Shown piece after piece: positions 1-64,000 of a DNA stretch of 64,000 nt (within the stretch, counting starts at the first letter, position 1; each line of letters starts with the position of its first letter). Source of the DNA: Chloroherpetonaceae bacterium (lineage in GTDB: Bacteria > Bacteroidota > Chlorobiia > Chlorobiales > Thermochlorobacteraceae); NCBI GenBank assembly GCA_033763895.1, contig JANRJQ010000004.1, positions 372,001-436,000 on the forward strand. The letters run 5' to 3'. The position numbers were made by a program, and so were the translations under genes. The notes beneath the pieces were generated by a model. That model was not told the origin of the DNA. It did not search any database and saw only the letters and a list, made by a program, of their open reading frames with translations.

Positions 1-750
1 GTTTTTGAAAAAGGCGGGGTTAATTTTTCGGCCGTTTCTGGTGTTTTACCACAAAAGATGGCAGATAAAATGAGAACATCGGCCACCCCTTTTTTTGCAA
101 CGGGTGTTTCTGTCGTGATTCATCCGTTCAGCCCAATGATTCCAACGGTTCATTGTAATTTTCGATATTTTGAACAGTATGATGATAATGGCAATGTCAC
201 GACTTCTTGGTTCGGTGGTGGTGCTGATTTAACACCATATTATCCCTTCTTGGAAGATGTTCAGCACTTTCACCGCATTTTGAAATTGGCTTGTGACCCG
301 TATGGCGAATCGTTATACTCGACTTATAAATCTCATTGCGATGACTATTTTTATCTTCCTCATCGTAAAGAAACGCGTGGCGTTGGGGGAATATTCTTCG
401 ACTATTTGAAAGAAAATCCCGAACAAACCTTTCAATTTATTCAATCGTGTGGAAATGCCTTTTCAGAGGCTTACCTGCCGATTGTTGAAAAAAGACAGCA
501 TGAACCATTTGGAGATTCGGAAAAGCATTTCCAATTTTTGCGCCGTGGAAGGTATGTGGAGTTTAACTTGGTGTATGACCGAGGCACCCTTTTTGGACTG
601 GAAACAGAGGGACGAACTGAATCGATTTTAATGTCTTTACCACCATTTGCCGCTTGGGGTTATAATTATTCGCCGGCTGTAGGGTCGCGAGAAGCTATTT
701 TGTATAAATTTCTAAAACCACACGATTGGTTAAATATCAATGATATTTGA
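1..750 (+). CDS. hemF: Oxygen-dependent coproporphyrinogen III oxidase, 5'-truncated
   Basis: This enzyme oxidatively decarboxylates coproporphyrinogen III to protoporphyrinogen IX with O2, in heme and (bacterio)chlorophyll synthesis. The reading frame is open from base 1 and begins with a FEKGGVNFS motif typical of HemF, so the true start lies before the window and the first ATG at 58 is internal. Family signatures visible are WFGGGADLTPYYP, YFYLPHR, RGVGGIFFD and RRGRYVEFNLVYDRGT near the C-terminus. Only about the first 15-20% of the protein is missing. The anaerobic alternative, HemN, is a radical-SAM protein and unrelated. Finding HemF suggests the organism meets oxygen. The call is very secure. 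Confidence 0.96.
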   Translation, partial: VFEKGGVNFSAVSGVLPQKMADKMRTSATPFFATGVSVVIHPFSPMIPTVHCNFRYFEQYDDNGNVTTSWFGGGADLTPYYPFLEDVQHFHRILKLACDPYGESLYSTYKSHCDDYFYLPHRKETRGVGGIFFDYLKENPEQTFQFIQSCGNAFSEAYLPIVEKRQHEPFGDSEKHFQFLRRGRYVEFNLVYDRGTLFGLETEGRTESILMSLPPFAAWGYNYSPAVGSREAILYKFLKPHDWLNINDI

Positions 751-761
751 ACTTTTAATTG

Positions 762-2606
762 ATGACTCACGAAATCATGATTCACCATCGCTTTGATATC
801 GCCTCTATTCGAGCCTCAATTCTGTTGCTCATTTTTTTATCGTTACCAAACTTGCTATATGCACAGGTTAGTGTAAAGGCAACTGTTGATAATCCGAATC
901 TTGTTTTAGGTGAACCGTTCAGTTACACTGTTGAAGTTCAAGGGAATGCGAATTTTAATGAGGTTCAATTAGGGAAAACGCAAGTCTTCGAAGTGATGCA
1001 AGGTCGCGTTTCGCAATCCTCGAGCTTTAGCATCGTTAACGGGCGGGTTTCACAATCAAAGTCGCTTTCATATCTCCTTATCCCAAGAAAGGAAGGGAGA
1101 CAAACCATCCCTGCAGCTACGGTCGATATCGGCGGCACAACATACACCAGCAACTCAATTGATGTTGTGGTTTCTAAAGGCGCTGCTCAAGCTCCGGCTC
1201 AAAACAAAGGCGGAAAGGGGAACGAGCCGACTTTAGCCGCTGATCAAGCTTTTATTAGGCCCTTGGTAAGTAAAACAAAACTTTTTGTTGGCGAAGCCGC
1301 GCTAGTGACTTACAAATTATATTTTAGAATCAACATCATTAAGTATGAACAAACGCAAGACATCAAGCCTGATGGTTTTTGGATTGAAAAATTTGATTTA
1401 GGAAACAACTCACCAAGTACCACAGAGTATTACAACGGCGCAGTTTATCGCGTAGCAGTGATAAATAAAATGATTGTATTTCCAACGCGAGCCGGAGCTC
1501 TTGAAATTTCTCCTTATTCTGCAACCTGTGAAGTTTTGCAACGTGATTTGAATTTTAACCGTGGGGTTGTACCTCAAAATTTATTCCAGTTCTTTAATTC
1601 AATGGGTTCAACTTCCACAATCCCGATTAAAGTGTACTCACCCTCAATAAAATTTACAGTATCGCCGACGCCTGAGCCAAAACCGCTTTCTTTTAACGGC
1701 GCGGTTGGGAAGTACAATTTCACCGCTACTATGAGCAAAACTCAAGTCAAAGTTGGTGAACCGGTGACATTCAAAATTGCCATCGAAGGGGAAGGAAATA
1801 TCCCCACTTTAAGCGATATCGCGATTCCCTTTCCTTCTTCATTCGAAGCCTACCCGCCCGATGTTAAACAAAAGAAAGAAACTACTACGGGCTCCCTAAT
1901 TGGATCTCGAACACAAGAAGTTGTGGTGGTTCCTCGCTCTGAAGGTCATTTTGATTTGGGTGAGCTCGAATTTTCTTACTTCAATCCTTCAAAGAAAAGT
2001 TATATCACCTTAAAGTCGAATCGTTTTGAACTTGATGTTCTTCCCGACCCAAATGCCGTTTTTTCAACGACTTCCCCATTTGCTTCCGCAACCGGTGAAA
2101 TCAATTTTATCAAACCAAACTCTGAAACACTCACGCGTATTGGAAAACCAATTTATCTGAGTTTTTGGTTCTTTGGACTTTTGCTTCTGCCTCTCATTGC
2201 TTACATCGGGGTTGGAATTATTCAAAAGCGAGATGAAAAACTTCAAACTGATGTCGCTTTTGCGCGAAGTTTTAAGGCATCTCCAGAGGCAAAGAAGCGT
2301 TTGAAAGCGGCTTTGGATTTTAAAAACAAGGGCGATCAAAAAGGATTTTTTGGTGAATTGGAGCATGCTCTCATTAAATACATTGGCGATCGTTTCAATA
2401 CAGATACCTTCGCCTTCACAAATACCGAACGGCGTGCCTTTTTGGAATCAAAAGGTATTGATTCGGAGTTAATTGAAAAATGTATTTCTACACTTGATAT
2501 GGCTGCGGAAATTCGGTATGCGCCTGAAGGAATGGTCAAAGCCGATCTTGATGATTATTACGATAGAACCTCAATTGTCATTACTGAACTCTCTAAGAAA
2601 AAGTAA
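762..2606 (+). CDS. batD: BatD-family aerotolerance protein
   Basis: This is a large exported and membrane-anchored protein of the Bat (Bacteroides aerotolerance) system. An N-terminal signal peptide ends near LLYAQ. Repeated Ig-like beta domains follow, starting with a segment that matches the BatD/oxygen-tolerance family (VDNPNLVLGEPFSYTVEV) and recurring near residue 325 (SKTQVKVGEPVTFKIAIEG). A single membrane helix lies near residue 480, followed by a cytoplasmic tail. I chose ATG 762; a TTG lies just upstream at 759 and another ATG at 777, and no clear ribosome site separates them. It sits 3 nt before batE. The batA, batB and batC genes are about 9 kb away on the other strand. Molecular function in this family is not settled. 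Confidence 0.86.
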   Translation: MTHEIMIHHRFDIASIRASILLLIFLSLPNLLYAQVSVKATVDNPNLVLGEPFSYTVEVQGNANFNEVQLGKTQVFEVMQGRVSQSSSFSIVNGRVSQSKSLSYLLIPRKEGRQTIPAATVDIGGTTYTSNSIDVVVSKGAAQAPAQNKGGKGNEPTLAADQAFIRPLVSKTKLFVGEAALVTYKLYFRINIIKYEQTQDIKPDGFWIEKFDLGNNSPSTTEYYNGAVYRVAVINKMIVFPTRAGALEISPYSATCEVLQRDLNFNRGVVPQNLFQFFNSMGSTSTIPIKVYSPSIKFTVSPTPEPKPLSFNGAVGKYNFTATMSKTQVKVGEPVTFKIAIEGEGNIPTLSDIAIPFPSSFEAYPPDVKQKKETTTGSLIGSRTQEVVVVPRSEGHFDLGELEFSYFNPSKKSYITLKSNRFELDVLPDPNAVFSTTSPFASATGEINFIKPNSETLTRIGKPIYLSFWFFGLLLLPLIAYIGVGIIQKRDEKLQTDVAFARSFKASPEAKKRLKAALDFKNKGDQKGFFGELEHALIKYIGDRFNTDTFAFTNTERRAFLESKGIDSELIEKCISTLDMAAEIRYAPEGMVKADLDDYYDRTSIVITELSKKK

Positions 2607-2609
2607 CCG

Positions 2610-3389
2610 ATGCAAAAACTTCTTTACATTGTTCTTTTGACTTTACTCATGTGTCCTTCTTCGTTGAAAAGCGAGGGCTATCGGATTCAACAAGCACAAG
2701 CGGATTTCAAGGAAGCGGGAAAATTTTTTGTTGAAAGAAAATTTGCATCATCATTAGAGCTCTTTCGAAAGATTGATTCCTCGGGTTTTGGTTCAGGGGA
2801 ATTGTACTATAACATCGGTAACTGTTATTACAAAATTGGTGATTTCGGAAGAGCTATTCTTTATTATGAACGCGCAAAAAAGGAACTTGGTGAAAATGAC
2901 CCCGACATCAAAAATAATCTTGATCTCGCTCGGTTAAAAACAAAAGACCGAATTGCTGAACTACCAGCTTTTTTCCTTTCTACGATTGCGCGTCGAGTCT
3001 TGTCTTACTTTCCTATGTGGTTCTCTGGAACTTTGGTTCTTATCTTTTTTTATCTTTTGTTTGCTTCTCTGATTGTGGAGATGCGTTTTGGTCTTCCCTT
3101 TTCACCTACTTTTAAAAATGCGATCAACATCACCCTTTCTGTTTTATTAACCATTTCGTTGGTGATTTTTCTCTCAAAGGCTTACCAAGATTTTCAGCGT
3201 GATGAGGCCATCATCTTAAGCCCAACATCAGCCTTGAAGAGCGAACCTCTCGAAAAAGCTTCAACACTTACTGAAATTCACTCCGGCTTAAAAGTGATTA
3301 TTCTTAATGAAGAACAAAATTGGTTTGAAGTTCGGCTGCCAAATGGCGATAAAGGGTGGATTAATCAACGCGACGCTGAACGCATCTAA
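2610..3389 (+). CDS. batE: BatE-like TPR protein with SH3-like C-terminal domain
   Basis: A signal peptide (MQKLLYIVLLTLLMCPSSL) is followed by TPR-type helices (residues about 25-105, with the motif ELYYNIGNCYYKIGDFGRAI). Two membrane helices lie near residues 130-155 and 170-190. The C-terminal domain is a bacterial SH3-like fold ending GWINQRDAERI. This is the usual architecture of BatE, which accompanies BatD in aerotolerance clusters. The gene starts 3 nt after batD and is probably translated from the same transcript. TPR and SH3 domains suggest scaffolding at the cell envelope, but the exact role is unknown. Confidence 0.83.
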   Translation: MQKLLYIVLLTLLMCPSSLKSEGYRIQQAQADFKEAGKFFVERKFASSLELFRKIDSSGFGSGELYYNIGNCYYKIGDFGRAILYYERAKKELGENDPDIKNNLDLARLKTKDRIAELPAFFLSTIARRVLSYFPMWFSGTLVLIFFYLLFASLIVEMRFGLPFSPTFKNAINITLSVLLTISLVIFLSKAYQDFQRDEAIILSPTSALKSEPLEKASTLTEIHSGLKVIILNEEQNWFEVRLPNGDKGWINQRDAERI

Positions 3390-3397
3390 GATAGTTT

Positions 3398-3865
3398 ATG
3401 ATTGATCACTCTTGGGAAAAGTTTATGCGTCAAGCCTTGCGTGAAGCCGAAAAGGCATCCGAAAAAGGTGAAACCCCGGTTGGTGCTATCATTTTGGATT
3501 CTAACGGATTTCCAGTCGGGAAGGGATATAATCAAGTGGAAATGCTGCTCGATGCCACGGCGCACGCCGAGATGATTGCTCTCACGGCTGCAATGAATAC
3601 GATGCAATCAAAGTATTTACAAGACTGTACGCTGGTGGTAACGATGGAGCCTTGCCCTATGTGCGCAGGTGCTTTGGTACTGTCTAAAATCGGCAGAATT
3701 GTCTTTGGTGCATACGATTCAAAAATGGGCGCGTGTGGCACCATTTTTAATATTACCGATTCCGCAAAAACCAATCATCGCATTGAATCTATCGGTGGAA
3801 TTTTAGAGGGTGAATGCAAAACGGCGTTACAGAATTTTTTCATCACAAAGCGGATGAAAAACTAA
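3398..3865 (+). CDS. tadA: tRNA-specific adenosine deaminase TadA
   Basis: TadA deaminates the wobble adenosine (A34) of tRNA-Arg(ACG) to inosine. The zinc and catalytic motifs are intact: HAE in TAHAEMIAL (His ligand and proton-shuttling Glu) and PCPMC in MEPCPMCAGAL (two Cys ligands). Length, 155 residues, is normal for the family. It begins 8 nt after batE and may be co-transcribed with it. It ends 13 nt from the convergent serine dehydratase gene. A guanine or cytosine deaminase is less likely given the MEPCPMCAGAL motif. Confidence 0.93.
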   Translation: MIDHSWEKFMRQALREAEKASEKGETPVGAIILDSNGFPVGKGYNQVEMLLDATAHAEMIALTAAMNTMQSKYLQDCTLVVTMEPCPMCAGALVLSKIGRIVFGAYDSKMGACGTIFNITDSAKTNHRIESIGGILEGECKTALQNFFITKRMKN

Positions 3866-3878
3866 TTCTCTAATGCAA

Positions 3879-4745
3879 TCATTTAAAAACCCTCTTTTGA
3901 ATCTCTCTTGCTGTCTTTGTATTGGCTAACCCACCGAGTGCCGATTCTTTCAAGCGGGGAGACATTAAATCGCCAACCTCTTTTGTCGCCAAAATCACTT
4001 CATCGGGCGGGATTAGACCTTTTACACCCGCAAGCGCAATTTGTGCCGAAGTGAAGGCATTTGCCACACCGATTGCATTTCGAATAGCGCAAGGTTCTTC
4101 TACAAGCCCTGCCACAGGGTCGCAAACCAAACCCATAGAACCCTTCAAAGCGATTGCTGCAGCTTCGAAACAGGTTTCTGTATCAGCGCCAAAAGAGTAC
4201 GCAATAGAGGCCGCAGCCATCGCTGCGGCGCTTCCTGTTTCGCCCATACAGCCGGCTTCGCTACCGGCAAATGAAGAATTTTTTGCAAATATGAGTCCGA
4301 TTGCAGCACTGACAAGCAGCGCTTCAATCATCATTTCTCTACTCATCTGATGCTCTTTCATTAATGTCACAAGTGCAGCGGGGATAATTCCTGAAGAGCC
4401 TGCCGTTGGTGCTGCAACAATCTTCCCCATACAAGCATTGACCTCACTTACAGCGAGTGCTCGCGCGACTGCCTGTTGCAGCGGAAAAGAAAGAACGGTT
4501 TTTTTAGCCTCATAAACCGACTTTGCCCAGTTGTTTAGCATTCCGCTTTTTGTAATCATCATTTGCGTAAGCCCTTGCTCAACCGAGTCTTCCATTACTT
4601 TCAATACCTTTTCAAGATGATCATATACTTCTTCTTTCGTCAAACGCTTATGATGCATTTCGTAGTCGCACATTGCTTCTGAAAGCGTTTTATTCTCCTT
4701 TTCACAATAGGCGGCGATATCGGAGAGATAATTAAATTCCATCAT
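3879..4745 (-). CDS. sdaAA: L-serine dehydratase (ammonia-lyase), alpha subunit
   Basis: This is the alpha chain of an iron-sulfur L-serine dehydratase, which converts serine to pyruvate and ammonia. Family motifs include APTAGSSGIIPAAL and GSEAGCMGETGSAAAMAA, with the Cys that binds the 4Fe-4S cluster, plus a further Cys at VCDPVAG. At 288 residues it matches the stand-alone alpha subunit of two-subunit enzymes rather than the single-chain form of about 450 residues. No beta subunit gene is present in this window, so it must lie elsewhere or be absent. Two adjacent ATGs (4745 and 4742) are possible starts. Confidence 0.9.
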   Translation of the reverse strand: MMEFNYLSDIAAYCEKENKTLSEAMCDYEMHHKRLTKEEVYDHLEKVLKVMEDSVEQGLTQMMITKSGMLNNWAKSVYEAKKTVLSFPLQQAVARALAVSEVNACMGKIVAAPTAGSSGIIPAALVTLMKEHQMSREMMIEALLVSAAIGLIFAKNSSFAGSEAGCMGETGSAAAMAAASIAYSFGADTETCFEAAAIALKGSMGLVCDPVAGLVEEPCAIRNAIGVANAFTSAQIALAGVKGLIPPDEVILATKEVGDLMSPRLKESALGGLANTKTAREIQKRVFK

Positions 4746-4859
4746 TATGATTTGGCAGTTTCGTTTTTAAGTCCATTCAAATTAGCATTTCAAACGCAAT
4801 GCAAAATGTATATTTAGGGAGTTTAACTTTCTTACCATACAATATCGTTTTCAATTCCA

Positions 4860-5411
4860 ATGGAGTTTTTCGGAATGCCTGTCTCACCGTCATCGGTGAA
4901 TCTTCAAGAGAAATATAAAAATGCGTTGAATAAAATCCGGGTCATTTTACTGGTGGCGGATGGTGTTTTAACGGATGGCACGATTTCATACACCGAATCG
5001 GGCGATGAAATCAAATCATTTCATGTTCGTGATGGCTTCGCGATTCGAGTAGCACTTGAAAAGGGGTTTAAGGTCATCGTGATTTCTGAACGTGTCTCCA
5101 AGGCTGTTCGCAAACGTTTAATTGAACTTGGCGTGACGGATATTTATTTAGGGATTCGAAATAAATTAGAAACCTATCATGAATTAAAATATCTGAATCA
5201 TTTTTCGGATGAAGAGTGTTTATATATCGGTGATGAACTCTCTGATATCCCGATTATGAAAGAGGCCGGATTTTGTGTTTGCCCGGTTGGCTCACCTCAA
5301 TACCTGAGAGACCGCGTGGCCTATGTCACCGCAGCCGAAGGTGGAAGAGGTTCGATTCGTGAAGCAATTGAGCTTGTGCTTACCGAACAAGGAAAATGGG
5401 TGAATGAATAA
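4860..5411 (+). CDS. KdsC-type HAD protein lacking the nucleophile Asp
   Basis: The whole chain aligns by eye with KDO-8-phosphate phosphatase (KdsC), which releases phosphate from KDO-8-P in lipopolysaccharide synthesis. Shared features are FHVRDGFAIR, the K of RNKLETYHEL, GDELSDIPIM and GGRGSIRE. The first motif is changed: KdsC has DVDGV, but here it reads VADGVLTDG, so the nucleophilic first Asp is Val (codon GTG, two base changes from any Asp codon). Motif II is also unusual, VISERVS instead of a T/S-GR form. The protein may be inactive as a phosphatase, or have a regulatory or structural role. A hairpin with a T-rich tail follows, then metG. No clear ribosome site precedes 4860; ATG 4875 is an alternative start. 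Confidence 0.8.
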   Translation: MEFFGMPVSPSSVNLQEKYKNALNKIRVILLVADGVLTDGTISYTESGDEIKSFHVRDGFAIRVALEKGFKVIVISERVSKAVRKRLIELGVTDIYLGIRNKLETYHELKYLNHFSDEECLYIGDELSDIPIMKEAGFCVCPVGSPQYLRDRVAYVTAAEGGRGSIREAIELVLTEQGKWVNE

Positions 5412-5444
5412 AACTCACAAACACTGAATCCATTTCAAATCTTC

Positions 5445-5467
5445 ATGCCCTCTCGGGCATTTCTTTT
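5445..5467 (+). terminator. Probable rho-independent terminator after the KdsC-like gene
   Basis: A 6-bp stem (ATGCCC/GGGCAT) with a 4-nt loop (TCTC) is followed by TTCTTTT. It lies between the KdsC-like gene and metG. The stem is short, so termination may be partial. Confidence 0.5.
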
Positions 5468-5479
5468 ATTTCGATTCAA

Positions 5480-7627
5480 ATGACGCAAGTATTTAAACGA
5501 ACCCTTGTTACTACCGCTCTCCCCTATGCCAATGGCCCGCTGCACTTGGGGCACTTGGCCGGAACTTTCATTCCTGCTGATATTTTTGTTCGGTATAAAA
5601 AACTGCGGGGCGAGGAAATCATTCACATTGGAGGAAGCGATGAACACGGCGTTCCGATTACACTCTTAGCCGAAAAAGAAGGACTTTCCCCGCAAGCAAT
5701 TGTGGATAGATACCACAATATGCAAAAGGAAGTACTTGCAAAGTTGAATATTGAGCTCGATAATTTTTCGAGAACATCGCTCCCAATTCATCACGATACC
5801 ACGCAGGAATTCTTCCGAGACATTGAAGCAAAAGGCATTTTCGTCAAAAAAACTGAAAAGCAATTTTATGACGAAAAGTCTCAAAAGTTTTTGGCCGATC
5901 GGTATGTTGTGGGCACTTGCCCCGTTTGTGGAAACACCGAGGCCAATGGCGACCAGTGTGAAAACTGCGGAACCTATTTAAGCCCTCAAGAACTTATCAA
6001 CCCCAAAAGCAAACTCACCGGAGAAACACCGATTCTGAAAGAAACAATGCATTGGTACTTTCCGCTTGGGCGTTATCAAAAAGCCTTGGAGGAAATGATT
6101 GATGACCGTGAAAAAAATAGTCATTGGCGGCACAATGTCTTGAATTATACCCGTGAATGGCTTCGCCGCGGGCTTGGCGATAGAGCCATCACGCGCGATA
6201 TGGCGTGGGGTGTTCCCGTACCTTCCGAAAGCTCCGATGCCAAGGGAAAAGTGATTTATGTGTGGTTCGATGCGGTTTTAGGATACATTTCCTCAACAAA
6301 AGAATGGGCGCATAAAATTGGGCAGCCCGAAAAGTGGCGTGAATATTGGCTTCAGGGCGATACAAGGCTCATTCATTTTATCGGGAAAGATAACGTGGTT
6401 TTCCACGCCTTGATGTTTCCTGCGATGTTGATGGCCAAGAATGAAGCGAACTCAAAAGAGAAATATGTTTTGGTGGATCAAATTCCCGCTTCGGAGTTTA
6501 TCAATATTGAAGGAAAGAAGTTTTCGAAGTCGCGTGGGTATGCGGTGTATGCCCACGAATTCTTAGAGAAATTCCCTGCGGATACGCTTCGCTACATGAT
6601 TGCGATTAATTACCCAGAAAACCGCGATACCGATTTCAGTTGGAATGATTTTCAAAATCGCATCAATGGCGAGCTCGCCGATACACTTGGGAATTTTGTG
6701 AAGCGTGCCGTCGATTTCTCCAATTCCCGCTTTGCAGGAGAAGTACAGGCAGATATTACTCCTGAAAAGTGGAATTCATTGGGAATTGATTGGAATAAAA
6801 TTAGAGAAGAACTCGAAGCCAATTATGAAGGTGTTCATATTAAGGAGGCTGCCTTTTTAGCGATGGAAGTGGCACGAACCGCCAATAAATTTCTTACGGA
6901 TTCAGAGCCTTGGAAAGTGATAAAATCAAATCCAGAAGCCGCGAAAGAATCGCTTGCCGTTTCACTTAATTTATGCTTTTCTCTTTCGATGATCTTTTAC
7001 CCAATTTTACCTCAAGCTTCACAGGCCATTCAATTAATGCTTGGTGTCTCGCCGAGTGAAATTGAATGGTACAAAGCATTCTCTCCTTCCCTCAAAAAGG
7101 GTCATAAATTATCCGGAAAAACCGATGTCCTCTTCAAAAAGATTGAGGATAAAGACATTGCTCCTGAACTTGAAAAAATTGCCGCTTTAATCAAACAAGC
7201 GGAAGCCGATGATCTTGCAAAATCAAAATCGAAAATGACCACAGAACCAAAACCGGAAGCCGCACCCGTAGCAGCCGTTGAAAATCCTTATGCCATCAAG
7301 CCTGAAATCACGATTGATGATTTCGATAAAATTGACTTGCGGGTTGCCACTGTTCTCGCCTGCGAAAAAGTCCTGAAGGCTGATAAACTGCTCAAGCTTA
7401 CGGTTAAAATTGGTGACTCGGAGCGCGTGATTCTTTCGGGCATTGCCGAGCACTATACACCAGAGACCTTAATCGGAAAAAATATTGTGGTGGTGGCTAA
7501 TCTTGCGCCTCGCAAAATGCGCGGCATTGAATCGCACGGAATGCTTTTGGCTGTTGAGGGTGAAGATGGAAAAGTGAATGTGGTATTTCCTTCCGGAGAA
7601 TCGATAAACGGGCGGAGAGTGAAATAA
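5480..7627 (+). CDS. metG: Methionyl-tRNA synthetase
   Basis: This class I aminoacyl-tRNA synthetase charges tRNA-Met. The HIGH-like motif is HLGH (residues about 22-25, in PYANGPLHLGHLAG), and the KMSKS-like motif is KFSKS near residue 350. Between them is a zinc knuckle CPVCGNTEANGDQCENC. The C-terminal 110 residues form a tRNA-binding OB-fold domain (from IDDFDKIDLRVATVLACEKV), joined by a linker rich in Ala, Pro and Lys. The length of 715 residues fits the dimeric, E. coli-like type. The next gene starts 2 nt after its stop and is probably co-transcribed. Confidence 0.96.
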   Translation: MTQVFKRTLVTTALPYANGPLHLGHLAGTFIPADIFVRYKKLRGEEIIHIGGSDEHGVPITLLAEKEGLSPQAIVDRYHNMQKEVLAKLNIELDNFSRTSLPIHHDTTQEFFRDIEAKGIFVKKTEKQFYDEKSQKFLADRYVVGTCPVCGNTEANGDQCENCGTYLSPQELINPKSKLTGETPILKETMHWYFPLGRYQKALEEMIDDREKNSHWRHNVLNYTREWLRRGLGDRAITRDMAWGVPVPSESSDAKGKVIYVWFDAVLGYISSTKEWAHKIGQPEKWREYWLQGDTRLIHFIGKDNVVFHALMFPAMLMAKNEANSKEKYVLVDQIPASEFINIEGKKFSKSRGYAVYAHEFLEKFPADTLRYMIAINYPENRDTDFSWNDFQNRINGELADTLGNFVKRAVDFSNSRFAGEVQADITPEKWNSLGIDWNKIREELEANYEGVHIKEAAFLAMEVARTANKFLTDSEPWKVIKSNPEAAKESLAVSLNLCFSLSMIFYPILPQASQAIQLMLGVSPSEIEWYKAFSPSLKKGHKLSGKTDVLFKKIEDKDIAPELEKIAALIKQAEADDLAKSKSKMTTEPKPEAAPVAAVENPYAIKPEITIDDFDKIDLRVATVLACEKVLKADKLLKLTVKIGDSERVILSGIAEHYTPETLIGKNIVVVANLAPRKMRGIESHGMLLAVEGEDGKVNVVFPSGESINGRRVK

Positions 7628-7629
7628 CA

Positions 7630-8832
7630 ATGAGCGAAGGAGCAAATCAAAACGCAAAGATGAAACTCGAAACCGGCTTAATTCATCTTGGCGACGAGTT
7701 CAATACCACCTCTGCTGTTGCGCCGCCAATTTGGCAAACCTCAACTTATCTTGCACCTGAAGACCCTGCGGCATTTTCGGAACTTGCCGCTTCAATCAAC
7801 CCCACCGAATTCTACTCTCGCCACGGCAACCCAACGAACGCGCAGGTTCAAGCCATCATTGCATCGCTTGAACATGCAGAAGCGGCCTTGGTTACGGCTT
7901 CCGGGATGGGTGCGGTTTCAGCGGCGGTTTTTGCATCTGTAAAAGCGGGCGAGCACGTGGTTACGCAAAAAATCCTCTATGCGGCATCGATGATTCTTTT
8001 TCGCGATCTCTTGCCGAAGTATGGCGTTGAAGTCACATTTGTAGAGGCCACCGATACCGCCGCCTTTGAAAAAGCCATTCGCCCGAATACAAAACTCATT
8101 TATCTTGAAACACCGGTGAACCCCCTTATGACGCTCACCGACTTAAAAGCCGTTTCTGCACTTGCCAAAAAACGCGGCATCACCACCATTTGCGATAATA
8201 CTTTTGCAAGCCCAATCAATCAACGGCCAATCGACTTAGGAATCGATGTGGTGATTCATAGCGCGACAAAATTTTTAGGCGGTCACTCCGATCTCACCGC
8301 CGGCGCCATTTGCGGCACAAAAGAATTTGTGAAGGCCGCGTGGCGAATGATGATTATTTTTGGCTCTTCGCTTGCTTCATTCGATTCGTGGCTGTTGCTT
8401 CGTGGGCTTCGCACGCTTTCGCTTCGAATGGAGCGAATTAACGCCAATGCGATTGCACTTGCCGACTATTTAGTTTCTCACCCCAACATTGAAACGGTTC
8501 ATTTTCCATTTTTGAAAACTCATCCTCAACTCTCTTTAGCAAAATCGCAAATGCTTGGGCCATCGGGAATGATGAGCTTTGAAGTCAGAGGTGAAAGTGA
8601 AGAGGAAAAATTCGATAATGCACAGTCGCTTCTTAAAAAACTGCGATTCCCGAAAAATGCCGTGAGCTTGGGCGGAGTGGAAACGCTGATTGTTCATCCG
8701 GCGTCAATGTGGCGATATCACTACACGCCCGAACAGCGAAAGGCATCAGGCATTGGACTGGGGCTCATTCGTCTTTCAGTAGGAATTGAGCACATCGATG
8801 ATTTAATCGGGGATTTTCGGGAGGCGCTGTGA
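7630..8832 (+). CDS. PLP-dependent trans-sulfuration enzyme (cystathionine gamma-synthase / methionine gamma-lyase family)
   Basis: This is a Cys/Met metabolism PLP enzyme of about 400 residues. The cofactor lysine is in SATKFLGGHSD, and the family motifs SRHGNPTN, ASGMGAVSAA and YLETPVNP are present. The C-terminal SVGIEHIDDLIGDF segment is also typical. Members include cystathionine gamma-synthase, gamma-lyase, O-acetylhomoserine sulfhydrylase and methionine gamma-lyase, and the motifs do not separate these. Its position 2 nt after metG hints at a methionine link. A second ATG at residue 11 (7660) is a possible alternative start. Confidence 0.88.
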   Translation: MSEGANQNAKMKLETGLIHLGDEFNTTSAVAPPIWQTSTYLAPEDPAAFSELAASINPTEFYSRHGNPTNAQVQAIIASLEHAEAALVTASGMGAVSAAVFASVKAGEHVVTQKILYAASMILFRDLLPKYGVEVTFVEATDTAAFEKAIRPNTKLIYLETPVNPLMTLTDLKAVSALAKKRGITTICDNTFASPINQRPIDLGIDVVIHSATKFLGGHSDLTAGAICGTKEFVKAAWRMMIIFGSSLASFDSWLLLRGLRTLSLRMERINANAIALADYLVSHPNIETVHFPFLKTHPQLSLAKSQMLGPSGMMSFEVRGESEEEKFDNAQSLLKKLRFPKNAVSLGGVETLIVHPASMWRYHYTPEQRKASGIGLGLIRLSVGIEHIDDLIGDFREAL

Positions 8833-8833
8833 G

Positions 8834-9121
8834 TTACTTTCGTTCAATCCAATAATCAGGCAGTCGATGATGATCTGCTATCGAAATTACTTTTATCCCG
8901 AATTGTGTTTTCTTATAAATAATTGAAAAGTGAAATTAAATACTGCTGAATTTTCGAAAATCATTTTTGTATTGAATTCCTATACTGGGAAAAGCACTAA
9001 TTTTAAATAGTATACTTTCAAATTCATCTGCAAACATTTGAGCTGCTTTAGGTGATTTTTCTTTGTAGTAAAGCAGCGCTTCGAAATACTCCTTTTCTGC
9101 TTCGGGGTGGATTTCAATCAT
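8834..9121 (-). pseudogene. ParE/RelE-family toxin interrupted by an in-frame stop
   Basis: The first 61 codons encode a RelE/ParE-type toxin start (MIEIHPEAEKEYFEALLYY; then KSPKAAQMFADEFE). The frame stops at TAA 8936-8938 after RKFSSI. Read past that stop in the same frame, the DNA continues with an excellent ParE C-terminus: FHFSIIYKKTQFGIKVISI, then ADHHRLPDYWIERK and a proper stop at 8834-8836. One nonsense codon therefore splits an otherwise complete 95-residue toxin. The antitoxin-like gene directly upstream (3 nt) is intact. Likely an inactivated toxin; a sequencing error or read-through cannot be excluded. Confidence 0.85.
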
Positions 9122-9124
9122 GAA

Positions 9125-9346
9125 TTAACCCAAAATACTTTTTGTTTTCTGTTTTAGTTCATCTATACCAATCCCTTTGACTTTGCCTGAAATCAACTCC
9201 TGATATCTTTTTTCCACCTCTTCCAACCAAGGCTCATCTTTTGCTGGAGTATCGTTTCTTGAAAGATTGAGCATAAAGATCAGTAAAGATTCAAACTCGT
9301 CCTTTTTGAGCGAGATTATTTCCTTTTCTAGTTCTTCGAGTTTCAT
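9125..9346 (-). CDS. Putative antitoxin (addiction-module component type)
   Basis: This is a small acidic and basic helical protein of 73 residues, immediately upstream of the broken ParE-type toxin. The C-terminal half (WLEEVEKRYQELISGKVKG, then IDELKQKTKSILG) resembles the short antitoxins annotated as addiction module components, which usually pair with ParE/RelE toxins. A strong ribosome site (CGGAGGAAG) lies just before the ATG and supports this start. With the toxin interrupted, the antitoxin may be a relic or may still act on toxins encoded elsewhere. Confidence 0.75.
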   Translation of the reverse strand: MKLEELEKEIISLKKDEFESLLIFMLNLSRNDTPAKDEPWLEEVEKRYQELISGKVKGIGIDELKQKTKSILG

Positions 9347-9362
9347 TCTTCCTCCGATTCAT

Positions 9363-10184
9363 TTATTTCTTGACCAATTCTGAGGCTCTTTCGGCTGCTT
9401 TTACAACGGCTTTGATTAAAGTAACACGAAGTCCGCCTTCTTCCAATTCCAAAAGCCCGTCGATTGTGCATCCGGCGGGAGTTGTAACGCTGTCTTTAAG
9501 CACGGCGGGATGAATATTGGTTTCAAGCACCAATTTTGATGCGCCGTACATTGTTTGCGCGGCAAGCAAGGTTGAGACATCGCGTGGGATTCCAAGTTTC
9601 ACGCCTGCTTCGGCAAGTGCTTCAATGACAACATAAATATATGCCGGGCCGCTTGCCGAGAGTGCCGTAACACCATCCATTAAATATTCTTCGACAATCA
9701 CCGTTTTCCCAATGGCATCAAAGAGGGTTTTTGAAAAGGCGAGTTGCTCTTCGGTCGCAAATTTTCCTTTCGAAAGCGCGGTCATTCCGGCATTGATGAC
9801 GCTCGGCGTATTTGGCATTGCACGAATGACCGGCACAGGTTTTGAGAGGCGTGTTTCGATATAGCTTGTGGTTACAGAAGCTGCCACGCTGATGAGCAGA
9901 TGTTCTTCGGTGAGAACGGAATCAATGTCGTTAAGTACGGCTTCAACGTTTTGGGGTTTTACGGCCAAGAGGATGGTTTTACAAGATTGTGCGATACTCT
10001 GGTTATTTCGCCCAAACTCAATTGAAGCGAGGGAGTTAACATTTTCGGATTGTCGTTTTAAGAGCGAACTTTCGCGGCGTACGCTTGCCATCATATCGTT
10101 GGGTGAAACGATCGCTTGCTTAATTAGTCCATTTGCAATGGCTTCTCCAAGTTTTCCATAACCGATAATTCCAAGTTTCTTCAT
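9363..10184 (-). CDS. proC: Pyrroline-5-carboxylate reductase
   Basis: ProC makes proline by NAD(P)H reduction of pyrroline-5-carboxylate. The N-terminal dinucleotide-binding motif is IGYGKLGEAIANGL. The conserved VIRAMPNTPSVINAGMTAL and ALSASGPAYIYVVIEALAEAG signatures follow, then a C-terminal DSVTTPAGCTIDGL segment. The length of 273 residues is normal. It lies 4 nt downstream of batC in the same direction, so it may ride on the Bat transcript. The proline-pathway kinase ProB is at 49586-50698; no proA was seen in the window. Confidence 0.94.
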   Translation of the reverse strand: MKKLGIIGYGKLGEAIANGLIKQAIVSPNDMMASVRRESSLLKRQSENVNSLASIEFGRNNQSIAQSCKTILLAVKPQNVEAVLNDIDSVLTEEHLLISVAASVTTSYIETRLSKPVPVIRAMPNTPSVINAGMTALSKGKFATEEQLAFSKTLFDAIGKTVIVEEYLMDGVTALSASGPAYIYVVIEALAEAGVKLGIPRDVSTLLAAQTMYGASKLVLETNIHPAVLKDSVTTPAGCTIDGLLELEEGGLRVTLIKAVVKAAERASELVKK

Positions 10185-10188
10185 TCAT

Positions 10189-11040
10189 TTACCAATCTTT
10201 TGAGTAGCGTGCACCCGAATTCTTCTTCACCTGATACTTTTTCATCATGTTTTTTTCATCTTCTTTCATTGCATCCAAAATCTTTTCTGCATCCTGTTTG
10301 CTGAATTTTTGCTCTTGAGGCTTTTGCTCCTCTTTCTGCTGATTTTGATTTTCTTGATTTTGTTGCTCCTTTTGCTCTTCCTTCTGTTGCTGATTTTGAT
10401 CTTGTTTATTCTGATCTTGTTTCTGTTCGTTTTCCTTTTTCTGCTGGTCGTTTTGGTTTTGATTGTCTTTATTCTGTTGTTTTTGCCTTTGACGCTGCTC
10501 TTCTTCCATTTCTTTCAGCATTGCTTTGGCAAATTCATAATTAACCTTGGTTTGCCTATCGCTGCTGTTGTGTGTTAAAGCCTGCTTATAATTCTTAAGT
10601 GCCTCTCGAAGCAATTCTGGCTTTTCTTCCGGTTTGGCATCTTTCGCCCGCTTAAATGCACTATTGCCAAGATTGTAATAAGCATCTGCACGAGTGGCTG
10701 CATCTATGGATTCATCGGCAGCAATTTTCTCGTATTTCTTTTGGGCATCGGTATATTTTTTTTGGCGATAGGACGCGTTGCCGGCATTAAAAGTAGCTGC
10801 GGCTTTGCCTTCGGTAGAGGCTTCCTCAGAATTTTCAATTTTTTCGTATTGACCTTTTGCCTCATCATACTCACCACGGCTGTAGGCGTTGTTCCCTTTC
10901 CGAACTTCAAAATATTGTGCCTTCAATCCGTCAGTAGAAAGGAACAGTGCTGCAATCAGAATTCCTGTTTTGAAGAGCTTCAAAACTAATTGTTCCCTTT
11001 TCTCTTGATGAAATGAGAAATGCTTTGTGAAGTGTTTCAT
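10189..11040 (-). CDS. batC: BatC-like TPR protein with Gln/Lys/Glu-rich region
   Basis: An N-terminal hydrophobic export segment (about residues 20-42, ending LKAQ) is followed by TPR repeats (NNAYSRGEYDEAKGQYEKI and similar, residues 48-175). A long low-complexity region rich in Gln, Lys, Asn and Glu (about residues 180-245) comes next, then a short helical end. This matches BatC, the TPR partner of the two von Willebrand A proteins BatA and BatB, which lie directly upstream. The low-complexity region may vary between strains. A later ATG would shorten the n-region, so the start is uncertain. Confidence 0.84.
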   Translation of the reverse strand: MKHFTKHFSFHQEKREQLVLKLFKTGILIAALFLSTDGLKAQYFEVRKGNNAYSRGEYDEAKGQYEKIENSEEASTEGKAAATFNAGNASYRQKKYTDAQKKYEKIAADESIDAATRADAYYNLGNSAFKRAKDAKPEEKPELLREALKNYKQALTHNSSDRQTKVNYEFAKAMLKEMEEEQRQRQKQQNKDNQNQNDQQKKENEQKQDQNKQDQNQQQKEEQKEQQNQENQNQQKEEQKPQEQKFSKQDAEKILDAMKEDEKNMMKKYQVKKNSGARYSKDW

Positions 11041-11060
11041 AAGATAAGATCACCTAAATT

Positions 11061-12101
11061 TTACTTTTTCACTTTCCTTATTCTTTCGCCAAGCAGAGAT
11101 TCAAGCACCAAAAGGGCGATTGCCACACCGATGAAATATTGAAATTGATCTTCGTAATCCACAGATTCTCGTGAGGCAAATTCGGTTTTTTGAAGCTTAT
11201 CAAGCTCAACTAAAATTTTATCGAAATCGGAACCGGCAGCATTGATTTGATAAAAACTCGCCCCAGATTTCTCTGCTATTCTTCTTAGCCCGTCGGGGAC
11301 AAATTTGGTCATCGCCACTTCGCCATCACTGCCGCGTTTGTAATCAATTCTATTCATTGATTTATCATAAATAGGAATTGGCGTGGCGGAAGGTGAACCA
11401 ATCCCAACTGTGTAAACCTTGACACCCTCCACCAAAGCTTCATCTACCATTTCTTCCCATCCGGCTTCGTGATCTTCTCCATCGCTAAAAATGATAATCA
11501 CCTTAGAAGGCTTATTGCCACGCGCGGATGCATCGGCACCTTCTTCAATGCTTTTGAATGCTTCAAGTGATTCGCGAATTGCAGCAGCAAAGTTTGTTCC
11601 TTGTGTTTCGATAACCTCAGGAGAAACAATATCAAGAAATAATTTGATCGAAGATTTATCGAGTGTCATCGGGCACTGCAAATACGATTGACCCGCAAAA
11701 ACAACCAGCCCGACACGGTCTCCACCTAATTGATCGATAAAACGAGAGATTTCATATTTCGCTTTTTGCAAACGGCTTGGACGAATATCCTCTGCTTGCA
11801 TGCTGTTTGAAACATCAAGCGCAATTACAACTTCAATCCCTTTACGCTTGACTTCTTTAAGCCGTGTTCCAAGCTGTGGCGCGGCATAGGCAAAAAGAAT
11901 TAAGGCTGCTGCCAAAAAAATTAAAATCAGTTTCCAAATGAGTTTCGTACGACTAACAGAGCCGGCCAGTTCCTGCATCAATTCACTATCGCCAAGCAGT
12001 TTTACCGCGGCAAACCGCCGAGATAAAAAAAACACTAGGAAGATCAATAGCGGTATTAGTGCAAATAAGTAATAAAGATGTGTTGGGTTTCCAAAACGCA
12101 T
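11061..12101 (-). CDS. batB: BatB-like von Willebrand factor A membrane protein
   Basis: Two N-terminal membrane helices (residues about 8-26 and 55-72) precede a VWA domain with a metal-dependent adhesion site, ALDVSNSMQAEDI (DxSxS), and the later motif IIFSDGEDHEAGWEE. A membrane helix near residue 325 closes the chain. This layout is that of BatA/BatB proteins of the aerotolerance operon. It shares the segment DRVGLVVFAGQSYLQCP with its neighbour (DRIGLVIFQAKAFTQCP), which shows the two are paralogues. It lies 14 nt after batA. Confidence 0.88.
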   Translation of the reverse strand: MRFGNPTHLYYLFALIPLLIFLVFFLSRRFAAVKLLGDSELMQELAGSVSRTKLIWKLILIFLAAALILFAYAAPQLGTRLKEVKRKGIEVVIALDVSNSMQAEDIRPSRLQKAKYEISRFIDQLGGDRVGLVVFAGQSYLQCPMTLDKSSIKLFLDIVSPEVIETQGTNFAAAIRESLEAFKSIEEGADASARGNKPSKVIIIFSDGEDHEAGWEEMVDEALVEGVKVYTVGIGSPSATPIPIYDKSMNRIDYKRGSDGEVAMTKFVPDGLRRIAEKSGASFYQINAAGSDFDKILVELDKLQKTEFASRESVDYEDQFQYFIGVAIALLVLESLLGERIRKVKK

Positions 12102-12115
12102 GTTTTTATCTGATT

Positions 12116-13138
12116 TTACGGTGCTTTACGGAAGCGTGTATTTGCTAATAAAATTTCAACTGCAAATAGAATCAACGCCCAAAGCAACACCTTCGAAAAT
12201 TCTTCTTTGTACTCCGTGTAGGTTTGAACTTCAACCTTTGATTTTTCAAGATTGTCAATCTCACGATAAGTTTCCTGAAGGCTCTTAAAATCGGTTGCTC
12301 TAAAATACTTTCCACCGGTTGTTTTCGCGATTCTTTCCAATCCAACATCATCCACATCGACCTTCGCGCGAATGTAACGCGTGCCATATAATGGGTCTGG
12401 AATCGGATAATTGGCGTAACCTCGCGTTCCGGCGCCAACGGTATAAACTTTGATTCCTAAGGCTGCAGCTAAATCAGCGGCTGTTTGAGGTTCAATTTCG
12501 CCGGCATTATTCTGCCCATCGGTAAGTAATATTATGAGCTTACTTTTTGCCGTTGAATTCCTTAAACGATTGGTGGCTGTTGCCAGTGCAAGACCAATTG
12601 CCGTTCCATCCTCTTGCATTTTACCGGCATTCAAGCCGCTAATAAAGCGATTGAGCAAGGTATAGTCAAGTGTCAATGGGCATTGTGTAAATGCTTTAGC
12701 TTGAAAAATCACCAGTCCGATTCGATCACTAACACGATTTCGAATAAACTCTCGGGCGACTTCCTTCGCGGCATCGATTCGATTCTTTGGCTCAAAGTCC
12801 TCGGCAAACATTGAGGTTGATAGATCCAAGCAAAGTACAATATCGATTCCCTCTGAATAAACAATTTGTTTTTGATTGGATGTTCGTGGCCTAGCAAAGG
12901 CTAAAATTAACAAAGCAAGCGTAAGCATTCGGAAGATGAAAACGCTATGACGAAAATTCTTCAATATCCCACCACGCGCACTCTTTAATATTGAAATGCT
13001 TGAAAAAATTAAGGCAGGCGTATTCCCTCGATATTCTCTAAAAAAATAAAGAATTGATAGCAAAGGAATCAAAAGTAGGAGAAACAAAAACTCCGGATTT
13101 TGAAACGAAAAATTTGCCGAACGAAATAACTCTAACAT
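12116..13138 (-). CDS. batA: BatA-like von Willebrand factor A membrane protein
   Basis: Two N-terminal membrane segments (about residues 14-32 and 63-82) are followed by a VWA domain. Its metal site is DLSTSMFAEDF (DxSxS), followed by LTDGQNNAGEI. A C-terminal membrane helix lies near residue 320. Together with batB and batC it forms the core of the Bat cluster. Its start codon directly abuts the stop of the upstream membrane protein gene, so translation is probably coupled. Confidence 0.88.
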   Translation of the reverse strand: MLELFRSANFSFQNPEFLFLLLLIPLLSILYFFREYRGNTPALIFSSISILKSARGGILKNFRHSVFIFRMLTLALLILAFARPRTSNQKQIVYSEGIDIVLCLDLSTSMFAEDFEPKNRIDAAKEVAREFIRNRVSDRIGLVIFQAKAFTQCPLTLDYTLLNRFISGLNAGKMQEDGTAIGLALATATNRLRNSTAKSKLIILLTDGQNNAGEIEPQTAADLAAALGIKVYTVGAGTRGYANYPIPDPLYGTRYIRAKVDVDDVGLERIAKTTGGKYFRATDFKSLQETYREIDNLEKSKVEVQTYTEYKEEFSKVLLWALILFAVEILLANTRFRKAP

Positions 13139-14170
13139 TTAACGCTCCTCGTTCACGGTTGAAGGGTTACGAGAATTATTCGATTCTTCCTGAAAAGAAG
13201 AATTTAGTGACGCGCTTCCTTTTGATGCCCCTGATGTTTTATCAGGCTTAAATCGAACGAGAAATTCCAATGCCTCTTGATAGCTTTCTTTGATTTCAAT
13301 TTTACTTGGCAAATATTTCGCAAATTTTACCATATCTGCTCTTTCAAAAATATTGTAAAGCCTGTTGTATTGCGCTTTTTCAACTTTCGTTTCAATGGAT
13401 TGATAAATTTCATACGACGTTTGTTCAAGAGCCAAAATTCCAAAATGATTCTCCAAAAATTCACGAATGATAAAGGAGAGTTCAAAATAAAACCGCTTCA
13501 AGTCGGCATCTGATTCAAGCTTCGAATGATATAACACATCGATTTTTTCAACCGCAATTTCATAGGCTGAGCGTTGAATAACCGGCTCAACGACTTCTTT
13601 GACTTTTCTTGAGCGAACCCATCGATAAATCCAAAAGCTCATTCCAACAAAAAGTAAAACGGCCGTCGCGATTGACGCATAGACCCACCACGGAATTGGA
13701 AGTGAGCGAATCTCTTTAATATCCTCAATATCTTTTCGGGTAGTATCTAGTAAAGAGACAACATAAACCCGACTTGGCGGGGCTTGCACAATAGCTCTCG
13801 ATACACTGTCTTTTCCTGTAAGATAGGTTAAGTTAAGAAAGGGAATCGGCTGCATTCCGGTATCAAAAACAGCAAGGGTATATTGAATTTTTTCAACCAC
13901 AAGCGACTCACGCGTTTCTCTTGGCAAATATTGAACATCCCGAATTTCTAATGGTGCAAAAGCCACAGTATCCTTTTTGGTCGGATAAAGCAAAGAGACA
14001 TCGGGCCGCTTTAATACCGTGAGTGTGTAAGTGATATCATCACCAATCGAAACCGTATCGGGATAAACATCGCTACGAACAGACGGCTGCTGTGCGTAAA
14101 GCGTCGCACAATGAAACCCTACAAAAAACGCATAAAATAAAAAGAACGGAATTATTCGCTTCATTATCAT
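13139..14170 (-). CDS. Exported single-pass membrane protein of the Bat operon
   Basis: A signal peptide (IIPFFLFYAFFVGFHCATLYAQ region) is followed by a periplasmic beta domain resembling the BatD N-terminus (DTVSIGDDITYTLTV). A membrane helix lies near residues 160-185. The cytoplasmic helical part (residues 200-310, including FIIREFLENHFGI) recalls the tail region of BatD, and the C-terminus is Ser/Asn rich. Such a protein commonly sits between the DUF58 gene and batA in Bacteroidota. No enzymatic motif is visible. Position and topology suggest a partner of BatA/BatB. Confidence 0.72.
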   Translation of the reverse strand: MIMKRIIPFFLFYAFFVGFHCATLYAQQPSVRSDVYPDTVSIGDDITYTLTVLKRPDVSLLYPTKKDTVAFAPLEIRDVQYLPRETRESLVVEKIQYTLAVFDTGMQPIPFLNLTYLTGKDSVSRAIVQAPPSRVYVVSLLDTTRKDIEDIKEIRSLPIPWWVYASIATAVLLFVGMSFWIYRWVRSRKVKEVVEPVIQRSAYEIAVEKIDVLYHSKLESDADLKRFYFELSFIIREFLENHFGILALEQTSYEIYQSIETKVEKAQYNRLYNIFERADMVKFAKYLPSKIEIKESYQEALEFLVRFKPDKTSGASKGSASLNSSFQEESNNSRNPSTVNEER

Positions 14171-14173
14171 TGA

Positions 14174-15058
14174 TTATCGCCTCATTTCACGACGTTTAAA
14201 GAATCCTTCAAGCGGAGTTATAAACGACTCTCCGGTACTGACTTCAATCATATCGATTTGCATTTTTTTCAGCGTATCATTTCTTAGCCGTCTGAAATCA
14301 TCCATTTTATTTTCATAGTCTCTGCGTGCAGAATCATCAAAGGTGTCAAGCATAAATCGCTCGCCGGTTTCTGCATCTTCCAATTCTAAAAGTCCGACCC
14401 GGGGCAAGTTAAATTCACGCTCATCTGAAAGTTGAATCACAATAAAATCATGCTTTCGGTTAATCAGCTTCATTTTATCATCAAACTTGGGCGTGAGCAA
14501 ATCACTCACCAAAAAAACAATTGACTTGCGTTTGAGCAAGCGGGTCATAAAATCAAGTGCCCCACCAATATTGGTGCCTTTGCCTTGCGGCTGAAAAGAA
14601 AAGATTTCGCGAAGCAATCTCAAGACATGTTTTTTCCCTTTTCTTGGGGCAATGAATTTCTCAATTGTATCGGTAAAGATGATGAGCCCGACCTTGTCAT
14701 TATTGGTTATGGCACTGAAGGCAAGGGTGGCACAAATTTCAGCAGCTAAATCTCGTTTGAATTGCTTCTTGGAGCCGAATGCCGCTGAGCCCGAGCCATC
14801 ATAAAGAATCATAAGGGTTTGCTCACGCTCTTCATTAAAGAGCTTGATATAAGTGTCATCGCGCCTTGCTGAAACATTCCAATCAATGGCACGCACATCG
14901 TCGCCAAATTGATAAGCACGTACTTCGGCAAATTCCATTCCTTTGCCCTTAAAGGCTGAGTGGTACTCGCCTCCAAAGACATTGTTAACAAGTCCGCGCG
15001 TTCGAATTTCGAGCTGCCGTACTTTTTTAAAAATTTCTTTTAAACTGATTTCTGCCAT
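14174..15058 (-). CDS. DUF58-family protein of the MoxR/Bat cluster
   Basis: The N-terminal region carries the DUF58 hallmark: an arginine-rich segment, then GGEYHSAFKGKGMEFAEVR and DVRAIDWNVSARRD. The following region has a VWA-like fold with a degenerate metal site, ILYDGSGSAAFG. No membrane helix is evident, so it is probably cytoplasmic or peripheral. DUF58 proteins nearly always follow moxR. The gene ends 3 nt before the next membrane protein gene in a continuous operon. Confidence 0.87.
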   Translation of the reverse strand: MAEISLKEIFKKVRQLEIRTRGLVNNVFGGEYHSAFKGKGMEFAEVRAYQFGDDVRAIDWNVSARRDDTYIKLFNEEREQTLMILYDGSGSAAFGSKKQFKRDLAAEICATLAFSAITNNDKVGLIIFTDTIEKFIAPRKGKKHVLRLLREIFSFQPQGKGTNIGGALDFMTRLLKRKSIVFLVSDLLTPKFDDKMKLINRKHDFIVIQLSDEREFNLPRVGLLELEDAETGERFMLDTFDDSARRDYENKMDDFRRLRNDTLKKMQIDMIEVSTGESFITPLEGFFKRREMRR

Positions 15059-15099
15059 TTCATTCGATTCAGGCGTTGATAAAATCCCGTTTCAAACGC

Positions 15100-16098
15100 T
15101 CAGGGAACATTGACTGCATTGAGCACTTTTCTGACAATATCCTCCGCACGGACATCTTCTGCTTCAGCTTCGTAAGTTGGGATAATGCGATGTCGAAGAA
15201 CATCGTAAGCAATAAGTTTTACATCATCAGGAGTCACATAACCTCTTCGATTCAAAAAAGCGTGCGCTTTCGAAGCAAGATTCAAGTTAATTGTTGCACG
15301 AGGTGAAGCACCATACTGAATCAGATTGCGAAGCTCCGGCATACCGAATTTTTCGGGCTCACGGGTGGCAATAACAATATCAACTATGTATTTTTTTACT
15401 TTCTCTTCCATATAAACGTCATTGACAACGCGTCGGGCTCTGAGAATCTCATCCACAGTTACAACAGAATTCACTGTATCTTTTCTTTCTGTTCTTGCCA
15501 TTCTGTCCATAATCTCAAGCTCATCTTCAGGTGTTGGATAACCCACTTTGAGCTTCATCATAAATCGGTCAACTTGCGCTTCAGGAAGAGGATATGTTCC
15601 TTCCTGTTCAACCGGATTTTGAGTGGCCATCACCAAGAAAGGATTATCAAGTTTATAGGTTTCTTCCCCAATCGTGACTTGCTTTTCTTGCATTGCCTCA
15701 AGCAAAGCCGATTGAACTTTAGCGGGAGACCGATTGATTTCATCAGCGAGAATGATATTGGCGAAGATCGGGCCTTTCTTCGTTGTAAACTCCATTGTTT
15801 TTTGATTATAAATCATCGTCCCGATAAGGTCGGCGGGCAAAAGATCGGGCGTGAATTGAATACGATGAAATTTAAGATCAATGGCTTTAGCAAGAGTGCT
15901 TACAGTAAGGGTTTTTGCAAGACCCGGTACACCTTCAAGCAAAATATGTCCATTGGTTAAAAGACCCATCAAAAGGCGAGAAACAACCTCTTTTTGGCCA
16001 ACAACTTGTTTTGAAATTTCAGTTTGGAGTTTTGTAACAAATTCAGATTCCTGATAAATGCGTGCTTTTAATTCTTCGATGTTGACGGCCGTTTGCAT
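15100..16098 (-). CDS. moxR: MoxR-family AAA+ ATPase
   Basis: This AAA+ ATPase of the MoxR type is thought to act as a chaperone for VWA-domain proteins. Walker A is GHILLEGVPGLAKTLT, Walker B is ILADEINRSPAKVQSALLEA, and sensor 1 is ATQNPVEQEGTYPLPEAQVDRF. The C-terminal lid includes PRATINLNLASKAHAFLNRRG. It is the first gene of a six-gene run (moxR, DUF58, membrane protein, batA, batB, batC), with the VWA proteins as expected partners. Confidence 0.94.
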   Translation of the reverse strand: MQTAVNIEELKARIYQESEFVTKLQTEISKQVVGQKEVVSRLLMGLLTNGHILLEGVPGLAKTLTVSTLAKAIDLKFHRIQFTPDLLPADLIGTMIYNQKTMEFTTKKGPIFANIILADEINRSPAKVQSALLEAMQEKQVTIGEETYKLDNPFLVMATQNPVEQEGTYPLPEAQVDRFMMKLKVGYPTPEDELEIMDRMARTERKDTVNSVVTVDEILRARRVVNDVYMEEKVKKYIVDIVIATREPEKFGMPELRNLIQYGASPRATINLNLASKAHAFLNRRGYVTPDDVKLIAYDVLRHRIIPTYEAEAEDVRAEDIVRKVLNAVNVP

Positions 16099-16154
16099 AT
16101 GTTTATGAAAGTTGTTTGATTTTTTTTTGAGATTGAATTTTTTTCTATTGGTAG

Positions 16155-16382
16155 TTACTTTTCAGATGATTGTTTGGTGACATAAATGGTTCGAAATGCC
16201 CAAATCATTATTCCAAAGCCACTTGCGCTAAGCAGCAATGCCAGCATCGGATGTACATGAAAATAATCGTGAATCATCCCAATTCTAGGAATAAAGAGAA
16301 TCACCAAATTAGCACCCAATAGAAAGGCAAGCATTCTCGAGGTACGAACACTAACTTCCGGCTTTCCAGACTTATTGCTCAT
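16155..16382 (-). CDS. Small two-helix membrane protein, unknown function
   Basis: A protein of about 75 residues has two predicted membrane helices (MLAFLLGANLVILFIP and MLALLLSASGFGIMIWAF) joined by a short His-containing loop (YFHVHP). I place the start at ATG 16382; ATG 16391 is 9 nt further upstream. It lies between moxR and the divergent tsaD. No family is recognised. Confidence 0.6.
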   Translation of the reverse strand: MSNKSGKPEVSVRTSRMLAFLLGANLVILFIPRIGMIHDYFHVHPMLALLLSASGFGIMIWAFRTIYVTKQSSEK

Positions 16383-16418
16383 CGTTTTCAATTAACTTCT
16401 TTTTTAGAAAATTTAAAG

Positions 16419-17444
16419 ATGAATATTCTTGCTCTCGAAACAAGCTGTGACGAAACCTCAGCCGCTGTCCTACTTAATGGTAAAGTTGCTTCGAACATCA
16501 TCAGTTCCCAGCTTAGGCATCAAGAGTTTGGCGGCGTTGTTCCTGAATTGGCTTCTCGGGAGCACGAGCGACTCATCGCCAGTGTAACGAATACGGCAAT
16601 GAAAGTTTCCAATATAAATAAATCTGACTTGGATTTCATATCAGCGACCTCAGGACCCGGTCTCATTGGCGCAGTTCTGGTAGGGCTCAATTTTGCACAA
16701 TCATTTGCCTATGCTCTTGGCATTCCATTTATTCCGATTAATCACATCGAAGCGCATATTTTTTCAACATTCATCAACGACGGCTCACAGCTTGCTTTTC
16801 CAAAATTTCCTTTTATTTCACTGACCGTTTCAGGCGGACATACGATGCTTGCGCTCGTCGAAGAAAATTTGTCTTATAAAATTTTAGGAAAAACAATCGA
16901 TGATGCTGCAGGTGAAGGATTTGACAAAACGGGTAAAATGCTTGGGCTACCTTATCCCGCCGGACCAATTATCGATAAACTTGCCAAAGAAGGAAATCCT
17001 CACTTTCATAAGTTTCCTCAAGCCCTGATGAACCGAGGAGAACACGGAGGACTTGAAAATTTCAATTTCAGTTTTTCAGGTCTTAAAACTTCTGTTCAAA
17101 CCTATTTGCAGCAACAGCCCAAAGCATTTATTGAAACCCATTTGGCCGATATTTGTGCCTCAATTCAATTTGCTATTGCTTCAGCATTAACTCGGAAAAC
17201 CATCGCCGCCGCTGAATCGCTGGGCATCAAAACAATTTCAGTGGCTGGAGGCGTCAGTGCTAATTCTGAACTTCGACGTCAAATGAACGAAGCCGCGGCT
17301 GCTCGAAACATTTCACTTTTCATTCCTAAACCAATTTACTCGACTGATAACGCTGCAATGATCGCCACCCTTGCAAAACTTAAAATAGAGCGTGGACAAT
17401 TTGAGGCTCGTCGTTATAACGCAAAAGCGTTCGCATCACTATAA
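16419..17444 (+). CDS. tsaD: tRNA N6-adenosine threonylcarbamoyltransferase TsaD
   Basis: TsaD transfers threonylcarbamoyl to A37 of ANN-decoding tRNAs. The chain opens with ALETSCDETSAAVL, and metal ligands appear in HIEAH. Nucleotide-binding motifs include SGGHTML, DDAAGEGFDKTGKMLG and VAGGVSANSELR, and the final Asp ligand is in YSTDNAAMIA. The 341-residue length is typical. Other Kae1/Qri7 family members share these motifs, but the gene is the bacterial form. Confidence 0.96.
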   Translation: MNILALETSCDETSAAVLLNGKVASNIISSQLRHQEFGGVVPELASREHERLIASVTNTAMKVSNINKSDLDFISATSGPGLIGAVLVGLNFAQSFAYALGIPFIPINHIEAHIFSTFINDGSQLAFPKFPFISLTVSGGHTMLALVEENLSYKILGKTIDDAAGEGFDKTGKMLGLPYPAGPIIDKLAKEGNPHFHKFPQALMNRGEHGGLENFNFSFSGLKTSVQTYLQQQPKAFIETHLADICASIQFAIASALTRKTIAAAESLGIKTISVAGGVSANSELRRQMNEAAAARNISLFIPKPIYSTDNAAMIATLAKLKIERGQFEARRYNAKAFASL

Positions 17445-17813
17445 TTCATTGTTCTGATGAAACCACAGTTCTTTTTGATGTCTCAAAAAAATTCGAGCAT
17501 CTTGACCTGAAGTTTTTGATTAATGATTAAAATCTGATACCCCGCCTCAAATAAAGAACGATAACGTAAAAAGTTATTTGAGAAATTGCCTGAGGAGCGA
17601 TTTAAGATTGGTATTGGACTCTGTGCCTTAGGAAGAGAAATGAGTCATGCTTTTTGAACGGTGTTCTGACCACGAGTTTTGAAGAGAAAAGAAAGATAAA
17701 TTTTTGCTTTTGTTTGCAGGCCGCTTCACAAGCCAAAAAACCTTTTGATGAGCGAAAATCACTAAGAATAATTTGAGTCAAATTCCACTCTTTCAATCTG
17801 CTCAATTCAAAAA
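17445..17813. other. Gap of about 370 bases without a convincing gene
   Basis: This gap separates tsaD from a hypothetical gene that converges on it. A minus-strand frame of 74 codons (17602-17826) overlaps the upstream gene end but shows no recognisable domain and has atypical composition. I see no hairpin with a T-tract, RNA gene or repeat here. Confidence 0.5.
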
Positions 17814-18233
17814 TTACATTCCCCACAAAGAAATTTTTCCTTCGCCATCACCTTGAGCCGCGCTTGAAAAAATTTGGAAAATGACATCATCTGGGACATC
17901 TTTTTCGCGCAGAAATTCTAAAAAGCGAAACATCCCGAAATCCGCAAGCATTGCAATTGGCAAGCCTTCTGCGCCAATACCATATCCTGTGGCGTGGGCC
18001 TTTGCACCGTTAAACCACTTATTCAAAAAATCATTATCCACGCCTCTTGCGCGAAAAAAACTTGCAATTATGTTTTCAGCGGTTTGTAACGAAGGGGAAG
18101 GATGCGTTGCAAAAATTGACTCCATTTCAACTGAAATTTCTTCAAACTCTCGAATCCCATTTTCATCAAGATATTTTGAAAGCAAGTTAAAAGCCTTTTC
18201 TCCCGGAGATTCATTTGAACGAACATCAACCAT
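17814..18233 (-). CDS. Hypothetical protein, 139 residues
   Basis: This is a soluble-looking, mainly helical and acidic protein without a signal peptide or membrane segment. Recognisable stretches are YLDENGIREFEEISVEME, FFRARGVDNDFLNKWF, and a Gly-rich middle (GAKAHATGYGIGAEGLP) that could form a loop or ligand site. The codon pattern is like that of its neighbours, which supports a real gene. No family is recognised. It stands alone between tsaD and the secreted esterase. Confidence 0.62.
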   Translation of the reverse strand: MVDVRSNESPGEKAFNLLSKYLDENGIREFEEISVEMESIFATHPSPSLQTAENIIASFFRARGVDNDFLNKWFNGAKAHATGYGIGAEGLPIAMLADFGMFRFLEFLREKDVPDDVIFQIFSSAAQGDGEGKISLWGM

Positions 18234-18336
18234 AAATTTCTTACGCTATATTTTTGAAATTACCTGAGTTTCAAATTTACCGATTTATTTGAAGCCTTTT
18301 CTTCAAATAGAATCATCGAATCTTTGAGGGATCTCT

Positions 18337-19863
18337 TCACTTAACGAGCATCATTGCATTCGTTTCTTCAAAAAGACCAGCTTTTGAATTCACTTTCAGT
18401 TTGTAAAAATATACACCGCTCGAAAGTTTCAACGAACCAGCTTCAAACGGGATAGAATAATTTCCTTGATTGTGACTGGATTTCAGAAGTGTGGTGACTT
18501 TTTTTCCTAAAGCATCATAAATCTCGAGCGTGACATCCGATGGTTCCTTCAAGTTGAATTGAATTTGTGTGGTTGGATTAAACGGGTTAGGAAAATTTTT
18601 TAACCCAAAGTTTTTACTTTTTTTTTGAGGCGTTTTTCCCTCCTTCACCTTCAGTGGGGTCGGTGGAAAAAAAAACGTCAACATCTCTTTCATCAATGCC
18701 CGCCAGTTTCCCCACGAGTGCCCTTCATTCACTTCTCGGTAAAGCAGTGGGTAGCCCTTTTGTTGCATTAAGTCACGCATTTGCCGCGCCCGATCTCGTG
18801 TATCATTAATGGTTCCGGAGCTCATGTAAACTTTGAGCGGTAATTTCACGGAGTCTTGATAATCGGTGTAAATCCCGGGCGAGTACCAAAATGCAGGTGA
18901 TTGAATCCCTATCAACCCAAAAGTATGTGATGCCCTTACACCAAAAAAAGCCGCACAAATTCCGCCAAGCGAAGTGCCCAAAATGGCACGCTGGTCTTGG
19001 CTCTTTGCGGTTTTATAATTAGTATCAATCAATGGAACCAGTTCATTTTTCACAAAATTGAGATAAGTGGTATTCATCGGATATTCATTTTGCCGCCGGT
19101 TTTGACTTGAATTTGATGGATTTACCGGGCTGATAAAGACTGCAATAATCGGCCGTATCGAACCCTCAGCGATAAGGTTATCCAAGGTAATCACCATACT
19201 GCCCATTTGATCATGAGAGTACTCCTGACCATCGGTAACATAAATGACTGGAAGATTCGAAAGCGTGTTATAACCATTGGGTGTATAAACTCTGTAATGA
19301 AGTGAATAACCCAGATTGTTTGATGAAATGAGTTGATTTGAAGTGAGTGGCCCTTGAGCGACACCTTGCTTTCGATATGCAAAAATTGGAGAAACATATT
19401 GCGGCATTCGGAGTTCCGAATTCGGTCCAAAGCCGCTCATTTGTTGGTTTGGATTGTTGGGATCTAGTATCCAATTATTCCCATTGAGAACGATTTTATA
19501 ATCGAGCCGTGCGTCGTTGGGGAAAACGGTTTCCCAAATCCACACATCGTTGTTTCCAATCTTGACACCAGTTCCTCCGCTCGAACCTCCCCAATTATTG
19601 AAATCGCCATTCCACTTTACAGAGCTTGAATTTCCGCGATAAAGAAATGCCACGGAATCGCCGATGGCAAAAGGGACGCGCCTAGAATTAAGAAGCAATT
19701 GCCAGAGTACATTGAGTTCCGTTGGGCTGTTTGAGGCAGTTACCAGCGCAGATTTAAATTCAGAAAATGTTTGAAATTTCGCACTGTCGGGATATTGTGC
19801 TTGGATGACTTGATGGGAAAACCAAAAAGAAGTAATCAAAACGAAAAGGGAACTCAATTTCAT
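18337..19863 (-). CDS. Secreted esterase-like alpha/beta hydrolase with T9SS sorting domain
   Basis: A signal peptide (MKLSSLFVLITSFWFSHQVI, cleaved after AQ) leads to an early-set beta domain (SVKWNGDFNNWGG and DYKIVLNGNNWILDP), as found before enterochelin esterase-type hydrolases. The hydrolase domain has YRVYTPNGYN, the nucleophile elbow GTSLGG, and a probable catalytic His in NEGHSWGNW. The C-terminal 85 residues are a type IX secretion sorting domain: FPNPFNPTTQIQF, LEIYDALGKKV, SGVYFYKLKV. The protein is probably exported and cell-surface attached. Starts at ATG 19932 or 19974 would give a longer N-terminus; 19863 gives the best signal peptide. The substrate is unknown. Confidence 0.83.
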   Translation of the reverse strand: MKLSSLFVLITSFWFSHQVIQAQYPDSAKFQTFSEFKSALVTASNSPTELNVLWQLLLNSRRVPFAIGDSVAFLYRGNSSSVKWNGDFNNWGGSSGGTGVKIGNNDVWIWETVFPNDARLDYKIVLNGNNWILDPNNPNQQMSGFGPNSELRMPQYVSPIFAYRKQGVAQGPLTSNQLISSNNLGYSLHYRVYTPNGYNTLSNLPVIYVTDGQEYSHDQMGSMVITLDNLIAEGSIRPIIAVFISPVNPSNSSQNRRQNEYPMNTTYLNFVKNELVPLIDTNYKTAKSQDQRAILGTSLGGICAAFFGVRASHTFGLIGIQSPAFWYSPGIYTDYQDSVKLPLKVYMSSGTINDTRDRARQMRDLMQQKGYPLLYREVNEGHSWGNWRALMKEMLTFFFPPTPLKVKEGKTPQKKSKNFGLKNFPNPFNPTTQIQFNLKEPSDVTLEIYDALGKKVTTLLKSSHNQGNYSIPFEAGSLKLSSGVYFYKLKVNSKAGLFEETNAMMLVK

Positions 19864-19997
19864 TGTTTTAAGAGCAACACATTTGTTGGGACTATTTGAT
19901 TTTGGTTGGAGTGATTGGTAACTGAACTTCATAAATACTTCATTGAATATGATTCGGTAAACCTTAAAACACAAGATTAACTTTTAAAGGATGATTT

Positions 19998-20042
19998 AAA
20001 AAGGAAATATCGCCCCGAGTTTTTTTTAAAGAGCGATATTTC
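19998..20042 (-). terminator. Stem-loop with T-tract after sppA
   Basis: A perfect 10-bp inverted repeat (GAAATATCGC at 20004-20013 and its complement at 20033-20042) encloses a 19-nt loop. Read on the minus strand it is followed by CTTTTT. It lies 24 nt past the sppA stop and upstream of the esterase gene. The loop is long for a classic terminator, so it could also be a regulatory hairpin in the esterase leader. Confidence 0.5.
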
Positions 20043-20065
20043 ATTTGCGTTCAAAAGATAATCTG

Positions 20066-21868
20066 TTAGTGAATCGTTTCTTCGTAAGGCAACGCCACAA
20101 CAGGAATAAGCGAGGCATTGGCCTTTAGAAAATACACAGCGTGCTCGAAATGACTTGCTGCCGACTCCGAATAGATTGGCCCAAATAAACTAGAAAGAAT
20201 TTCTTTTGTAAGGTTTTTTCGAAGTGAGGTAAAGAAAATTTCCTTGATTGATACCACATCCTCTTCCTCCTCAAAAATGGTCTCGAAAATACTTGTTGGC
20301 TTGGGATACTCAACTAACGCAAGTTTTGTTTCCGGATTAATACCAGCTGCTTCTTTCAAAACTTCGAGCGCTTTATAAAACCCGCCGAGTTCATCCACAA
20401 GTCCAATCTCCTTAGCGGCGAGCCCAGTCCATACCCTGCCTTGAGCAATGGAATCTATACTTGCAATCGACTTACCTCGACCTTCAGCGACATTGGCTAA
20501 AAACCGTTGATAAATCCCATCCACCATTGCATCAAAGCGAACCATCATTTCAGGTGAAAATTTTTGAAATAGATTAAACCCATCGGCATACTTTGAGGTG
20601 GTTATAACATCGCGCTTAAGGTCAATCATCGATTGCAGCTTTTGAATATTCGGCTTCATACTAAACACCCCAATTGAGCCGGTAATAGTATAAGGGGAAG
20701 CAACAATTTTATTGGCATTCATCGCCACCCAATACCCGCCAGAAGCGGCAAGATCCGACATTGAGACGACAACCGGCTTGCCTTGATTTTTAATATTCTC
20801 AATCGCCAACTTTATTTTATCGGATGCAACTGCTGAGCCCCCGGGGCTATCAACTCGAAGCAAGACACCCTTGATTTCGCTATTTCTTGCAATTTCATTC
20901 AGGGCTTTTACAATCGGCTCATCGCCTGTATTTCCAGCTCCGCCCTTTCCATCGACAATTCCTCCCATAATGTAAACCACCGCCACTTGTTCGGTTTCAA
21001 AATCCTCACTTTCAACCGAAACATTTTCATAGTTCTTTCTTGAAATGAACAATTTTGACTCAAGTGATTCATTGTATTCATTTTTTAGAAGGCCCTTTAA
21101 CTGATCAAAAAATAGGGCACTATCAGCATAACCCATCGCTACGGCATCGTCATCGCGAAGCCACGCTTTATTTGTTCGCATCTCAAGAAATGACTCTTTT
21201 GAAATTTTCCGTGATGACGAGATCGCAGCAACCATCGCACTATCAAAGAGTTTTAAGTAAGCTTCTCTCTGAATTCTATCTTCGTTTGAAAGCCCTGTTC
21301 CTACATAAGTTTCAACAGCGCTTTTAAATTTACCTCGACGAGCTGCTTCAAATTCAACACCGATTTTTTCAAGGGTATTTTTGTAGTAAAGTCTTTCAGA
21401 AACAAGTCCATCGAGCATCAACATGCCATAAGGTTGAATAAAGATTTTGTTGCATGCTGAGGCAAGGTAATAGTCGGCGTCATCAGCAACTGAGAGATAT
21501 GCCCAAACTTCTCTTCCGGTTGTGCGAAAATCTTCAATCGCTTCTCTTAATTCAGTGAGTTTTGAAAATAGCGCAGAAGGATTTTCAATTTTTAACACGA
21601 TTCGTTGAATGCGTGAATCCTTTTTGGCTTTGCGAAACATCTTCAGTAACCCTTGATGCGTGACCGGATTTTCCGGAGTAAATGGTGGAAATGCCTCTTC
21701 CGTAGAGATTTCGCTGAGTTCACCGCGAATCTCGGCAAACAGAACTGTTTTTTCAGCCACAGAAACCGTTGAGCTGCCTGACTTAACAACTGCAATAATT
21801 CCTATAACTAAAAGCAAAGCAAAAATGATAAGCCAAAATCTGCCTCGTTTACTTTTCTTATCTGACAT
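20066..21868 (-). CDS. sppA: Signal peptide peptidase SppA, long form
   Basis: This is a membrane-bound serine protease that degrades cleaved signal peptides. An N-terminal membrane anchor (FWLIIFALLLVIGIIAVV) precedes two tandem ClpP-like domains, as in the 67-kDa E. coli type. The catalytic Lys lies in RRGKFKSAVE (first domain) and the Ser in SDLAASGGYWVAM (second domain). The second domain also has VDSPGGSAVASDKI and TGSIGVF. At 600 residues it is the expected size. It is separated from lysC by a divergent region of 211 bp. Confidence 0.94.
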   Translation of the reverse strand: MSDKKSKRGRFWLIIFALLLVIGIIAVVKSGSSTVSVAEKTVLFAEIRGELSEISTEEAFPPFTPENPVTHQGLLKMFRKAKKDSRIQRIVLKIENPSALFSKLTELREAIEDFRTTGREVWAYLSVADDADYYLASACNKIFIQPYGMLMLDGLVSERLYYKNTLEKIGVEFEAARRGKFKSAVETYVGTGLSNEDRIQREAYLKLFDSAMVAAISSSRKISKESFLEMRTNKAWLRDDDAVAMGYADSALFFDQLKGLLKNEYNESLESKLFISRKNYENVSVESEDFETEQVAVVYIMGGIVDGKGGAGNTGDEPIVKALNEIARNSEIKGVLLRVDSPGGSAVASDKIKLAIENIKNQGKPVVVSMSDLAASGGYWVAMNANKIVASPYTITGSIGVFSMKPNIQKLQSMIDLKRDVITTSKYADGFNLFQKFSPEMMVRFDAMVDGIYQRFLANVAEGRGKSIASIDSIAQGRVWTGLAAKEIGLVDELGGFYKALEVLKEAAGINPETKLALVEYPKPTSIFETIFEEEEDVVSIKEIFFTSLRKNLTKEILSSLFGPIYSESAASHFEHAVYFLKANASLIPVVALPYEETIH

Positions 21869-22079
21869 TTGAATGTGAGCAAGGTTAGGTTCAATATTTC
21901 TTTAATGGCTTAGAATCTAAGCCTAAACAGACTTTAACGCAAACTTCTAAGACTTGTTTGTAAAAATCCTTCTTCAAGATGCCAATGAAACCTTTATCTT
22001 TGCGCTGCATTTTTTTAAAAGCATGTATCGAAAATCTTTAACTCAAATTGCTAATCGAAGAAATTTCGGTTTTTGAACT

Positions 22080-23480
22080 ATGGTCATTATGAAATTTGGC
22101 GGAACATCGGTTGAAGATGCATCTGCGATGTCGAAAGTTGCTTCAATTGTTCACACCGCCTTAAAACGTTCTGTAGAAGAGGGCTCTCCTGCACCGATGG
22201 TTATTATTAGTGCATGCGCCGGAATTACGAATAAGCTTTTTGAGCTTTCAAAATTAGCGGCCGCAGGCAAAGAATCCGAAGCCTTGAAAATATTTGGCAT
22301 CATTCGTGATCATCACCTCAAAATCATTGAAAATTTAGTTACCGATCCAACACGAAAATCACTTGTTACTGAAAAGATCATTAAGCTTCTCTCTGAACTT
22401 GATCAGTTGGTTAGAGCAGTCATTTACCTTGGCGAATTAACCCCACGTTTGGAAGATGCTTTTGCATCGTTTGGGGAGTTGCTTTCGTCAACCGTTTTAG
22501 GTGAAGCATTGAATCAAAATGGTATTTTTACTGAATGGCTTGATGCCCGCCATTTACTCAAAACCGATTCAAATTTTGGAAAAGCAGTTCCACTTTGGCC
22601 GCTTGTTGAAAAACAAATCCAAGAAAAAGTTTATCCTTTGCTTAAAAGGGGTACGGTAGTGCTTTCCCAAGGTTATATCGGCTCCACAGAACAAGGAAAA
22701 ACCACAACCTTAGGGCGAGGTGGCTCTGATTACTCAGCCGCGATATTTGGCGCTGCGCTTGGTGTCGATGCAATTCAAATTTGGACTGATGTCGATGGTG
22801 TATTAACCACCGACCCACGCGTTGTCGCGGGAGCACGCCGCCTGAAAGTGATGACTTTTTCAGAGGCCGCCGAACTTGCATATTTTGGCGCAAAAGTTCT
22901 TCATCCTTCCACAATTCGCCCTGCGATTCAAAAAAATATTCCGGTATATGTTTTGAATTCAAAACGACCGGAGTCGGAAGGAACTCGCATCTCCAATGAA
23001 GTGGATTCCCACGAAGGCACCGTAAAATCAATCGCTTGTAAAAAGGGGCAAACGATGATCAACTTGACCACCACCTCAATGCTCGGAGAGTATGGTTTTC
23101 TTTATAAGGTTTCAGAAATTTTTGCTGAATATGAAACCCCAATTGATATGATTTCTACCAGCGAAGTGTCGATTTCCGTAACCATTGGCATAACAACAAA
23201 TCTTGATCTGATTATTGAGAGATTGAAGAAAATCGCTGATGTCAGTATCGACCGTGGTGTTGCCATCGTTTGTGTGGTTGGAGATAGCATTCGAAAATCA
23301 CCGGGTATTGCCTCACGTGTTTTTTCTTCTTTGCCAAGCATCAATGTGAAAATGATTTCTCAAGGTGCTTCAGAAATCAATATCGGATTCGTTGTCGATG
23401 AAAAGGATGCCGATACCGCGGTGCGACTTCTTCATGATGAATTCTTTTCTGCAATTCGCGAAAATGCCATCTTTGCATAA
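22080..23480 (+). CDS. lysC: Aspartokinase
   Basis: This enzyme phosphorylates aspartate as the first step to lysine, threonine and methionine. The N-terminal motif is KFGGTSVEDA. The ATP/substrate motifs TTLGRGGSDYSAA and IWTDVDGVLTTDPR follow, and the C-terminal region carries two ACT domains that usually bind feedback amino acids (from about residue 310). The length (466) fits the monofunctional, LysC-like type with no homoserine dehydrogenase part. The motif FGAKVLHPSTI is also typical. Confidence 0.93.
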   Translation: MVIMKFGGTSVEDASAMSKVASIVHTALKRSVEEGSPAPMVIISACAGITNKLFELSKLAAAGKESEALKIFGIIRDHHLKIIENLVTDPTRKSLVTEKIIKLLSELDQLVRAVIYLGELTPRLEDAFASFGELLSSTVLGEALNQNGIFTEWLDARHLLKTDSNFGKAVPLWPLVEKQIQEKVYPLLKRGTVVLSQGYIGSTEQGKTTTLGRGGSDYSAAIFGAALGVDAIQIWTDVDGVLTTDPRVVAGARRLKVMTFSEAAELAYFGAKVLHPSTIRPAIQKNIPVYVLNSKRPESEGTRISNEVDSHEGTVKSIACKKGQTMINLTTTSMLGEYGFLYKVSEIFAEYETPIDMISTSEVSISVTIGITTNLDLIIERLKKIADVSIDRGVAIVCVVGDSIRKSPGIASRVFSSLPSINVKMISQGASEINIGFVVDEKDADTAVRLLHDEFFSAIRENAIFA

Positions 23481-23518
23481 TTCTCATAAACTGTGAAAAA
23501 TCAAAAAACTGAACTGTC

Positions 23519-23881
23519 ATGCGAAAATTCGGTGAAATTTTATTGGAAGAGGGTTTCGTAACCCAAGAACAAATGGATAAAGCGTTGGCGTACCAGTCAA
23601 TGAGCCAATTGCTTTTGGGTCGAGTGCTTGTGGATTTACACTTTATGACCCATCATCAACAAGAACGCGTGTTCGAATATCAGAAGCAGCATCACGGGAA
23701 GCGTTTCGGAGAATGTGCCATTGAAATGGGTATTGTAACGCAAATTGAATTGGATAAAGCGGCTGAAGTCCAAGCAAAATCAAAAGGTTATTTGGGCGAT
23801 TTACTCATTGAACTTGGTTACCTTACACCACAATTGCGCGATAAAGTCTTGCACATTCAAATGAGCGAAATCAACCATTAA
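23519..23881 (+). CDS. Stand-alone double MshEN / GspE-N-like domain protein
   Basis: The 120 residues hold two similar units: FGEILLEEGFVTQEQMDKAL near the start, and FGECAIEMGIVTQIELDKAA in the middle followed by LGDLLIELGYLTPQLRDKVL. These resemble the N-terminal domain of type II secretion and type IV pilus ATPases (GspE/PilB/MshE), which in some proteins binds cyclic di-GMP. There is no ATPase domain. It lies between lysC and purM with short gaps (38 and 14 nt). Its role is unknown, with c-di-GMP or envelope signalling possible. Confidence 0.7.
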   Translation: MRKFGEILLEEGFVTQEQMDKALAYQSMSQLLLGRVLVDLHFMTHHQQERVFEYQKQHHGKRFGECAIEMGIVTQIELDKAAEVQAKSKGYLGDLLIELGYLTPQLRDKVLHIQMSEINH

Positions 23882-23895
23882 CTCATATAAATTTT

Positions 23896-24900
23896 ATGGA
23901 TTACAAAACAGCCGGCGTTGACATTGATAACGGTGAAGAAGTTGTTCATCGCATAAAACCGCTCGTTCGCCGAACCTTCACCAAAGGCGTTGTGAGTGAT
24001 ATCGGCGCTTTTGGCGCATTCTTTGAATTAGATACGACCGGATTCGAAAAGCCCGTTTTAGTCAGCAGTGTTGATGGTGTTGGAACAAAGCTCAAAATTG
24101 CCGCTGAATTGGGGCACTACGATACCGTTGGGCAATGCCTTGTGAATCATTGTGTGAACGATATTCTTGTTTGCGGTGCAAAACCACTTTACTTCCTCGA
24201 TTACTACGCAACCGGAAAGCTACAACCCGATAACGCCGTTGCTGTCATTGGTGGAATGGTAAAAGCCTGCGAAGAAAATGGCTGCGCACTCATCGGCGGA
24301 GAAACGGCTGAAATGCCGGGCGTCTATTCCGGCACCGATTTTGACTTAGCCGGAACGATTGTCGGTGTGGTGGATAAAGCAAAAATTTTAGACGGAAAGT
24401 CTATTACTGCCGGAGATATTCTCATTGGGGTTGATAGCAACGGGCTTCATACGAACGGCTATTCACTTGCCCGAAAAGTGCTTCAAGGTAAGTATCACGA
24501 ACCAATGCCAAATGCCACTCACACCATTGGCGATGTTTTGCTTACCCCACACCGCTCCTATTACAAAACCATCTATCCAATGCTCTCCGATTCATCCCGC
24601 TTTGGAATCAAAGGCCTTTCTCATATCACCGGCGGCGGACTCGTGGGAAATACAATGCGCATTATTCCCAAAGGACTTTCACTTGCTGTAGATTGGAACG
24701 CGTGGGAGCGCCCCGAAATTTTCAAGTTAATTCAATCTTTGGGCAATGTTCCGGAGAGTGATATGCAGCGAACATTTAATTTGGGCGTTGGGCTGGTAAT
24801 TGTCACTTCCGATTCCTTCCTACCCACTATTTCCGAGCATCTTCGTTTGATGGGCGAAAAGTTTCGAGTCATTGGAAAAGTGGTAAACACCGCTGCCTAA
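23896..24900 (+). CDS. purM: Phosphoribosylformylglycinamidine cyclo-ligase
   Basis: PurM makes aminoimidazole ribotide from FGAM with ATP in purine synthesis. Recognised motifs are SSVDGVGTKLKIA, the NHCVNDILVCGAKPLYFLDY region, GGETAEMPG, and GVDSNGLHTNGYSLAR. The C-terminal part (HITGGGLVGNTMRIIP) is also characteristic. The length (334) is normal. A strong hairpin terminator follows. Another purine gene, purS, is at 47084-47344, so the pathway genes are scattered. Confidence 0.95.
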   Translation: MDYKTAGVDIDNGEEVVHRIKPLVRRTFTKGVVSDIGAFGAFFELDTTGFEKPVLVSSVDGVGTKLKIAAELGHYDTVGQCLVNHCVNDILVCGAKPLYFLDYYATGKLQPDNAVAVIGGMVKACEENGCALIGGETAEMPGVYSGTDFDLAGTIVGVVDKAKILDGKSITAGDILIGVDSNGLHTNGYSLARKVLQGKYHEPMPNATHTIGDVLLTPHRSYYKTIYPMLSDSSRFGIKGLSHITGGGLVGNTMRIIPKGLSLAVDWNAWERPEIFKLIQSLGNVPESDMQRTFNLGVGLVIVTSDSFLPTISEHLRLMGEKFRVIGKVVNTAA

Positions 24901-24929
24901 TTCTCTTATCTCAAAATGGACTTATGACA

Positions 24930-24957
24930 AGCCGCTTCTAAGAAGCGGCTTTTTTTC
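24930..24957 (+). terminator. Rho-independent terminator after purM
   Basis: A 9-bp GC-rich stem (AGCCGCTTC/GAAGCGGCT) with a 3-nt loop is followed by a run of T. It sits about 30 nt after the purM stop and just before the end of the convergent nuclease gene. This is the clearest terminator in the window. Confidence 0.9.
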
Positions 24958-26790
24958 TCATGTCCCGCATTTATTCAGCCAATACTTCCAAATGATGACC
25001 ATTGCCAATGTATCAAGCTTGCAATATTCCAAAAGCAATTGTTCCCACTTTTGCTTCTTTTCGGGATGGGCAGCACTACGACCGTAAATCATTTCCTCGT
25101 AAGCACGCATTGCACCCATTCCTTCTTCTACCCGCTCTGCACGCTCAAAAATTTCAATCGATTCAAGTGCCTTGTAGGGACTTAAGACCTCGCCTTTTTC
25201 AACCTTCACATATTTTTTAAGCCAAGAAAGTTCGTGAAGAAAAACGCCATCTTTCCAAACGGCGGGAAGTACGGCTTTGATGGATGTTGAGCCTTTCATC
25301 ATTGGATGAAAGAAATAATCGAAACAAAGTTTATTCATATCCACCATTCTGCCATCAGAAACACCCTCGATCTTAGCTGTTGATTCAAGCCACTGCAAAA
25401 GCGGCGCGGCATCTATGTGAAGGGTTCCGGCATAATCTTGAAGCTGTTGATAGATTGCGCGAAGTACCGTGTTTTCGTATTGTGTCCAGATAAGGATCGT
25501 TCCTGAATTTCCAAGCTTTTTCATCAGACTTTCAGCAAATGTGAAATTCGGAAAAACCGCTTCAGTATTGAGGAATTCGGAATGTGTGGGTTCTGCATCA
25601 GGAGAACTTAGTGTATGAACACTCCATTGAAATGCAATACGCTCATAGGCACGCATTCCTCGGTGGTAAGGCAAGGCCGATTGGTAGGTTTCGAAATCAA
25701 TGAAGTGTACGGGATATTGAATGTGTTGCAATTCTTGCTTAAGCCCATTACCTATCCATACTTTTCCTGATCTCGTATTTTCAATTTGAATCTTTTGTCT
25801 TAAGCCGCGCGATCCAAAATCGCCCTTTTTATTCTTGAGCCAATCGAGGGGAATATCAAAAAGTGAGGTTGATTTGGTTTCAATGAGCTGATTGGTTTTC
25901 TCGTCATCAAGCCCCCAATAAAGCTCAAAAAAGTGTGGCGTTGGTTTTGCGAGCTCTCCCCAACATTCATCAAAGCCGCTTTCAGCCTTATTCTCACTAA
26001 AAAATTCGCAGCCTTTACAGCCTCTTCCGATAGGCGTTGCGATTTTCTTAATCTCACCATTTTCTCCTAAACTATCAAGGTATTGCGCGATATCGTTGCG
26101 AATCAATGGGATAAGGAATTCGACTTCATTGGTCACTTCAATCCGAGTAAGAAATTGATCTTGATGAATGGCTTCAAGGCTACCTGTAAAATCAACTTTG
26201 TAACCTTTCCTTCCTGAATCGAGTTCTACTTCATTGAGTTGAAATTGCTTAGCAAGTCCCTCAATTCCAGTTGTCTTTGTTTTATCCGTCATCATCAGAA
26301 ACGCGCGAATGCTCATCTGCGGAAATGCCTCACGGGCGATAATCACTTGGAAGGCGATATCACGGAGATATTCATCCCAACCCGAAGCGATTTTATCTTT
26401 CTTTGCCGACCAAAACTGCTCATTGCCTAAAGTGCCGTCGAATGATTTCGCTTTAACTTCAATTAATTCAAGTTCATTTCCTCTTTTACGAAGAATATCA
26501 ACCCTTGCGAGTTTTCTGTTTGCAATAAGGAGTGGCTCAAAAAGTGTCACTTCCTCTTTCAAAAGCATTTCTAGAGTCACTTGATGGGCGTTCAAAATTG
26601 ACTGATCACTTTTAATTTCAATGCCTTCGGGGAACATAAGCTGCGCCAATTTGGCAACTAAAAATCCGCCATCAGCCAAGTTGTCTAAAAGAGGATCTGA
26701 TTCACGCTCATTCGGGTAATTTTTTTTAGCATAAAAGAGTTTCGTAGCGCAGCTTTGCGCAAGCTTAAAATCAGATTTTGATAAGTACAT
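24958..26790 (-). CDS. DUF2779 protein: Cas4-like nuclease fused to a DEDD-type exonuclease domain
   Basis: The N-terminal part is a PD-(D/E)XK nuclease of the Cas4/RecB type, with RVDILRK and ELIEVKAK supplying the Asp and Glu-x-Lys. Four Cys could bind an iron-sulfur cluster in the Cas4 way: one near residue 14 (AQSCATKLFYAKK) and three around residues 275-295 (GCKGCEFF, ECWGE). The C-terminal DUF2779 part starts at HFIDFETYQSALP and ends with YCKLDTLAM, which resembles an RNase H-like 3'-5' exonuclease. Two nuclease activities on one chain suggest DNA repair or defence. No phage-defence partner is adjacent. Catalysis is inferred from motifs. Confidence 0.8.
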   Translation of the reverse strand: MYLSKSDFKLAQSCATKLFYAKKNYPNERESDPLLDNLADGGFLVAKLAQLMFPEGIEIKSDQSILNAHQVTLEMLLKEEVTLFEPLLIANRKLARVDILRKRGNELELIEVKAKSFDGTLGNEQFWSAKKDKIASGWDEYLRDIAFQVIIAREAFPQMSIRAFLMMTDKTKTTGIEGLAKQFQLNEVELDSGRKGYKVDFTGSLEAIHQDQFLTRIEVTNEVEFLIPLIRNDIAQYLDSLGENGEIKKIATPIGRGCKGCEFFSENKAESGFDECWGELAKPTPHFFELYWGLDDEKTNQLIETKSTSLFDIPLDWLKNKKGDFGSRGLRQKIQIENTRSGKVWIGNGLKQELQHIQYPVHFIDFETYQSALPYHRGMRAYERIAFQWSVHTLSSPDAEPTHSEFLNTEAVFPNFTFAESLMKKLGNSGTILIWTQYENTVLRAIYQQLQDYAGTLHIDAAPLLQWLESTAKIEGVSDGRMVDMNKLCFDYFFHPMMKGSTSIKAVLPAVWKDGVFLHELSWLKKYVKVEKGEVLSPYKALESIEIFERAERVEEGMGAMRAYEEMIYGRSAAHPEKKQKWEQLLLEYCKLDTLAMVIIWKYWLNKCGT

Positions 26791-26851
26791 CGTTGGGCGG
26801 CATTTCGTGATTTAGAAAATCAAATATAATTCGGCCCTTTGATTTAAAACC

Positions 26852-26878
26852 AAAAACCGCACCCATTGCGGTGTGCGG
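26852..26878 (-). terminator. Probable terminator of the rubrerythrin gene
   Basis: On the minus strand the inverted repeat CCGCAC...GTGCGG (6 bp, 10-nt loop) is followed by TTTTT. It lies about 45 nt past the rubrerythrin stop. The stem is GC-rich but short. Confidence 0.55.
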
Positions 26879-26922
26879 CCTTTGGCATCATCAATCAAAG
26901 TAACAACTCTTTTTGCGCGTGC

Positions 26923-27408
26923 TTATACAGTTACTTCGGCAGCCTTTTCTTTACGATACTTTTCAAGCGTTTGCAAATAATGATCGGCGTGCGCCTTCTC
27001 CACTTTCTTAAACGACTTGAAGCGTTTTGCTGCTGCCTTAAAGATTTCTGCATGCTCGAGCGATTCCTTTTGCTGCTCACGGAATTCCTCTACGGCATCC
27101 AAATTCCCCTCGCGAAGCGCCGTCGCCTCAAATTGTGGGTACATTATGTTGGTTTCGTAAAGCTCACCTTCAGCTGCAATTTCCAAAAGTTTTTCAACCG
27201 TAAGCAAATACTTCGGGTAAAGCAATTGCAAATGCGCGACGGCGTGGCCGAATTCATCGCGAGCGGTTTTTTCAAATACTTCCGCCACTTCTTCGCTGCC
27301 AAGTTCTCGGGCAATTTCTCCGAAGTAGAGATAGCGGCGAAAGGCCATTGCTTCCCCTGCAAATGCAGCTTCGAGATTTTTCCGTGTTTCTGTTCCTTGA
27401 ATGGTCAT
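26923..27408 (-). CDS. Rubrerythrin-like ferritin-fold protein without rubredoxin domain
   Basis: This is a four-helix ferritin-like diiron protein of 161 residues. Probable iron ligands lie in the first helix (FAGEAMAFRRY), the EFGH motif (TARDEFGHAVAHL) and the last helix pair (EEFREQQKESLEHAEIF). No Cys is present, so the C-terminal rubredoxin domain of classic rubrerythrin is absent. The protein probably reduces peroxide or handles iron under oxidative stress. ATG 27408 is preceded by AAAGGAGAC, a strong ribosome site, which settles the start; the frame extends further upstream but without support. It is divergent from oxyR, its likely regulator. Confidence 0.88.
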   Translation of the reverse strand: MTIQGTETRKNLEAAFAGEAMAFRRYLYFGEIARELGSEEVAEVFEKTARDEFGHAVAHLQLLYPKYLLTVEKLLEIAAEGELYETNIMYPQFEATALREGNLDAVEEFREQQKESLEHAEIFKAAAKRFKSFKKVEKAHADHYLQTLEKYRKEKAAEVTV

Positions 27409-27569
27409 AAAGTCTCCTTTAATTTTTAGTTCGTTGTTAATAAAAAAAGCGGTTGAGATTCTTATATTCAAAACCAATTGATTTCTATTTTCAATAAGTT
27501 TTGTCAATCACTACACGACAAACCTACAAGAGTAGATTCAATAAATGAAATCGATTGTTTTTATTTACC

Positions 27570-27582
27570 GATAGTATTTATC
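27570..27582. promoter_or_regulatory. Candidate OxyR-type dyad in the rubrerythrin/oxyR intergenic region
   Basis: The inverted repeat GATA-N5-TATC lies in the 210-bp divergent region, 37 nt before the oxyR start, and an ATATCCTAT segment follows. The ATAG/CTAT flavour resembles known OxyR half-sites, but it is an imperfect match. This is an inference from position and weak sequence similarity. Confidence 0.3.
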
Positions 27583-27618
27583 AATATCCTATTTTTTCAC
27601 TACTAACCTTCGGGATGT

Positions 27619-28620
27619 ATGTCGCTCAACATTACGCTTACACAGCTCTCCTATATTGTCGCTGTCGATACCCACAGAAATTTTGCCAAGGCTGCCGATA
27701 GTGTATTTATTACGCAGCCGACACTTTCGATGCAGATTCAGAAGCTTGAGCGGGAGCTTGGAGTGATGATTTTCGATCGGAGTAAACAGCCGGTTGAGCC
27801 TACCGGAATCGGTCGAGTTATCTTGGATCAATCTCGCGTGATTCTTAAAGAGTCACAAAAGTTACCTGAGCTCATTCGAGTCAATCAGGGGGCTATTGAA
27901 GGAGAATTCAGGCTTGGTATTATTCCAACACTTGCGCCGAGTCTTCTACCCCTTTTCTTAAAAAACTTCACACACAAATATCCAAAGGTAGAGTTGGTCA
28001 TTGAAGAATTGCAAACGCATGTGATTGTGGAGCGGCTTCGCAAGGATACGCTTGATGCAGGGCTTTTGGCCACGCCGCTTTCGGAGGTAGGAATCGGAGA
28101 GATTCCATTATTCTATGAACCTTTTGTCGCGTATCTACCCCAGACACATCGCTTAGCTAAGAAAAAAAAGATTTCGATTGATGATCTTGATAGCCACGAT
28201 TTGCTTCTGCTCAATGAAGGTCATTGTTTTAGAAATCAGTTAATTAAACTATGCCGTTTTTCAACTCCCGAAAAAAATCATGATAAGGGGAATGATAAGA
28301 GTAATCATGCCTCACAATCCTTTCGATTTGAAAGTGGAAATTTTGATACCCTCAAAAAATTAGTGGATCAAGGGTTTGGGATGACCTTGCTCCCCTATCT
28401 CAAAGCACTTGACTTAGAAAGGAAAGATCATCCAAGTCTAAGGCATTTTGATCTACCTACACCGATTCGTGAAATCTCTATTGTTCATTCACGTTCAGTT
28501 TTGAAAAAGCATATCATTGATTTACTTGGCGCTGAAATCAAGAAAACGGTTCCAAAGCAACTTTTAAGTCGTGAAGGGACAAACCGAATAGAGCCGATTT
28601 TAAATGAAGCACTTTTATAA
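27619..28620 (+). CDS. oxyR: OxyR-type LysR-family peroxide sensor
   Basis: The N-terminal LysR helix-turn-helix (residues about 3-62, AKAADSVFITQPTLSMQIQK) is followed by an effector domain. The redox motif is present: GHCFRNQLIKLC, equivalent to the E. coli OxyR GHCLRDQAMGFC with both peroxide-sensing Cys. Other LysR proteins lack this pair. The length (333) is slightly longer than E. coli OxyR, with an inserted Lys/Asn-rich loop after the second Cys. It is divergent from a rubrerythrin gene, a likely target. Its end abuts the convergent next gene. Confidence 0.93.
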   Translation: MSLNITLTQLSYIVAVDTHRNFAKAADSVFITQPTLSMQIQKLERELGVMIFDRSKQPVEPTGIGRVILDQSRVILKESQKLPELIRVNQGAIEGEFRLGIIPTLAPSLLPLFLKNFTHKYPKVELVIEELQTHVIVERLRKDTLDAGLLATPLSEVGIGEIPLFYEPFVAYLPQTHRLAKKKKISIDDLDSHDLLLLNEGHCFRNQLIKLCRFSTPEKNHDKGNDKSNHASQSFRFESGNFDTLKKLVDQGFGMTLLPYLKALDLERKDHPSLRHFDLPTPIREISIVHSRSVLKKHIIDLLGAEIKKTVPKQLLSREGTNRIEPILNEALL

Positions 28621-29883
28621 CTAAGGAACGAAAAATATTCTCTCGGTTTTTCGTTTAGAAAAAAGTGGGTTTATTTCTCCGATAGTAGAATTAAAAAAGG
28701 AAGGATCAATAGGGAGATAGTCTTTTGATTCAAATTTCAATAGGGTCATTTTATTATTTTTTTCTTTCGCAATCGTGAATTGCTCAAGATCTGCTTTAGA
28801 TATGGGGATTGCGAGCGAAACATGATCTTTGTATTCCAAAATGATGGGGCGAATTTTGAGAATTTTCTTGTAGAGAAGAGCAAGTAGGATAGTGCGGTCT
28901 TCGCAGTCACTATATTCATCAAATAAAGTTTCCTCGGCAAAGCTACAGTGTTCACCTCGTTCTGTTGCCTTATCCTCTTTATATGGTAAGGCATAAGTCA
29001 CAAAATCGTGCAAAAATTGTAGCGCTTCAATGCTGCTTTTTTTTTCTTTTTGGATAATTGATGCGAGGGAATCGGCGAGTGAAAAGAGGGATTCGCCAAA
29101 GATCATGTCAAAATATGTCGGTAAATCTCGCTGAGGATATGCGGCGTAAAAAGCCATTTTTAATTGACTGATTTCCCCTTTCAAAGCATACAGTTTCCCA
29201 CCTGAACGCCAAATCCATTCTTTTTTTATTGTCGCCCCGCCAAAGTCCGGCATGTCGGTCACTCTCAAATCCATCGGTCGTTTCCGATTCATCTTCTCTT
29301 GTGAAATCGGAAGCATTTCAACTTGTGTAGAAGAGAGGGTATGAAATTTTCCACTTTTTATATCGATCAGGTAAAAGTAAGAATTCATGTACTCAAGATT
29401 CGATGCAAAGAAGAGCTTTTCTTTTATAGCAAGCGCAAGTGAACGAATATTTTTTTGGTTGGTACTTTCTTGCACTAAAGTCGCGTTGAAGGGTGTCTTT
29501 TCAAGCAAAGCCAGAAGAACATGTGATACCCTTTCGTCATTGACTTCAATAGATTTTGCTGCCTGCAAATAAAGTTGAAATCGCCACCATTCCGACAAGC
29601 GAAGCGAATCGGCCACTCGATGAAGCACCTTATGAACGCTTTCTAAGCGAGAAGAAATTGTAGAAATCATTGCCTCAAAATTTGGGTCATTGAGTTCCCT
29701 TTGAAATACAATGCCTTCAAGGTTTGGCGGTTGAATCAATACTCTAACTTGATAGAAATGAACAACGACCTGCGGGTTACCTTTTGGCTTTTCTAAAGTG
29801 ACTCGAGGGTCAGCTGTTTTCCCTACAAGACTGTTGCTGAGAAGAATGATTCCGATTGAAAGATTGATAAGGATTTTTTTCAT
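28621..29883 (-). CDS. Exported protein with transglutaminase-like cysteine-protease fold
   Basis: A signal peptide (MKKILINLSIGIILLSNSLV) gives an exported protein of about 420 residues. The C-terminal third has a transglutaminase-like triad: Cys in YSDCEDRTILLALLYKK, His in YKDHVSLAI, and Asp in PIDPSF. The N-terminal part is a predicted beta and helical region without a recognised domain. The substrate is unknown; peptidoglycan or protein cleavage are options. An upstream ATG at 29907 gives 8 more residues. It follows the pseudo-cyclase gene after 5 nt, so they are one transcription unit. Confidence 0.72.
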   Translation of the reverse strand: MKKILINLSIGIILLSNSLVGKTADPRVTLEKPKGNPQVVVHFYQVRVLIQPPNLEGIVFQRELNDPNFEAMISTISSRLESVHKVLHRVADSLRLSEWWRFQLYLQAAKSIEVNDERVSHVLLALLEKTPFNATLVQESTNQKNIRSLALAIKEKLFFASNLEYMNSYFYLIDIKSGKFHTLSSTQVEMLPISQEKMNRKRPMDLRVTDMPDFGGATIKKEWIWRSGGKLYALKGEISQLKMAFYAAYPQRDLPTYFDMIFGESLFSLADSLASIIQKEKKSSIEALQFLHDFVTYALPYKEDKATERGEHCSFAEETLFDEYSDCEDRTILLALLYKKILKIRPIILEYKDHVSLAIPISKADLEQFTIAKEKNNKMTLLKFESKDYLPIDPSFFNSTIGEINPLFSKRKTERIFFVP

Positions 29884-29912
29884 TTTTTTATTCAACTTGA
29901 AACTCATTTTAC

Positions 29913-31784
29913 TTAAGCAAAAGGGATGAGTTTCACTCGGTAAAGAGGAATTTTGAGACGATTCAGTTCAAAATCAAAAGTTGTAATAGCTACTCGCTCT
30001 GATCGAATAAAATCAACAACTTCTTTTGAACTGAAAAATTTCTTGGAACTAACCAAATCATCGCCCTGACTTTTCGCCATAACGGCTTGTGCAAGTGCAA
30101 GCGCAGAACCAAAGAAATTTAACTTTCCGTTTGGAGAAGAAACCAAAACCTTACCCGAGTATAATCCTAAACGCAATCGAAGGGGCTTGTGTGGATTTCT
30201 CATATTTCTAACCCGAAGCAATTGCAAAACTTCAACACCTGCTTTGAGTGCCATTTCTTGTTTAGGAAATGTGATTGCAAAATCGAATGTGCCACTATGG
30301 CAGATACGGCCTTCATAAGTACGTGCGCATTTTGAAAGTAACGCTTCAGCTTCTTTGTAAATTTCTCTTACGGGAAGGTCTCCAAATTCTTCAAGCAACT
30401 CTATTGGATTTAATAGCGCCGCTGAAAGAAAGACTGCTTCATGAATCTGAAAATTCACAGAGGGGTGCATGACATCCTCAGGGAAATGATCAAAGAAATC
30501 AGGAAAAGCTGTTGCTGAATAAGCGGATGTCGATGTTCGTATTTTACCTAAAGTCTCGAAGGTGAGAGTTGCACGAAACGGCTTAGGATTTTGAACTGTC
30601 AGTTGAAACACGGGCTCTTGGGCTAAGCTTCCGGTAACCGATAGCTCTTGACCAAGGTGAATCACCAACTCATTTGAACCTGTGTCTTTTGAAATTTCAA
30701 ATTGTACAGTCCCCGAAGTAATTGATGAGGAAATGTGATAAAAGCCTTCACTCATCGCCATCTGTTGCGAACGATGATGGGCTGGTTCAATCATCAACTG
30801 TGAAGAAAGGTGATTGAAATGAGATGGGCTTCCGGCTGAGTATTGACCTTCATCAGAGGATCGATATTTGATATTGGGTGAAAAAGTGATTTCAATATTC
30901 TTATCAAATTCGGGAGTAAACTCCGTTTTGCATACCGAGCAATGGTGTTGAGTTGGAATCTCCGCAAGTCGTTCATAGCGCTGAACTTGGCTTTTGCAAA
31001 CGGGGCATATGATATCCCAGTTTTTTTTCAGGTACCCTTCTCTTGATGCTTTAATTAAAAAGCGCAAAACTTCGCTTGGTGTTGAACGGCTGAAATAGCT
31101 GAGTGGAATTGGTCGCATGCGCCTTATGTAACGGTCGGGCGCGGTGTAAATGTATTCAGAAATTTTTTCCGGAAGTGCCGTATCTGGAGCCAAATGTTTC
31201 CAAGTTTTTGCTAAGGAATCGATTTCAGCGCCGAATGTCTTTTCTTCTGCCATAAAGCTTTCATAACCTAATACTTCTGTTCGGCGAATAGCCTCATCGA
31301 TTCGCTTTAGTTCTGCAATCAATCTTTCAATGTCTTCATTTGCAAAGACCATTGCAGAAAAGTTTTCATCGCGTGGTAAATATCGAACTTCAATGGTAAG
31401 CAACGTTCCCCCTGTTTGACTGAGCTCTGCTTTTAGTTTCAACGCGTAGTATTGAAATGCGCCGGTGAGATAAAAGCGTTCACAGAATAAATACTCTGGC
31501 GCAACCCACTCAAAAGGCAATTCTATAAATGTTTCTTTGGAATCGGTGATTTCGGAATCACGCTCTGTTTCGATGTACAAAGCATTCCCTTTAATGGAAT
31601 CAAAAAGACGATCAATTTTTTGTTTTCCAAAGCCAATTTTTTTGAAAAGAATTTCCGTATTCGAAAGGTATGTCCAAAGTTCTTCGGGCGCGTGGCGAAG
31701 TTCTGCCATTCCTTGTAATGACAGCGCTTCTGAACGGAGCTTTTGAATTTCCGGTAGATCAGGTATTGAACATTTGTCTGTCAT
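29913..31784 (-). CDS. DUF5939-type protein with degenerate class III cyclase domain
   Basis: The N-terminus resembles a START/SRPBCC-like ligand-binding domain (ELRHAPEELWTYLSNTE). The middle has a zinc-ribbon (ICPVCKSQV, then HHCSVCKTEF). The last 160 residues follow the class III adenylate/guanylate cyclase fold (PLRLRLGLYSGKVLVSS and FFGSALALAQAVMAKSQGDDLVSS), but the two metal-binding Asp positions look lost: the usual FADI site reads FLSA, and the usual GDG site reads GTFDF. Cyclase activity is therefore doubtful. It forms an operon with the transglutaminase-like gene and is divergent from a receiver-kinase gene. The role is probably regulatory. Confidence 0.7.
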   Translation of the reverse strand: MTDKCSIPDLPEIQKLRSEALSLQGMAELRHAPEELWTYLSNTEILFKKIGFGKQKIDRLFDSIKGNALYIETERDSEITDSKETFIELPFEWVAPEYLFCERFYLTGAFQYYALKLKAELSQTGGTLLTIEVRYLPRDENFSAMVFANEDIERLIAELKRIDEAIRRTEVLGYESFMAEEKTFGAEIDSLAKTWKHLAPDTALPEKISEYIYTAPDRYIRRMRPIPLSYFSRSTPSEVLRFLIKASREGYLKKNWDIICPVCKSQVQRYERLAEIPTQHHCSVCKTEFTPEFDKNIEITFSPNIKYRSSDEGQYSAGSPSHFNHLSSQLMIEPAHHRSQQMAMSEGFYHISSSITSGTVQFEISKDTGSNELVIHLGQELSVTGSLAQEPVFQLTVQNPKPFRATLTFETLGKIRTSTSAYSATAFPDFFDHFPEDVMHPSVNFQIHEAVFLSAALLNPIELLEEFGDLPVREIYKEAEALLSKCARTYEGRICHSGTFDFAITFPKQEMALKAGVEVLQLLRVRNMRNPHKPLRLRLGLYSGKVLVSSPNGKLNFFGSALALAQAVMAKSQGDDLVSSKKFFSSKEVVDFIRSERVAITTFDFELNRLKIPLYRVKLIPFA

Positions 31785-31976
31785 TGCGGCAGAAAAGGGT
31801 TGTAATATCGCTTTGACCTTAAATTTAAGACACTCTTAAGAGAAAATCTGTGACTTCTCGTCTAAAGTTTGTTTTTTCATTTGAGATGCAACGGCTCACT
31901 TTTTATTATTTTCCTATTGTTTTGAGGAACATTCAGTATTGTGCTTTTAACACCAATGACCATTCAACACGAGAGA

Positions 31977-33101
31977 ATGATGAAAATTGTCATAGTTGAT
32001 GACCAACCGATAAATCTAGATGTTTTGAAGCGACACGCCGGCAAACTTCCTGAAACGGAAATTATCGCCTTCCTGAATCCTCTTGAAGCACTTCAATATT
32101 GCAAGACAGAATCTGTTGATTTAATTCTCACAGACTACCAGATGCCTGAAATGTTTGGAACCGACTTCATGACCGAATTTCGCTCGTTACCCGGAAAAGA
32201 ATCTGTACCAATCATCATGATTACGGCCGAAAGTCAACAAGAACTTCGGTACAAAGCTCTTGAAATGGGCGCAAATGATTTTCTCAACAAGCCAATTGAT
32301 GGCACAGAATTTATCGCTCGCGCACGAAATATGCTTGCGTTAAGAGCCGCTCAAAATGAATTACTCAAAAAAAATTCAGAACTTGAGATACTAAATAAGA
32401 AGTTGGAGGAAGTTAGTACCCTTAAAACACATTTGATGGCCATTGCAGCCAATGATTTAAGTGATCCTTTGGGGAGTATCATTCAGTTTTCTGACACAAT
32501 GCTTTCCGGACGCCCAACCGCGGAGCAGCACGCTCAATACCTCAGAATTATTCAAGACTTAGCCAACCGCATGAATCATATTATTCGAGAGGTTCTTAAT
32601 TCGGAAGCCATTGAAAGTGGGAAACTCATCTTTGCACAAAGGCCTATCGGGCTTGGAGAACTTGTGAAATTCAATGTCGGCATCGCTCTTCATCGTGCAA
32701 CTGAAAAAAAGCAAAAATTTCTCTTTCATGCCGATCAAAGTGTGCTTGTGAAAGGCGATGAGATCAGGCTTCAAGAAATTGTGAATCAACTTATTTCAAA
32801 TGCAATTATCTATTCACCAATTGGTTCAACAATTTCAGTTCGCGTTTATTCCATTGGAGAAATTGTGCGTTTGGAAGTGACAGACGAAGGGCCGGGAATT
32901 TCAGAAGAAGACATGAAAAACTTATTCAAAAAATTTCAGCGGCTTTCAGCAAAGCCTACAGGCGGTGAGTCTTCGAATGGGATTGGCCTTTCAATCGCCA
33001 AACAGCTTGTAGAGCTTCAAGGTGGAAAAATATGGGCTACCTCCGCGGGTGTTGGGAAGGGCGCAACCTTCACTGTAGAATTTCCAATTTATCACCCTTA
33101 A
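31977..33101 (+). CDS. Receiver domain fused to a histidine-kinase core with Asn in place of His
   Basis: An N-terminal receiver domain (VIVDDQPINLDVL, phospho-Asp in LILTDYQMPEM, Lys in FLNKPI) is joined by a coiled coil to a kinase core. The dimerisation helix reads TLKTHLMAIAANDLSDPLGS. The usual phospho-accepting His is Asn (AAT), one base from His codon CAT. The ATP-binding domain is intact (NQLISNAIIYS, DEGPGISEED, GGESSNGIGLSIAK). It may receive phosphate on the receiver from another kinase or act as a pseudokinase. The start is one of two ATGs at 31977/31980 after GAGAG; GTG 31941 and ATG 31956 are upstream options. Confidence 0.85.
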   Translation: MMKIVIVDDQPINLDVLKRHAGKLPETEIIAFLNPLEALQYCKTESVDLILTDYQMPEMFGTDFMTEFRSLPGKESVPIIMITAESQQELRYKALEMGANDFLNKPIDGTEFIARARNMLALRAAQNELLKKNSELEILNKKLEEVSTLKTHLMAIAANDLSDPLGSIIQFSDTMLSGRPTAEQHAQYLRIIQDLANRMNHIIREVLNSEAIESGKLIFAQRPIGLGELVKFNVGIALHRATEKKQKFLFHADQSVLVKGDEIRLQEIVNQLISNAIIYSPIGSTISVRVYSIGEIVRLEVTDEGPGISEEDMKNLFKKFQRLSAKPTGGESSNGIGLSIAKQLVELQGGKIWATSAGVGKGATFTVEFPIYHP

Positions 33102-33116
33102 ATCAGTTTCATTCTT

Positions 33117-34268
33117 CTAACAGAAAAAAACATTCAACCTTCCATTTTCGTAGGCAGCGTAATCTGTTTTTCGACCAACAAGGACATTCGGAAGCACGAT
33201 ATTTTTTCTGAAGTTATTCACCTCTATCAGCAATTCATCACCTTTGACATTCATCTGTACATGATCAATTTCAACATTTGGTAAGTAAAGTTTTAACAAA
33301 TACTTCCCATTGCTCTTCTCGATAGTATGTGTTTTGAAATCGTTATACAGGATTTCCTCCGGGAGTTCAGTTTGAAAGAGCGATTCGCCCATTTTGGATA
33401 GTGAAATATTCCCAATGACTTCATTTTCAAAATGCTTTACCTTGAAAATAGGAAGTGGATAAAAGAATTGGTCAATTTGCTTTAAGTATCTTTGCTGCTG
33501 CTCAAAAAGGCCTTTCATCGACTTTGAAAGCGCTCCTTCAGGGAATATTTTATTAACCACTACGGCATCAAGTGTATAGCCAAAAAGGTTGAGATAAGTT
33601 TGTGCTCTCAGTGCCTCGCGAATAACCATATTTTCTGGATTCACCACAATGCGATAGGACGTGACCTTTGGGTCTAACAAGTAACCGTGTAACTCTTTGA
33701 TTTGCTCGCCAATTTCGGGCATCAACTTAAAGACATTTTTCTTTGGCATAAGCTTTTCAATCAAGGGCATTGCAAAGCTGATGACCCGCGTGTGCCACGA
33801 TGCGATTTTCTTGGTGTACCATTGGTAAGAATCGGGCATCGCGAGAAGACGCATTGTTTCGCCCGTTGGCGCTGCATCAACAATTATGACATCATACTTG
33901 CCGGACTTCGACGCCTCCCAAATGTGCTTTAAGCTCATCATTTCTTCCATTCCCGGAATAATGGCAAGTTCATCAGCGACAACCTCGCTTGCACCCTCGT
34001 TCATCAGCATCGACGAAAAATAATCATGTAATAATGACCAATGATTTCTGATCTCGGCAAGCACATTGATTTCCATCGCAAAAAGATTTGGAAACACTTC
34101 GCGTGGCGAGTCACTAAGTTCTGCGCCAAATGCATCTCCAAGACTATGAGCGATATCGGTACTCATAATCAATACGCGTTTTCCTGAATTTGCAATTTTT
34201 GCCGCTGTTGCTGCTGAAACCGTCGTTTTACCAACGCCGCCTTTCCCGAGATAAATTATTATTCGCAT
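33117..34268 (-). CDS. ArsA/Get3-type ATPase with HSP20-like C-terminal domain (copy 1)
   Basis: This deviant Walker A ATPase opens [19 protein letters not shown]. Its switch I reads [12 protein letters not shown], where the usual Pro is Ile and the usual Ser is Gly, and its switch II reads [12 protein letters not shown]. The last 70 residues form a beta-rich HSP20-like extension ([19 protein letters not shown]). The only Cys is the final residue, so the Get3 zinc motif (CxxC) and the ArsA arsenic site are absent, which argues against arsenite efflux. ATG 34268 is chosen at the conserved N-terminus. The family includes factors that target tail-anchored membrane proteins. This is the last gene of the chlorosome locus. 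Confidence 0.86.
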
Positions 34269-34316
34269 CGTACCGGTGCCCTGCACCCCTTTTGAAACAT
34301 AATCGGCCTTTGCCGG

Positions 34317-35540
34317 TTAATCAATATTAATTTTAATTCTCTTATGCGCTTTTACATAAGCCTCTTTTGCATCTTGGTTTTCTTTTGCTTCATTCATATC
34401 ATTTCTCTCTTCTGCCTCACGGGGTGTTTGATTTTGACCACTATTTGTGGAATCAAATTCAGCATTGGCATGATTCGATTGAGGATTTCCGTTCGATCTT
34501 GAATTTGGAAGATTCTGATAAGTCGTCATTGCCTTAACAAAAGCGCCTAAAATTCCATCGTTTTTTACAGCTGTCGCCACGGTTTGAATGATAAAATTTT
34601 GAGCCTCTGGATTTTGAGCCACGTTTTTTACAATTTCATTCAGGGTGGAAAGTGTTGTTGAAAATCTTTCAGGGAGTTTCTCAAGATCTTCCTTTGCTTG
34701 ATTTCGATATTCTTCAGGAATATTATTCAGTAAATCTTTTGTTATTGCTTCTGCTCGTTTTAGGGAAACCATATCCAAGTTTCCCATTGCGTGAGCGCCG
34801 GGTGAATAAAATTGTTGAAATGGATTTCGCCCTTGCTGGGCTTCTGCAAATGGGTCAGGCGGAGTTTGACCGGTAGGTTTTGGATCAACACCGGCACTTC
34901 GCATATAGCGTAGTCTTTCAAGCAATGTATCTCCATATATTTTTGGGCTACTTGGATTGTGCGGTGTTAATGGATTTGAAAATGGAAAGAATGGAAACCC
35001 TGCATCGTCAGTTTCGGTCGCTGCGAAAATCGGAATTTCTCGTTGTGGTAATATTTCTTTTGCCGATGAAATCAAATTCAAAGCGGCTTCATCTGAAATT
35101 TCTGTAAGGTGAACTCCTCCATAATACGATTCTAATGCAGATTCCAATTCATAATGCAGGCGAATCAGCATTTCTGTTTCTGGAGTTGGAATAAGATCAA
35201 AAATGAGTACAATGGGCGGTTTACCTTCTCGGGTGATTGAAATATCGAGAACAGAAAAATCCCGATCTTTTACTTTCGATTTGAAGGAAACAGAACCAAG
35301 CGGGAATCGGTCAAGGTAATCTTTATTGATTCCTCTTGCCCAGATATAAATTGATTTGGAAGAAAAAATCAGATAATCATGAAAGGCAACTCCTCCAACG
35401 CGTTCATTTTTGGCTTCATAAAAAACGCCGTCAAAAACGGCAAGGGCTTCTTCTCCCTCAGCCAATAGTTTTTTTGAAAAGAACTCGCTGATGTGAGCCG
35501 CATCCGTGTGCTTCGCTGCGTAAAGACTTACCGCATTCAT
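34317..35540 (-). CDS. Unknown protein in the chlorosome/ArsA locus
   Basis: A 407-residue protein lies between csmA and the ArsA-like copy 1. The N-terminal 150 residues look like a compact alpha/beta domain (AVFDGVFYEAKNERVGGVAF, then DYLIFSSKSIYIWARG), possibly a bacterial PH-like fold. The middle is Pro/Asn rich (about 195-265), followed by a helical stretch (AEAITKDLLNNIPEEYRNQA). The C-terminus is a Glu/Asn/Lys-rich tail. No signal peptide or membrane helix is seen. ATG 35540 follows a tandem ribosome site AGGAGTAAGGAGT, which decides the start. The function is unknown; context suggests chlorosome assembly or envelope insertion. Confidence 0.75.
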   Translation of the reverse strand: MNAVSLYAAKHTDAAHISEFFSKKLLAEGEEALAVFDGVFYEAKNERVGGVAFHDYLIFSSKSIYIWARGINKDYLDRFPLGSVSFKSKVKDRDFSVLDISITREGKPPIVLIFDLIPTPETEMLIRLHYELESALESYYGGVHLTEISDEAALNLISSAKEILPQREIPIFAATETDDAGFPFFPFSNPLTPHNPSSPKIYGDTLLERLRYMRSAGVDPKPTGQTPPDPFAEAQQGRNPFQQFYSPGAHAMGNLDMVSLKRAEAITKDLLNNIPEEYRNQAKEDLEKLPERFSTTLSTLNEIVKNVAQNPEAQNFIIQTVATAVKNDGILGAFVKAMTTYQNLPNSRSNGNPQSNHANAEFDSTNSGQNQTPREAEERNDMNEAKENQDAKEAYVKAHKRIKINID

Positions 35541-35676
35541 ACTCCTTACTCCTCGCAAACGGTGGCAGGCCGAAGCACGCCACTTCTAATTATGGTTAAA
35601 ACTTAATGGCACACTTCAAAATCAATGAAGGGCAAATCAATGTTCGTAAAAGCCAATCAATCGAACTCATAACGCT

Positions 35677-35729
35677 TGCCGCATCTCTTGAAGGATGAGT
35701 ATTACAACATCACTCCAAAGTGATGCGGC
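35677..35729. other. Nested inverted repeats downstream of csmA
   Basis: An outer pair GCCGCAT (35677-35683) and ATGCGGC (35723-35729) surrounds an inner hairpin CATCACT/AGTGATG (35708-35725). They lie between the csmA stop and the next gene. There is no strong T-tract, so the structure may stabilise or attenuate the csm transcript rather than end it fully. Confidence 0.4.
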
Positions 35730-35759
35730 TACGAAAAATGCAGTACAAACGAAAGTCGT

Positions 35760-36008
35760 TTACTTTCCGAAGCGCGCTTCGATTTCTTTATCGCGTGCGG
35801 CTGTGCTGCTTGCTGTTGGTGATGAACCGCGAAGACCTGAGCCGCCGCCTGTCAAACCACCATAAAGATTTTGATTGAGGCGCATTGTACCCTTTGCGAG
35901 AGAATCAAAAATCATTCCCCCTGTGTACCAGTGACCTTCAAACATGTATTCCGAGATGCGTCCGATGCTAACTAAAACATCTGTAATTACGCCGCCACCT
36001 GCTGCCAT
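35760..36008 (-). CDS. csmA: Chlorosome baseplate protein CsmA
   Basis: CsmA binds bacteriochlorophyll a and forms the crystalline baseplate of the chlorosome. The 82 residues match known CsmA closely: GGGVITDVL, then [12 protein letters not shown], then [14 protein letters not shown]. The pigment-binding His is H26 in EGHW (H25 in Chlorobium CsmA, one residue shorter here at the N-terminus). The C-terminal tail after LRGSS (about 22 residues) resembles the part removed during maturation in green sulfur bacteria. A strong ribosome site, CTTAGGAGG, precedes ATG 36008. This gene identifies the organism as chlorosome-bearing. Confidence 0.95.
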
Positions 36009-36071
36009 AATAACCTCCTAAGATTATGAGTTAAAGAATAATTGAAAACAAACAGGTTGCAAATGTGCGCC

Positions 36072-36082
36072 CCGTTTGGCAC
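36072..36082. repeat. 11-bp element repeated inverted at 36521-36531
   Basis: CCGTTTGGCAC here is the exact reverse complement of GTGCCAAACGG at 36521-36531. Both lie in noncoding DNA on either side of the middle chlorosome-protein gene. They may be binding sites or base-pair in the transcript; chance cannot be excluded. Confidence 0.35.
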
Positions 36083-36101
36083 TACTAAAAAATTGATTCC
36101 G

Positions 36102-36419
36102 CTACTCTGCTTTTGGTGCAGGTTTTGGTTTAATTGATATTGTTGTTGGTGCTTTAGCAGCTTCTGTTTCAGAATCTTTACGAACAACTTTATCTGTTCT
36201 AACATTGAGCCCCAAAATAGCATCGAGCGATTTGGCACCGAGCTTTTCACTCGCGCCGGGCCTTGTAAAATCAGCAAATTCATTTGAAACATCTGAAACG
36301 GCACCAAAGGTATTGGTCAGTGTATGAAACACGGTATCAATTGCACCTAAAACGAAAAACGTGGCCTGTTCAGTAATTTCAAGTTTCCTGAATTCTTTGC
36401 CCAAATTTTGATTATCCAT
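36102..36419 (-). CDS. Small chlorosome envelope protein, CsmC/CsmD-like
   Basis: A 105-residue protein lies directly upstream of csmA, where Chlorobium has csmC. The N-terminal half is an amphipathic and hydrophobic helix region (KEFRKLEITEQATFFVLGA, then DTVFHTLTNTFGAVSDV), and the C-terminus is Ala/Pro/Lys rich. It aligns by eye with the neighbouring gene at 36618-37061 (KEFRKLEI/KEFKAMAL, FFVLGAID/FLAEAAIL), suggesting paralogues. A ribosome site (CGAGAGGT) lies close before ATG 36419. Assignment to CsmC/D rests mainly on position and helix pattern; a motif-based search would decide. Confidence 0.65.
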   Translation of the reverse strand: MDNQNLGKEFRKLEITEQATFFVLGAIDTVFHTLTNTFGAVSDVSNEFADFTRPGASEKLGAKSLDAILGLNVRTDKVVRKDSETEAAKAPTTISIKPKPAPKAE

Positions 36420-36617
36420 TGTACCTCTCGTTTTATCCTCTAAAAACTTAACTTCTTTATTACTCTTCGCTTGACATCAATCAGTATTCATTTGCAATTG
36501 AAGCGGAAACAAAGTGTCTTGTGCCAAACGGTTTGCTCCCGCTTCAAAATGCTGGTGCTTCCTTTGTCAAAGCAATTAAGCACGCTCTTAAAAAAAAGAA
36601 CAATCAAAAAAATTGAA

Positions 36618-37061
36618 TTAATTACCTTTTTCAGGTGTCGCTGAGCCGGTTGTAGGTTTTACCGCTTTTTGTGCCGCACTTGCAACATCATTGACAACTT
36701 CAACAGCCTTAGCCGCAGCTTCGCTCACTCCTTTAGCGACATCAGCTGTTGCGGTATCAACCGTTTTTGCGACATCCTTCATTACTGTGCCTGCTGCTTT
36801 ACCCGCATCTTTTACGGTAATCACGACACGATTAACCGTTTGTGCTGCCGGACTTTGTCCATCTCCGCCGGTTATTCCGACACTCTTGGTAAGGTTTTCT
36901 GTCGCTGAAGTAACGCCTTCAACCACATCGCCAATGAGATTTAAAGTACCGACAATCGCTGATTGACCCGTCAAGATGGCCGCTTCTGCTAAAAACGCCA
37001 TTCGATCGCCAAGCGCCATCGCCTTGAATTCTTTCCGTAGTGTTTCATATGATTCTGTCAT
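36618..37061 (-). CDS. Second small chlorosome envelope-like protein
   Basis: ATG 37061 is chosen because the strong ribosome site GCAGAGGAGG lies just before it; the frame extends upstream to 37151 but that part is probably leader. The 147 residues have an N-terminal helix (ESYETLRKEFKAMALGDRM), a hydrophobic Ala/Gly segment (AFLAEAAILTGQSAIVGTL) and a long Ala/Val/Lys coiled stretch with pseudo-repeats. It aligns by eye with the next gene (36102-36419), so both belong to one envelope protein family. Functions in the chlorosome envelope are inferred from place in the operon. Confidence 0.62.
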   Translation of the reverse strand: MTESYETLRKEFKAMALGDRMAFLAEAAILTGQSAIVGTLNLIGDVVEGVTSATENLTKSVGITGGDGQSPAAQTVNRVVITVKDAGKAAGTVMKDVAKTVDTATADVAKGVSEAAAKAVEVVNDVASAAQKAVKPTTGSATPEKGN

Positions 37062-37175
37062 AACGGCCTCCTCTGCCTTTAATTGTGCGACTTCACGCAC
37101 CGTTGTTGTTTTTAAAGATCTAAATTGATACTGCTGTTTGATACTACACACCTTTTTCAGCCTTATTAGTTACTC

Positions 37176-38411
37176 TCATGCCTGAGCTCCAAGGGCATGA
37201 TAATGACCATTGATTACCGCCGGCTGCACTGACCGACCGATTGCAAAGGGAATCGTCAACCATTTTTCTTTATACGACGCATTTCCCGGCTCAACTCCTG
37301 CTAAAACGAGTGGTAATGACACAATTTTTCTTTGATTCCCCAATTGAATAAAAAGCTCATCGCCAGAAACCCAACTTTGAATATCACTTGCATCTGCAAA
37401 AGGCAATTTTACATGAACTTCACAAAGATTTGCTTTTCGCTCAAATCGAATCGGTGATTCTTCATACATCATTGCCGCAGGATCGGTTTCCTGATAAACA
37501 TCCCTTGCAAGTTTTGATAACGCTTTGAAACCAATGACTTCCTCATCATAAAGATTTACTTTTTTAATGGGAATCGGTGAAAAAGCATTTTCAATTTCAG
37601 TGATGTATTTTTTCTGAACCCCTTTCCACTTTTCTAAGTATCCGCTGTCTTGCTCAGAATTCAAGAGTTTATTTACTGTGACCATATCAACCTTAAATCC
37701 GTAAAGATTAAGGTAGGTCAGGGCACGCATTGTTTCCTTAATCACCATTTTTTCGGCATTCATAACAAGCCTTACGGAAGCATTCTTTTCATCGGTTAAA
37801 ATGGCTTTGACACCTTCCAAATCATTGAACATGTTATCAACCCCTTTCATCACATCTTCATCGGGAACCATACTTGATAATTTATCCGACATTTTTGAAA
37901 GCGGCCTTGCTATTGGCTTTATAAAGAACTTTTCGACATTTCTCGCGACTTTCATCCCCCATCCTAACATCTCAGGTAAAGAAAGCAAACGAAGCGTTTC
38001 TCCTGTTGGCGCGGTATCAAGTATCACCGCATCATACCTTCCCGAATACTTGTATCGCTTAACTCTCATAAGTGCAAAGAGCTCTTCCATACCCGGGAGA
38101 ATGGTCATTTCATCCATCATTAAATCTGCCGGCATCCCTTGTGCCATCAGCATCCTGAGGAAATATTTCTGAACCAATTCCCAATTTTCTTTCAAGTCGA
38201 TGTAAGGATTTACCTCGATCGCCTCTAAATTCTCGGCTACTTTTTTTACTTCACCACTTAGTTGAACATCAATCGAATCGGAAAGGCTGTGAGCCGGATC
38301 GGTTGACATGATAAGTGTCCGATATCCCAATTCCGACAATCTTAGCGCTGTTGCTGCTGCGATACTTGTCTTTCCGACGCCGCCTTTGCCTGTAAATGTA
38401 AGAATGCGCAT
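37176..38411 (-). CDS. ArsA/Get3-type ATPase with HSP20-like C-terminal domain (copy 2)
   Basis: The canonical deviant Walker A ([19 protein letters not shown]), switch I (STDPAHSLSDSIDV) and switch II (DTAPTGETLRLL) are all present, unlike copy 1, in which switch I is altered. The last 80 residues form an HSP20-like beta domain (CEVHVKLPFADASDIQSWV). There is a single Cys, so neither a zinc CxxC nor the ArsA metal site exists. It is the first gene of the run that continues into the csm-like genes, csmA and the second ATPase. Family members act in targeting hydrophobic proteins, and a role with chlorosome or membrane proteins is inferred. Confidence 0.88.
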   Translation of the reverse strand: MRILTFTGKGGVGKTSIAAATALRLSELGYRTLIMSTDPAHSLSDSIDVQLSGEVKKVAENLEAIEVNPYIDLKENWELVQKYFLRMLMAQGMPADLMMDEMTILPGMEELFALMRVKRYKYSGRYDAVILDTAPTGETLRLLSLPEMLGWGMKVARNVEKFFIKPIARPLSKMSDKLSSMVPDEDVMKGVDNMFNDLEGVKAILTDEKNASVRLVMNAEKMVIKETMRALTYLNLYGFKVDMVTVNKLLNSEQDSGYLEKWKGVQKKYITEIENAFSPIPIKKVNLYDEEVIGFKALSKLARDVYQETDPAAMMYEESPIRFERKANLCEVHVKLPFADASDIQSWVSGDELFIQLGNQRKIVSLPLVLAGVEPGNASYKEKWLTIPFAIGRSVQPAVINGHYHALGAQA

Positions 38412-38806
38412 ACTTCGCGTATTTCCTCTCAGGTTTCTTTTGTGATCAAATGCTTCCCCCTCTTGTCAAAACCAAAACATGAGGTGCGACGCGGATATTT
38501 ACTCAGATTCAAATTGAAGGAGATTGACAATTCAATATTTTGACTTTCTCCACCAACACACGATTGCCTTAGCAATTTTCATTTTGAATTCGGTATAAAG
38601 TTAGCCTTCCCCAAGCCTGAGCACAAACATTTCAAACCACGTTCTTTGTTTGTCACCCTATTTTGTATTGCCCGTAATTCCTTGTATCTATTGGGGTTTT
38701 CGGACATGAAGAGGCAAAATCGACCATATCGCCCGTAATTCGTACTTTTTGGTTCGGCTTTTTTACGGCCTAATGAGCGATAAAAATTCTTTAAGTCAGG
38801 TTTTTA
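38412..38806. other. Noncoding gap of about 395 bases upstream of the ArsA-like/csm operon
   Basis: This gap probably holds the promoter for the chlorosome operon, which runs left from 38411, and the end of the sirtuin gene. GCCCGTAATTC occurs twice in direct orientation (38670-38680 and 38731-38741). A plus-strand frame at 38749-38931 overlaps the sirtuin and is not convincing. I cannot identify promoter elements with confidence. Confidence 0.45.
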
Positions 38807-39553
38807 TCAAGTACGACTCAAATTTGAACGATCAAGTAGCTCATTGGCAAGTTTTGGAAGCATTTCTGAAGCGAGCCCTTGCAGAACTTCAAAACCACGA
38901 AGGCTTTCAAATGCAGGGTTTTTATCAATGAAGAATTTTTGGGGGAGGTTCGAAAAGTAACTGATCAATCCAGCCGCCGGATAAACTTGTGCTGAAGTCC
39001 CAACGCCAATAAATATCGATGCCGATTCTTTTAGCTTTTCCAACTCACCTGTTTTCATATCGACTGCTTCACCAAACCAAACGACATCAGGTCTCAGTTT
39101 TCCGCCACAAAGCGGACACTCTTTTTCATATTCATCCGGCGAACTTATTTCTTTTTTGAACGTACATCTGAAATGCGGGTTAAATCCAAAAATTTCATAA
39201 TGCCATTCACATTTTGCTTTGGTCAATTCACCGTGCAAATGCCAAACCGTTTTTGACCCGGCTTGTTCAAGAAGATTATCAATGTTTTGAGTGATATTGA
39301 TGACCTCATACTTCTCTTGAAGTTCTGCAATTGCATAATGCGCGCGGTTTGGTTTTACGTTTTGAAGTTTTTCAAACCTTCTTGAATAAAAATCAAGAAC
39401 GAGATTTGGGTTTCGTTTCCACCCCTCAGGAGAGGCGACATCTTCAATGCGATGATTTTCCCACAAGCCATTGCTATCTCTGAAAGTTGGAATACCGCTT
39501 TCAGCTGAAAGCCCGGCGCCGGAGAAGAGGATTAAAATTGTCTTATTGCTCAT
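38807..39553 (-). CDS. cobB: NAD-dependent protein deacylase, CobB/SIRT5 type
   Basis: Sirtuins remove acyl groups from lysines using NAD. The motifs are FSGAGLSAESGIPTFRDSNG, ITQNIDNL and the catalytic His in VWHLHGEL. A Tyr-x-x-Arg pair (FYSRRFEKL) matches the residues that recognise succinyl and malonyl groups in SIRT5-like enzymes. Only one Cys is found where the first zinc pair would be, as in E. coli CobB, and the second pair is CPLC. The start codon overlaps the preceding gene by 11 nt, which suggests coupled translation. Confidence 0.92.
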   Translation of the reverse strand: MSNKTILILFSGAGLSAESGIPTFRDSNGLWENHRIEDVASPEGWKRNPNLVLDFYSRRFEKLQNVKPNRAHYAIAELQEKYEVINITQNIDNLLEQAGSKTVWHLHGELTKAKCEWHYEIFGFNPHFRCTFKKEISSPDEYEKECPLCGGKLRPDVVWFGEAVDMKTGELEKLKESASIFIGVGTSAQVYPAAGLISYFSNLPQKFFIDKNPAFESLRGFEVLQGLASEMLPKLANELLDRSNLSRT

Positions 39554-40937
39554 AATTTTTTACAGCCAAATACTCCGACATTTGCTTAATCTTTGCTTCA
39601 ATTTCTATGAGTGCTGATTCGGAAGTACGACGCGCATCATCAACCGTGTTGTTTTGCGACTCAGCGATTTGCATTTGATTATTTATCTGATCAACGAGAT
39701 AAGACATTTCTTCTGCAAGCTTCATTATATATGGATCATTCAATTGCCTTGCCTTCCGGTTAAGAAGAATGACAATACATTGAATACTCACATTTCTTAA
39801 AGGCCCTCTTCCACCATCGGTTGCAAAATTTTGACCTTGGCTTGATTGACTTGTTCCACCGGCAAGAAGGACATTTTCGTTACATCCAAACATTGAAATA
39901 CCACCAACTTTTGCCGCCTTATAAATTGCTGTATTAAACAAATCATTCGCTCTTCCCGATCTCAAGGCTGTCATATCGGAGCGGATAATTCTAGGAGCTG
40001 AAAATGAAAGTTGTTTCAATTCTTTAAGAGCAACAAGTTGTTCTGGAGCAAGTGATTGCACAACAATCTCCGGTGCATAATAAACACGCAAAGAATCTGA
40101 GATAAATTCTTTAGAGTAGTTCTTTAAAATGAGTTCTTTTGCTGGACCATATCCCATTCGATAAGCTCTGGCCAAATCATTTAGCCCTTTCTCTTTAAGT
40201 CCCATTCCCAATTTAAGTGTGCCTGCTTCATAGAGCAATTCCGGAATTGATGGACCGAGTTGTAAAGCTTTTTCAATATCACCTAAAGATTCTTCGTAAC
40301 GGCCTAATCGTCTTAGAAACGCACTTCTTTGCCTAAATGCATTCAAATCACCTCGATTTTCAACAAGCCATTCATAATCCTTTTCTGCTTCATTGTTCTT
40401 TCCCAATTGGGCATAACATGCGGCTCGTTGAAAGTAAGCATCATCAAGCGGGGCTTTTCCAATCGCTGTAGAAAAATCTTCAATGGCAGAGTCAAAAAGT
40501 TGCATTTCAATCTTTACCAATCCCCGAAAAAAATAAAGTTGCGCACTATCTGGTTTCATTGATATAGCCGCCGTAAAATCAGCATTGGCTCTTGAGTAAT
40601 TCCTCATTTTTGAAGCCCATAGTCCTCTCATCACAAATGCTTCAAAGTTCTCTTCACTAGATCTTATTGCCAAAGAATAATCATGAAATGCTCCACTTGA
40701 ATCCATCAAGAATTGCTTAGCAAAACCTCTCATCAAGAGGGCTTTATAATGGGTTGAATCATTTTGCAATAGCTGATTAAAAACAACCACCCCTTTCGCA
40801 AATTCTCTTTTATGAATGGCCTCAATTCCAATACGGTATAGACTATCTATACTCTCCTCATTAGCCCTCTTATGTTGTGCAAATAATGAGGACGAAGTGA
40901 TAATAAATATTATGATCAGGATTGTTTTGGCTTGCAT
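39543..40937 (-). CDS. Exported TPR-repeat protein
   Basis: A signal peptide (MQAKTILIIIFIITSSSLFAQ) is followed by about seven TPR units (residues 30-260; for example SAQLYFFRGLVKIEMQLFDS and DDAYFQRAACYAQLGKNNEA). The last 150 residues are a distinct region with FNTAIYKAAKVGGISMFGC, a Gly/Gln/Ser-rich loop and a long helix before the stop. It likely acts as a periplasmic or outer-membrane scaffold. Its own stop region overlaps the sirtuin start. Confidence 0.75.
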   Translation of the reverse strand: MQAKTILIIIFIITSSSLFAQHKRANEESIDSLYRIGIEAIHKREFAKGVVVFNQLLQNDSTHYKALLMRGFAKQFLMDSSGAFHDYSLAIRSSEENFEAFVMRGLWASKMRNYSRANADFTAAISMKPDSAQLYFFRGLVKIEMQLFDSAIEDFSTAIGKAPLDDAYFQRAACYAQLGKNNEAEKDYEWLVENRGDLNAFRQRSAFLRRLGRYEESLGDIEKALQLGPSIPELLYEAGTLKLGMGLKEKGLNDLARAYRMGYGPAKELILKNYSKEFISDSLRVYYAPEIVVQSLAPEQLVALKELKQLSFSAPRIIRSDMTALRSGRANDLFNTAIYKAAKVGGISMFGCNENVLLAGGTSQSSQGQNFATDGGRGPLRNVSIQCIVILLNRKARQLNDPYIMKLAEEMSYLVDQINNQMQIAESQNNTVDDARRTSESALIEIEAKIKQMSEYLAVKNYEQ

Positions 40938-40968
40938 TACAATTCTATTCTAAAAATTGCTTTAAAAT

Positions 40969-40998
40969 AAAAAACGCCGGTTTGTTCCGGCGTTTTTT
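40969..40998 (-). terminator. Strong terminator after the DUF4397 lipoprotein gene
   Basis: A perfect GC-rich stem (ACGCCGG/CCGGCGT with flanking A/T pairs) with a 6-nt loop is followed by a T6 run on the minus strand. It lies just past the 41012 gene end and can function on both strands. Confidence 0.85.
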
Positions 40999-41011
40999 AT
41001 TTTACTATACT

Positions 41012-41821
41012 TTAATTATTGAAATAAATGGTAGCTCCAAGTGCAGCCGCACCAGCACCACCTACAAGACCTCTTGCAAGAAGAGTATAAACCCTACGCC
41101 GTGCAATGGCTTGATTATTTACAGTAAGCACGGTATCTGAACCCGCTACAACATTGAAACGGAATGTTCCGGAATCAATTGGTGTGAACCCGCTGATTTG
41201 TTTGTAACTTGTTGAGCTAAAAACTTCAACATTGGTAATTCCCGGGCTACTCGTGCGCGTTGCAAGAATACGAACTGCCGGAGCGTTTGGAGAAAAATGC
41301 CCAAACCGAATGCTACCTTGCGCAACATTAAGGTCAGGAAAGCTCGGTACTGCATCCTCTACAACCACAGGTATAATTCCACCGGTAGTTCCTGCAGTAT
41401 CTGAAACGAAGACTGTGTAAGCCTTATTTGAACCAACATTGATATTGGTTTCAGCTACCACCCGTGTATCTCCTGAAGTTAACGGTGGACGCGCTGCCAC
41501 ACCACCCGGAGCTGCAAACACTTTTAGGTTTCTTGTACCCGTTTCAACTCCAATATATCCGGTATTTCCAAGATAAGCTACCGCAGGATTCGTAAACCGA
41601 GGAACCGTACCTGATACACTTCGATTAAAGAATGCGAAGATGGTATCGGCAAATACCCGATTATCAAAAAGCAAATCCACTGTTCCTGCATTTGCCGAAA
41701 GATGCAGCACGCGAACGCTGCCCAAGGTCGGCGTCTCTCCCGTTGTCGGGATATCGGAGCAAGAAGCTAAAAGCAGGATGCAAAAGCTCGTTGCTATTAG
41801 AAAATTGAATTTTTTTAACAT
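41012..41821 (-). CDS. DUF4397-domain lipoprotein
   Basis: ATG 41821 is chosen since the lipoprotein signal follows directly (lipobox LLASC, Cys about residue 20). Two DUF4397-like repeats follow: SVRVLHLSANAGTVDLLFDN and, later, QGSIRFGHFSPNAPAVRIL. Such Ig-like domains are found on surface lipoproteins of Bacteroidota. The gene is 33 nt after the SusD-like gene and probably one transcript with it. It may be a surface accessory to the SusC/SusD pair. Confidence 0.85.
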   Translation of the reverse strand: MLKKFNFLIATSFCILLLASCSDIPTTGETPTLGSVRVLHLSANAGTVDLLFDNRVFADTIFAFFNRSVSGTVPRFTNPAVAYLGNTGYIGVETGTRNLKVFAAPGGVAARPPLTSGDTRVVAETNINVGSNKAYTVFVSDTAGTTGGIIPVVVEDAVPSFPDLNVAQGSIRFGHFSPNAPAVRILATRTSSPGITNVEVFSSTSYKQISGFTPIDSGTFRFNVVAGSDTVLTVNNQAIARRRVYTLLARGLVGGAGAAALGATIYFNN

Positions 41822-41854
41822 GTTCTCGTTCAAAAATTTTTGTGTTCTCAAAGA

Positions 41855-43387
41855 TTAAGGTCTTCTTAAGGAATACGCTCTGTTTGTTGCCAAAACGCGG
41901 TTCATATCGACGCTACAGGTAACCACATTTCCGGAAACGATAAATGCATCCATATCGTGAGTTCCGGGATTGAAATTTGCAAAACCCGGAATGTAATCAG
42001 GAACCACACTCAAATCGAAACCGACACCAGAACCATAAGGATTCACATCCAATTGGCGTCTCCAAACAGGTAAACGAATTCCCAAATCTGCGATTCGACG
42101 CCCTTCCAAGAAAAAGATTTCTTGTCTAAGCAAAAACAGTGTTCTTAAAAATTCTTCTTCTGTTTCTGCTAATGCATCAATGTCACTTGTTCTTATACTT
42201 GTAAATGAAGTTGGAAAAACCGTAACCAATCCCGGCCGTGTCGGAATCAAATTTGGAATAGCCGGAGAATTTGCATCTGCTCGAACCGAAAGAGTATTGG
42301 ATCTCGGGCGATTACCCCCGACTGCTGCCACGGCAAGTCTTGTATTTGCGCTATTAAATCCAACCAAGGAATCTGCCCTTCTTGCAGCGTTGACGGCATT
42401 CCGGAGGCTTGTTCGTGCATCAGTAAAATTACCATTCGCAATAGCTGCTTCTGCTAAAATAAGATGAGCTTCCTCTATCTTTAAAACTGGAATTGGAGAA
42501 TCAATAGCGGTATATTTAGGATCTAGAAAGTCTAATCTCGGAAGTGGTTGCAGATCCCTTGTTGTTCTGGTTACTAAGAAAGGGACAACTCCATTGTTAT
42601 TTGTTTGAGCATCAAAAAGTGCGCGATACACATAGTTTGTACTTCCTGCGCTTGATAAAGCAGCATTCGCATAAAATATAGCACTATCCAAAGTTCCTCT
42701 TAAGCGATGCGATCTCGCAAGGGCTAAACGGCAAGCGGTTTGATTCATTGCTAACGAAGCCGGTGAACCTGAGGGCAACACAGCAGGCAAACCCAATCCG
42801 GGAAGCGCCAAATTGAAATCATTTATTGCCTCTTGAGCCAATTGATTTGAAGTTAGCCCCGAACCGCCAACCGTTACAGGAACATTGGCAAAATTTTCAG
42901 CTAGCATTAATAATGCCATACCTCTGAAGAACCTTGCTTGAGCGGTAGCATTAATTCTTTGGTTTGCATTCAAAGTATTATCCAAAGGAACCTGCGTAAT
43001 AGCAAATTCAGCATTTGCTTTTAGATTCTGAAGCCCTGAATAACTACCGGGAAGGCTTAAATCGTCCGAAGTAATTAGTCTTGGATTATCAGCCGAAGGA
43101 GACAAAAATGTCGAAATATTGACATATTCATCACTTACATAGGCATTATAGAGAACTATGTTTCCAACGGCAGTGGAAAAAGTAGTTCGAACACCTTGTA
43201 AAACTTGGTTGGCACTACCTCCCGGAAACCGTTGCAATGATTCATCAGTAATCGTTGGGTTAATGATATCCGTTGGATTATTAATGCAAGCACTAAAACC
43301 TAAAACAAGGAATAATGTAATTACCCCCGCATAGGTCGCACGCTTCACTTTCGTGTACGAAAATTTAAGATCGTTCATATTTAACAT
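41855..43387 (-). CDS. SusD/RagB-like outer-membrane lipoprotein
   Basis: SusD proteins cap SusC transporters and bind nutrients. The N-terminal lipobox is GFSAC, with the mature chain starting CINNPTDI. The region has the TPR-like helices of the family (ARFFRGMALLMLAENFANVPV), IEEAHLILAEAAIANGNF, and a C-terminal ELFFLEGRR-type segment (IFFLEGRRIADLG). It is directly downstream of a SusC-type receptor. Two ATGs (43387 and 43378) are possible. The substrate is not evident from sequence. Confidence 0.88.
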   Translation of the reverse strand: MLNMNDLKFSYTKVKRATYAGVITLFLVLGFSACINNPTDIINPTITDESLQRFPGGSANQVLQGVRTTFSTAVGNIVLYNAYVSDEYVNISTFLSPSADNPRLITSDDLSLPGSYSGLQNLKANAEFAITQVPLDNTLNANQRINATAQARFFRGMALLMLAENFANVPVTVGGSGLTSNQLAQEAINDFNLALPGLGLPAVLPSGSPASLAMNQTACRLALARSHRLRGTLDSAIFYANAALSSAGSTNYVYRALFDAQTNNNGVVPFLVTRTTRDLQPLPRLDFLDPKYTAIDSPIPVLKIEEAHLILAEAAIANGNFTDARTSLRNAVNAARRADSLVGFNSANTRLAVAAVGGNRPRSNTLSVRADANSPAIPNLIPTRPGLVTVFPTSFTSIRTSDIDALAETEEEFLRTLFLLRQEIFFLEGRRIADLGIRLPVWRRQLDVNPYGSGVGFDLSVVPDYIPGFANFNPGTHDMDAFIVSGNVVTCSVDMNRVLATNRAYSLRRP

Positions 43388-43415
43388 TTTTTGTGCGTCT
43401 AATGGTTACGGAGAA

Positions 43416-46274
43416 TTAAAAATTATATCCAATTGTAAATCGAATTTGACGGGCAGCAGAAAGATTTGCGCCCCCAGTTGCACCTAGATCAAGAGCACCG
43501 CCAGCTCGAGCCCAGTTCAATTCAGGATCTACTCCAGTTGCTGAAGTGGAAATGATAAAAGGATTACGTATAGCAAATGCTAAATTTAATCCACTCATTC
43601 CGAATGGTTCGTTATATCGAATCGTTATATCGCGAAGTTTAACCCATCGTGCATCTTCGACAAAGAAAGAACCATAGTTTGCGAAACTTGAAGGATTAGT
43701 CACAGAGTTTTGTGTCAAACTCACAAAACCCGGAACGGTTGAAAGGGCATCGAGGTATCCATTCGCAATTCTTAACACTTGTTGTGTATTAACCAAAGCA
43801 TTACCCCACGAATATTCAAGCAATGCGCTAATAGTAAGGTCTTTCATGATAATTGCATCAAACCCAACAGAACCAAAACGTGTTGGAATGGATTGAGCCC
43901 CATTGAATTGATTTGCAATAAATCTTCCACGGTAAGTTCCGTCTGCTTCTTGCGCCAATCGATTGGCTCGAATTGCACCAATAGAGCGTTGATTTGCAAT
44001 GAAGAGACCTGAAAATGCAAATCCCCCAACAGCAAACTCAGGAATCGGGCGACCTCCAATCTGTCCGATGTCAGGAATATTATTTTCAACCAATGTGAAA
44101 TTTAGACGTCCTTTCAACTCGAAATCAGAATCTTTATAAATGCTACCCGAAAGCGAAAATTCCCATACATTATTCAACACCTCTCCAATGTTTCTTTGAA
44201 TAAGTCCAAAACCGGTTACCGGATCGTTGGGTACTGAAAAAAGTCCATCGATTGTCGAAGTCGTGCTATATGTAGCATTGAATTCTAACCGATCTTCCCA
44301 AAGTCCAAGATCTAAACCAAATTCTAAAGAATTAATAATTTCTGGCTTTACATCTGGATTTCCAGCACCTGCAAATGTTATAGCAGCTGAACCAAGAAAC
44401 GAAGGGGCTGCATAGGTTCTATCTCTCAAAAATGGCGCGGGGAAATTTCCCGATTGACCTAAAGCCGCTCGTAATTTGAAATAAGGAACGTAGGGCTTAA
44501 TATCTTCCGGATAAAATTGAAAATCTGAAAGAACTGTCGCAACTCCTCCCCTAAAAAGCGGAATAACTGAAACCTCTTTTCCGAAAGCAGAACTCACATC
44601 TAATCGAATTCCGCCATCGAAAAAAATATTTTTCAATAGTGTTCCTCTCAATTCGGCAAAACCGCCACCGAAAAACAGGGCAGCAACTCCTTCGGATCCG
44701 GTTACAATTCCAGCTTGATTAAATGTTTGTGTACCTGCGGCAAGGTTTTGACCTGACCCTGTAATTACACGTACTTCTTGACGAAAAGCCTCACCACCAA
44801 AATTTATTGACGCGGAAAGTTCATCTAATTCAGGAAGAGATACACTTCCCGAATAATTGACAATTGGTTGAAAAAATTCACGGTCGCTTCTAACAATACT
44901 TCCCAGTACTGTCGAGCCAAAAGCTATACTCGCTTCTATAGGTGTCAGAAAGCGTGACTCTCTTTTGTTATAATCAAGACCAACTGTTAAGCGATGTGAA
45001 AACCAATTGTAAGGATTATAGTTAAATGTTAATGAGGTAATGATACGGTTTACATTTTCATCATAATCTGGCGTCATCCAAATGGCTAAAAGACTATCTG
45101 GGTTATCAGTTCCGTTTGAATTCAGATTGCGCGAACGGAACTGCGAACCTGTTTCCATTGCACCGAGCGGTGCAAAAATGTTATTACCTTGGTTAAACCG
45201 GTCAAAGCTGTTTCTGATAAATGAAGTGGAAAATTCCGCTTCGAGCTTATCGCTTAGGATGGCTCTTGCAGCAAAGGCAAGGTTGTAAAGTTCATCACGA
45301 GCTTGATTGCGAACAATAAAACCGGTGCTATTTCGAGACATTGCAGAAAAGTTGTAAGTAAAAGTTTCTGCTCCACCATTAAGGTTTGCCGTATATTGCT
45401 GGAAAAATCCGGTTTGAAACAAGAGATTTCTTGTAACATCTTCTTGCACAAACTTGGTTTCTGGATTGTCTGCACCTAAAGTTCCGACAATTTTCAAAGT
45501 TGGGGTTCCGGGAGTTCCTTTTTTGGTGAATATCTGAGTTACCCCGTTTCCAGCTTGGGTACCATATAATGTTGCCGCAGATCCACCAAGTGCAACTTCT
45601 ACGCGGTCAACCTCACCTGTAATTAATTGTGCTAATGAGGATGAAACGGTTCCGCCTGTTCCTACGCCGAAGTTATCTCCCGCATCCACACGCACATTAT
45701 CCACATAGAACACAGGTGTAGAATTTGCCGCAACACTCTTAACACCTCGCGATTGAATTCTTGACCCTGTACCGGGGAGCCCTGAAGCAAACCCAACCGA
45801 TACACCGGCCACCTGACCTTGGAGTAACTGATCAATAGATTGTACCGTAATATTATTTAACCTTTCGGCATTGATGCTTTGTACGGGTGCAGAGAGTTTT
45901 TTCTTTTCTGTTGCTGCGCCAGTCCCTGTCACAATGACTTCAGATGCTTGAACGGCAGTAGGCACCAATTCAAAATCCACCGTAACACTTTTATCTTCTG
46001 TAACGGTAACATTCTTAGTTTGGGGCTTGTAACCAACATACTTCGCAATAACGATATAGTCCCCTGTTTTTACTCTTCGGAGATAAAATCGTCCTTGTGC
46101 ATTGGTAACTGTTCCTGTCTTTGTGTCCAATAGAGAAATTTGTGCTCCAATGAGTTTTTCTTTATCACTTGCATCAGAGACAACCCCGGTGATTTCACCG
46201 ACTCCTTGAGCCATTACTGAAGTGCTTGTAAGCACGAGCAATAGCACCAGTTTGAAGAGGTATAACCTTTTCAT
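43416..46274 (-). CDS. SusC/RagA-type TonB-dependent outer-membrane receptor
   Basis: The signal peptide (LVLLLVLTSTSVMAQ) is followed by a carboxypeptidase-regulatory-like domain (GEITGVVSDASDKEKLIGAQ, residues 24-105) typical of SusC. The plug domain starts at VQASEVIVTGTGAATEK and continues with QLLQGQVAGVSVG. The rest is a long beta barrel ending in IRFTIGYNF with a terminal Phe. At 952 residues the size is normal. With SusD downstream it forms an uptake pair, powered by TonB encoded elsewhere. The presence in a green sulfur relative hints at uptake of organic matter. Confidence 0.92.
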   Translation of the reverse strand: MKRLYLFKLVLLLVLTSTSVMAQGVGEITGVVSDASDKEKLIGAQISLLDTKTGTVTNAQGRFYLRRVKTGDYIVIAKYVGYKPQTKNVTVTEDKSVTVDFELVPTAVQASEVIVTGTGAATEKKKLSAPVQSINAERLNNITVQSIDQLLQGQVAGVSVGFASGLPGTGSRIQSRGVKSVAANSTPVFYVDNVRVDAGDNFGVGTGGTVSSSLAQLITGEVDRVEVALGGSAATLYGTQAGNGVTQIFTKKGTPGTPTLKIVGTLGADNPETKFVQEDVTRNLLFQTGFFQQYTANLNGGAETFTYNFSAMSRNSTGFIVRNQARDELYNLAFAARAILSDKLEAEFSTSFIRNSFDRFNQGNNIFAPLGAMETGSQFRSRNLNSNGTDNPDSLLAIWMTPDYDENVNRIITSLTFNYNPYNWFSHRLTVGLDYNKRESRFLTPIEASIAFGSTVLGSIVRSDREFFQPIVNYSGSVSLPELDELSASINFGGEAFRQEVRVITGSGQNLAAGTQTFNQAGIVTGSEGVAALFFGGGFAELRGTLLKNIFFDGGIRLDVSSAFGKEVSVIPLFRGGVATVLSDFQFYPEDIKPYVPYFKLRAALGQSGNFPAPFLRDRTYAAPSFLGSAAITFAGAGNPDVKPEIINSLEFGLDLGLWEDRLEFNATYSTTSTIDGLFSVPNDPVTGFGLIQRNIGEVLNNVWEFSLSGSIYKDSDFELKGRLNFTLVENNIPDIGQIGGRPIPEFAVGGFAFSGLFIANQRSIGAIRANRLAQEADGTYRGRFIANQFNGAQSIPTRFGSVGFDAIIMKDLTISALLEYSWGNALVNTQQVLRIANGYLDALSTVPGFVSLTQNSVTNPSSFANYGSFFVEDARWVKLRDITIRYNEPFGMSGLNLAFAIRNPFIISTSATGVDPELNWARAGGALDLGATGGANLSAARQIRFTIGYNF

Positions 46275-46471
46275 ATTGTTTTGTTTTGTTATTTGTTGAA
46301 AAAAATGTGCTTAAAACCTTATACAACCCATTATTGAGTTGAAAGAAACAGATAAGAAAAATCGGAATAAAAAAGGAAGGATTGGCGATTGCCTTAAAAA
46401 CTAATGTCCTTCAAAATATAAGTTCAGATAATTGAATTATAATATTTGTTCAGAAAAATTCAAATAGTGAA

Positions 46472-47077
46472 TTAATTTTCTTTTGGCAAAAAAACTTTTT
46501 TTTCTAAAGGGGAACTTTTTCGATTGAACTTTGTACTCGTAGGATTCAAACCGTGGGTGAGGAAATACAATGCGGCGTCTCGGCACTGAGCGATTGTGTC
46601 TTCAACAACTTCAAGTTCTTCAGGTTTAAAGTTTGAAAGAACAAAGTCTGCGGCACTTCCTTTGAATTCCGGGTTTCCAATCCCAAAACGAAGTCTTGTG
46701 AAATCATTTCGCCCAAGTTCTTGAATAATATTTTTCAACCCGTTTTGACCCCCGTCGGAACCTTCGCCACGAAGGCGAATTGCACCTAAGGGAATCGCAA
46801 AATCATCACAAATGACTAGAAGATCGAGGATGCTGATTTTATAAAAGGCCATAGCGTGGCGAACTGCTCGGCCGGAAAGATTCATATAGGTTGTGGGCTT
46901 TATTATCAGTACTTCATTGGATTCATAAACCCCCTTAGCGAAGTCGTAATCTCCTTTTCCAGATTTAAAGCCCAACCCAAGTTTCTCAGCGACAGACTCT
47001 GCAACACGAAATCCAACATTATGCCTTGTCCCTACATACTCTTTCCCAATGTTTCCAAGCCCGCAGATCAATTTCAT
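46472..47077 (-). CDS. pth: Peptidyl-tRNA hydrolase
   Basis: Pth releases peptides from stalled peptidyl-tRNA. The typical N-terminus is LICGLGNIGKEYVGTRHNVG, with the catalytic His in TRHNVG. Other motifs are PTTYMNLSG, CDDFAIPLG and GEGSDGGQNGLKNI. The 201 residues match the bacterial family. Only 6 nt separate it from purS upstream. The C-terminus carries a short basic tail. Confidence 0.94.
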   Translation of the reverse strand: MKLICGLGNIGKEYVGTRHNVGFRVAESVAEKLGLGFKSGKGDYDFAKGVYESNEVLIIKPTTYMNLSGRAVRHAMAFYKISILDLLVICDDFAIPLGAIRLRGEGSDGGQNGLKNIIQELGRNDFTRLRFGIGNPEFKGSAADFVLSNFKPEELEVVEDTIAQCRDAALYFLTHGLNPTSTKFNRKSSPLEKKVFLPKEN

Positions 47078-47083
47078 TGTTTT

Positions 47084-47344
47084 TCACTTCGCTGCGATTT
47101 CGATTAAATCAATATGATAATCTTCCATTACCGGATTGGAAAGCAATTTCTTACAAGCTTCTTCGGCTACTTCTTTTGCTTTAGAGGCACTAGTCTCAGC
47201 GATCTCCACTTCAATGTATTTCCCGATACGAACACTACCGATACTTGAATATCCCAATTGAGAAAGTGCTTGTGAAACGGTTTTGCCCTGAGTATCAAGT
47301 ATCGATTTTCTCAAAGTAACCTGAATTTTTGCTAAGTATGACAT
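47084..47344 (-). CDS. purS: Phosphoribosylformylglycinamidine synthase subunit PurS
   Basis: This small subunit works with PurL and PurQ to convert FGAR to FGAM. The 86-residue chain opens MSYLAKIQVTLRKSILD and has the conserved QALSQLGYSSIGSVRIGKYIE motif. I use ATG 47344; an earlier ATG at 47401 would add residues without conservation and overlap the lipoprotein gene. purM is at 23896, so the purine genes are dispersed here. Confidence 0.88.
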   Translation of the reverse strand: MSYLAKIQVTLRKSILDTQGKTVSQALSQLGYSSIGSVRIGKYIEVEIAETSASKAKEVAEEACKKLLSNPVMEDYHIDLIEIAAK

Positions 47345-47354
47345 CGGAAAATAA

Positions 47355-47801
47355 TTAGTGTTTATGGTTATGACCAGTTCCCTTTGGAGCCGATTCTTCA
47401 CTTGCCTCGTGAAATAAGTCGTGTAATGCTGTAAGCGATTTTCTTATCTCTTCATCACTCGCACCCGCTTGAATTTGATTATGTAATGCTTCGCTTGCAC
47501 TGACCAACTTTACCAAAGCCTCAGCACATCCTTCAGGATGTTCTAATTCAAACGGTGGCTTTGAATTTATCCACTTTTGAGCGGCTTCAACAAGCTCTTT
47601 CGAGCGGGTTTTAATAGGTGTAAAATTTGAGTCGTTATCCATCGGATGAAACGTTTCTGCCATCACAATGTGAAAATCATCTTCCTCCGCCCACTTTTGG
47701 ATTGCCGGCTCCGATTTCTTGACCTCTTCCTTTTGATTGCACGCAGTAAAAACCGCGCAAATAGCAATTAATAAAATTGCCAAGTACAGATTTTTTTTCA
47801 T
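47355..47801 (-). CDS. Small lipoprotein with His-rich C-terminus
   Basis: A lipobox (FTAC, Cys at residue 21) gives a 148-residue lipoprotein. The middle contains ETFHPMDNDSNFTPIKTRS and EHPEGCAEALVKLVSASEAL, a helical segment with a Cys. The C-terminus ends GHNHKH. The helical pattern with His and Cys recalls small metal- or heme-binding proteins such as cytochrome c'-like helices, but no CxxCH motif exists. The function is unknown. Confidence 0.65.
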   Translation of the reverse strand: MKKNLYLAILLIAICAVFTACNQKEEVKKSEPAIQKWAEEDDFHIVMAETFHPMDNDSNFTPIKTRSKELVEAAQKWINSKPPFELEHPEGCAEALVKLVSASEALHNQIQAGASDEEIRKSLTALHDLFHEASEESAPKGTGHNHKH

Positions 47802-47824
47802 AGTTAATGAATTTGAATTTTGAG

Positions 47825-48694
47825 TTACTCAGATTTTGATGAGTTCGCAACAGAATGGTGAGTGATTTCTTCGCTAAAAAAGTAATAAAGCGAACGGATT
47901 ACACCGAAGAGAATGAAGAATATCATTGCTATAAAAAATCCTTTTGCTTGAAAGACAAGCATCGCCAAAAACCCACATCCAAACAAAAACATCTTCACCG
48001 GATGATCCTTTAAATTTTCAAGGGTCGGCTTGGGAAGGGTATCATACTTGATTTTACTCACCATTAAAAGTGATAAGGAAATTGTAAGCATAACAAGAAT
48101 GATATCGCGAACTTCCTCGGAAAAGAGAGATTCTGCGTAAGCCCAAATCACAAATGTAGCAATTGTCATTGCTTGAGAGGGCGTGGGTAAACCAGTGAAA
48201 TAGTCTTTTGTAAACCCAACAAGTTGAACATTAAAGCGAGCTAATCGCAATCCGCTTCCAACCATCAATGCTGAGCTTAACAAGACACCCAAAATACCAA
48301 TTTGGTGTAACCCCGCTTGATAAACGAGAAAGGACGGTGCCGCGCCAAAAGAGACTAAGTCTGACAGCGAATCTAATTCAACACCAAAATCTGAAGAGGC
48401 ATTTGCAAGACGGGCAACCATTCCATCGATGGTATCAAAAAAGGCTGCAAGGATTATAAACCATCCGGCTAAAGTTAGGTTTGCGTCATGAGCAAGAACG
48501 ATTGAAATATAGCCGCTCACCATATTCATGACTGTAAAAGTGGAGGGCACTGCAACGCGAGATATGCTTGGGATTGTCACACGACCCATTCGAAATCGTC
48601 GCTTGGGACGCCATTTCCTCATGCTTGAAACAATTCCGCCTTCGAGCTTTTCATTTATTTCAGGTTCTTTTTTTTCAGACTCAGGCACAGGCAT
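47825..48694 (-). CDS. pssA: CDP-diacylglycerol-serine O-phosphatidyltransferase
   Basis: PssA makes phosphatidylserine, the precursor of phosphatidylethanolamine. The CDP-alcohol phosphotransferase signature is AAFFDTIDGMVARLANASSD then FGVELDSLSDLVSFGAAP (DG..AR...G...D...D). About seven membrane helices are visible. The first 40 residues are a charged cytoplasmic extension (KWRPKRRFRMGR). Neighbouring genes are not phospholipid genes. Confidence 0.93.
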   Translation of the reverse strand: MPVPESEKKEPEINEKLEGGIVSSMRKWRPKRRFRMGRVTIPSISRVAVPSTFTVMNMVSGYISIVLAHDANLTLAGWFIILAAFFDTIDGMVARLANASSDFGVELDSLSDLVSFGAAPSFLVYQAGLHQIGILGVLLSSALMVGSGLRLARFNVQLVGFTKDYFTGLPTPSQAMTIATFVIWAYAESLFSEEVRDIILVMLTISLSLLMVSKIKYDTLPKPTLENLKDHPVKMFLFGCGFLAMLVFQAKGFFIAMIFFILFGVIRSLYYFFSEEITHHSVANSSKSE

Positions 48695-48770
48695 ATTGAT
48701 TTTGTGACAGTTTATTTTGGCTCAAACTAAGAAACTTTTTTTGATTTTTGACGGGAGTAACCAAATGATC

Positions 48771-49565
48771 TCAAAATCCTAATGATATCATCCACCGATA
48801 ATAATTTCCATTTGAGAATTGCTCAGCAAAATCAAAACCTCCTTCAAATTCCATCGCAAAAAGTTTTCGATCGTCATATCTTAATGCGAATCCTACTCTT
48901 TGGTAGTAAGTGGTGTTGTTTTGAGTTGTTGACCTTGCAGCACCAAGCCACTCTCCGCGAAGCTCAGCAATGACAATTGTTGAAAAATCATATCCAATAC
49001 CGCCACACAAAAGAAACAAGTCGTTTGAGGGTTTACCCCGATTAAATAATACGAAGTAATACTTTGGCCTTGCAAAAAGGTTTACTCCGAAAATTTTTAA
49101 TTCATTCTGAAGGCTGATTGTGAACGATTCGGCAAAGTTTCCAAATGAAGAGGAGACCAAAAAACGCCCGGCAGTTATCCCAAATGAGGGTTTAATGAAC
49201 CAGACTTCTTCAACTGGATGAAAAGTAACAGAAGTACCGAATTCAACCCAAGGGTCACTTCCCAAACCATTTCCTAAGGCAGGGTTTTGCCACCCTTGTA
49301 AGTAAAGCTCATAGGATTTTATCCAACCTGTTGAATCCAAATTTTTAGCCACATTTCCAGAAATCCAGCTTCCCCAAAATTGATCGAAACCGACTGATGC
49401 CCTCGCGTTTACAGTTTTTTTTTCCTGTTTTGGCAGTGCCGTTGTGCTATCGCGAGAAACTTGACTCGCGAAAAGCTTTGGAGATTCGTAAACAAAAAAC
49501 AGGCATCCAAGTAAAAATGGCACGACACATTTTAAGCTTCGGGAAAGCGGATTCATTGGTTTCAT
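48771..49565 (-). CDS. Outer-membrane beta-barrel-like protein, unknown function
   Basis: A signal peptide (CVVPFLLGCLFFVYESPKLF, cleaved near FAS) is followed by alternating aromatic and polar strands (RASVGFDQFWGSW, FAMEFEGGFDF) ending RWMISLGF with a terminal Phe, as in barrel proteins. The length of 264 residues suits a barrel of about ten to twelve strands. No homologue is recognised. It sits 20 nt after proB. Confidence 0.66.
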   Translation of the reverse strand: MKPMNPLSRSLKCVVPFLLGCLFFVYESPKLFASQVSRDSTTALPKQEKKTVNARASVGFDQFWGSWISGNVAKNLDSTGWIKSYELYLQGWQNPALGNGLGSDPWVEFGTSVTFHPVEEVWFIKPSFGITAGRFLVSSSFGNFAESFTISLQNELKIFGVNLFARPKYYFVLFNRGKPSNDLFLLCGGIGYDFSTIVIAELRGEWLGAARSTTQNNTTYYQRVGFALRYDDRKLFAMEFEGGFDFAEQFSNGNYYRWMISLGF

Positions 49566-49585
49566 GTTTTTGGGTTCGAGAGATT

Positions 49586-50698
49586 TTAAGTAAGATAAAG
49601 ATAATTGTAATGAACAAGCGGCTTTTCACCCCGTTTACCGAGCCGTGAGGCTGCAATGTCTGAACCATATTGAGCAACGCCAACCCCAATTCCCTCTCCG
49701 CTTTCTGATTCAATTTTAATGATATCCCCTTTCTGAAAAGTTCCTTCTATTCTTATTACTCCTATCGGAAGAAGACTTGAGGCGGCATTTTCACGTTTCA
49801 ATTGTTCGCTTGCACCGCGGTTAATGATCACTTTCGCTTTTGCACCGCTTTCAGAAGTTGCGACCCATTTTTTCACCCCTGAAGTTTTTTTAACAGGAAT
49901 AAATGTTGTTCCCAGTTCTTTACCTTTTAAGAGATCTGAAATCATCCCTCTTTTTTTTCCATTCGCGATGTACACGCGAATCCCCACTTTTGCAAGTTTC
50001 GACGCAATCGAAAACTTTGTCTGCATTCCTCCCCTGCCAAATTGCGATTTCTCGCTTGTGATCATTGTTGAAAGTTCACCAATGGGGCTTCGTTTTGAGC
50101 TCGTGCCGATTTCAACTTTGGAAATGACTTTTGAATTGGGGTCGTTTGGGCTGCCTGAATAAATTCCCTCAACACTGGTTAATAGCATGAGTGAATCTGC
50201 ATTCATCATTGCAGCGATTAATCCGGCGAGTTCATCGTTATCGGTAAACATTAACTCCGTAACCGATACCACATCGTTTTCATTGACTATAGGGATAATA
50301 CCTTGCTCAAGCAGTGCTTCGAAGCAATGTTTCATGTTTAGGTAATGACGGCGGTCGCGGAAGTCTTCTTTTGTAGCTAAAACTTGCGCACACAAAAGAT
50401 GATGTTTTTCAAATAGGTCTGAATAATGATGTATCAACTTGACTTGGCCAATAGAGGCTAAAATTTGACGCACCGATACCGGATTCGATTTTTCGGGCAA
50501 GGTTAAAAGAGATCTTCCCGCACCCATTGCGCCTGATGATACCATAATAAGGCGATTTCCCTTTTTCCGCTCCGCCGCGATATCGGCGGTTAAAGCTTCC
50601 ATTACTTCCAAATCAAGAAGCCCATTTGAACCGGTAATCACATTGGTTCCAATTTTTATGACAACGGTCTCCGGCTTATGCTTTTTGGCTTCGGTCAT
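49586..50698 (-). CDS. proB: Glutamate 5-kinase with PUA domain
   Basis: ProB phosphorylates glutamate in the first step to proline. Motifs include VIKIGTNVITG, VSSGAMGAGRSLL, VNENDVVS and FTDNDELAGLIAAM. The last 80 residues form the PUA domain seen in long ProB proteins (GASEQLKRENAASSLLPIGV). It starts 5 nt after the amidotransferase gene, so the two may be one unit. Confidence 0.94.
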   Translation of the reverse strand: MTEAKKHKPETVVIKIGTNVITGSNGLLDLEVMEALTADIAAERKKGNRLIMVSSGAMGAGRSLLTLPEKSNPVSVRQILASIGQVKLIHHYSDLFEKHHLLCAQVLATKEDFRDRRHYLNMKHCFEALLEQGIIPIVNENDVVSVTELMFTDNDELAGLIAAMMNADSLMLLTSVEGIYSGSPNDPNSKVISKVEIGTSSKRSPIGELSTMITSEKSQFGRGGMQTKFSIASKLAKVGIRVYIANGKKRGMISDLLKGKELGTTFIPVKKTSGVKKWVATSESGAKAKVIINRGASEQLKRENAASSLLPIGVIRIEGTFQKGDIIKIESESGEGIGVGVAQYGSDIAASRLGKRGEKPLVHYNYLYLT

Positions 50699-50703
50699 AA
50701 CCT

Positions 50704-51528
50704 CTATGAGTGAGTGTTGACAGCCGATTCCAGCTTGAGCAATTTTTTTTGAAGGAGCCGATCAATAAAGCCCAATAGTAAATTTTTGGAAAAGGCATTG
50801 TCAAGGCGTGGGTTCGCGGCACTTTCAATCCACATTCGCTCCGGATGCCATTGGACCAGCCAAATATCTCGGGCTGGATCTTTTGATTCTGCGGCTTCGA
50901 TAATTCCGTCGGGCGAAAATGCAACCGCTTTTAATTCAGGGGCAACATCGCGAATGGCTTGGTGATGCCTTGTGGTGAGATTGTCTGTCGATTCTTCACG
51001 AATCAGTTCAAAGAGACCTGATTGGCGAAGTAATTTTGTTCCGTGAAAGCCACTCGTGTCATTCGATATTTTTTTGTGAGAAATCTCTGTAGCACCTTCC
51101 TTTTGAATATCGAGATACAAAGTTCCGCCCATCACCACATTTATCAATTGAAGCCCTCGGCAAATTCCAAGAATCGGTAATTTTTTTTCAAGGGCCGTTT
51201 CCGCCAATTCCCATTCCATTTGGTCACGCTCAGGATGAATTTCAACATCCAAGTCTTTCAACACATTTTTATCATCATTTCTTCCAAAGCGAGCCGGTTC
51301 GACATCGAGCCCCCCAGTGAAAACGATGGCATCGGCAGTTTCAATGGTTTGAAGATTCTTTTGTAAAAGCGAAGAATAGACTTCAAACGACTCATGAGGT
51401 TCATGATATTTTAATTCAACGCATTCAATTTCAATATGCTCATTTTGGGCAGTTGAAATCCACGATAAGTACTCGGGCGTTTTATGACCACAAGAGGTTA
51501 CGGCAATTTTGAGTTTTGTTTTTTCCAT
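50704..51528 (-). CDS. Class I glutamine amidotransferase-like peptidase (C26 family)
   Basis: This chain resembles gamma-glutamyl-gamma-aminobutyrate hydrolase (PuuD) and the C26 peptidases. Visible motifs: VFTGGLDVEPARFG, nucleophile Cys in LGICRGLQLINVVMGG, HHQAIRDVAPELKAVAFS, and the His/Glu of VQWHPERMW. The 274-residue length is normal. A related possibility is a glutamine hydrolase of another kind. The substrate is not determined. Confidence 0.88.
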   Translation of the reverse strand: MEKTKLKIAVTSCGHKTPEYLSWISTAQNEHIEIECVELKYHEPHESFEVYSSLLQKNLQTIETADAIVFTGGLDVEPARFGRNDDKNVLKDLDVEIHPERDQMEWELAETALEKKLPILGICRGLQLINVVMGGTLYLDIQKEGATEISHKKISNDTSGFHGTKLLRQSGLFELIREESTDNLTTRHHQAIRDVAPELKAVAFSPDGIIEAAESKDPARDIWLVQWHPERMWIESAANPRLDNAFSKNLLLGFIDRLLQKKLLKLESAVNTHS

Positions 51529-51583
51529 TCAAGGTTTTATACCGATTTCGAAAGTAAGATTTGAAACAACAGAAAAATAAATT

Positions 51584-51614
51584 TAAAAAAAAGGCTGGGT
51601 AGTAAACCCAGCCT
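51584..51614 (-). terminator. Terminator after the bL25 gene
   Basis: A 9-bp stem (AGGCTGGGT/ACCCAGCCT) with a 5-nt loop is followed by T8 on the minus strand. It lies about 25 nt past the bL25 gene stop. It is one of the strongest terminators in the window. Confidence 0.9.
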
Positions 51615-51638
51615 AAAAGTTGATTGAAAGAAAATCGG

Positions 51639-52307
51639 TTATTTTTCCTTTTCACCCTTTTCTTTACCCTTAGCGATGACTTCAGGTTCTGCTGGTGCTG
51701 CGCCATCAGCAGGTGATGCGATTGCAGCGGCTTCAGCGGCGGCCAAGCGGCTTGGCGAGATGAGGGTGACAAGCGAAGTGGTGGTTTCTCCTAAAATTTC
51801 AAACTTTGAAGTCGCGTAGGTTTTGCGAAGATCGCCGATGTGAACGGATTGGGATAAATCCAGAATTGAAACATCAACATCGATATGCTCAGGAATATCG
51901 GCAGGCAAGGCTCGAACAGAAACTTTGTGCAAAATAACTTGAAGTTTTCCTCCCTTGATTTGTCCAACAGGCGTTCCTTTGTAAAGAACCGGAACGGTAA
52001 TTTCAACTTTTTCATCGTCTTTCAATGAAAGAAAGTCGGCATGAATCAACGAATCCGTCACAGGATCAAATTGAGCATCCTTCATGACGGCTTGCTTTTC
52101 TTTTCCGTCTTGGAATTTCAAATTCACAAGGTGTGATTGAGTGGTATAGACCAATTGGCGAAGCTCGGCTTCTTTAACGGTAAGGGTGACACAATCTTCT
52201 CCGCGGTGATAAAGGGTTGCCGGAACAAACCCTTCACGGCGCAACTGTTTCAATTCGCTTTTCTTTCCCACGGCTCTCGTTTTGGCTTCAAGCGTTATCG
52301 TTTGCAT
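51639..52307 (-). CDS. rplY: Ribosomal protein bL25, Ctc form
   Basis: This protein binds 5S rRNA in the large ribosomal subunit. The N-terminal L25 domain (RREGFVPATLYHRGEDC) is followed by a C-terminal TL5/Ctc domain (residues about 95-185). The last 35 residues are an Ala/Pro/Glu/Lys-rich tail, as commonly seen in Bacteroidota and Chlorobiota. It lies 89 nt downstream of prs. Confidence 0.93.
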   Translation of the reverse strand: MQTITLEAKTRAVGKKSELKQLRREGFVPATLYHRGEDCVTLTVKEAELRQLVYTTQSHLVNLKFQDGKEKQAVMKDAQFDPVTDSLIHADFLSLKDDEKVEITVPVLYKGTPVGQIKGGKLQVILHKVSVRALPADIPEHIDVDVSILDLSQSVHIGDLRKTYATSKFEILGETTTSLVTLISPSRLAAAEAAAIASPADGAAPAEPEVIAKGKEKGEKEK

Positions 52308-52396
52308 GATTCTTAGTAAAGTTTATGTTATCAAAAATTTTAAGACTTATAATATTTATTGCCTTGAAATGGCAACCATTTCGGAATACTTGTAAA

Positions 52397-53350
52397 CTAT
52401 TTATCCGATTGCTTCAATTCATCAAAGAGCGATGTTACTGAACTATCGTCGTAAATTCTTTTAATAGCTTCTGCAAAAATGCCGCTGATGGAAACAACAT
52501 CTAATTTTGAACACGGTGCGTGATTGGTCAGTACGGAATCAGTCGCTATCACGCGTTCAATATGAGAATTTTCTAACCGTTCAACTGCTTTGCCTGAAAG
52601 TATCGGATGTGTACAAACGGCATAAATTTTTTCTGCACCGTTTTTCTTCATAGCTTCAGCGGCTTGGCAAATTGTGCCGGCAGTGTCAATCATATCATCA
52701 ACAAGCAACACATTTTTTCCCTTTACTTCGCCGATAATATTCATAATCTCCGCTTCATTCGGCTTTGGCCGGCGTTTATCACATATAACCAGATCGGTGT
52801 GCAACCGCTGAGCATAAGCGCGCGCAAGTTTTACACCACCAACATCGGGCGAGGCAATTACGAAATTTTCAAGTTCCATTTGCCGTATATGCTCGGTCAG
52901 TACGATCGATGAATAGAGATGATCAAACGGAATATCAAAAAACCCTTGAATTTGCGGTGCATGCAAATCCATTGTTAAAACTCTATCGGCCCCGGCTGTT
53001 GTAATCAAATTAGCATTCAGCTTGGCCGTGATGGAAACACGCGGCTGATCTTTTCGATCTTGACGAGCGTAACCGTAATATGGAATCACCGCCGTGATAC
53101 GGCTTGCCGATGCGCGTTTGGCAGCATCAATCAAAATGAGTAACTCCATCAAATTATCGGAAGGTGGATTCGTGGATTGAATAATAAATAGATCACTACC
53201 GCGAATCGATTCGTTGTATTGAACCGAAAGTTCACCGTCCGAAAAGTTTTTTACTTCTGCCCTGCACAAAGGCAAGGAAAGATGTCTTGCAATTTTTTCA
53301 GCCAACGGGCGATTGCTTCGCCCAGCAAAAATTTTTATCGTTTTGATCAT
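52397..53350 (-). CDS. prs: Ribose-phosphate pyrophosphokinase
   Basis: Prs makes PRPP from ribose 5-phosphate and ATP. ATG 53350 is used because a ribosome site (CGAGGTCC) precedes it and the conserved N-terminus (KIFAGRSNRPLAEKIARHL) starts there; the frame extends to 53494 without support. Other motifs are DLHAPQIQGFFDIPFDH and the PRPP loop VDDMIDTAGTI. The 317-residue length is typical. It is followed by the bL25 gene, a common order. Confidence 0.95.
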   Translation of the reverse strand: MIKTIKIFAGRSNRPLAEKIARHLSLPLCRAEVKNFSDGELSVQYNESIRGSDLFIIQSTNPPSDNLMELLILIDAAKRASASRITAVIPYYGYARQDRKDQPRVSITAKLNANLITTAGADRVLTMDLHAPQIQGFFDIPFDHLYSSIVLTEHIRQMELENFVIASPDVGGVKLARAYAQRLHTDLVICDKRRPKPNEAEIMNIIGEVKGKNVLLVDDMIDTAGTICQAAEAMKKNGAEKIYAVCTHPILSGKAVERLENSHIERVIATDSVLTNHAPCSKLDVVSISGIFAEAIKRIYDDSSVTSLFDELKQSDK

Positions 53351-53589
53351 AGTGGACCTCGGATAAAAACCGGAATTAAATTTTCCAAACAAGTTTTTTT
53401 TAGGCTTGCCATACCCTAATTTTGACAAAGCAAAAAAGCAACGGTAAAGCCCCTGCTTTTTCTCGGCTAAAAAAATTGAGCCGCAAATATACATTAATTT
53501 CTAAAAAAAGTAATGGAATTCAGGCTTTTTTCCTTTCCCATTTGGAGAGGGTTTTATTCTATTCAAAGACCTGCGGTTTTAACCGAATT

Positions 53590-54651
53590 ATGAGAGCAAA
53601 CGAAATTAAGGACTATTTATCTGAAAAACTTGGAAGTTCTGTCGATTACTTTGGCGACCCGACGCTTGAGCTCTCGAAACTCGCCAAAATTGAGGAAGCC
53701 GGATACGGAGAAATTTCCTTTATTTCTAACCCGAAGTATGAGAAGTTTTTGACTACCACTGAGGCCTCTGCATTAATCGTTTCAAAAGACCTTAAAATCG
53801 AATCCGCTCGCCCCGGGCTTGGGCTTTTTCAGGTGGATGATGCTTATTTGGCGTTTGTCTTTTTGCTTGAAAAATTTACACCTCCAATCGAATTAATCCG
53901 AAACGGCATTTCACCATCCTCATTTATTCATCCTTCTGCGATTTTGGCTGACGGGGTTTCTGTTGGCGAAAATGCTTTTATTGGAGAAAATGTTAGAATT
54001 GGCAGAAATACCCGAATATTTCAAAATTCAGTCATTCTTGCAGGTTCACTTCTTGGTGAAGATTGTACGATTTACCCAAATGTGACAATCTATCACGGGT
54101 CAAAAATTGGGCATCGAGTAACGATTCACTCGGGTGCGGTTATTGGAGCGGATGGATTTGGTTTCGCACCAAGGTCAGATGGGCGGTATCATAAAATTCC
54201 CCAAATAGGGATTGTACGCATTGGAAACGATGTTGAAATCGGTGCCAATACCACGATTGACCGTGCTACAATTACTGAAACCGTTATCGAAGATGGTGTA
54301 AAAATAGATAACCTTGTTCAAATTGGGCATAACTGCAAAATCGGGAAGAACACCGTCATTGCAGGGCAAGTTGGCATTTCGGGAAGTACGAAAATAGGTG
54401 AAAATTGCCTTTTAGGTGGTCAAGTTGGGCTCGTAGGGCATATTGAAATAGGAAATAAAATCACTATCGGTTCAAAAGCAGGCGTTGCAAAATCGTTTTT
54501 GAACGAAGGGGAATCGCTTCGAGGCATTCCCGCTCGCCCGATTCGCCATCAGTTGCGCCAAGAGGCTTTGCTTGGAAAATTGGCTGATCTAATAGAAACC
54601 GTGAAAGTGATGCAAAAGGAACTTGATGAATTGAAGTCAAAATCGACTTAG
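53590..54651 (+). CDS. lpxD: UDP-3-O-acylglucosamine N-acyltransferase LpxD
   Basis: LpxD adds the N-linked acyl chain in lipid A synthesis. The N-terminal uridine-binding domain (residues 1-95) is followed by left-handed beta-helix hexapeptide repeats (for example SAILADGVSVGENAFIGENV), with the catalytic His in NLVQIGHNCKIG, and a C-terminal helical tail. ATG 53590 is chosen at the conserved start; the open frame begins further upstream (53422) in DNA that is probably the prs promoter region. A lipopolysaccharide-type outer membrane is implied. Confidence 0.93.
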   Translation: MRANEIKDYLSEKLGSSVDYFGDPTLELSKLAKIEEAGYGEISFISNPKYEKFLTTTEASALIVSKDLKIESARPGLGLFQVDDAYLAFVFLLEKFTPPIELIRNGISPSSFIHPSAILADGVSVGENAFIGENVRIGRNTRIFQNSVILAGSLLGEDCTIYPNVTIYHGSKIGHRVTIHSGAVIGADGFGFAPRSDGRYHKIPQIGIVRIGNDVEIGANTTIDRATITETVIEDGVKIDNLVQIGHNCKIGKNTVIAGQVGISGSTKIGENCLLGGQVGLVGHIEIGNKITIGSKAGVAKSFLNEGESLRGIPARPIRHQLRQEALLGKLADLIETVKVMQKELDELKSKST

Positions 54652-54806
54652 CATTTCGTTATAATTCTTTCACTTCAAAGATTCATTCTTTTCTCAAGGC
54701 CATTAATCCTTTCAAGTGATTTAAACGCATTGCTCAAGTTTTTTGATAGAGAGGTTAAATCCTACATTTATTTCTCACTTTTACCAAATTCTAAACCGAA
54801 AACGAA

Positions 54807-56153
54807 ATGGAACTTTATCTCCCTTTTGCGCCACTTTTAGCGGCACTCGGTGTGATGCTCACGCTTTCACTTGCAGTTGAGCGTTTTTTAGAGATTGGCA
54901 GTTGGCTATTTGACCAACTTTTTCTTTTTCGCATTGAGATTTACTCATCCTTAAAGCGTGATTTAGAAAAGGAGCAGCTGGCATTTAAGGAAGCCTCGGA
55001 ATTAGATGAAATTCGTTCATTTAATCATGATCTCAGAGAAATCCCTCCAAACCCAAATTTCTCGTTTGTGGAAAAATCATTTGATCTTCTTCCAATGCCT
55101 ATAGGAAATCGAAATTCCATCACAAAAGAATTTTGGTTAAACACTTTAGGCTGTTTTGTAGGAATTGCCGGATGCAAATTCTCAAATTTTTCGATTTTCA
55201 CTTTTCTGCCTTTTGGCAACGATTCCTTGCCTAACACAGTACTTGGTATGGTATTGACCGGTATCATTATTGGCGCAGGAAGTAAGCCGGTACATTTTTT
55301 GATTCGCTTTATTACGGAGAGAAAATTACAAGTATCTCGTCCTGAAAAAATTGTGGGATATCGTGAATTGCTTAGCGCAAACCCATCTGATGAACATGAA
55401 CAGATAAATTCTGAAAGTGCTTCAATACCTTCCGCTACTGTTAAACAAACTACTAACGGATTCAATTCGGCTAATGCTCTGAAAAATGAAGTTTTGACGC
55501 ATGCTCCAATTTCACTAGAAACACTTGTGGGCTACCTGCACCATCAAGGGGTTCATTCTAAAGCGATAGAACATTCTCATCAGCGCACCGCACCAATTGA
55601 TCTTATCGTTTATCATCACACAGCGATGAACAGCAGCGCGCCTTTTTCTGAAGTAATCAAAGAATTCGAACGAAAAAAGTGGCTTGCGGGATATCATGCG
55701 GTAGTGTTTCAGAACGGGGCAATTGAAATTTTAACCCGTTGGGATAGGCGGGGCAATCATGCGGCAGGATACAATTTTCGCTCGCTTGGGCTGGCATTTC
55801 AAGGCAATTATGAAACAAACCCTAAAGTACCGTTTTCAAATGTGAATGGCAGGCTTGGTTCTTCGCAAGCCACATTGCCTCAGTTACATGCAGCTGCTCG
55901 CGTTATTGCGCTATGGCACTTTCTTTATCAAGTTCCGCTCGAATTCCCTCAGGCAGTTTCAGATAAAAAGGTTATTTCAAAAGCGATAAAAGGAATTGTT
56001 CCTCATCGTCACTTGGCATTTAAGGCTTGCCCCGGAGAAAGTTTTCAATTTGATCTGTTTCAACAAACAATTGTTGAATATGTAACCGCTTGGAAAAAAT
56101 TAGATGGATTTGAAACTGCACTAAAAAATTTCAAAACACAACCCTACTTATGA
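54807..56153 (+). CDS. Membrane-anchored N-acetylmuramoyl-L-alanine amidase, type 2 fold
   Basis: The first 180 residues hold about three hydrophobic segments (LLAALGVMLTLSLAV, GCFVGIAGCKFSNFSI, VLGMVLTGIIIGAGSKPVHF). A linker follows. The C-terminal domain is Amidase_2/PGRP-like: LIVYHHTAMNSSAPF, GYHAVVFQNGAIEIL, GNHAAGYNFRSLGLAFQGNY and PHRHLAFKACPGESF. Zinc ligands are His of YHHT, His of PHRH and Cys of ACPG. It should cut peptidoglycan stem peptides. Phage endolysins usually lack such a membrane part. It overlaps the next gene by 4 nt (ATGA) and begins a four-gene cassette. Confidence 0.86.
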   Translation: MELYLPFAPLLAALGVMLTLSLAVERFLEIGSWLFDQLFLFRIEIYSSLKRDLEKEQLAFKEASELDEIRSFNHDLREIPPNPNFSFVEKSFDLLPMPIGNRNSITKEFWLNTLGCFVGIAGCKFSNFSIFTFLPFGNDSLPNTVLGMVLTGIIIGAGSKPVHFLIRFITERKLQVSRPEKIVGYRELLSANPSDEHEQINSESASIPSATVKQTTNGFNSANALKNEVLTHAPISLETLVGYLHHQGVHSKAIEHSHQRTAPIDLIVYHHTAMNSSAPFSEVIKEFERKKWLAGYHAVVFQNGAIEILTRWDRRGNHAAGYNFRSLGLAFQGNYETNPKVPFSNVNGRLGSSQATLPQLHAAARVIALWHFLYQVPLEFPQAVSDKKVISKAIKGIVPHRHLAFKACPGESFQFDLFQQTIVEYVTAWKKLDGFETALKNFKTQPYL

Positions 56154-56815
56154 ACCCATTGGATTCGGTAAAAACGGGAGTTGAGACATTCTCGAAGGAT
56201 GCCATTACGCTCACGACGTTTGTATTTTTCATTTATCTCACTCTTGCCATAACAGTAGAACGGATTTTAGAGTATCTCAATAGCCTCTTTAAGTATGTAG
56301 AGATGAGGCATGATTTTTTCTCTGGTTTTTGGCTTCATCGTGCCAAGTTTGTTCAAGAGAAACTTGAACTTGCGTATGCACTTCAACAAAACTCTGCTAT
56401 AGGGAAAACCGTAGTGGAATCATTTTCATCTCATTTGCTAAGCAGTTCCAAAGAAGGTGAGAAGAAATCGATTTCTATCGAAAAAGTTCGAATTTTTTGG
56501 GTGAAGGCGGTCAATCGCGTGATGTCTTTTTTTCTAGCGTTGTTTCTCTTAAAAGTTGTTTTGCAGAATACGGTGCTTGAAGCCAAATCGGCACTTTTGC
56601 TGAAGAGTATCCTTGATGTTTATGGGTTCAATCGCTTTAAGTCAATTTTTGAGTTTCTTTTCGATAACATTGGTCAGGAGGGTTTAGAAATTTCACTTAC
56701 TGCACCATCCGTGTTTATTGTTTCAGCGCTGATTTCAATGGGCGTTGAACCGCTTCACAATCTTATTGTCCAAGCCGAAAAAAAGCTTAAGTCATCAACG
56801 GAAAAATCATCATAA
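56150..56815 (+). CDS. Membrane protein related to the amidase N-terminal region
   Basis: A 221-residue protein has hydrophobic segments near residues 20-40, 115-130 and 175-190. It shares pattern with the membrane region of the upstream amidase: TVERILEYLNSLF against AVERFLEIGSWLF, and SALISMGVEPLHNLI against GIIIGAGSKPVHFLI. The two are therefore likely paralogous membrane domains. It overlaps the amidase by 4 nt and the next gene by 1 nt. A holin-like or partner role is possible but not shown. Confidence 0.74.
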   Translation: MNPLDSVKTGVETFSKDAITLTTFVFFIYLTLAITVERILEYLNSLFKYVEMRHDFFSGFWLHRAKFVQEKLELAYALQQNSAIGKTVVESFSSHLLSSSKEGEKKSISIEKVRIFWVKAVNRVMSFFLALFLLKVVLQNTVLEAKSALLLKSILDVYGFNRFKSIFEFLFDNIGQEGLEISLTAPSVFIVSALISMGVEPLHNLIVQAEKKLKSSTEKSS

Positions 56816-57294
56816 TGGAGTTTGTTAAATCTATATTCAGTTTTCAACTCAATTCATTTTGGGTTGATGTTCTTATCCTTACCGTGGTTTTTATTTTGGG
56901 CATATTTCTTTTTGTACGATTAGAGCTGAAAGGAAGTGGAAATCGGGGATGGTTTTATACGGTTATGTTTATTTTATTGGGGTTTGGCATAGGAGGGATA
57001 GCGTGGAGAAGAAAGCGGTTATTTGAAGAACTAAAAAAGCGAGAGGAAGAAATCGCCGCGATGGAAAAGCGGTACGATGAATTAAAGCGAAAGGCGGAAA
57101 TCAGTGATGCCGAGTATCAAGCGGCTTCGGAACGGTTAAAGCAATCGAAGTTAGAAAGTGCCGAAGCCATAGCCAATGCTGATGAAAGCTTACGCAAAAG
57201 GGTTGAAGAAATAAAAAAGCATCACGAAACCATAACACCAGAAGAACTCTATGATGAAATCAAAAAAATACTTGGAACGCCTGCGCCGCAATAG
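56815..57294 (+). CDS. Two-helix membrane protein with coiled coil
   Basis: Two membrane helices (residues about 15-35 and 45-64) precede a long charged coiled coil (residues 65-135, for example LFEELKKREEEIAAMEKRYD). The C-terminus is PEELYDEIKKILGTPAPQ. The layout recalls inner-membrane spanin subunits (Rz), though those normally have one helix. It overlaps the amidase-side gene by 1 nt and the next gene by 44 nt, a nested arrangement as in Rz/Rz1. No homologue is recognised. Confidence 0.7.
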   Translation: MEFVKSIFSFQLNSFWVDVLILTVVFILGIFLFVRLELKGSGNRGWFYTVMFILLGFGIGGIAWRRKRLFEELKKREEEIAAMEKRYDELKRKAEISDAEYQAASERLKQSKLESAEAIANADESLRKRVEEIKKHHETITPEELYDEIKKILGTPAPQ

Positions 57295-57871
57295 AATTTC
57301 ATTCTTACAGCTTTTTTCACTTGGCAGATTGGCCATCCTAAGTCTAATGGTTTCAGTGAACTTGTACGCCCAAGAAGTGAAGTTTAGTATAGGTGGAAAG
57401 AGTTTTCAAGTCAGCCGATTGGATGCCAATACTTTTGTTGCAAAAAAGGATTCGTCTGTTGTAGTCATTTTACCGATGGATACATTGTCGCGATTGGTTG
57501 AGCGGGTTCGCATTTTGCAAGAGCGGGTGAAGCGAGATAGCATTGAAATTGCCTCACAATTGAAATTGATTCAAAACTTTGAAGCCTATAAAGCTGCCGC
57601 TGATACCAATCTTATCAGGCAAAAATCATTGATTGCTGTAACAGACAGCATTTCTGAGGCTTATAAAAAGCTTTACATTGATCTGAAATCAATTTCGGGC
57701 AGCAGCGATTATCGCTTGCTGATTGGGGGTGCCGGATGGAGAGAGCGTGACGAAGTAAATCTCTATGGGCATTTCGGCTTTGGCTATCGTGATTGGCAGT
57801 TTATGTTCACTTATGGTTTTACAGGATTTGCAACAAATTCATTGAGTATCATTAAAGTCTTTGGCTTTTGA
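57251..57871 (+). CDS. Exported protein with coiled coil and barrel-like end
   Basis: An export segment (FSLGRLAILSLMVSVNLYAQ, cleaved after AQ) is followed by a short beta domain (KFSIGGKSFQVSRLD), a coiled coil (TLSRLVERVRILQERVKRDS) and a C-terminal Gly/aromatic stretch (LYGHFGFGYRDWQFMFTYGF) ending in Phe, suggestive of outer-membrane insertion. It starts within the coiled-coil gene (44-nt overlap, different frame), with a weak ribosome site GAAGAACT. The set resembles an outer-membrane spanin partner, but this is inference. Confidence 0.68.
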   Translation: MMKSKKYLERLRRNRISFLQLFSLGRLAILSLMVSVNLYAQEVKFSIGGKSFQVSRLDANTFVAKKDSSVVVILPMDTLSRLVERVRILQERVKRDSIEIASQLKLIQNFEAYKAAADTNLIRQKSLIAVTDSISEAYKKLYIDLKSISGSSDYRLLIGGAGWRERDEVNLYGHFGFGYRDWQFMFTYGFTGFATNSLSIIKVFGF

Positions 57872-57891
57872 TTCCGTCATTAACCCATAAA

Positions 57892-60384
57892 CTATTCATA
57901 CCGCAAACTCTTCACCGGATTGGTTAAGGCTACGCGAATGGAATGTGCTGAAACGGTTATAGTTGCGATCATTATTCCTAACAGAATTGAAAAGAAAAAG
58001 AGAGAGAGTTTTGGCTCGGTATGATAGGCAAAACTATTGAGCCACTCTTTCATCACAACATGCGTAATTGGGATTGCAATCACAAATGCAATACCGACCA
58101 ACTTAAGAAAATCGGCTGCAATCATTGAAAAGATATCTCCGACTGAAGCTCCCAAAACCTTTCGAATTCCAATTTCTTTTGTTCGCTCTTCCGCAGTAAA
58201 AGCTGATAATCCAAAAAGCCCAAGTGAGCCGATAGCAACCGCAATGACCGCAAAGACGCTCAGTAAATATCCAAATCGAAATTGATTTCGATATTGTGCT
58301 TCATATCTCTCCGAAAGAAAACTGAATCTTAAATCACTATTTTGAATCACTCTTGCCCAAATCGATTTTATTTCGCGAATCGTATTTTCAACCGACTCCG
58401 AGGATTCACAAGCAGCCGGCGAAAGTTTAAGACTGAGAGAGCTAAATTGACCCGGGAAAATTCGCAATGCAAGCGGCTCAATTTTGGTTTGAAGCGACTT
58501 ATAGTGAAAATCTTTCACCACACCAATAACTTCACCATCTCCCGGAAAAAGTTTGGTAATTTTTTTCCCTAAAGCCTCCTCGGGTGACTTGAAACCCAAG
58601 GTTTGAATCGCCGTTTCATTAAGCAATATCCCTCGGGAGCACTGTGTAGAAAATCCGTATTCGGTATTCATCATTTCCAGTGGTTCTCCCTTTCGATACG
58701 GCCTTCCGGCAACAGTGGTCAGTTCATATTGGTCAATAAATTGATCATCGATAAGGAACATATTCATTTCAGTGCGAAGCGGCTCTTTCCCCTCACTCAA
58801 TTCGATATTCATAAGCCAAGTACCTACGGGTGCTGATGGAACATTACCGGAAAGGCTGACACTTGCGATATAAGCCGACTTTGCAAATTCATTTTTTAGT
58901 GCTTCAAGTCGGGCTCTCGCTTCTTCATTTTCGACATCAATAACAATCATTGGGGTTGTACTAAAACCTAAGGGTTTGGAATTCATGTAATTGATTTGCG
59001 ACTTAACAATAAGTGCAGCGATAATTAACGCTGCAGAAATTGAAAATTGAAATACAACGAGAGCTTTTCTCACTATCCTACTGCTTTTTTGGCGTGAATA
59101 CAGTGCGGAACCAGAGGGAAGAAATCGAGAGAGAACTGCGGCTGGATAAAGCCCTGCAGCAACACCTACGATAAAAGCAGATAAAAAAAAGAGAATGGTG
59201 TTACTTATCGGTATAGATGTAAACCCAAGCAACGAAAGGGCTGATGAACCTAACGATAACTTCTTTTCAGTAAAAGCATTGAATTCAGGTAAAAGAACTT
59301 CGATTATTCCTATGGCGATAATTGAGGACAATAGGGTAAGCATTACTGATTCCGCAATAAATTGAATTGCAATATGTTTTCGCTCTGCCCCGAGTGTTTT
59401 TCGGATTCCTATTTCTTTGTATCGTCTCATTGAACGGGCAGTTGCAAGGTTGATGAAATTGATCCCTGCCAATATCAAAATCACAAGTCCTATTGTTGAA
59501 AAAAGCAGAATTGCGTTCATATTCCCAACTTCCGACATCTGATTTTCCAGTTCTGACCTTAAGTAAATGTCTTTTAGTGGTTCAAGAAGAAGTTGAATTT
59601 TGAGGTTATCTCCCTTTATTCGTTCATTGAGTAGTTTCTCAGCCGTTGCTTTTAGTTCTTGTTCAAACTGTTGTAACAAGACGCCCTTATGAAGAAGGAC
59701 ATAAGTATAGTAGGAGGAAGATGACCAATTATCCATCATCCAAGCGACCCCGGGAATTAGTTCCAACGTGCGAAATGACCCTAGAATCTCAAAGCAGATA
59801 TGAGATTGTTTTGGCGGGTCTTTGATTACTCCCGTTATGGTGACCTCGCCAAATGAGGTTTTAAGTTTTTCTCCAATAATTGCCGTGTGACCAAATCTTT
59901 TTTGTGCAAACGATTCCGAAACCACCATAGAAAAAGGAATCTCTAAGGCAGTTTCCGGATTGCCTTGAATAAGTTCAAACGAAAACACATTGAAGAACTC
60001 TTTATCTGCAAAAAGGATTTCATTGGTTTTAAACTTGGTTCCTTTTGAAATTGATTGAAATTCGATTTGCCAATCTTTTCCACCAAACTTGAAAAGGCGA
60101 ATCGCCGATTCAATCGTCGTCATTTTTTCTTTCATCATTTTGCCAAAAGGTGCGGGCATAACGGCTGAAACTTCTGCCTTACCGTCACGAATCGAGCGCC
60201 GGCCAATACGGATAATTCGATCTTTTTTTTCGTGAAATTCATCAAAGGCAAGTTCATCAGCGACATAAAGGACAATCATCCCTGCAGAAGCTAGCCCAAG
60301 CGCTAATCCAATAAGATTTATTACCGTGTAAGTTTTTTGACGTAGCATATTTCGCCACGCCGTTAGCAGATAGTTTTTTAACAT
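57892..60384 (-). CDS. MacB/FtsX-type ABC transporter permease
   Basis: This large permease (830 residues) has two FtsX-like halves, each with an extracellular MacB-type domain. The start is MLKNYLLTAWRNMLRQKTY, and helix groups are near residues 20-40, 285-450 and 720-815. The motif EIGIRKTLGAERKHIAIQF recurs in the second half as EIGIRKVLGASVGDIFSMI, showing internal duplication. It belongs to the Bacteroidota-type MacB-like export permeases. It lies in one direction with the ATPase and adaptor, with an 81-nt gap to the ATPase. Confidence 0.9.
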   Translation of the reverse strand: MLKNYLLTAWRNMLRQKTYTVINLIGLALGLASAGMIVLYVADELAFDEFHEKKDRIIRIGRRSIRDGKAEVSAVMPAPFGKMMKEKMTTIESAIRLFKFGGKDWQIEFQSISKGTKFKTNEILFADKEFFNVFSFELIQGNPETALEIPFSMVVSESFAQKRFGHTAIIGEKLKTSFGEVTITGVIKDPPKQSHICFEILGSFRTLELIPGVAWMMDNWSSSSYYTYVLLHKGVLLQQFEQELKATAEKLLNERIKGDNLKIQLLLEPLKDIYLRSELENQMSEVGNMNAILLFSTIGLVILILAGINFINLATARSMRRYKEIGIRKTLGAERKHIAIQFIAESVMLTLLSSIIAIGIIEVLLPEFNAFTEKKLSLGSSALSLLGFTSIPISNTILFFLSAFIVGVAAGLYPAAVLSRFLPSGSALYSRQKSSRIVRKALVVFQFSISAALIIAALIVKSQINYMNSKPLGFSTTPMIVIDVENEEARARLEALKNEFAKSAYIASVSLSGNVPSAPVGTWLMNIELSEGKEPLRTEMNMFLIDDQFIDQYELTTVAGRPYRKGEPLEMMNTEYGFSTQCSRGILLNETAIQTLGFKSPEEALGKKITKLFPGDGEVIGVVKDFHYKSLQTKIEPLALRIFPGQFSSLSLKLSPAACESSESVENTIREIKSIWARVIQNSDLRFSFLSERYEAQYRNQFRFGYLLSVFAVIAVAIGSLGLFGLSAFTAEERTKEIGIRKVLGASVGDIFSMIAADFLKLVGIAFVIAIPITHVVMKEWLNSFAYHTEPKLSLFFFSILLGIMIATITVSAHSIRVALTNPVKSLRYE

Positions 60385-60465
60385 GATGCGGTTTTTATAA
60401 CGCCATTTATAAAAATTCTATTGTTCACCCCAGTTCTAAAAAGAGGTGCGATTTCAAGTGCTCAA

Positions 60466-61158
60466 TCATCCGTGTTTTAGGGTTCGTTTGTAATTTTCAG
60501 ATACCACTTGCCCATCAAACAAGTGAACCGCGCGATGAGCATAATCGGCGTCTTCACCCGAGTGTGTCACCATAACAATAGTGGTTCCACTCTCATTGAG
60601 TTTTGATAACGTATCCATCACTTCTTTTCGATTTTTAGAATCCAAGTTTCCGGTTGGTTCATCGGCAAGAATAAATTTTGGATTGCCAACCACTGCCCTT
60701 GCAATTGCGGCTCGCTGCTGTTGGCCACCGGAAAGCTGCTGAGGGAAATGATTTCGGCGAGGCATGATGTTCATTTGGGCAAGTGCTTTATCGACTCGCC
60801 ATTTTCGATCGCCACTTGAAACCCCTTGATAAAGCAAGGGAAGTTCAACATTTTCAAATACAGTGAGCTCGTCAATGAGATTAAAACTCTGGAAAACGAA
60901 TCCGATTTTGTGTTTACGAAGTACCGCTCGTTGCGATTCTGAGTAACCGGCTACGTTTTCACCATCAAAAATAAACTCGCCATCATTGGGGTTATCGAGC
61001 AATCCTAAGATGTTTAGAAGGGTTGACTTCCCGCAACCTGAAGGCCCCATAATTGCAACGAATTCGCCTTCTTTCACTTGTAGATTTATACTCCTTAAGG
61101 CGGTGGTTTCAACTTCATCCGTTCGATATACTTTCTGAAGATTCTTGAGCGTAATCAT
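60466..61158 (-). CDS. ABC transporter ATP-binding protein (MacB/LolD type)
   Basis: The ATPase has Walker A GPSGCGKSTLLN, signature LSGGQQQRAAIARA and Walker B FILADEPTGNLDS, with H-loop His in MVTHSGEDADY. The 230-residue length is that of the LolD/MacB class. It partners with the downstream permease and the upstream adaptor in an export system. The exported substrate (lipoprotein, peptide or drug) cannot be inferred. Confidence 0.93.
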   Translation of the reverse strand: MITLKNLQKVYRTDEVETTALRSINLQVKEGEFVAIMGPSGCGKSTLLNILGLLDNPNDGEFIFDGENVAGYSESQRAVLRKHKIGFVFQSFNLIDELTVFENVELPLLYQGVSSGDRKWRVDKALAQMNIMPRRNHFPQQLSGGQQQRAAIARAVVGNPKFILADEPTGNLDSKNRKEVMDTLSKLNESGTTIVMVTHSGEDADYAHRAVHLFDGQVVSENYKRTLKHG

Positions 61159-61184
61159 TTGTTATTGGTTTTGTTTGTTTCTAT

Positions 61185-62507
61185 TCAATCGTTTAAGATA
61201 AGTTCATCTGCATCCTCACATAATTCATAGCCTGCAACGACAACTTTTTCCCCTCCCGAAAGTCCTGAGAGAATCTCAAAGTCGTCTGGATTTTGACGAC
61301 CAATTTTGATCACTCTCTTTTTTGCAGTTCGCTCATCATTAGAAAGAGCATAAATCCATTGACCCCCTGTTTTTTGATAGAAGTCTCCTCGCTCGATCTG
61401 AACTGCTTGAAGTTGCTCTCCAAGTTCTAATCGAATCTGAATGCTTTGCCCTCGACGAATTCCAGCCGGCGTGTTTTCAAATTGAAAATCGACTTCAAAG
61501 CGGCCGTTGCGAACCTCGGGAAAAACCTTCGACAGGGTAAGCATTATCTTATTTCCTTCAATCGTGGCAACCGCTTTTTGCCCTTCATATACCCGACTGA
61601 TATAATATTCATCTACAGGAGCTCGAATCTTAAATGCATACTCTGAATCAATCTGCCCCACGCGCTCTCCGCTCACCACGGCTTTTCCAACTTGATCTGT
61701 AATGGCAGTTAGTATTCCGGGCATAGCGGCGCGAACCATTAAGTTTTCAACGCTTGATTTCACAGCTTCCAAGTTTAATTTTAAACGCTGCATTGATTCT
61801 TCAATCTGATTGAGTTGATTTTCTCTAAAGAGTGAATCTTGCTTGAATGCCAGTTGCGAAAGCGCAAATCTTTTCTCCAATTCATTCAGCCTGTTTTCTG
61901 CTTGTTCAAACTCTTGACTTGAGACTAACTTTTGACGGTGGAGCAACAGCAAGCGGTTAAAAGCACTTTTCTGTTCCGTCAGTTGTGCTTCGATCTGGAT
62001 ACACTCGCCTCGCCTTGCAATAGTATTTTGTTCCATCAAAATTCTTGTATTGCGAAGGTTGCTCATTTGTTCAAAGATTTGAGATTCTCTCGTGGTGGCA
62101 TCGAGCAAGAATGCCGCATTGGAAAGTTTAAGTATTAAATCTCCTTGTTTTACCTGTGCCCCCTGTTCTAAATAAACTTTCTCAATTTGCCCCCCTTGAA
62201 TCAGATCTAAGTAGAATGTGGTTTTTGGAAAAACATTTCCGCTAAGAGGAATAAATTCCTGAAATTGCCCAACTTTTACTTCACTGATTAAAAGTTTTGA
62301 CCGCTCAACCTTTTTTTTGGAGCTTCCTCGATAAATCAAACCAAAAATAATTGCGAGTGAGAGAACGGCAGAAAAAGCTAACAGAGCAATACGCTCTTTG
62401 CTCCAAAACGATTTTTTGATATTTCTATCCATTTTGGAATCCTGATTGATAAAGACTTCACCTTCAATGGAACTCATTGCGCTGCGCTCATCGATTTCGC
62501 TTGACAT
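61185..62507 (-). CDS. Periplasmic adaptor (membrane fusion protein) of the ABC export system
   Basis: A membrane anchor (IALLAFSAVLSLAIIFGLIY) is followed by a barrel-sandwich/lipoyl-like segment (VYLEQGAQVKQGDLILKLSN), a long coiled-coil hairpin (residues about 135-245) and a beta-barrel region near the C-terminus (VVVAGYELCEDADELIL). This is the HlyD/MacA architecture. It is the first gene of the ABC operon. A separate outer-membrane channel (TolC type) is not seen in the window. A later ATG (62432) could be the start. Confidence 0.88.
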   Translation of the reverse strand: MSSEIDERSAMSSIEGEVFINQDSKMDRNIKKSFWSKERIALLAFSAVLSLAIIFGLIYRGSSKKKVERSKLLISEVKVGQFQEFIPLSGNVFPKTTFYLDLIQGGQIEKVYLEQGAQVKQGDLILKLSNAAFLLDATTRESQIFEQMSNLRNTRILMEQNTIARRGECIQIEAQLTEQKSAFNRLLLLHRQKLVSSQEFEQAENRLNELEKRFALSQLAFKQDSLFRENQLNQIEESMQRLKLNLEAVKSSVENLMVRAAMPGILTAITDQVGKAVVSGERVGQIDSEYAFKIRAPVDEYYISRVYEGQKAVATIEGNKIMLTLSKVFPEVRNGRFEVDFQFENTPAGIRRGQSIQIRLELGEQLQAVQIERGDFYQKTGGQWIYALSNDERTAKKRVIKIGRQNPDDFEILSGLSGGEKVVVAGYELCEDADELILND

Positions 62508-62821
62508 TTCTCTTCAGGTTTTTTTATTTATGTGAAATTTCATTTCTCTCCCTAATTATGACACCAAAAACGAGGTGGATATTTCAATTCGAATATCAGT
62601 GACGATTTCAACTTTTTATTATATCTGTTCAATTTCTATGCCAAGTCAGAACCCTTATAAAGACTGGAGTTTCATTGAAAATTGACATGTGGTTTAACCA
62701 GCGTCTTCCCTTTGTCCAAGCTTGGACGATTCAACGTCCGCCAATGGACATTCAAAAAATATTTCTTGTATTGATGGGTGAATTCGTGAAGCGTGGTATT
62801 TTATTTTGAACGAATTAAAAC
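62508..62821. promoter_or_regulatory. Divergent control region of about 314 bases between ABC operon and NtrC-type regulator
   Basis: This region separates the adaptor gene from the sigma-54-type regulator gene and should contain promoters for both. I did not find a convincing sigma-54 -24/-12 element (TGGCA-N7-TTGC) by eye. No RNA gene or terminator is visible. Confidence 0.45.
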
Positions 62822-64000
62822 ATGATGCTGAATTCAACTGCAAAACTTCTCATTATCGACGATAATGAAGATGTCCTTTTGGCCGCCAAACTTCTTTTGA
62901 AGCCTTATGTTTCGGAAGTAAAAACAGAAACAAAGCCGGAAAAACTTCCCGAGATCCTCTCTTCCAATTCGTACGATGTTATCTTATTGGATATGAATTT
63001 CACTCGCGATGTCAGCGGCGGCGAAGAGGGGCTGTTTTGGCTAAAAGAAATCATAAAAATCGACCCCACTGCAATTGTAATTATGATTACAGCGTATGGT
63101 GATATTGACCTTGCGGTAAAGGCAATCAAAAGTGGCGCAACTGACTTCATTCAAAAGCCGTGGCAAAATGAACGGCTTTTGGCCACCATTTCTACTTCTC
63201 TCAAACTTCTTGAATCAAAACGCGAAACTGCTTCACTAACCCAAAAAAACAAGGCACTTTCCGAAAATGGAGATCGGCTCTTTTCAGAGTTTCTTGGAAA
63301 ATCTCCAGCGATGGAAAAAATATTTTCTACGATTGAAAAAGTTGCACCGACCGATGCCAATATCTTGATTCAAGGAGAAAACGGCACAGGCAAAGAACTC
63401 GTTGCGAGAGCAATTCACCGGGCTTCGGTAAGGAAGAATGACATATTTCTTGCCGTCGATCTCGGGTCACTCTCTGAAACGCTTTTTGAATCGGAATTAT
63501 TTGGGCACAAAAAGGGTGCATTTACAGATGCAAAGGAAGAGCGGATTGGGCGATTTCTCGCTGCCTCAGGCGGTACACTTTTTTTAGATGAAATTGGCAA
63601 TACACCCTTACACCTTCAGGCGAAACTTCTCTCGGCCTTGCAAAGTCAATCGGTTACTCCGCTTGGCAGCAATCTCTCAAAACCAATCAATGTTCGTCTT
63701 ATCACCGCCACCAATGCCAATTTACATCAGCTTTCACGGGAAAAGTCATTTCGGGAAGATTTGCTTTATCGAATCAATACAATTGAAATTCATTTGCCGC
63801 CGCTCCGAGAGCGAGGTCTTGATATCGCGTTACTTGCCACCCATTTCTTAAATCAATTTGCCACGAAGTACAAGAAAGGGGATATGACCTTTACCCCAGA
63901 AACGATTTCTTTGTTTCAAAAAGCTCGATGGCGAGGAAATGTAAGAGAGCTTCGTCATGCCGTTGAGCGTGCCGTCATTCTTGCAGAATCATCCCTACTG
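62822..64000 (+). CDS. NtrC-family sigma-54-dependent response regulator, 3'-truncated by the window
   Basis: The receiver domain (LLIIDDNEDVLL, phospho-Asp in VILLDMNFTRD, Lys in FIQKPW) is followed by an AAA+ domain with Walker A QGENGTGKELVARAIHR, FGHKKGAFTDAKEER and Walker B GGTLFLDEIGNTPL. The GAFTGA loop reads GAFTDA, a variant I recall from related Bacteroidota regulators. The frame is open to base 64000, so the DNA-binding domain lies outside. ATG 62822 and 62825 are tandem. It is divergent from the ABC operon, its probable target, and a partner kinase may follow. Confidence 0.93.
   Translation, partial: MMLNSTAKLLIIDDNEDVLLAAKLLLKPYVSEVKTETKPEKLPEILSSNSYDVILLDMNFTRDVSGGEEGLFWLKEIIKIDPTAIVIMITAYGDIDLAVKAIKSGATDFIQKPWQNERLLATISTSLKLLESKRETASLTQKNKALSENGDRLFSEFLGKSPAMEKIFSTIEKVAPTDANILIQGENGTGKELVARAIHRASVRKNDIFLAVDLGSLSETLFESELFGHKKGAFTDAKEERIGRFLAASGGTLFLDEIGNTPLHLQAKLLSALQSQSVTPLGSNLSKPINVRLITATNANLHQLSREKSFREDLLYRINTIEIHLPPLRERGLDIALLATHFLNQFATKYKKGDMTFTPETISLFQKARWRGNVRELRHAVERAVILAESSLL

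What the first reader, a model, noticed from the sequence alone, without database searches (positions are those of the whole stretch)
33117..38411. Chlorosome protein genes bracketed by two ArsA/Get3-type ATPases with HSP20-like tails
One strand carries ArsA-like copy 2, two small csm-like genes, csmA, an unknown gene, and ArsA-like copy 1. Both ATPases have the deviant Walker A and a C-terminal HSP20-like domain, and both lack the CxxC zinc motif and the Cys arsenic site. Get3-type ATPases deliver hydrophobic proteins to membranes. Chlorosome envelope proteins are small, hydrophobic and must reach a lipid monolayer organelle. A dedicated ATPase pair for chlorosome envelope targeting is a testable idea. 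Copy 1 has an altered switch I ([12 protein letters not shown]), so the pair may be asymmetric.
Basis: partly seen in the sequence, partly recalled or inferred. Interest (0 to 1): 0.75.

Follow-up and report, generated by a model that had tools for sequence, protein, structure and literature searches.

The report
Conserved ATPase module for chlorosome assembly
The gene for the base protein of the chlorosome, the light-harvesting organelle of green bacteria, travels in nearly every genome examined with the same chaperone-type ATPase and a never-described membrane-docking-type protein, which points to a dedicated but untested machine for building this organelle.

Summary
The window holds Get3d-csmC-Y-csmA-X-Get3d on one strand. 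Both ATPases are Get3d-type: ArsA fold, C-terminal alpha-crystallin domain, no CxxC.

The block is colinear in 62 Chlorobiota loci; the rest are cut by contig ends, bar one missing downstream ATPase. A related block (Get3d-csmA-X, usually X2-Get3d) flanks csmA in 31 Chloroflexota loci, including two with a divergent csmA, one of them 'Ca. Chlorohelix' (type I reaction centre). In class Chloroflexia, X occurs in 33/33 csmA-positive and 0/117 csmA-negative genomes; in Bacteroidota in 47/50 Chlorobia and 0/148 others.

Two corrections. The shared core is the upstream ATPase plus the 'unknown gene' X; the downstream ATPase is not orthologous between the phyla. X is the new part: a predicted PH-fold domain plus a disordered tail with basic-flanked I-x-I/V motifs, the known ligand of alpha-crystallin pockets. 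The csmC-like Y has them too; the ATPases lack them.

I propose that X and Y tether Get3d, through its alpha-crystallin domain, to the membrane or chlorosome, where it loads envelope proteins. Dedication is well supported by genomics; cargo and binding are inferred. Acidobacteriota were not reached.

The parts
37176..38411 (-).
   Evidence: PF02374 E 1e-102 and PF17886 E 1e-16; AlphaFold model best matches NosGet3d 8egk over full length; csmA-linked
37245..37421 (-). alpha-crystallin (ArsA_HSP20) domain of the upstream ATPase, residues 331-389
   Evidence: PF17886; no I/V-x-I/V motif after its last strand in 65/66 Chlorobiota orthologs
36618..37061 (-). csmC, chlorosome envelope protein C, 147 aa from ATG (ORF open from GTG 37151)
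   Evidence: PF11098 E 4e-40; start from SD sequence and orthologs
36102..36419 (-). Y, small CsmC-like protein, 105 aa, with a basic I-x-I tail
   Evidence: N-terminus related to CsmC (hhalign E 7.6e-6); I[PS][IV][KR] in the tail of 13/16 homologs; present in non-Chlorobiaceae Chlorobia
36129..36140 (-). ISIK motif in the tail of Y
   Evidence: sequence; aligns with IPIK/IPVK in orthologs
35760..36008 (-). csmA, chlorosome baseplate protein, 82 aa
   Evidence: PF02043 E 2e-26
35678..35729 (-). Hairpin just downstream of csmA; perhaps the end or stabiliser of a csmA transcript (inferred)
   Evidence: RNA fold z = -3.3 against shuffles
34317..35540 (-). X, uncharacterised protein, 407 aa from ATG: PH-fold domain, helical middle, disordered tail
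   Evidence: No Pfam or PDB sequence match; AlphaFold and Foldseek; co-occurrence with csmA
35013..35540 (-). PH-superfamily domain of X, residues 1-176
   Evidence: pLDDT block means above 90 for residues 1-170; top Foldseek PDB hits are PH or PH-like domains, best E 2e-4
34320..34343 (-). C-terminal KRIKINID motif of X (basic-flanked I-x-I)
   Evidence: sequence; 65/65 Chlorobiota X and 26/26 Chloroflexota X2 have 1-7 such motifs against 0.35-0.42 in shuffles
33117..34268 (-).
   Evidence: PF02374 E 3e-83 and PF17886 E 2e-19; at this site only in Chlorobiota
33123..33311 (-). alpha-crystallin domain of the downstream ATPase
   Evidence: PF17886

Best explanation
The block encodes a chlorosome-biogenesis module. 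X binds membrane or chlorosome-monolayer lipid through its PH-fold domain. The I-x-I/V motifs in its disordered tail, and those in Y, dock into the alpha-crystallin domains of the two Get3d ATPases, whose own C-termini lack such a motif. This brings the ATPase dimers to the growing chlorosome, where ATP-driven opening and closing of their hydrophobic chamber hands over small amphipathic or hydrophobic envelope proteins (CsmA, CsmC-type). Shown by sequence: gene identity, conserved linkage, co-occurrence of X with csmA, domain architecture, conserved motifs. Inferred: chlorosome dedication, motif docking, lipid binding, cargo. The upstream ATPase is the common core; the second ATPase was recruited separately in each phylum, so a two-ATPase arrangement appears useful but not obligatory.
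For: Linkage: U-csmC-(Y)-csmA-X-A1 in 62 Chlorobiota loci, the other loci limited by contig ends except L063; U-csmA-X(-X)-B(-C) in 29 Chloroflexota loci and U-csmA-X-X in two Chlorohelix-type loci. Flanking genes are not conserved. X is in exactly the 33 csmA-positive genomes of 150 in the Chloroflexus class, 0/117 others, p = 6e-34 before correcting for kinship; 47/50 Chlorobia and 0/148 other Bacteroidota. Upstream ATPase: 61-100% identity in the 33 csmA-positive genomes plus G241, whose block is broken by contig ends; every other copy is 48% or less. Clade of 21 rows, support 99/96, with no copy from a csmA-lacking genome except G241. Motifs: 65/65, 26/26 and an IPLR-type motif in 25/25 X proteins; background 25/577 other ORFs; in-cis I-x-I absent from ATPase tails. 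I-x-I motifs dock into alpha-crystallin pockets (PMC3158665), and IPV motifs of BAG3 bind HspB8 from a partner protein (PMC10273338). Get3d has ATPase activity and binds a TA protein (PMC10248533).
Against: No binding, localisation or mutant data. CsmA and CsmC are not tail-anchored. The Get3d alpha-crystallin domain packs against the ATPase dimer and lacks oligomerisation features (PMC10248533), so its groove may be blocked. Basic-rich tails could instead bind lipid or acidic headgroups. In G089 (L063) the downstream ATPase is not within 1 kb of X. Chloracidobacterium could not be reached. The X model has high confidence only for residues 1-176.
Confidence: 0.5

Rival explanations
1. The ATPase is a pigment, quinone or lipid carrier rather than a protein targeter: its hydrophobic chamber carries bacteriochlorophyll or quinone to CsmA and the chlorosome core, and X anchors the hand-over at the membrane.
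For: Unidentified density was reported in the NosGet3d hydrophobic chamber (PMC10248533). In G035 a second copy, 88% identical to the C. tepidum upstream ATPase, lies next to BchU (TIGR02716 E 2e-145) and radical-SAM genes, with no csm gene in reach. In G117 a chlorophyll synthase (ChlG/BchG) gene is divergent about 330 bp upstream of the module.
Against: The tight, universal linkage is to csmA and X, not to pigment genes. No Get3 or ArsA protein is known to carry pigment (own knowledge).
Confidence: 0.2
2. General chaperone with no chlorosome-specific role; the genes share an operon only because all are expressed under phototrophic growth.
For: Get3d-type ATPases also occur in non-phototrophs and non-chlorosome phototrophs such as a genome of Roseiflexus size, and Chlorobia mostly carry about 5-9 ArsA_HSP20 hits each.
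Against: The csmA-linked ortholog is limited to csmA-bearing genomes and the linkage has persisted across two phyla while flanking genes changed; X was not found outside csmA-bearing lineages.
Confidence: 0.17
3. Chlorosome positioning or inheritance system, in the manner of ParA/McdA for carboxysomes: the SIMIBI ATPase cycles on the membrane and X or Y are the adaptors on the organelle.
For: The ATPases share the deviant Walker A of the MinD/ParA class and X has a membrane-docking type of fold.
Against: Family, fold and length place them with Get3/ArsA rather than ParA/MinD.
Confidence: 0.06

Closest known systems
Get3d (Barlow et al. 2023, PMC10248533; NosGet3d 3IGF/8EGK, AtGet3d 8ELF; NCBIfam NF050088)
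   Same: Get3/ArsA ATPase domain with C-terminal alpha-crystallin domain, deviant Walker A, no CxxC; best full-length structural match. The paper already lists green sulfur and nonsulfur bacteria as having Get3d with well-conserved switch loops.
   Different: Score 145-155 against the NosAFP equivalog cut-off of 325. The paper does not mention chlorosomes; no csmA linkage, PH-fold partner or I-x-I motifs appear in the passages read.
Cytosolic Get3/TRC40 (yeast, archaeal 3ZQ6)
   Same: Best PDB sequence match is archaeal Get3/TRC40; TIGR00345 above cut-off.
   Different: No CxxC zinc motif; has an alpha-crystallin domain; no Get1/2/4/5 partner identified.
ArsA arsenite-pump ATPase
   Same: Same Pfam ATPase family PF02374.
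   Different: Single ATPase half, one Cys, not in an ars operon; far below the TIGR04291 cut-off (105 or less against 650).
BAG3-HSPB8 (IPV motifs docking on an alpha-crystallin protein in trans)
   Same: A partner protein with I-x-V/I motifs, and an alpha-crystallin domain as receiver (PMC10273338).
   Different: Here the receiver is fused to an ATPase; binding not tested; no sequence relation.
CsmC/CsmD chlorosome envelope family
   Same: csmC is PF11098; the N-terminus of Y aligns with it.
   Different: Y has an added basic IPI/IPV tail in most orthologs.

Membership tests
Get3d | Get3/ArsA ATPase domain followed by C-terminal alpha-crystallin domain | tested here: met
   PF02374 and PF17886 in both proteins; model of the upstream ATPase matches NosGet3d over 403 columns
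Get3d | Deviant Walker A GKGGhGK[ST] | tested here: met
   GKGGVGKT in 65/66 Chlorobiota and 27/28 Chloroflexota upstream ATPases and in 64/64 downstream orthologs; the two misses have an odd N-terminus in the mechanical ORF
Get3d | No CxxC zinc motif | tested here: met
   0 of 94 upstream and 0 of 64 downstream proteins
Get3d | NCBIfam equivalog NF050088 (NosAFP) cut-off | tested here: not met
   144.9 and 155.2 bits against 325: relatives of the cyanobacterial branch, not equivalogs of it
Get3d | Tail-anchored protein binding and slow ATPase activity | not testable with these tools
   needs purified protein
ArsA arsenite pump ATPase | Two ATPase halves, Cys metalloid site, ars operon context | tested here: not met
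   single half of 383-411 aa, 1 Cys, csm operon
Cytosolic Get3 | CxxC zinc-bridged dimer | tested here: not met
   no CxxC
PH-superfamily protein (X) | Seven-strand sheet capped by C-terminal helix | tested here: met
   AlphaFold strands 32-118 then helix 119-140, pLDDT mostly above 90; top Foldseek PDB hits are PH/PH-like; target-normalised TM-scores only up to about 0.5-0.6, so fold level only
PH-superfamily protein (X) | Phosphoinositide or lipid binding | not testable with these tools
   needs binding assay
alpha-crystallin I-x-I/V ligand (X and Y tails) | Conserved I-x-I/V in a disordered tail | tested here: met
   low pLDDT tail
alpha-crystallin I-x-I/V ligand (X and Y tails) | Docking in the beta4/beta8 pocket | not testable with these tools

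The most novel reading that the evidence does not exclude
CsmA is not the only chlorosome-linked protein common to different phyla: a Get3d ATPase and a PH-fold/I-x-I adaptor form a core chlorosome-building machine as old as CsmA itself, shared with it by Chlorobiota and Chloroflexota regardless of reaction-centre type. It works by a new arrangement in which an alpha-crystallin domain on an ATPase is the docking site for organelle adaptors.
Probability: 0.4. Interest if true: 0.9.

Novelty: new variant of a known kind. Interest (0 to 1): 0.8.

Why it matters
How chlorosomes are built is unknown; budding and aggregation models compete (PMC9316378). [quoted passage not shown] Here two further genes match csmA in distribution in two phyla and sit beside it. 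They name a candidate machine and give concrete mutants and peptides to test. The module also offers a first candidate partner and a possible job for the alpha-crystallin domain of Get3d, whose role in plants and cyanobacteria is described as unclear (PMC10248533).

Tried and rejected
Arsenite efflux: rejected (single half, 1 Cys, no ars genes). 'Get3d is photosynthesis-specific': rejected as a family statement, since ArsA_HSP20 hits occur in many non-phototrophs (weak hits there may be plain small heat-shock proteins); only the csmA-linked clade is restricted. ATPase pair as the conserved unit: rejected by the tree. The I-x-I motif as a general mark of genes beside any Get3d paralog: the own-genome paralog at C7 has a neighbour starting ...RTKIPIRQ, but the Chloroherpeton-size genome's counterpart lacks it. 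csmE-type csmA paralogs lie about 3-5 kb from another divergent Get3d in several Chlorobiaceae, but with unrelated genes between and on opposite strands, so I drew no conclusion. Papers on C. tepidum Csm proteins, the Chloracidobacterium envelope and Thermochlorobacter were not held. No Acidobacteriota locus came from the one genome scan. X is missing from 3 of 50 Chlorobia: in G017 the contig ends just after csmA; in G050 and G039 the csmA found is the csmE type and the module was not found (G039 only partly read), so gap or loss is unresolved.
Full report
WHAT IS THERE. On the minus strand of the window, 5' to 3': ATPase U (37176-38411), csmC (ATG 37061 to 36618), Y (36419-36102), csmA (36008-35760), X (ATG 35540 to 34317) and ATPase A1 (ATG 34268 to 33117). 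Gaps are 48-219 bases. Pfam assigns PF02374 plus PF17886 to both ATPases, PF11098 to csmC and PF02043 to csmA; X and Y have no significant family. The upstream genes (SIR2, TPR) and the downstream gene (response regulator-kinase) are not part of the conserved block. A hairpin follows csmA (z = -3.3); chlorosome genes are known to give mono- and dicistronic transcripts (PMC12214013), so a partial terminator or stabiliser is plausible but inferred.

THE LINKAGE TEST. csmA is in 96 of 98 genomes of the window's class. In 16 regions from 15 genomes of all four families the block recurs colinearly, with ortholog identities of 61-73% for U and A1 against 35-40% between the two. A scan of named genomes with a CsmA alignment returned 80 loci: 28 Chloroflexota, the rest Chlorobiota apart from one contig binned as Latescibacterota. 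A uniform gene-order reading of 100 csmA loci gave U-csmC-csmA-X-A1 in 48 and U-csmC-Y-csmA-X-A1 in 14 Chlorobiota loci; U-csmA-X(-X)-B(-C) in 29 Chloroflexota loci; and U-csmA-X-X in two more. The remaining loci are cut by contig ends, except L063 (G089), where A1 is not found within the 1 kb left after X. No inversion was seen. The two U-csmA-X-X loci have divergent csmA.

CO-OCCURRENCE. Among 150 genomes of the class that holds Chloroflexus, 33 have csmA. The same 33, and no other, have X: 33/33 against 0/117, p = 6e-34 if genomes were independent, which they are not. In the window's phylum X is in 47 of 50 Chlorobia and 0 of 148 others. Of the three Chlorobia without it, one has its contig ending just after csmA; in the other two neither module csmA nor X was found. 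Queried with a Chloroflexus U protein, the same 33 genomes plus G241 have a match at 61% identity or more, and everything else is at 48% or less. In G241, U and the downstream B copy each stop at contig ends, consistent with csmA-X1-X2 falling in the assembly gap.

EVOLUTION OF THE ATPASES. In a maximum-likelihood tree of 56 copies the csmA-linked U proteins of both phyla fall in one clade (21 rows, support 99/96), together with extra Chlorobia paralogs. Apart from G241 no genome without csmA contributes to it. The downstream partners differ: Chlorobiota A1 groups (100/100) with a general Chloroflexota Get3d found also in a genome of Roseiflexus size and in other csmA-lacking genomes, whereas Chloroflexota B groups with a different Chlorobia paralog. 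So U plus X is the shared core, and the second ATPase was added separately. A third Chloroflexota copy (C) has lost the P-loop. The order of branches within the U clade is weakly resolved, so I do not claim a direction of transfer. Only the best-scoring copy of each sampled csmA-lacking genome entered the tree; one search covers the rest by identity.

WHAT X IS. An AlphaFold model from 36 sequences has pLDDT mostly above 90 for residues 1-176, a helical middle and a disordered tail. Foldseek against PDB returns PH and PH-like domains at the top (best E 2e-4). Sequence searches find nothing solved. The tail differs greatly in length (407 aa in the window, 680 aa in the C. tepidum-size genome) but keeps a short motif: basic residues, I/V/L-x-I/V, basic residue. 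The C. tepidum-size genome has five copies of the RRKKI[SAQ]IK type; the window has KRIKINID; Chloroflexus X2 has RRIAVR and RRAISVRR. Counts: 65/65 Chlorobiota X (mean 3.0, shuffled 0.35), 26/26 Chloroflexota X2 (3.15 against 0.42), and an IPLR-type motif in 25/25 X1. Under a stricter rule 58/64 Chlorobiota X tails have it, and 25 of 577 other ORFs do in their last 60 residues. The tail of Y holds the textbook IPI/IPV version in most homologs (13 of 16 with I[PS][IV][KR]; ISIK in the window), missing in the short Chloroherpeton-type forms. The ATPases have an alpha-crystallin domain but almost never an I-x-I after it (1/66, 2/28, 0/64).

MECHANISM. In small heat-shock proteins a C-terminal I-x-I docks into pockets of the alpha-crystallin domain (PMC3158665), and a separate partner protein, BAG3, uses IPV motifs to bind HspB8 (PMC10273338). 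An operon that encodes two alpha-crystallin ATPases without the motif, and two other proteins that carry it, suggests docking in trans. With a PH-fold domain on X and a CsmC-like start on Y, the simplest reading is that X and Y tether Get3d dimers to the membrane or to the chlorosome envelope, where the ATPases load envelope proteins. Shown: anatomy, linkage, distribution, motif conservation. Inferred: docking, lipid binding, cargo. Get3d homologs hydrolyse ATP and bind a tail-anchored protein even without the alpha-crystallin domain, whose role is called unclear (PMC10248533). CsmA and CsmC are not tail-anchored, so the cargo class would be new. A pigment- or quinone-carrier role is the strongest rival: a close extra copy of U in one Chlorobium genome sits beside BchU and radical-SAM genes, and a chlorophyll synthase gene lies divergently next to the module in G117.

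COMPARISON. By fold the upstream ATPase is a Get3d: NosGet3d is the top Foldseek hit over 403 columns (model mean pLDDT 75.5). It falls below the NosAFP equivalog cut-off, so it belongs to a separate branch. Green sulfur and nonsulfur Get3d were already known as such, but that paper does not mention chlorosomes. I found no held paper that connects chlorosomes with ArsA-type targeting, Get3 or a PH-type protein; subscription papers were not available, so earlier notice of the neighbouring arsA genes is possible. [quoted passage not shown] X has not been shown to be in chlorosomes.

LIMITS. csmA is used as a proxy for chlorosomes. Acidobacteriota were not reached. No complex could be modelled. 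Genomes are related, so counts overstate independence, although two phyla and both reaction-centre types agree.

Noticed in passing
L268 (G035:C3) 7903-13707: A second copy of the upstream Get3d (88% to the C. tepidum protein) lies next to a radical-SAM gene, bchU (TIGR02716) and a BchE-like gene in a Chlorobium genome, suggesting a link to bacteriochlorophyll synthesis.
   Followed up: partly
L147 6992-8008 (G117): A chlorophyll synthase (ChlG/BchG) gene lies divergently about 330 bp upstream of the Get3d-csmA-X-X module in a Chlorohelix-type genome.
   Followed up: partly
L067 14132-15247 and L148 12713-13816: A third ATPase-like protein in the Chloroflexota block keeps the Get3d outline but has lost the P-loop; it may be a pseudo-ATPase partner.
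   Followed up: partly
L177 8350-10293 ('Ca. Chlorohelix' chromosome 2): A third X-like protein (647 aa) away from csmA, ending in repeated PKRIKLGK-type motifs.
   Followed up: no
L265, L266, L269-L272: The csmE-type csmA paralog of Chlorobiaceae lies about 3-5 kb from another, divergent Get3d gene on the opposite strand.
   Followed up: partly
L005 2817-3542 (own genome, C7): The gene after another Get3d paralog starts with ...PIRTKIPIRQ, an I-x-I motif at the N-terminus of a membrane FeS-like protein; the motif is not kept in the Chloroherpeton-size genome.
   Followed up: partly
L067 17179-17967: A 262-aa Chloroflexus protein near the block has a GHW stretch like CsmA and an RRIKVVAD motif; it has no Pfam family and could be an unlisted chlorosome protein.
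   Followed up: no
window 35678-35729 (-): Strong hairpin just after csmA, possibly a transcript end or stabiliser that raises csmA over its neighbours.
   Followed up: partly

Follow-up and report, generated by a model that had tools for sequence, protein, structure and literature searches.

The window, a 64,000-nucleotide stretch of a Chloroherpetonaceae bacterium contig, carries a conserved four-gene operon encoding a membrane-anchored zinc amidase, a second membrane protein related to its anchor, a two-helix membrane protein with a coiled coil, and a coiled-coil protein that is exported and shows outer-membrane traits. The best supported mechanism for this operon, although not a proven one, is that of a bacterial trans-envelope amidase device that would work like a T10SS or a lysis cassette and whose hydrolase would carry its membrane gate as a fused domain; we place its probability just short of even, and a non-lytic role in wall remodelling is a close and serious rival. 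Only the amidase appears to belong to a known family, while the other three are orphans as judged from Pfam, NCBIfam and PHROGs, in which genes 2 to 4 found no convincing match; the operon is nevertheless conserved in several phyla. As a small gene set it is a candidate means, independent of phages, for diderm bacteria to open or bridge their envelope. It also raises the question of how an amidase that is tethered, and apparently cytoplasmic, gains access to peptidoglycan.

Organization of the four-gene operon

The cassette is flanked by lpxD and by an FtsX-like ABC transporter permease/ATPase (Table 1). Its four genes are as tightly packed as the original prediction had stated, i.e., with overlaps of 4, 1 and 44 nt between genes 1/2, 2/3 and 3/4, respectively, as measured on the window ORFs, and they are not chance ORFs, since homologues of each of them recur in other phyla with the gene order unchanged. 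The same prediction had read the last overlap as a nested arrangement of the Rz/Rz1 kind, which was not upheld: across loci, gene 4 starts between −73 and +395 nt relative to the end of gene 3, while the 44-nt overlap is peculiar to the window locus and depends on the choice of start. Given this variable spacing, the nested overlap was rejected as a functional feature.

Table 1. Features of the operon and its flanks (positions in the window)
Feature	Position	Strand	Size, basis or remark
Four-gene cassette	54807–57871	+	ORF list; gene order kept in relatives
Gene 1: N-terminal 3-TM domain fused to C-terminal zinc N-acetylmuramoyl-L-alanine amidase (Amidase_2)	54807–56153	+	448 aa
Gene 1 membrane domain (~residues 1–190)	54807–55376	+	ER..E and G.G..P motifs in common with gene 2; predicted N-out, C-in
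Gene 1 amidase domain	55587–56039	+	Pfam; zinc ligands H270 (55614), H400 (56004), C408 (56028)
Gene 2: 3-TM protein paralogous to the membrane domain of gene 1, lacking an amidase	56150–56815	+	221 aa
Gene 3: two hydrophobic segments, then a coiled coil (~57007–57234)	56815–57294	+	159 aa; conserved C-terminal S/TPEE..L motif
Gene 4: exported coiled-coil protein	57251–57871	+	206 aa
Gene 4 signal peptide	~57251–57370
Gene 4 small beta domain
Gene 4 helix	57476–57694		73 residues
Gene 4 C-terminal amphipathic strands	57710–57868		final F
lpxD (upstream flank)	53611–54651	+	conserved in 9/9 family genomes searched
FtsX-like ABC transporter permease (flank, outside the module)	57892–60384	−

An intact amidase joined to a membrane domain

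Gene 1, the sole Amidase_2 gene of the window genome, matches this family over residues 261–411 (Pfam E-value 1.2e-13). The zinc ligands H270, H400 and C408 are invariant in 28/28 homologues, Y296 is kept in 26 of the 28, and position 406 is K or T in 26/28; the spacing of these residues equals that of H17, Y46, H122, K128 and C130 in T7 lysozyme. In the structural model the amidase domain mostly exceeds a pLDDT of 90, and it aligns with solved endolysins, PGRPs and AmpD, the best match being LysC (6ssc; VIA-align Z 18.3). A catalytically intact zinc amidase is strongly supported by these sequence features. The Amidase_2/PGRP/T7 lysozyme/AmpD proteins resemble gene 1 in fold, in their H, H and C zinc ligands, in the Tyr and Lys/Thr residues and in T7-like spacing, but the N-terminal 3-TM domain that gene 1 has in common with gene 2 is not seen in them. 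When the whole of gene 1 was used in a fold search, nothing informative matched beyond the amidase domain, and literature searches turned up no description of a membrane-anchored amidase module.

The N-terminal domain of gene 1 contains three hydrophobic segments, and gene 2 is a paralogue of this domain (HHalign probability 99.7%, E-value 2e-25), with conserved polar motifs located inside the TM helices of both. The original description of gene 1 as a peptidoglycan amidase with a membrane N-terminus, and of gene 2 as a related membrane protein, is thus substantiated. Across 28 homologues, the K+R content of gene 1 per 100 residues is 4.9 at the N-terminus, 16.7 in loop 1, 4.3 in loop 2 and 23.2 after TM3; gene 2 follows the same pattern save for N-terminal extensions in some members, and some of its homologues (L073, L076 and L077) possess an extra N-terminal segment resembling a signal peptide. 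Together, the charge bias and the extra segments point to an N-out, C-in orientation and suggest that the amidase resides on the cytoplasmic side, a placement that rests on the charge bias. TM3 of gene 1 is, however, split at the GxGxxP motif in the model, so that the segment might instead form a re-entrant hairpin and leave the amidase in the periplasm.

Matches of the gene 1 N-terminal domain and gene 2 to PHROG holins are at chance level (E-values 0.007–0.2, the best being 0.0069). The 3-TM unit has the same N-out layout as MotA, TolQ and ExbB, but an ExbB/TolQ-type motor found no support in HHalign, where the probability was 1–2% with a shallow profile of seven sequences.

Genes 3 and 4

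Gene 3 encodes two hydrophobic segments plus a coil, in agreement with its earlier description as a two-helix membrane protein with a coiled coil. Its topology is ambiguous because the loop and the post-TM2 segment are both positively charged, and the coiled coil could be cytoplasmic. The Rz-like family phrog_739 was matched by 9 of 20 gene 3 members (best E-value 2e-6), but shuffled controls also match Rz-like profiles (3/10 block-shuffled coils match at least one), and the matches of gene 3 are therefore in part a composition effect, which weakens the case for homology to Rz.

The AlphaFold model of gene 4 (pLDDT 85.7) starts with a signal helix, continues through a small beta domain into a helix of 73 residues and finishes with three to four long strands, of which three are confident and the end is of low confidence. 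An aromatic residue (F, Y or W) closes the sequence in 18/19 homologues, as is typical of proteins that form outer-membrane barrels. The family has a signal-peptidase-I-like site (..AQ, read by eye) with no Cys at +1, and so lacks a lipobox. That gene 4 encodes a coiled-coil protein which is exported and has outer-membrane traits is strongly supported, and the modelled strands and the final aromatic residue are consistent with the barrel-like end that had been predicted for it.

With three or four strands per chain, a gene 4 barrel would need to oligomerize, and a YadA-like trimer may be envisaged. YadA-type trimeric anchors resemble gene 4 in having a coiled coil, then approximately four strands of amphipathic character, and an aromatic residue at the end; gene 4 differs from them in being much shorter, in carrying a small N-terminal beta domain and in showing no sequence match, YadA_anchor being absent among the best 25 of 30 Pfam families for gene 4 and Hia (2gr7) reaching a Z of only 3.0. 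The fold search with gene 4 returned no informative match.

Distribution and inheritance

The same four-gene order was found at 19 loci (the window, L017, L019–L025, L061, L063, L065–L071 and L078) belonging to Chlorobiota, Ignavibacteria, Bacteroidia, KSB1/Calditrichota and one gammaproteobacterial MAG, which supports a real, conserved four-gene envelope module. Gene 3 of L025 was counted by position and form only, and L078 was included though two separate frames make up its gene 1 (101–986; a pseudogene or an assembly error), genes 2 to 4 being intact at that locus.

When 40 near relatives were searched with a single protein, nothing matched outside the window's own genome, and among the 394 genomes of its phylum-level group full-length relatives of gene 1 occur in two others. 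In these same 394 genomes the gene 2 profile placed gene 2 beside gene 1 in the window genome and these two, and additionally detected one distant lone protein; the original prediction had regarded wide occurrence apart from the amidase as telling against the module, and for gene 2 such occurrence was not observed. The lone protein, a 336-aa membrane protein (L086 of genome G172, 5566–6576, minus strand) with no amidase nearby, displays an ‘ER..E’ helix and, at its C-terminus, a hairpin resembling gene 2 (GLGSNPTH).

A scan of 84,980 species genomes located relatives in KSB1, Ignavibacteriales, Bacteroidia, Calditrichaceae, Caldithrix and the gammaproteobacterial MAG. In the phylum-level group to which a KSB1 genome belongs, 19/82 genomes have gene 1; a third group (188 genomes) contained no full-length gene 1 and a fourth (299 genomes) contained it only in the known MAG, the remaining matches in both being essentially stand-alone amidases.

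Genes 1 and 2 occur without genes 3 and 4 at three loci (L018, L026 and L027). Two genomes, G401 (L026 and L068) and G402 (L027 and L061), each carry one two-gene and one four-gene copy, which suggests divergent roles for the two forms. In a divergent branch, the proteins encoded after genes 1 and 2 are larger: a membrane protein (L076 and L077) and an exported one (L076). This KSB1-group variant (L076, 3533–5180; L077, 850–1572; both minus strand) encodes a conserved two-TM protein of 240–249 aa after genes 1 and 2, and L076 additionally a 327-aa exported protein; these are possible replacements of genes 3 and 4.

Pairwise distances of genes 1 to 4 are correlated (r 0.85–0.93), and for the two gene pairs tested 0/2000 label shuffles reached the observed correlation. 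Such correlation is expected of a unit travelling together, shared species history also contributing, and inheritance of the four genes as one unit is strongly supported by the sequence comparisons. The window's family retains an rplY-like gene, prs and lpxD. Five sister genomes keep prs–lpxD without the cassette and have unrelated genes after lpxD, and the cassette was therefore either gained in the window lineage or lost in all five; its horizontal acquisition by the window genome forms part of the preferred explanation and is as tentative as the whole.

A sporadic and apparently gained module with a predicted cytoplasmic amidase would also suit defence by abortive infection, whereby the enzyme and its membrane partners kill the cell when triggered. 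We consider this improbable: PADLOC returned no specific match, only coiled-coil matches of gene 3 to SMC-like proteins, the flanks are housekeeping genes, and an outer-membrane component would be unusual.

Comparison with phage lysis cassettes and T10SS

No further gene besides the cassette is common to the distant loci, which argues against a fifth member, and no conserved cargo, regulator or phage gene lies near the cassette at the loci compared; the window cassette itself has no phage around it, as the original prediction had noted. Scans of viral contigs and phage genomes revealed no relative of full-length gene 1, gene 2 or gene 4, the phage matches being confined to the amidase domain. 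Phage holin-endolysin-spanin cassettes are similar to the operon in division of labour, in compact overlapping genes and in the endolysin-type amidase fold, but differ in that no phage homologues were found for the membrane domain or for genes 2 and 4 and that no nested Rz/Rz1 pair is conserved. The original prediction of a phage-lysis-like module is supported as regards its list of parts, but not as regards phage descent of the membrane and coiled-coil components. Direct capture of a lysis cassette from a phage, retained after the remaining prophage decayed, would account for the endolysin/PGRP fold, the Rz-like form of gene 3 and the compact, overlapping genes; this already weakened explanation is nonetheless very improbable, given the lack of viral relatives, the absence of recurring phage genes at the loci, and the bacterial nature of a module that is found in several phyla and is old (gene families 14–44% identical to the window).

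The nearest functional parallel of the operon is the T10SS, which lies outside prophages and whose core pairs a holin with a peptidoglycan hydrolase, spanins being optional (PMC13284979, PMC10847048), and which in Yersinia and Serratia is located among housekeeping genes (PMC10847048). Like the T10SS of Serratia marcescens (ChiWXYZ) and Yersinia entomophaga (HolA-PepB-Rz-Rz1), the operon stands by itself on the chromosome among housekeeping genes and combines a hydrolase of peptidoglycan with small proteins of the membrane and others that have coiled coils. In both, the hydrolase and membrane-protein pair can stand without the other two, the gene 1 and 2 pairs that lack genes 3 and 4 paralleling the T10SS core with its optional spanins. 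The operon differs, however, in that the hydrolase is fused to a 3-TM domain, that no clear holin was recognized, that gene 3 has two TM segments, that gene 4 is a probably barrel-type exported protein instead of an o-spanin lipoprotein, and that there is no sign of phage descent.

A proposed gated trans-envelope device or a possible remodelling complex

Under the preferred reading, the products of genes 1 and 2 would assemble into a hetero-oligomer of the inner membrane and keep the amidase on its cytoplasmic side, the extra signal-peptide-like segment of some gene 2 homologues fitting the N-out orientation. An oligomeric barrel would fix gene 4 in the outer membrane, a trimer with four strands per chain yielding 12 as in YadA-type anchors, and the gene 4 helix would reach back through the periplasm, while gene 3 would link the inner-membrane and outer-membrane sides. 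Upon a signal, the membrane domain of genes 1 and 2 would open or rearrange such that the amidase meets peptidoglycan, and the bridge of genes 3 and 4 would act on the outer membrane. The holin-like gate would thus be part of the hydrolase protein, while the place of the o-spanin lipoprotein would be taken by a protein anchored through a barrel; lysis, secretion or vesicle release may be the outcome. That the operon represents a class of bacterial lysis or secretion device not derived from known phages is a possibility we consider less likely than not; here the zinc amidase would have a gating domain of its own, the paralogue without catalytic function would complete this gate, and the o-spanin would be replaced by an outer-membrane barrel, formed by several chains, that bears a periplasmic coiled coil.

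Several observations weigh against such a device: the gene 1 N-terminal domain and gene 2 seem to lack holin homology beyond chance-level PHROG scores, gene 3 has two TM segments and gene 4 no lipobox, and neither cargo, regulator nor phage gene is conserved nearby. The tether could, moreover, restrict the amidase to local, non-lytic work. The main rival is accordingly a non-lytic trans-envelope complex for wall remodelling or tethering, Tol-Pal-like in logic, in which genes 1 and 2 fix the amidase and genes 3 and 4 link the membranes, for example for local wall opening for another machine, for division or for outer-membrane attachment. The membrane tether on the hydrolase, the polar motifs in the TM helices, the outer-membrane-type C-terminus of gene 4, the spread within KSB1/Calditrichota (19/82 genomes) and the lack of a regulator or cargo alongside are all consistent with this role. 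The predicted cytoplasmic location of the amidase and the unsupported homology to ExbB/TolQ/MotA detract from it, as does a sporadic presence, including absence from sister genomes, that fits a core housekeeping function poorly; it is overall a serious alternative, though less likely than not.

Search for injection-particle genes in carrier genomes

The suggestion that the cassette releases contractile injection particles was not sustained: the eCIS marker Pvc16_N (PF14065) occurs in 2/13 carrier genomes, and the tail sheath PF04984 exceeded the cut-off in none of 19, and none occurs in the window genome. The near-absence of contractile-tail genes in the carriers tested speaks against this function. 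The gammaproteobacterial MAG (G400; L029, L141 and L142) harbours a candidate eCIS locus, consisting of a Pvc16_N match and sub-threshold sheath matches, on a different contig from that of the cassette.
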